Source: Betaproteobacteria bacterium TMED156 (GTDB lineage Bacteria; Pseudomonadota; Gammaproteobacteria; Burkholderiales; Burkholderiaceae_A). From it: a DNA stretch of 11,906 nt. Made by a program: the position numbers and the translations under genes. The stretch covers positions 1-11,906 of the forward strand of contig NHHF01000052.1 in assembly GCA_002171155.1 (NCBI GenBank), written 5' to 3'. The notes under the pieces were generated by a model. The model was not told the origin of the DNA. It saw only the letters and a program-made list of their open reading frames with translations, and did no database searches. Positions 1 to 11,906 of this stretch are shown one piece after another. The first letter of the stretch is position 1. Every line of letters begins with the position of its first letter.

Positions 1-1
1 A

Positions 2-235
2 ATGAAACAAAAAAAAGCATATAAATATAAAACTAAAAAATTTTATAATATAACACAAGAAATTAAAGATTATTTTAAAAATAAAGAAAAAGAATATTTA
101 GAATTTGATGATCACCCACTGTCTTCAACCTCTGATTTAATGGACCCTTCCAAGCCAGCTCCTTGGGATCACTTGACAAATACCGAAGATGATGAAGATA
201 TAGATATAGATATTCAAGAGTATATCAAAAAATGA
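2..235 (+). CDS. Small hydrophilic hypothetical protein
   Basis: I do not recognise this 77-residue protein. Its first third is rich in Lys and Tyr, with a likely amphipathic helix around residues 17-33. A Ser/Pro middle follows (PSKPAPWDH around residues 49-57), then a very acidic tail (EDDEDIDIDI) ending in IQEYIKK. There is no membrane segment and no Cys. The ATG is at base 2, so no upstream ribosome binding site can be seen; the real start could lie before the window and the gene may be 5'-truncated. Its stop overlaps the start of the next ORF by 4 bases (ATGA), suggesting translational coupling. AT-rich composition and codon use match the neighbouring genes. Confidence 0.6.
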   Translation: MKQKKAYKYKTKKFYNITQEIKDYFKNKEKEYLEFDDHPLSSTSDLMDPSKPAPWDHLTNTEDDEDIDIDIQEYIKK

Positions 236-414
236 CTTTTTTAGGATGGATGAACATGAATATGATATTAGATATATCGTTTCTTGTTTTTGCCGCGGCA
301 AGTGTATGGAAAATTAGAAAATTAGAAAAAAATTTATTATCTCTAAAAAATGACCTCTTACTAACAATGAGAAATCCTTCCGCTGCTAAAAGAAAGTTAA
401 AACAAAGAAAATAA
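232..414 (+). CDS. Small single-pass membrane protein, hypothetical
   Basis: This is a 60-residue protein with one hydrophobic segment at about residues 11-25 (MILDISFLVFAAASVW). A strongly basic helix with heptad-like Leu spacing follows (KIRKLEKNLLSLKNDLLL), then a Lys/Arg-rich tail. By the positive-inside rule the C-terminus would be cytoplasmic. The start is uncertain: the ATG at 232 overlaps the previous stop as ATGA, while ATGs at 250 and 256 are also in frame, and AGGA at 243-246 is about 9 bases before 256. The function is unknown. One-TM phage miniproteins of this kind include holin-like, spanin-like and host membrane modifiers, but nothing here decides between them. Confidence 0.6.
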   Translation: MTFLGWMNMNMILDISFLVFAAASVWKIRKLEKNLLSLKNDLLLTMRNPSAAKRKLKQRK

Positions 415-450
415 TCTGGTATTATAAACGTCTGTCTTAGAAAGGTTATT

Positions 451-1458
451 ATGATTGCTGATGTTGTGGTGGATCTCCAATATGGAGACTGTGGAAAAGG
501 AAAAGTTGCGCATGCTTTATGTAAAGAAAATAAGTATACTCATATAATTCGATATAATGGAGGTTGTAATGCGGGTCATACCATTTACCATAACGGAGTA
601 AAATTTGTAACTCACCACATTCCTTGTGGTGTTTTTTTTGGTATCAAATCAATTATAGGACCCGGATGCGTTGTCCATGTAGACACTTTTCTAGATGAAC
701 TAGAAGAATTGGAAAATGCTGGAATTCCGGCGAAGAAACTTGTACATGTTGCCTCTAACGCTCATCTTATTACTGATTTTCACCGCATACAGGATAGTAA
801 AGATGAAGAAATTGGAACAACCAAAAGAGGAAATGGGCCTGCATATAGAGATAAATATGCTAGAAAAGGTGTTCGTGCTATGGAAGATCCGAGATTGAGT
901 CCTTATATTATAAGCATGTATGATGAACTGTATGAAAATACAGAATATGATAATATAAGCATCTTATTTGAAGGGGCCCAAGGATTTGGATTAGATCCGG
1001 ATTGGGGAGATTACCCATATGTAACTTCTAGTCATTGTACAGTCGGTTCAGCTATATTAAACGGAGTACCCCCAAAGTGCATTAGAAATGTTTGGGGTGT
1101 TGCAAAAATATATGAAACTTACGTTGGCGCCAAAGATTTTGAAGGTCCCGATGAGGTTTTTGATAACATAAGAGAACTAGGGCAAGAATATGGAGCAACC
1201 ACGGGAAGGCCGCGGCAGATAAATTGGCTTGATTTTGATATGCTAAAAATGGCTTCAAGAATAAATGGAATAGATAAACTTATTATTAATAAGATGGATA
1301 TACTTGATAAAATTGGCTCTTGGTGCTTATATGACGGGCCGAATTTGTATGAATTCAAATCTAGAGAAGATATTGAACTTTGGATTTCTGGAAAAATAGA
1401 ACTTGAAGTTAATAAAAAAACAGAAGTAATCTTTTCGGGAGATAAAGAATATATTTAA
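451..1458 (+). CDS. Adenylosuccinate synthetase family enzyme (PurA/PurZ-like, short archaeal type)
   Basis: The family joins aspartate to IMP using GTP (PurA), or to dGMP in phages that make diaminopurine DNA (PurZ). The whole active site is visible: GDCGKGK at residues 12-18 with Asp13 in the catalytic-acid position, GGCNAGHT 37-44 with His43, the IMP-loop equivalent GTTKRGNGPAYRDK 122-135, EGAQG 174-178, the aspartate loop ATTGRPRQ 249-256, and NKMD 280-283 for guanine recognition. At 335 residues it is about 100 shorter than typical bacterial PurA (about 430) and close to archaeal PurA and phage PurZ. Characterised PurZ enzymes, as I recall, carry Ser/Gly in place of Asp13. Keeping Asp13 and NKMD therefore favours a PurA-type or GTP-using PurZ0-type enzyme. 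AAAGG at 441-445 lies 5 bases before the ATG. No other Z-DNA pathway gene is in the window. The family call is secure; substrate choice is not. Confidence 0.93.
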   Translation: MIADVVVDLQYGDCGKGKVAHALCKENKYTHIIRYNGGCNAGHTIYHNGVKFVTHHIPCGVFFGIKSIIGPGCVVHVDTFLDELEELENAGIPAKKLVHVASNAHLITDFHRIQDSKDEEIGTTKRGNGPAYRDKYARKGVRAMEDPRLSPYIISMYDELYENTEYDNISILFEGAQGFGLDPDWGDYPYVTSSHCTVGSAILNGVPPKCIRNVWGVAKIYETYVGAKDFEGPDEVFDNIRELGQEYGATTGRPRQINWLDFDMLKMASRINGIDKLIINKMDILDKIGSWCLYDGPNLYEFKSREDIELWISGKIELEVNKKTEVIFSGDKEYI

Positions 1459-1473
1459 CCTATTTATTTAGCT

Positions 1474-3306
1474 ATGTCGAAATTAAATTATATTAGCAGC
1501 TCTATTGATGATAAATACATAATAAATTTTTATTCTAACACCAGTAATAATTACATTACCACTTTTCCTAGCAGTTCAGTAAGCCAAAGCGTTGTAACAC
1601 AGAGTGTAACTCAGTCTGTTTTAAATAATTATTCCTGGATCAATTCAACATCATCAACATTGACAGATTGGGCGATCATTTCAGGTACAGCTGACATTGC
1701 CTTGCTTAATCCAAACAGAGATGGGCAGAGCACTTTGGGATATGCATTGATTGGTTCAAGAATGGATATTCGTGGTAATGAAATATTCACGAATGTCCAC
1801 AGAGAATCCTCCAGTGCAAAGCATAATGGCATAGCAATTTTTAAAACAGGATCTACTGGTTGGGCCTTAAATGGTTATATTAATATTCCTACCTCATCTG
1901 GTGGTGTTTCTACAACTGCATTAGGAATAGGTAGAGATTTTAGCCTTTACGAAAATCATATTGCGGCGCCTGCATATGTAAGTTCCGGCGCTGATTCAAG
2001 ATTACATATTTTTAAATCCTCATCATCTGGATGGAATCTAGAACAAACTTTAACAACAGCCAGTTATAACGACGGCGCTGCTGTTGATGTTGATGTAGGC
2101 TATAATACATTTTTATCAGTAAAGATACACGGAAATAGACTGGTCACATCTGGTTTTACCAGGGCGACGGGCGGCTCTAGTCAATATGAAAGATACTTAG
2201 GAATATTCAAAAGTGGAAGTTCTGGGTGGGAATTTGAAGATTCTGTACTCATAAGGGATAATGGAACTTCTGGCGGTGCAGCTAATACCGGTGGATCTGT
2301 AGGTATTTCAAGTGTAGCTATGGACTTTGATGGTACAAGAATAATTGTAGGATCCCTTGAAGGCATAGGAGCCGAATATTACCACAACGACGCGGGTACA
2401 ATTTATATTATAAATTCAAGTTCAGCAGATGGCTGGGCCCTAGAGCGTAAGTTAAATTTACAAGATGCAGGGATTACTAGCGATGTTACTTCTGATTTTG
2501 GTTCAACTTATGGAGCTTCAGAATATAGAACTTTTCGTTTTTTTGGCTATATGGGGTGTTCTATAAGTGGAAGCTACATTGCTGCATCGGCAGAAGGAAA
2601 AGAGATTAATATTGGCTCTTCTAATTATGCAAGACAAAAAAGTGCAGTTTTTGTCTTTAAATCATCTTCGAGCGGATGGAATCTAGACAAAAGATTAAAT
2701 GATCCAATAACTGAGTTTGTTGCCACTGGTGCTCAAAATGATACAACATATTCACAATTTGGATTAGGATTAAAAATAAGAAAAAATTCAATATTTACGT
2801 ATTCTCCATACTGGGTTTCCAATACTTCTGTCAATCAGACATATGGAGAAGGCCGAGCATATATTTATCTTTCGTCGAGTTCGGACTGGACTCTTTCTCA
2901 AACTATAAATAACCCTTTTAGCGGGTCTTCTATATATGGTGGCAGTAGTAGTGGTAAAAATCATAAATTTGGAGGAAACTCCCAACAGTCTCTCACCGCA
3001 GGAGAAGTCGGCTATGGTGTAAATTTTGGATTAAGCGGAAGTTTATTAGCTTTAGGCGCTCCAAACTTTACTAGAAATGCAGCGGAAGATATTATCGACG
3101 GCGCAATTGTTGTACTTAGTGGAAGCGCTAATTTTGTAGATCAAGTTGTTGATGAGTATATAACAGAATCAGTTACAAGCACAACTCTTGTTACAAGATC
3201 TGGTGGTGCTGTTCCTTTTAGGTTTAGTTCTAAAGGTGCTTTTAATATTCGTGGGCAATCCCCAACTGGTTATTATAAAACTTTTGTTGGAGATCAAAAA
3301 AACTAA
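1474..3306 (+). CDS. Phage virion-type protein with seven-repeat beta-propeller (FG-GAP-like)
   Basis: This 610-residue protein is rich in Ser, Gly, Thr and Asn, as in tail or neck fibres and other exposed virion proteins. A unit recurs seven times, ending at about residues 130, 187, 252, 321, 402, 472 and 553. Each has a strand like hxGsxIhhs, a variable loop, then hhIFKSSSSGWxLxxxh. The clearest copies are HIFKSSSSGWNLEQ and FVFKSSSSGWNLDK; the last is degenerate (IVVLSGSANF). Seven such units suggest a closed seven-bladed propeller. Residues 30-50 carry a QSV-rich stretch (SQSVVTQSVTQSV) that may be a coiled coil or trimer stalk. There is no signal peptide. The ATG at 1474 lacks a Shine-Dalgarno sequence and sits 15 bases after the previous stop. 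Receptor binding or adsorption is plausible but inferred. Confidence 0.8.
   Translation: MSKLNYISSSIDDKYIINFYSNTSNNYITTFPSSSVSQSVVTQSVTQSVLNNYSWINSTSSTLTDWAIISGTADIALLNPNRDGQSTLGYALIGSRMDIRGNEIFTNVHRESSSAKHNGIAIFKTGSTGWALNGYINIPTSSGGVSTTALGIGRDFSLYENHIAAPAYVSSGADSRLHIFKSSSSGWNLEQTLTTASYNDGAAVDVDVGYNTFLSVKIHGNRLVTSGFTRATGGSSQYERYLGIFKSGSSGWEFEDSVLIRDNGTSGGAANTGGSVGISSVAMDFDGTRIIVGSLEGIGAEYYHNDAGTIYIINSSSADGWALERKLNLQDAGITSDVTSDFGSTYGASEYRTFRFFGYMGCSISGSYIAASAEGKEINIGSSNYARQKSAVFVFKSSSSGWNLDKRLNDPITEFVATGAQNDTTYSQFGLGLKIRKNSIFTYSPYWVSNTSVNQTYGEGRAYIYLSSSSDWTLSQTINNPFSGSSIYGGSSSGKNHKFGGNSQQSLTAGEVGYGVNFGLSGSLLALGAPNFTRNAAEDIIDGAIVVLSGSANFVDQVVDEYITESVTSTTLVTRSGGAVPFRFSSKGAFNIRGQSPTGYYKTFVGDQKN
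1765..3132 (+). repeat. Seven degenerate propeller-blade repeats inside the fibre-like gene
   Basis: The repeats are protein-level units of roughly 30 to 80 residues. Each ends in the signature [IVF][FY][KIL][ST][SG]SS[SDG]W followed by a hydrophobic pair. At DNA level the copies have diverged, with only short patches in common. This indicates old duplication rather than a recent tandem expansion. Confidence 0.7.
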
Positions 3307-3337
3307 AACTATTTACATTTAGAGGTTTTCGCGGTTT

Positions 3338-4462
3338 ATGATAAATGATTTAAAGCCATTATTATCAAAATTTATGATATTTGCTAAAGATAGATTAAGT
3401 TTTCAAAATCCGCCTAAGTTATTTTTGAAGCAGGATAACACTAATAGTGAGTGTTTACTTGGAAGAACTGCGCATTACGACCCAGCTGAAATGTCAGTGA
3501 CTCTTTATATATCTGGTAGGCATCCAAAAGACATAATGAGATCGTTTGCACATGAATTGATTCACCATTGCCAAAATGAAAGAGGGGATCTTGCTCCTGA
3601 AAAGATGAAGACTTTAAATAAAAACTATGCCCAAGAAAATGAACATATGCGTAAAATGGAGGAAGAAGCCTATTTACAGGGTAATATGTGTTTTCGAGAT
3701 TGGGAAGATAGTCTAAATAATAAACTAAAATACAAAATGCGAGTAGCAGAACAGAACTATTTAAAAAAGGAGAGCAAAAAAATGTCTGTAAAAAAAGAAA
3801 AGTTAACAAAAGAACTTTTAAAAGAAACAATAGGAAAATTGTTAAATAAAAAGTTAAATGCCCCAAAGAAGAAAAATCTTAATGAGCAGCACCCGAGGGC
3901 AGGCTTGCCAAGACCAACCCCTGATGCAGAGGCCGCGGCCAAGAAATTTGCCGAAAGCTATAAAGAATATGTACGCAGTACAGGAATGCTTATGTACACA
4001 CTCTTAGATAATCAAGCCTTTTTCAAGAAGGCGGACGGAGGAGATGATCGAGCAGTGATGGCTAAAATATTTAAATTAGCAGATTATATGATTAAAAGAG
4101 AAGCCAGAAAAGATGCTGAGTTTGCATCTGATTTACACGGGTTCAGAAGTGGAATCATGGACAGCGGCGGCGCGGCAACAAGTCTTGCCAAGATGAAGGC
4201 CGATGTTTCCAAGCAAGGGGTTATCCCTGCTATACCTTCACCGGAGGAAATAGCTGGTGATGATGATAAACTAAGAAAAGCTTTTGATCAAGTTGCCGGT
4301 GATGAAGAAGAACCAAATCCGAGAAAATTGCGAAGCCGTCCTAAGACGGTACCTGAAGGTAAAATTAAAACTCCAGAAGAAGAGAACACTCTTTATGAGG
4401 CTCGGTTTGAAGATAGAAATACTAACTTATTTGAGAAGCTTTTAAAAGAGTGGACAAAATAG
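3338..4462 (+). CDS. HEXXH metallopeptidase-like protein with C-terminal charged domain
   Basis: The 374-residue protein has two parts. Residues 1-125 contain AHELIHHCQNERGD, with a zinc-binding HEXXH at 72-76. A candidate third ligand is the Glu of EEEAYLQGN at about 108-115, the gluzincin-like order seen in small phage and ImmA-type metalloproteases. I recall similar HELIHHxQ proteins in T4-like cyanophages. Residues 149-374 are Lys/Glu-rich and helical, with a conserved-looking start (MSVKKEKLTKELLKETIGKLL) and the end FEKLLKEWTK. Purine-rich AGAGG at 3321-3325 lies 12 bases before the ATG. A strong internal ribosome site before Met149 (3782) suggests that the second part may also be made alone. 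The substrate is unknown; prohead or virion maturation and host-protein cleavage are both possible. Confidence 0.78.
   Translation: MINDLKPLLSKFMIFAKDRLSFQNPPKLFLKQDNTNSECLLGRTAHYDPAEMSVTLYISGRHPKDIMRSFAHELIHHCQNERGDLAPEKMKTLNKNYAQENEHMRKMEEEAYLQGNMCFRDWEDSLNNKLKYKMRVAEQNYLKKESKKMSVKKEKLTKELLKETIGKLLNKKLNAPKKKNLNEQHPRAGLPRPTPDAEAAAKKFAESYKEYVRSTGMLMYTLLDNQAFFKKADGGDDRAVMAKIFKLADYMIKREARKDAEFASDLHGFRSGIMDSGGAATSLAKMKADVSKQGVIPAIPSPEEIAGDDDKLRKAFDQVAGDEEEPNPRKLRSRPKTVPEGKIKTPEEENTLYEARFEDRNTNLFEKLLKEWTK
3767..3784 (+). promoter_or_regulatory. Internal in-frame ribosome binding site and ATG
   Basis: AAGGAGAG at 3767-3774 precedes an in-frame ATG at 3782, with 9 bases between GGAG and ATG. It would produce a 226-residue C-terminal product (3782-4462) lacking the HEXXH domain. 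The Shine-Dalgarno match is better than that of the full-length gene. The product would start at the junction between the peptidase-like and charged parts, which makes chance less likely. Confidence 0.45.
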
Positions 4463-4471
4463 ATTCTATTT

Positions 4472-4484
4472 GAGGTTTAAGATG
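4472..4484 (+). promoter_or_regulatory. Ribosome binding site deciding the start of the large fusion gene
   Basis: GAGG at 4472-4475 is 6 bases before the ATG at 4482. The reading frame is open from a TTG at 4470, but that codon overlaps this Shine-Dalgarno element and has none of its own. The ATG at 4482 is therefore chosen, giving the N-terminus MNKNILQEGAVAGH. Confidence 0.65.
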
Positions 4485-7400
4485 AATAAAAATATTCTCC
4501 AAGAAGGCGCTGTTGCTGGACATATGAATCATATTTATGATAATGGGGAAATTACTTTTGGTGAATTAAAGCAATTACTTCAAGCTGCTGTTGATGGAAA
4601 ACTCCGAGGAACTGAAAAGACAGACGGTCAAAATGTTTTTCTCTCCTTTGACATTAAGACTCAGCGTGCTCGGGCGATACGGAACAAGACCCATATTAAA
4701 GCCGGCGGCTTAAATGTAGAAGAATTTGATGATTTTTTCTCCGCGCATCCAAACCAAGCATTAAGATATAGTTTTGTAGAGGCTCTTCAAACGTTTGAGG
4801 ACACTATAAAACAGCTAGATGAAGATACTCAGTTTAAAATATTCGGCAACAAAGAAGATAACATATATTTTAACACAGAAGTTATGAACCCTGGGACGCC
4901 TGATGGTGAAGAAGGTGATCCTAGGGCAGCCGGAACTCAAAACGTAATCCCATATGATAAAAAAACTTTATTGATTCATGAGGTGGGACATGCAATGTTT
5001 AATCCAGATACGGCACTTGCACATGACGATCCAGAATCCTTAAAAAGAGTAAGTGTTTGTTATTCTGTTTTGGAAAACTCCCTAATAGGTAAATCAACCG
5101 AAGAGGCAAGTGTATTTTCTATAGAAACACACCCACGTAGAAAATTAGACCCGGCTGGTATGGAGCGCGCTGCAAGTGTCTTGGGACCTACTATAGAAGC
5201 TATAGATAATGTTGTTTCTGATTTTGGATTAAACGATATAAACACAATACAAGATCTAGTAATGGTACAAATAAAGCCATTAATTGATAATTTTGGCATG
5301 ACCGATGATAGAAACAAAGCTTTTATCTTGCGATTGATGGGTTTATGCAAGAGCTTGAAAGATCCTAACATATTAATTCCATGTGGTACAAAGGACCCTA
5401 AAACAGGGCAAAGTTTGCACGAACCCCCTATTAATATAAGAGAATTAACTTCAGGGTTGCCTCAAGATTTAACAGATGAAATTAAACAATTTGATAAAGG
5501 CTTTAAGTACCAACATTATACCGCAGCTTTAAGTAGCTCTCTCTATGAGTTCACAAACGCTATATTGCAAGATTTTAATTCTTCGTTTATATCAGATAAT
5601 CAAAGAGCCATAAAAGACCTTCAAAATGAGTTAAAACAATCAATTAAAAAAATTCAAAATTCTGCAAATGAAGCGGCAAAGGAAGACCTTGAAAAACAGC
5701 TAGCAAAGTTACAAGATGTAAAAAATGTTAACACACCGTCTGAAGGCTTTGTTTTTGATTACAATGGAACCACCTATAAGTTTACTGGTTGGTTTGCTCC
5801 TAGCAACCAAATACTGGGCACTGAGCGCTATGGACGCTTTGGCCCTATAGAGCCTCAAAGTTCAGAAGAAAATGGCTCACAAGTCAATACTAGAGCCTTA
5901 AAGATAGCTTTATTTCCAGGATCCTTCAAACCTCCTCACAAAGGGCATGTCTTAGCAGCCGAAGCTTTGGCTGCAGAGGCAGATTTGATTTATATATTTG
6001 TTTCAGCACCTCAATTGTCAGGCAGGTCTTTAAAAAGTGGGGCAACAATTTCTGCAGACCAAGCAGTGCAATGCTGGAACGCAATGATCGATAAATCTTC
6101 TATTAAAAATAAAGCGCGAGTATTGATAGGTCCAGATGGTGTTGCATCGCCAATGATGACTGCAATAAATTTTATACAACACCCTGCTTCTCCAGGCAAC
6201 ATTTATGCAGCTCCAAAAAATGCCACAGTTATATTAGGTGTCGGGGCGAAAGGCAGTGATGCAGATAGATACAGCCAAAAAATAATGGATAAAAGCAAAG
6301 AAAAGAGACCTGATCTTAAAATAATAAAAATGGCAGTAGGACCTTTTAAGCATTCTTCTGAATATCTAGCACTTTTAGACAAGCACCCTAGTGTTGCTAG
6401 TATTCTGAACAAAGGAAAAGGAAGAATATCTACAAGTGATTTGTCAGAAGAAGAGAGGCTTGAAGGAAAGGTCGGAGACAAGGATTTATTTCACGCTTCA
6501 GATATGAGAGATTTTATTGATATAGCAACCGAAGATCCTATTGGTTTAGAATTCTTAAGAGATTTTGTTCCCAGACCTGGAGATGAACTGGCCATTATGG
6601 GAATTTTGGGATTAAACCCTGTAGATACTCAAGATAACGAGTCAGATCAGGTTGAAGAAGAAGAAATAGATCCTCTTAATGAGATAATTTTTGAACAAGC
6701 TAATTTATTTTATGAAAGCTTCAAAAGACAATCGGCGCCAAAGGCAGGGTCTTCTAACAGCAAATTTCAAAGAAAAATGCGAACAAGGCTTTCTAAAGCA
6801 CATAGAACCTATTTAGATATGGGTAGAAAAGATTTAACAAAATATGGAGGCGGGTTCCATTTAGATCGGCCAAAAAATATATCTAACGCATTTTTGGCAG
6901 AAGAAGATATTGAAGAGATGTCCTCAATGGCCGGAGGCCATGTTCAGGGAGCTCCGAGTCAGAATATAACACCAGGAAAAAGGGATAAAAAAATGAATAA
7001 TAAACAAGAAAAAGCACTTCGTATGAAAATTCGCAAAGGTTTAAAAGAGTTTTTTATTATCAAATCAAAACAACATGAAGAGGATATATCTAAAATTTTA
7101 GAAGAACATAGTCTAAGATTGCATCTTCGAAATATGATTTTAGATCAATCAGTATTATTAGAAGTAGAAGATCCTACGACTGATTTGCATGATAGTACTG
7201 GAATCAACACTTTAAAAGACTTATTTAAGAATACAAACATTCTTTCTACTATTCGAAATGTTTACAAAACTTTGACAACCGACGAAGAACAGAAAAAATC
7301 TTTTAGAGCCCACTTGGTACAATGGACTCAAGATACATTGGCGCCTGTAAAATTAAATGATACTGATTCTTTAGACCAGGCCCAGGTTGCTGAACAAAGT

Positions 7401-7766
7401 GATGTCGGGATCGATGTCTTGGGAGTTAATGATGAAGATAGAGAAAAGTTTATTGATGCTTCAGATGGTTCTGAAAAAGATGCTAAACCTGTAGAAGATG
7501 ATGACGAATTAGCCACAATTTCAGGTGAAGACACGACAGGTAGAAACAAGGCCGAAAGAGTTTATCCTACAATAGAAAGATCAATAGTTGATTATTATGC
7601 TGAGTTAGATAATGCAGAAGATCAAGAAATGTTTTATGACTATTTGATTGCCAATATGAAGCTTTATTTTGATAAATGGGATAATGAATCTGCAAAATCT
7701 ATCGAAGAGCCTGAAAGTGAAACATACAACCAGGCAACCTCAAGCCAAGAATCGGCTTCAATATAA
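4482..7766 (+). CDS. Fused ligase-like nucleotidyltransferase / HxGH nucleotidyltransferase / helical C-terminal domain
   Basis: The protein has 1094 residues from ATG 4482. Residues 1-445 look like a covalent nucleotidyltransferase of the DNA/RNA ligase type: EKTDG (Lys46, Asp48, Gly49; motif I KxDG), FNTEV (Glu133; motif III-like), EGFVF from Glu421 (motif IV) and YKFTG with Lys433 (motif V-like). A long helical insertion lies between motifs III and IV. Residues 475-700 form an HxGH nucleotidyltransferase: LFPGSFKPPHKGH at 477-489 and a late HASDMR (671-676), equivalent to the ISSTxxR motif of NMN adenylyltransferases. Residues 838-1094 are a helical acidic domain (STGINTLKDLF, SFRAHLVQWTQ, DTTGRNKAERVY). 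Marine T4-like phages carry related genes, usually annotated as nucleotidyltransferase or cytidylyltransferase. The substrates are unknown; NAD or RNA-end chemistry is inference. The leader NILQE before Gly resembles a prohead-protease site. Confidence 0.82.
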   Translation: MNKNILQEGAVAGHMNHIYDNGEITFGELKQLLQAAVDGKLRGTEKTDGQNVFLSFDIKTQRARAIRNKTHIKAGGLNVEEFDDFFSAHPNQALRYSFVEALQTFEDTIKQLDEDTQFKIFGNKEDNIYFNTEVMNPGTPDGEEGDPRAAGTQNVIPYDKKTLLIHEVGHAMFNPDTALAHDDPESLKRVSVCYSVLENSLIGKSTEEASVFSIETHPRRKLDPAGMERAASVLGPTIEAIDNVVSDFGLNDINTIQDLVMVQIKPLIDNFGMTDDRNKAFILRLMGLCKSLKDPNILIPCGTKDPKTGQSLHEPPINIRELTSGLPQDLTDEIKQFDKGFKYQHYTAALSSSLYEFTNAILQDFNSSFISDNQRAIKDLQNELKQSIKKIQNSANEAAKEDLEKQLAKLQDVKNVNTPSEGFVFDYNGTTYKFTGWFAPSNQILGTERYGRFGPIEPQSSEENGSQVNTRALKIALFPGSFKPPHKGHVLAAEALAAEADLIYIFVSAPQLSGRSLKSGATISADQAVQCWNAMIDKSSIKNKARVLIGPDGVASPMMTAINFIQHPASPGNIYAAPKNATVILGVGAKGSDADRYSQKIMDKSKEKRPDLKIIKMAVGPFKHSSEYLALLDKHPSVASILNKGKGRISTSDLSEEERLEGKVGDKDLFHASDMRDFIDIATEDPIGLEFLRDFVPRPGDELAIMGILGLNPVDTQDNESDQVEEEEIDPLNEIIFEQANLFYESFKRQSAPKAGSSNSKFQRKMRTRLSKAHRTYLDMGRKDLTKYGGGFHLDRPKNISNAFLAEEDIEEMSSMAGGHVQGAPSQNITPGKRDKKMNNKQEKALRMKIRKGLKEFFIIKSKQHEEDISKILEEHSLRLHLRNMILDQSVLLEVEDPTTDLHDSTGINTLKDLFKNTNILSTIRNVYKTLTTDEEQKKSFRAHLVQWTQDTLAPVKLNDTDSLDQAQVAEQSDVGIDVLGVNDEDREKFIDASDGSEKDAKPVEDDDELATISGEDTTGRNKAERVYPTIERSIVDYYAELDNAEDQEMFYDYLIANMKLYFDKWDNESAKSIEEPESETYNQATSSQESASI
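6981..6995 (+). promoter_or_regulatory. Internal in-frame ribosome binding site and ATG
   Basis: AGGG at 6981-6984, in a purine-rich run, lies 8 bases before an in-frame ATG at 6993 (Met838). The product would be the 257-residue C-terminal domain beginning MNNKQEKALRMKIRKGL. Its charged start resembles the internal start in the preceding gene. As I recall, homologues of this domain occur as separate genes in other marine phages. Confidence 0.42.
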
Positions 7767-7808
7767 AAATACTTGAAAATTTAACATTGATATGTTACCC
7801 TTGGTAGG

Positions 7809-8213
7809 ATGGTTGGCAAAACAGCGATAAAAGATAGTTCATTAAAAAAACCTAAAACAACTTCTTCTAATAAAAATTACAATTTAAAAAATAAATTATT
7901 GAAAGAAAAAAAGATAGATAATGATTTTCTTGAAAAAATAAAATTTTTAAAATTGGAAGAATTAATAACATTAAAGTTATTAGTTACAACCTCTCTTCTT
8001 GGTGGAAAATTATTTAATTTTCCACTTTTAAAATATTCAACTGACATATGCAAAGAAGCTGTTTTGCGATTTGCATTATCTCAAGCAAATTCTAGGAAAG
8101 AAGCTCAATTAATTTTAGGAATGAAAAAATCTGAATTAATACATTATCTTAAATCTTACAACTTAGAAAAAGACTTCAATTACCACCCTAAGAGCAGCTC
8201 TTCATCAAAATAG
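7809..8213 (+). CDS. Small Fis-type helix-turn-helix protein, putative DNA-binding regulator
   Basis: The protein has 134 residues. The first 45 are very Lys/Asn/Ser-rich and probably disordered. Residues about 85-120 (EAVLRFALSQANSRKEAQLILGMKKSELIHYLKSYNL) match the C-terminal helix-turn-helix of the Fis/NtrC family, whose usual pattern is ALxxxxGNxxxAAxxLGIxRxTLxxxLKxxGL. The tail is a Ser/Lys stretch. It starts at the only usable ATG; an in-frame stop sits at 7788. The Shine-Dalgarno is poor, with AGG directly touching the ATG. A small DNA-binding protein next to structural-type genes could be a late transcription regulator or a packaged nucleoid protein. The motif is seen in the sequence; the role is inferred. 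Confidence 0.72.
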   Translation: MVGKTAIKDSSLKKPKTTSSNKNYNLKNKLLKEKKIDNDFLEKIKFLKLEELITLKLLVTTSLLGGKLFNFPLLKYSTDICKEAVLRFALSQANSRKEAQLILGMKKSELIHYLKSYNLEKDFNYHPKSSSSSK

Positions 8214-8240
8214 GCCTATAACTGTGGAAAAACAATCTAG

Positions 8241-8268
8241 TAAAAACTAGTTAAGTATATAGTTTTTA
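8241..8268 (+). promoter_or_regulatory. Inverted repeat before the 8281 gene (hairpin, operator or weak terminator)
   Basis: TAAAAACTA (8241-8249) and TAGTTTTTA (8260-8268) are perfect 9-base inverted repeats around a 10-base loop. The second arm ends just before the GGAG ribosome site at 8270-8273. The stem is almost all A-T, and the T run is inside the arm rather than after it, so an intrinsic terminator would be weak. An operator or a translation-modulating hairpin is equally possible. Confidence 0.45.
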
Positions 8269-8280
8269 TGGAGTGGTATT

Positions 8281-8838
8281 ATGATAAGTTTTGAAGACCC
8301 ATTAAAAGAAGAAAAACAATTTAAACCTCACAAAATGTATGATCCTAATTCTGATGATGTCCTCGACGCAGACAGTGAAGAAGATCATAAAGAATACGCA
8401 GAAAAAGATTACATTCATATAGACCCGGAAGTTCTTAGAGGTATTCTCAAAGATGAGGGAGGCGCCGCTGGATTAGATCCCTTTCTAGACTCTCCAGATG
8501 TTGATGCTGAAGCTGAAGAAATTCAGGCCGCTCTAGCACTTATGGACGATGTAGGAGAGCATGAGCATGGAGACTACATTCTCCAAGATGATGAAACTGC
8601 AAAAACACCAGATAAAATTATTATAAAAATTATAGAAGAAGAGATAAAGTTTGTTTTAGAGAAGCGTAAAAAGCGAAAAAAGAAAACGAAAAAGTCTTCT
8701 GGTAAAAAAGATGCTTGCTATCATAAAGTTAAATCTAGATATTCTGTCTGGCCTTCAGCTTATGCATCTGGCGCACTAGTTAAATGTAGAAAAGTCGGCG
8801 CGAAAAACTGGGGCAATAAAAGTAAAAAGAAGAAATAA
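8281..8838 (+). CDS. Acidic/basic bipartite phage protein with conserved C-terminal Cys/Lys domain
   Basis: This 185-residue protein has two halves of opposite charge. Residues 1-125 are very acidic (DADSEEDHKEYAEKD, DVDAEAEEIQAALALMDD). Residues 125-143 form a Lys/Arg block. Residues 144-178 form a compact domain, CYHKVKSRYSVWPSAYASG then ALVKCRKVGAKNWG, followed by SKKKK. I recall this ACYxKVKxRYxVWPSAYASGALVKC signature as widespread in marine phage proteins of unknown function; I cannot assign it reliably to a numbered family. The start is the ATG at 8281, with GGAG 7 bases upstream. It begins a run of four similar charged proteins. A DNA-neutralising, prohead-core or internal virion role is inferred. 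Confidence 0.8.
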   Translation: MISFEDPLKEEKQFKPHKMYDPNSDDVLDADSEEDHKEYAEKDYIHIDPEVLRGILKDEGGAAGLDPFLDSPDVDAEAEEIQAALALMDDVGEHEHGDYILQDDETAKTPDKIIIKIIEEEIKFVLEKRKKRKKKTKKSSGKKDACYHKVKSRYSVWPSAYASGALVKCRKVGAKNWGNKSKKKK

Positions 8839-8850
8839 AGGAGTTGATCA

Positions 8851-9387
8851 ATGAACATTAAAATTATAATGGAAAACTGGAATAAGTTTTTAAAAGAAGG
8901 TAAAATGCCAATGGGCCCAGGTCCAGATGGTAAAAAAGGAACAGATGATGACAAGCCTGCTTTCTTGAACCAGAAAAGCGACGATGATGGAGGTAAGAAG
9001 AAAAAGGGTAAAGTTCCTCCACAACTAGCTAAACATGTTAAGGGCAAGCAAGATAAAAAAGATGAGGAGGAAGACCCAATCGAAGAAGCCGATGAGGGAG
9101 CTTTTGCTCCAAATCATTATTGTGTTCATCACGGAGGAGTTCAGCACGAGGGCAGGATAATAGAAGCAGAAGCAATTCATCACAATTATGATTTTGATCT
9201 TGGAAAAGTAACCCACTATGATATGAAATTGCCAGATGGAACAATCTTAGAAGACGTTGCAGCAGAAGATATATTGATTACGAAGGCTTCGTTAGCTGAG
9301 GTTCACGGTAAAAGAGATCACAAAAAGATTAAAAAACTTAAAGAAAAGAAATGCCCTAGCTGCGAGAAAGCTCCCTGCGAGTGTTAA
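8851..9387 (+). CDS. Phage protein with capsid-targeting-like leader, conserved central domain and Cys-rich tail
   Basis: The protein has 178 residues. The leader is MNIKIIMENWNKFLKEG. From Met7, MENWNKFLKE lines up with the T4 capsid-targeting sequence MKTYQEFIAE: aromatic at position 4, Phe 7, Leu/Ile 8 and Glu 10, with a small residue after the cut. A low-complexity Gly/Lys/Asp stretch follows (18-82). A folded-looking domain at 84-153 contains NHYCVHHGGVQHEG and THYDMKLPDGTILEDV, which I recall from other marine phages. The tail KKCPSCEKAPCEC has four Cys (168, 171, 176, 178) and could bind zinc. AAAGGAG at 8837-8843 is 7 bases before the ATG, supporting this start over the internal ATG at 8869. 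The function is unknown. Confidence 0.8.
   Translation: MNIKIIMENWNKFLKEGKMPMGPGPDGKKGTDDDKPAFLNQKSDDDGGKKKKGKVPPQLAKHVKGKQDKKDEEEDPIEEADEGAFAPNHYCVHHGGVQHEGRIIEAEAIHHNYDFDLGKVTHYDMKLPDGTILEDVAAEDILITKASLAEVHGKRDHKKIKKLKEKKCPSCEKAPCEC
8863..8880 (+). repeat. Dispersed leader repeat, copy 1 (ATTATAATGGAAAACTGG)
   Basis: This 18-base block matches bases 10877-10894 at 17 of 18 positions. Both copies encode the leader motif IIMENW at the start of otherwise different proteins. It could be a recent leader duplication or strong conservation of a short targeting peptide. Confidence 0.7.
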
Positions 9388-9391
9388 AAAA

Positions 9392-9859
9392 ATGACAAAA
9401 GAAGAGCTTTTACAGATTATTCAAGAAGAACTTGAAATAGCTTTATATGAAAGGTGTCAAAAAGGCTACAAAACGCACCCAACAAGAAAAACTAAAAAAA
9501 TGTATGGAAAAACATACAGAAACTGTGTAAAAGCGGACGAAAATAATGATGAAGCCGAATCAGGTGATCTTTTGGGAGAAGAGGGTCTGAGAGCATGGTT
9601 TGACGATAGAGACGGAGATGGGCAAAAGGGCTGGGAACAAGTAGGTGGAAAATACGATGGTAAGCCTTGCGCAAAACAGCCTGGCCAGACAACAAAGCCA
9701 AAGTGTGCTTCACCTGAAGATGCAGCAAAAATGTCTAAAAGCGAAAAAGAATCCGCCGCTAGAAGAAAAAGAAAAGAAGATCCAAACCCAGATAGGAAAG
9801 GTAAGGCAAAAAATGTCAGCACCTACTCCAAAAAAAAGGGAAAGAGGAAAAAGTCATGA
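9392..9859 (+). CDS. Basic phage protein with two conserved small domains, putative internal virion protein
   Basis: The protein has 155 residues, starting 4 bases after the previous stop with only a weak Shine-Dalgarno, so coupled translation is likely. The first 20 residues form a leader-like helix (KEELLQIIQEELEIALYE). Residues 21-47 are RCQKGYKTHPTRKTKKMYG then KTYRNCVK, with one Cys at each end. Residues 66-140 are a second conserved block (GLRAWFDDRDGDGQKGWEQV, then KPCAKQPGQTTKPKC, then KMSKSEKESAARRKRKEDPN). The end is almost pure Lys/Arg/Ser. I recall both blocks, as modules in varying combinations, in marine T4-like phage proteins of unknown function. DGDG is too short to claim a calcium site. 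Nucleic-acid binding by the tail is inferred from charge. Confidence 0.78.
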   Translation: MTKEELLQIIQEELEIALYERCQKGYKTHPTRKTKKMYGKTYRNCVKADENNDEAESGDLLGEEGLRAWFDDRDGDGQKGWEQVGGKYDGKPCAKQPGQTTKPKCASPEDAAKMSKSEKESAARRKRKEDPNPDRKGKAKNVSTYSKKKGKRKKS

Positions 9860-10722
9860 AAAAAATAAAAATTAAAATTCAAGAAGGCAGCTGCGCACCC
9901 GGCAAGAGAGATTTTTCTCCAATGTCTGGTGGTTGCGGTGATTCCGGTCCCATGAAACACAAGAATGTTCACAATTCAGAAGAGGCTCGAATGCATCGCA
10001 CTACACTAGCTCATCTAATGGCGGATGTAAAAGTTCTGTTAGATCTGATTCAAGACGAAGATGATTTGCCAGAGTGGCTTGAAACGAAAATTACTAAAGC
10101 AGGTGATTATATGTCTTCTGCGGCAAGGTATATCGCCGGCAATATTGCTCGCGACCACGGCCAACTTGAAGAACAGGGTTCTGTCAATATGAACCGCGAA
10201 GAGATGATTAATATTTTATCTCGATTAAGTGATGAAGAATTGGCAAGACTTTTAGGAGATTCAGATTTAGTAGGTCAGTCTTTGACTACAGAAAATATGG
10301 TGGGATTGACAGAAGAAATATTAGTAGAATCGCATTTTACTCTTTATGATCACTTACAAGACGCTATTGATGAAAATGGAGAAACTCCGTGCCCACAGTG
10401 TCTTTATGAAGTTTTATCTGAAGCTGCATGCGGATGCCCAGATCTAATACCGGAAGCCAAATATCGCGGCCGTACAGTCACTCTCAACAAACCAACCCGC
10501 GGCGACGTGAAAAAGTTTAAAGTTTATGTTAAAAATGCAAAAGGCAATGTTGTAAAAGTCAACTTTGGTCATGGCGGCTCATCAGCCAAGAAAAAAGGCG
10601 AAAAAACAATGAAAATACGAAAGTCTAACAAGAAAGCCCGAAAATCATTCCGGGCACGTCACAACTGTAAAAATCCAGGACCAAAGTGGAAAGCAAGATA
10701 CTGGTCCTGCCGTAAATGGTAA
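9856..10722 (+). CDS. Modular phage protein with leader, helical domain, Cys motif and basic C-terminal module
   Basis: The protein has 288 residues and overlaps the previous gene by ATGA, with GAGG 8 bases upstream. The leader MKKIKIKIQE precedes GSC and fits an (I/L)xE cut site before Gly. Residues 46-100 are a helical domain (TTLAHLMADVKVLLDLIQDE, DDLPEWLETKITKAGDYM). Residues 112-160 are a second helical segment (REEMINILSRLSDEELARLL). CPQC at 179-182 and CGC at 192-194 could hold a metal. LIPE before AKYRGR (200/201) is a further (I/L)xE|A site. Beyond it is a basic module: NKPTRGDVKKFKVYVKNAKG, then FRARHNCKNPGPKWKARYW and SCRKW. I recall this C-terminal module as recurrent in marine phages. 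Processing that releases the basic module is a hypothesis. Confidence 0.82.
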   Translation: MKKIKIKIQEGSCAPGKRDFSPMSGGCGDSGPMKHKNVHNSEEARMHRTTLAHLMADVKVLLDLIQDEDDLPEWLETKITKAGDYMSSAARYIAGNIARDHGQLEEQGSVNMNREEMINILSRLSDEELARLLGDSDLVGQSLTTENMVGLTEEILVESHFTLYDHLQDAIDENGETPCPQCLYEVLSEAACGCPDLIPEAKYRGRTVTLNKPTRGDVKKFKVYVKNAKGNVVKVNFGHGGSSAKKKGEKTMKIRKSNKKARKSFRARHNCKNPGPKWKARYWSCRKW

Positions 10723-10727
10723 ATTAA

Positions 10728-10770
10728 TCTTAAAGTATTATTGACTTTTATCTAATTAGTGTGTTATCTT
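10728..10770 (+). promoter_or_regulatory. Possible sigma70-like promoter before the Cys-rich microprotein
   Basis: Two readings are possible. TTGACT (10741-10746) with TATCTT (10765-10770) has an 18-base spacer, but it would start transcription inside the ribosome site. TCTAAT (10751-10756, 5/6 match to TATAAT) as -10 would start near 10763 and keep the ribosome site intact, but its -35 (near 10728) is weak. CTAATTAG (10752-10759) is a perfect 8-base palindrome. Confidence 0.35.
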
Positions 10771-10784
10771 TAGGAGGATATATT

Positions 10785-10853
10785 ATGAAAAATGTAAAAC
10801 AATGTAAATGTTGCTCATGTTGTAAGTGTGAATGCGCTGATTGTTGCAAATAA
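10785..10853 (+). CDS. Cys-rich 22-residue microprotein, metallothionein-like composition
   Basis: This short ORF reads MKNVKQ followed by CKCCSCCKCECADCC and a final Lys. It has nine Cys in 22 residues, arranged C-x-CC-x-CC-x-C-x-C-x2-CC. AGGAGG at 10772-10777 lies 7 bases before the ATG and is the best ribosome site in the window; a possible promoter lies before it. These signals make a chance ORF unlikely. Repeated CC, CxC and CxCC spacing is typical of metallothioneins and other cluster-type metal-binding peptides, so thiolate binding of zinc, copper or an iron-sulfur-type cluster is plausible. It is far shorter than bacterial metallothioneins (about 55 residues). It could instead be a thiol buffer, a packaged metal peptide, or a regulatory leader whose translation senses Cys supply. 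Function is unknown. Confidence 0.72.
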   Translation: MKNVKQCKCCSCCKCECADCCK

Positions 10854-10870
10854 GTACTGAGATTAAAAAT

Positions 10871-11554
10871 ATGAAGATTATAATGGAAAATTGGAGAAAG
10901 TTCTTGTTATTAGAACTTGACCCATCGATGGGTAGGATGACTGGCGCGCCCGGAGTAGTAATAGGTACTCCGGGAAAACCGGTGCCATCAGAGGAAGACA
11001 TAGATTCGTTTCTTTCAAGCTTGGGCACTGCAGTAGAAGTTGTTGATGCAGTATTTACAGTCGCTGCAATTGCATCGGGCGCCGGAGCTGTAGTAGTGAT
11101 TGGGAAAGAAATTGCAGAACAAGGCTTAAAACAAACTGTAAAATCTGGTATTAAAAAGTACGGAAAGAAACGATACAAAGAAAAACTTAAAAAAGAAATT
11201 AAAAAGAAAAAGCAAATGGACATAAAATTTCGTCCACCTAGAACAAATGTAAAACCAAAAGACATTGGCCAAGAAGAGCTTTTCAAAGCACAAGTAAGGC
11301 GTAACCGCGGTGAAGCTTTAAGCGATAGAGAAAAGGACATTTTAGATATATTAGATTGGAATCCGCGATCTTTAAAGAACCTTGAAACTGGCGTACATAT
11401 GGGCGCGGAGGTTGGAATAAAATCAGTGCACTGGAATGCTAGAAACAATCCTCTTTTTAAACGCATGAATCCTCAAGATGCTGAAGATGCAGCAAGAGAG
11501 TGGATAAAGGCACAAATCAAATTAAGAAAACAATTTCCGGAAACTTTCAAATGA
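10871..11554 (+). CDS. Phage protein with capsid-targeting-like leader, hydrophobic Gly/Ala segment and basic region
   Basis: The protein has 227 residues from ATG 10871. The frame is open from a TTG at 10841, but that lies inside the microprotein gene and would lengthen a leader shared with 8851. The leader MKIIMENWRKFLLLE matches the 8851 protein. Residues 54-78 are hydrophobic and rich in Ala, Gly and Val (AVEVVDAVFTVAAIASGAGA), long enough to cross a membrane, with small-residue spacing like a glycine zipper. Residues 93-116 are a Lys-rich helix. The C-terminal 110 residues are helical and charged (LSDREKDILDILDWNPRSL). The Shine-Dalgarno is weak (GAG at 10859-10861). I do not recognise a family. 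A packaged internal or membrane-interacting virion protein is inferred. Confidence 0.75.
   Translation: MKIIMENWRKFLLLELDPSMGRMTGAPGVVIGTPGKPVPSEEDIDSFLSSLGTAVEVVDAVFTVAAIASGAGAVVVIGKEIAEQGLKQTVKSGIKKYGKKRYKEKLKKEIKKKKQMDIKFRPPRTNVKPKDIGQEELFKAQVRRNRGEALSDREKDILDILDWNPRSLKNLETGVHMGAEVGIKSVHWNARNNPLFKRMNPQDAEDAAREWIKAQIKLRKQFPETFK
10877..10894 (+). repeat. Dispersed leader repeat, copy 2 (ATTATAATGGAAAATTGG)
   Basis: This is the partner of the block at 8863-8880, with one difference (C to T, silent between codons). The proteins encoded after it are unrelated, so similarity is confined to the leader. Confidence 0.7.
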
Positions 11555-11616
11555 TAGAGATAAGAGAACCAAAAAAAGCAAAGCCACCTAGGCCGATTAA
11601 ACCAGTTAGTGAATAA
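11551..11616 (+). CDS. Tiny Pro/Lys-rich ORF overlapping the preceding stop
   Basis: A 21-residue ORF begins at an ATG overlapping the previous stop (ATGA) and contains PKKAKPPRPIKP. Its stop is only 7 bases before the tmRNA. Coupled translation could make it a real peptide, but there is no independent ribosome site and the length is within chance. It may be a spacer. Confidence 0.35.
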   Translation: MIEIREPKKAKPPRPIKPVSE

Positions 11617-11670
11617 TTAATGTGGGGGTGACCAGGTTTCGACAGGGTAAGGATAATAATACGTGCAAGG

Positions 11671-11701
11671 CTGTGTGAGTGAGGTCACAGTAAAAACACT
11701 C
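11671..11701 (+). other. ssrA: tmRNA pseudoknot PK1
   Basis: CTGTG (11671-11675) pairs with CACAG (11686-11690), and GAGTG (11677-11681) pairs with CACTC (11697-11701). The strands interleave as an H-type pseudoknot just upstream of the tag, the position known to be important for resuming translation. Confidence 0.88.
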
Positions 11702-11713
11702 AAAACTATAAAT

Positions 11714-11761
11714 GCCAATGATGACATTGAAATTTTCGAGGACTTTGCGCTTGCCGCATAG
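11714..11761 (+). other. ssrA: tmRNA tag reading frame
   Basis: The tag starts at GCC (Ala) and encodes ANDDIEIFEDFALAA, then TAG. The ALAA end is the usual ClpXP-type degron. The AND start resembles the A-N-D of the E. coli tag (AANDENYALAA). The acidic, Phe-containing middle is longer than the E. coli tag. Confidence 0.92.
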
Positions 11762-11768
11762 TTCTTGA

Positions 11769-11804
11769 GGAGGTTTCCAGATACCTTCTTAACCGAACAT
11801 CTGG
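11769..11804 (+). other. ssrA: tmRNA pseudoknot after the tag (PK2-like)
   Basis: GGAGGT (11769-11774) pairs with ACCTTC (11783-11788) with one G-U pair. CCAGAT (11777-11782) pairs perfectly with ATCTGG (11799-11804). The strands interleave. Confidence 0.8.
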
Positions 11805-11810
11805 ATTTGT

Positions 11811-11834
11811 TATATTTGATACTATATTTGATAC
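11811..11834 (+). repeat. Perfect 12-base tandem duplication inside the tmRNA
   Basis: TATATTTGATAC occurs twice back to back (11811-11822 and 11823-11834). It fills the space between the PK2-like and last pseudoknots, where other tmRNAs usually have PK3. I see no stable fold in it. Confidence 0.85.
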
Positions 11835-11838
11835 TTAA

Positions 11839-11863
11839 TAGCTGTCTTGTGCTAGAACAAGAC
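11839..11863 (+). other. ssrA: Last tmRNA pseudoknot (PK4-like)
   Basis: GTCTTGT (11844-11850) pairs perfectly with ACAAGAC (11857-11863). TAGC (11839-11842) can pair with GCTA (11851-11854) in the loop, giving an interleaved pseudoknot. Confidence 0.72.
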
Positions 11864-11906
11864 TAACCTTGTGAACGACGTATTATTTGAGATGTTCTGG
11901 ACGCGG

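Follow-up and report, generated by a model that had tools for sequence, protein, structure and literature searches.

Phage-encoded tmRNA genes are already known, and the first-pass annotation described them as uncommon. This stands for isolates, among which the available text of one survey gives a frequency of 2.3% of phage genomes (402 of 18,146; PMC9004378), but in IMG/VR a single pattern scan gave at least 120 viral loci, with an ARAGORN tmRNA in 114 of 120, 100 of these permuted and 14 one-piece. The same survey, in its available text, counts 2.5% of the one-piece phage tmRNAs as marine (PMC9004378), and the available part of another source mentions ten phages with a tmRNA, of which one has just the tRNA-like domain (PMC4131195). 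The tmRNAs of the Bxz1-group and Wildcat mycobacteriophages, Bacillus phage G and Streptomyces phages are, like the gene described below, carried by phage genomes (available part of PMC4131195; annotated Streptomyces phage matches), but their tags, e.g., ANSNVASAYALAA, differ from its tag. In the same way, the Methylophilales phage Melnitz is a marine T4-like myophage with a tmRNA; however, its ssrA is two-piece (permuted), whereas the present one is one-piece (PMC9004378, available text). The two-piece tmRNAs of IMG/VR phages (ANDEKFALAA and similar) share with it a location on viral contigs and AND...ALAA tags. Unlike it, they are called as permuted by ARAGORN, and 46 of 100 loci carry, in the same orientation, a small-protein gene that searches did not reveal in G001-G004, four contigs related to the DNA analysed here.

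This DNA, hereafter the window, is a stretch of 11,906 nucleotides whose end (11624-11906, + strand) matches the tmRNA family RF00023 of Rfam (cmscan, 76.4 bits against a gathering threshold of 47, E 1.2e-28). The match is 3'-truncated and spans positions 1-350 of the 374 of the model, as the window ends inside the T arm. The order 5' tRNA-like domain, tag, 3' tRNA-like domain is non-permuted, model positions being collinear in the window (1-350) and in its relatives (1-374). ARAGORN, which had been proposed together with Infernal for checking the gene, made no tmRNA call on the window, as expected because the 3' end is missing. The features are the following:

451-1458, + strand: phage adenylosuccinate synthetase (PurA/PurZ-like), used to find related phages (PF00709, E 1.6e-83; phrog_1211; 50 viral relatives)
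10871-11554 (longest frame listed from 10841), + strand: ORF upstream of the tmRNA, without family match
11624-11906, + strand: one-piece tmRNA gene (ssrA), 3' end cut in the T arm by the window end (RF00023 match; full-length homologues in relatives)
11624-11630, + strand: acceptor stem P1, 5' strand (GGGGGUG), including G3 of G3-U70 (window letters; G-U at this pair in 12/12 complete aligned relatives)
11643-11670, + strand: P2, 5' strand (helices 2-4, 100% of cells paired on alignment A2)
11672-11701, + strand: pseudoknot PK1 (helices 5 and 6, with double changes at two pairs)
11714-11761, + strand: tag reading frame ANDDIEIFEDFALAA with stop TAG, resume codon GCC (reading of the window and codon alignment)
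11739-11765, + strand: P5; it overlaps the last part of the tag frame (helix 7, with double changes at one pair and 92.1% of cells paired)
11768-11805, + strand: pseudoknot PK2 (helices 8 and 9, with double changes at three pairs; cells paired, 90.1% and 100%)
11840-11862, + strand: last pseudoknot, PK4-like (helices 10 and 11, with double changes at four pairs)
11867-11899, + strand: P2, 3' strand (covariation alignment)
11903-11906, + strand: first four bases of the T arm, at the window end (cmscan match)

The window thus holds the 5' strand of the acceptor and four bases of the T arm, and the G-U pair itself was read in the complete relatives. A G3-U70 pair confers alanine identity. Compared with the bacterial one-piece tmRNA (RF00023), P2, PK1, the tag frame with P5 and PK2 are alike, as are P1 with G3-U70 and the T arm in the complete relatives, and the 3' CCA is encoded in 14 of the 19 relatives called by ARAGORN (counted by eye from gene ends). 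In contrast, PK3 was not seen in the window's group, which has an AT-rich linker at its place, before the PK4-like knot. The genes of this group are also shorter (302-311 nt for the 12 full-length members of alignment A2) than the other one-piece genes compared (348-393 nt), while three more distant members, L391, L393 and L399, are longer (347-354 nt).

The tag also differs from those of bacterial one-piece tmRNAs by its 15 residues. Its codons (11714-11761) are GCC AAT GAT GAC ATT GAA ATT TTC GAG GAC TTT GCG CTT GCC GCA TAG, and its end is hydrophobic. The first-pass annotation considered it longer and more acidic than common tags, which holds against most of the collected tags (10-13 aa); longer tags come from some doubtful ARAGORN readings and from L200 (18 aa). 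The latter (11317-11655) is another viral tmRNA, permuted according to ARAGORN, with the long acidic tag ANDESYTEDFEEEFALAA.

Relatives were found on IMG/VR contigs, where a degenerate tag pattern led to one contig and the window's adenylosuccinate synthetase (PurA) to 50 viral loci. Locus L001, on the 175-kb contig G001, has the same tag as the window and 269 of 280 aligned bases identical to it; its tmRNA is complete (310 nt, 127.2 bits with RF00023), with T arm, acceptor and encoded CCA. The 76-kb contig G002 (L002, also L387) also has a full tmRNA (124.7 bits) with T arm, acceptor and CCA, and the tag ANDDVETFEDFALAA. The T arm, acceptor and CCA, which had been expected just past the window end, are therefore seen complete in these two relatives. 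The looser pattern scan of viral contigs (at least 120 loci) added G003 (L226, tag ANDDVEIFEDFALAA) and G004 (L271, tag ANDDIEAMGEVALAA), the four tmRNAs scoring 124.7-127.2 bits. Furthermore, two scans with conserved stretches of these RNAs led to 23 distinct contigs, all 23 with a tmRNA gene, found by ARAGORN in 19 and by Rfam in the other four (three of them 5'-cut).

Sixteen distinct tags are encoded by 20 genes (window counted), among them ANDDVENFEDFALAA, ANDNVENFEDFAIAA, ANNDIEFEDYALAA, ANDNVEFDYALAA, ANTNTYVDYALAA, ANNDVELDNFAQAA and ANNNTHFEAARLAA. All 20 start with Ala-Asn and 15 with AND; 17 end with ALAA, including 10 of the 11 fifteen-residue tags, and three end otherwise. Tag length differs by whole codons (15, 14 and 13 codons in 11, 4 and 5 genes), and a middle part I/V-E-x-F-E-D is common to several relatives. 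Among the 11 fifteen-residue tags, 6, 3 and 11 of 16 sites are variable at the first, second and third codon positions, and pairwise differences are as often synonymous (135) as nonsynonymous (140) or nearly so, which suggests that constraint on the middle of the tag is loose: its ends are kept and its middle drifts.

Selection on the RNA was assessed on alignment A2, made of 13 of the 20 genes after leaving out the seven most different ones (L382, L383, L391, L393, L397, L399 and L400). The test structure, of 75 pairs, was written by hand on G001, and being drawn on one of the sequences favours it. Across the 13 genes, 97.9% of cells are paired, for 37-49% in slid versions of the structure. 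Double changes are seen at 14 pairs versus 8.1 in shuffles (0 of 500 shuffles as high), three of the 14 being in the T arm and all due to one swap common to L390, L396 and L398; the "further pair types" are below shuffles (31 versus 35.8). A five-sequence alignment gave a similar picture (9 double-change pairs versus 3.7). Covariation is seen in P2, P5, PK1, PK2, the PK4-like knot and the T arm, so that the three predicted pseudoknots PK1, PK2 and PK4-like are supported in the window's group. The parts that had been recognized from the letters (5' acceptor, P2, PK1, resume codon, tag with ALAA end, P5 and later pseudoknots) are therefore borne out by the RF00023 match and by covariation in relatives.

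In a tree of 120 one-piece genes, all from Pseudomonadota and viruses (131 one-piece calls before dropping duplicates and tags beginning with V, G or E), the four phage genes of G001-G004 form their own clade with a support of 0.999. The tmRNA gene of the window has no match in INPHARED at E 1e-5. At E 1, 218 records match the tmRNA of L001, and the 25 listed are all Streptomyces, alike only over bases 261-308 (85%). A literature search for the tag string "EDFALAA" found no paper. As phage tmRNAs are known, and considering the lack of INPHARED match at E 1e-5 and the separate clade, the window tmRNA is, judged from its sequence, a distinct family of a known kind.

We consider, with a probability of about 85%, that this is a selected one-piece tmRNA gene of a T4-like phage, working as an ordinary tmRNA with host factors. 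The phage is probably lytic and marine. During infection, the phage tmRNA would be charged with alanine by the host AlaRS and would enter stalled ribosomes with the host SmpB (no SmpB was found on the phage contigs searched). The 15-residue tag would then be added to the stalled proteins, and host ClpXP would most likely degrade them, because the tag keeps the AND start and the ALAA end. The benefit for the phage could be that ribosome recycling is kept up while phage and host messages are cut and turned over.

It was proposed for the gene of mycobacteriophage DS6A, which has the tRNA-like domain only, that such an RNA dampens host trans-translation, and the phage tmRNA could likewise mainly occupy SmpB and stalled ribosomes. 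A molecule resembling that of DS6A is a strong inhibitor of tmRNA, possibly through titration of SmpB (available part of PMC4131195). SmpB and Gp23 were searched on 21 of the 26 family contigs (all except L389, L392, L394, L395 and L411), and SmpB was found on none of these 21 records, several of which are fragments. However, a sponge would not need the mRNA part, whereas this part, the tag frame, the stop, PK1, PK2 and the PK4-like knot are all kept, with covariation and whole-codon length changes. An interfering role thus appears improbable.

There is likewise little reason to expect that the special tag leads to another fate, such as a phage ClpP-containing protease or delayed breakdown. 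All four tmRNA phages (G001-G004) carry genes of the ClpP family, which in G002 and G004 lie some 5 kb downstream from the tmRNA gene, and the middle part of the tag is shared by several relatives. However, ClpP is nearly as common in related contigs without tmRNA above the cut-off (11 of 13, many of them fragments) as in those with it (4/4), the best PHROG matches of the two phage ClpPs scanned are head maturation proteases, and ALAA is the conserved part of the tag. The steering to a different protease suggested by the first-pass annotation therefore finds no support, and a private module made of the tag and the phage ClpP was rejected, as ClpP is not specific to tmRNA carriers.

A phage location of the gene agrees with that of its relatives. 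Their tmRNA genes lie inside viral contigs at 149680-149989 of 175011 (G001), 22069-22376 of 76181 (G002) and 75359-75664 of 158282 (G004), with that of G003 lying 3.5 kb away from the end of its contig. In G001, the tmRNA is flanked by a tail-protein match on one side and a phrog_1238/polynucleotide kinase match on the other; in G002, PhoH is downstream and genes like those of the window are upstream. The continuation of phage genes downstream, which had to be looked for beyond the window, is thus observed in relatives, and PHROG matches are found upstream of the tmRNA in the window itself. T4-type Gp23 is present on 10 of the 21 family records searched and on 9 of the 10 that reach at least 120 kb, the exception being G004, in which no match was obtained. 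The G001 Gp23 has its nearest relatives, at 41-51% identity and each over less than 80% of the query, in an uncultured phage, Flavobacterium phage immuto, a Microcystis phage and RM378. A search confined to the tyrosine integrase family PF00589 was negative in all four related contigs (G001-G004). BLAST of the L001 tmRNA against 398 Pseudomonadota genomes gave a match in 176 of them; none of the matches listed is full-length, all covering 27-72 bases at the 3' end. Considering the viral contigs, Gp23 and the lack of PF00589 (4/4) and of SmpB (21/21), the window tmRNA is very probably a phage gene, as first annotated, rather than a host ssrA beside a prophage. That the gene is a host ssrA serving as a prophage attachment site, followed by bacterial genes past the end of the window, is very improbable: ssrA is a known integration site (PMC9004378 and PMC12656738, available parts) and the window stops within the gene, but the tmRNAs of G001, G002 and G004 are well inside viral contigs, with phage-type genes beside them in G001 (both sides) and G002, PF00589 is absent in 4/4 and no listed match in the 398 genomes is full-length.

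Some features of these contigs bear on the host and habitat. SD-like motifs precede 51-65% of the long ORFs in G001-G004 versus 11-17% in shuffled sequences, which argues for a host that uses SD. A tag-pattern scan of cellular genome contigs gave at least 120 loci, mostly Betaproteobacteria; since the pattern demands a FALAA-type end, it does not name the host. Tara entries among the homologues of the ClpP and PiT genes of G002 suggest that the phages are marine, as do the IMG samples of these contigs, which we take to be marine. Hardly any organisms are named among the matches of the PiT transporter.

Other genes of these genomes deserve mention. The PHROG of the window's PurA-like gene (451-1458), phrog_1211, is described as "2-aminooxy adenylosuccinate synthetase". 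A TilS-like PP-loop gene (PF01171) is carried by all four contigs and adjoins a tRNA with a CAT anticodon in the three scanned (G001-G003); coordinates are 7672-8372 of L059 for G001, 6127-6827 of L062 for G002, 1224-1298 of L226 with the PP-loop match at 1397-1891 for G003, and 79908-80402 for G004. This tRNA, called Met by ARAGORN, is read here as a putative tRNA-Ile2 with its own lysidine synthetase. In G004, the start of a GroEL-like chaperonin gene (L307 3141-3539, by eye) lies beside one of the two ClpP genes.

Some members of the family have exchanged parts of the tmRNA gene. In L390 (506-810), L396 (508-815) and L398 (1815-2117), the D-loop segment and the T arm, about 270 bases apart, are replaced together, the mRNA part is nearly unchanged from the family and no CCA is encoded. 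An endonuclease VII/HNH-type gene is found about 60-70 bases after the tmRNA in L403 (632-1150), L411 (195-713), L396 (3-440), L398 (2179-2718) and L392 (11104-11640), and not in L390. It has PHROG matches (endonuclease, endonuclease VII, HNH) and no Pfam match. Recombination at the tmRNA locus, perhaps driven by this endonuclease, would explain both these swaps and the inner protein gene that follows.

A scan for a variant 5' end led to L402 (2808-3261) and L403 (117-565), whose tmRNA genes of 454 and 449 nt score 96.7 and 114.3 bits with RF00023 and have no ARAGORN tmRNA call. Both keep P1, P2, PK1, the tag, P5 and PK2. In both, the place expected for PK4, after PK2 and before the 3' strand of P2 (helices read by eye), is taken by a 61-aa frame with its own Shine-Dalgarno sequence (AAGGAG, seven bases before the ATG) and a stop TAA within the P2 strand CTAACCTTGT. 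A third contig, L411 (1-127), starts inside the same 61-aa frame and shows the 3' part of the tmRNA. Most differences between L402 and L403 fall in the D-loop segment, around the tag start and in the T arm plus 3' end, and the frame itself differs by a single base, so the two are taken as one event. In L402 the T loop is unusual and the 5' end is repeated once upstream, so its tmRNA gene may be decaying. The 61-aa protein has 8 homologues (44-100%) and no Pfam or PHROG family, and a search of literature titles, in itself weak evidence of novelty, found none on a protein gene inside a tmRNA among those listed. We tentatively propose that the tmRNA gene of this phage lineage can at the same time host a protein gene. 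One RNA, if still functional, would then carry both a tag frame and a full message, and the protein may influence phage trans-translation.

Small proteins of the same family as this 61-aa protein are also encoded beside phage two-piece tmRNAs. They have about 60-100 aa, many with a FEIRLELLKMAK motif, and their genes are downstream of the phage tmRNA genes on the same strand; the members scanned have no Pfam or PHROG name, and the two compared with INPHARED have no match. The family profile gave 49 matches: 46 of the 100 permuted viral loci (among L185-L304), L402, L403 and L304, this last being one of the 6 of 120 loci without ARAGORN tmRNA. At the permuted loci, all 46 genes are on the same strand as the tmRNA and 45 are downstream, the exception being L275. 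The profile matched none of the 14 one-piece loci, the cell loci L065-L184, L003-L051 or G001-G004.

In a reverse test on the closest 80 of at least 424 relatives of the small protein, an ARAGORN tmRNA was found in 52 of 80 loci and in 32 of the 41 that have 4.3 kb or more of upstream sequence; the tmRNA is always on the same strand, -6 to 2750 bases before the gene. Rfam adds a tmRNA in 3 of the other 9 (35/41), which leaves 6 without tmRNA. Sixteen of the 80, including 11 of the 41, each of these 11 with a tmRNA, overlap or nearly repeat loci of the first survey; without them, the count is 24 of 30. Within the sampled group, these gene positions firmly associate the small-protein gene with an upstream phage tmRNA. 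This may be functional or reflect inherited gene order, as one related group was sampled.

These data add a distinct one-piece tmRNA family in T4-like phages, marine one-piece genes being rare in the survey cited above, as far as its available text goes (PMC9004378). The 16 distinct tags in 20 genes make it possible to compare side by side what a phage wants from trans-translation, and such tags could serve in metaproteomes as a sign of infection. The relatives with an inner gene allow a test of how large an insert a tmRNA can take, and the small-protein family allows one of whether phages encode a protein partner for their tmRNA.
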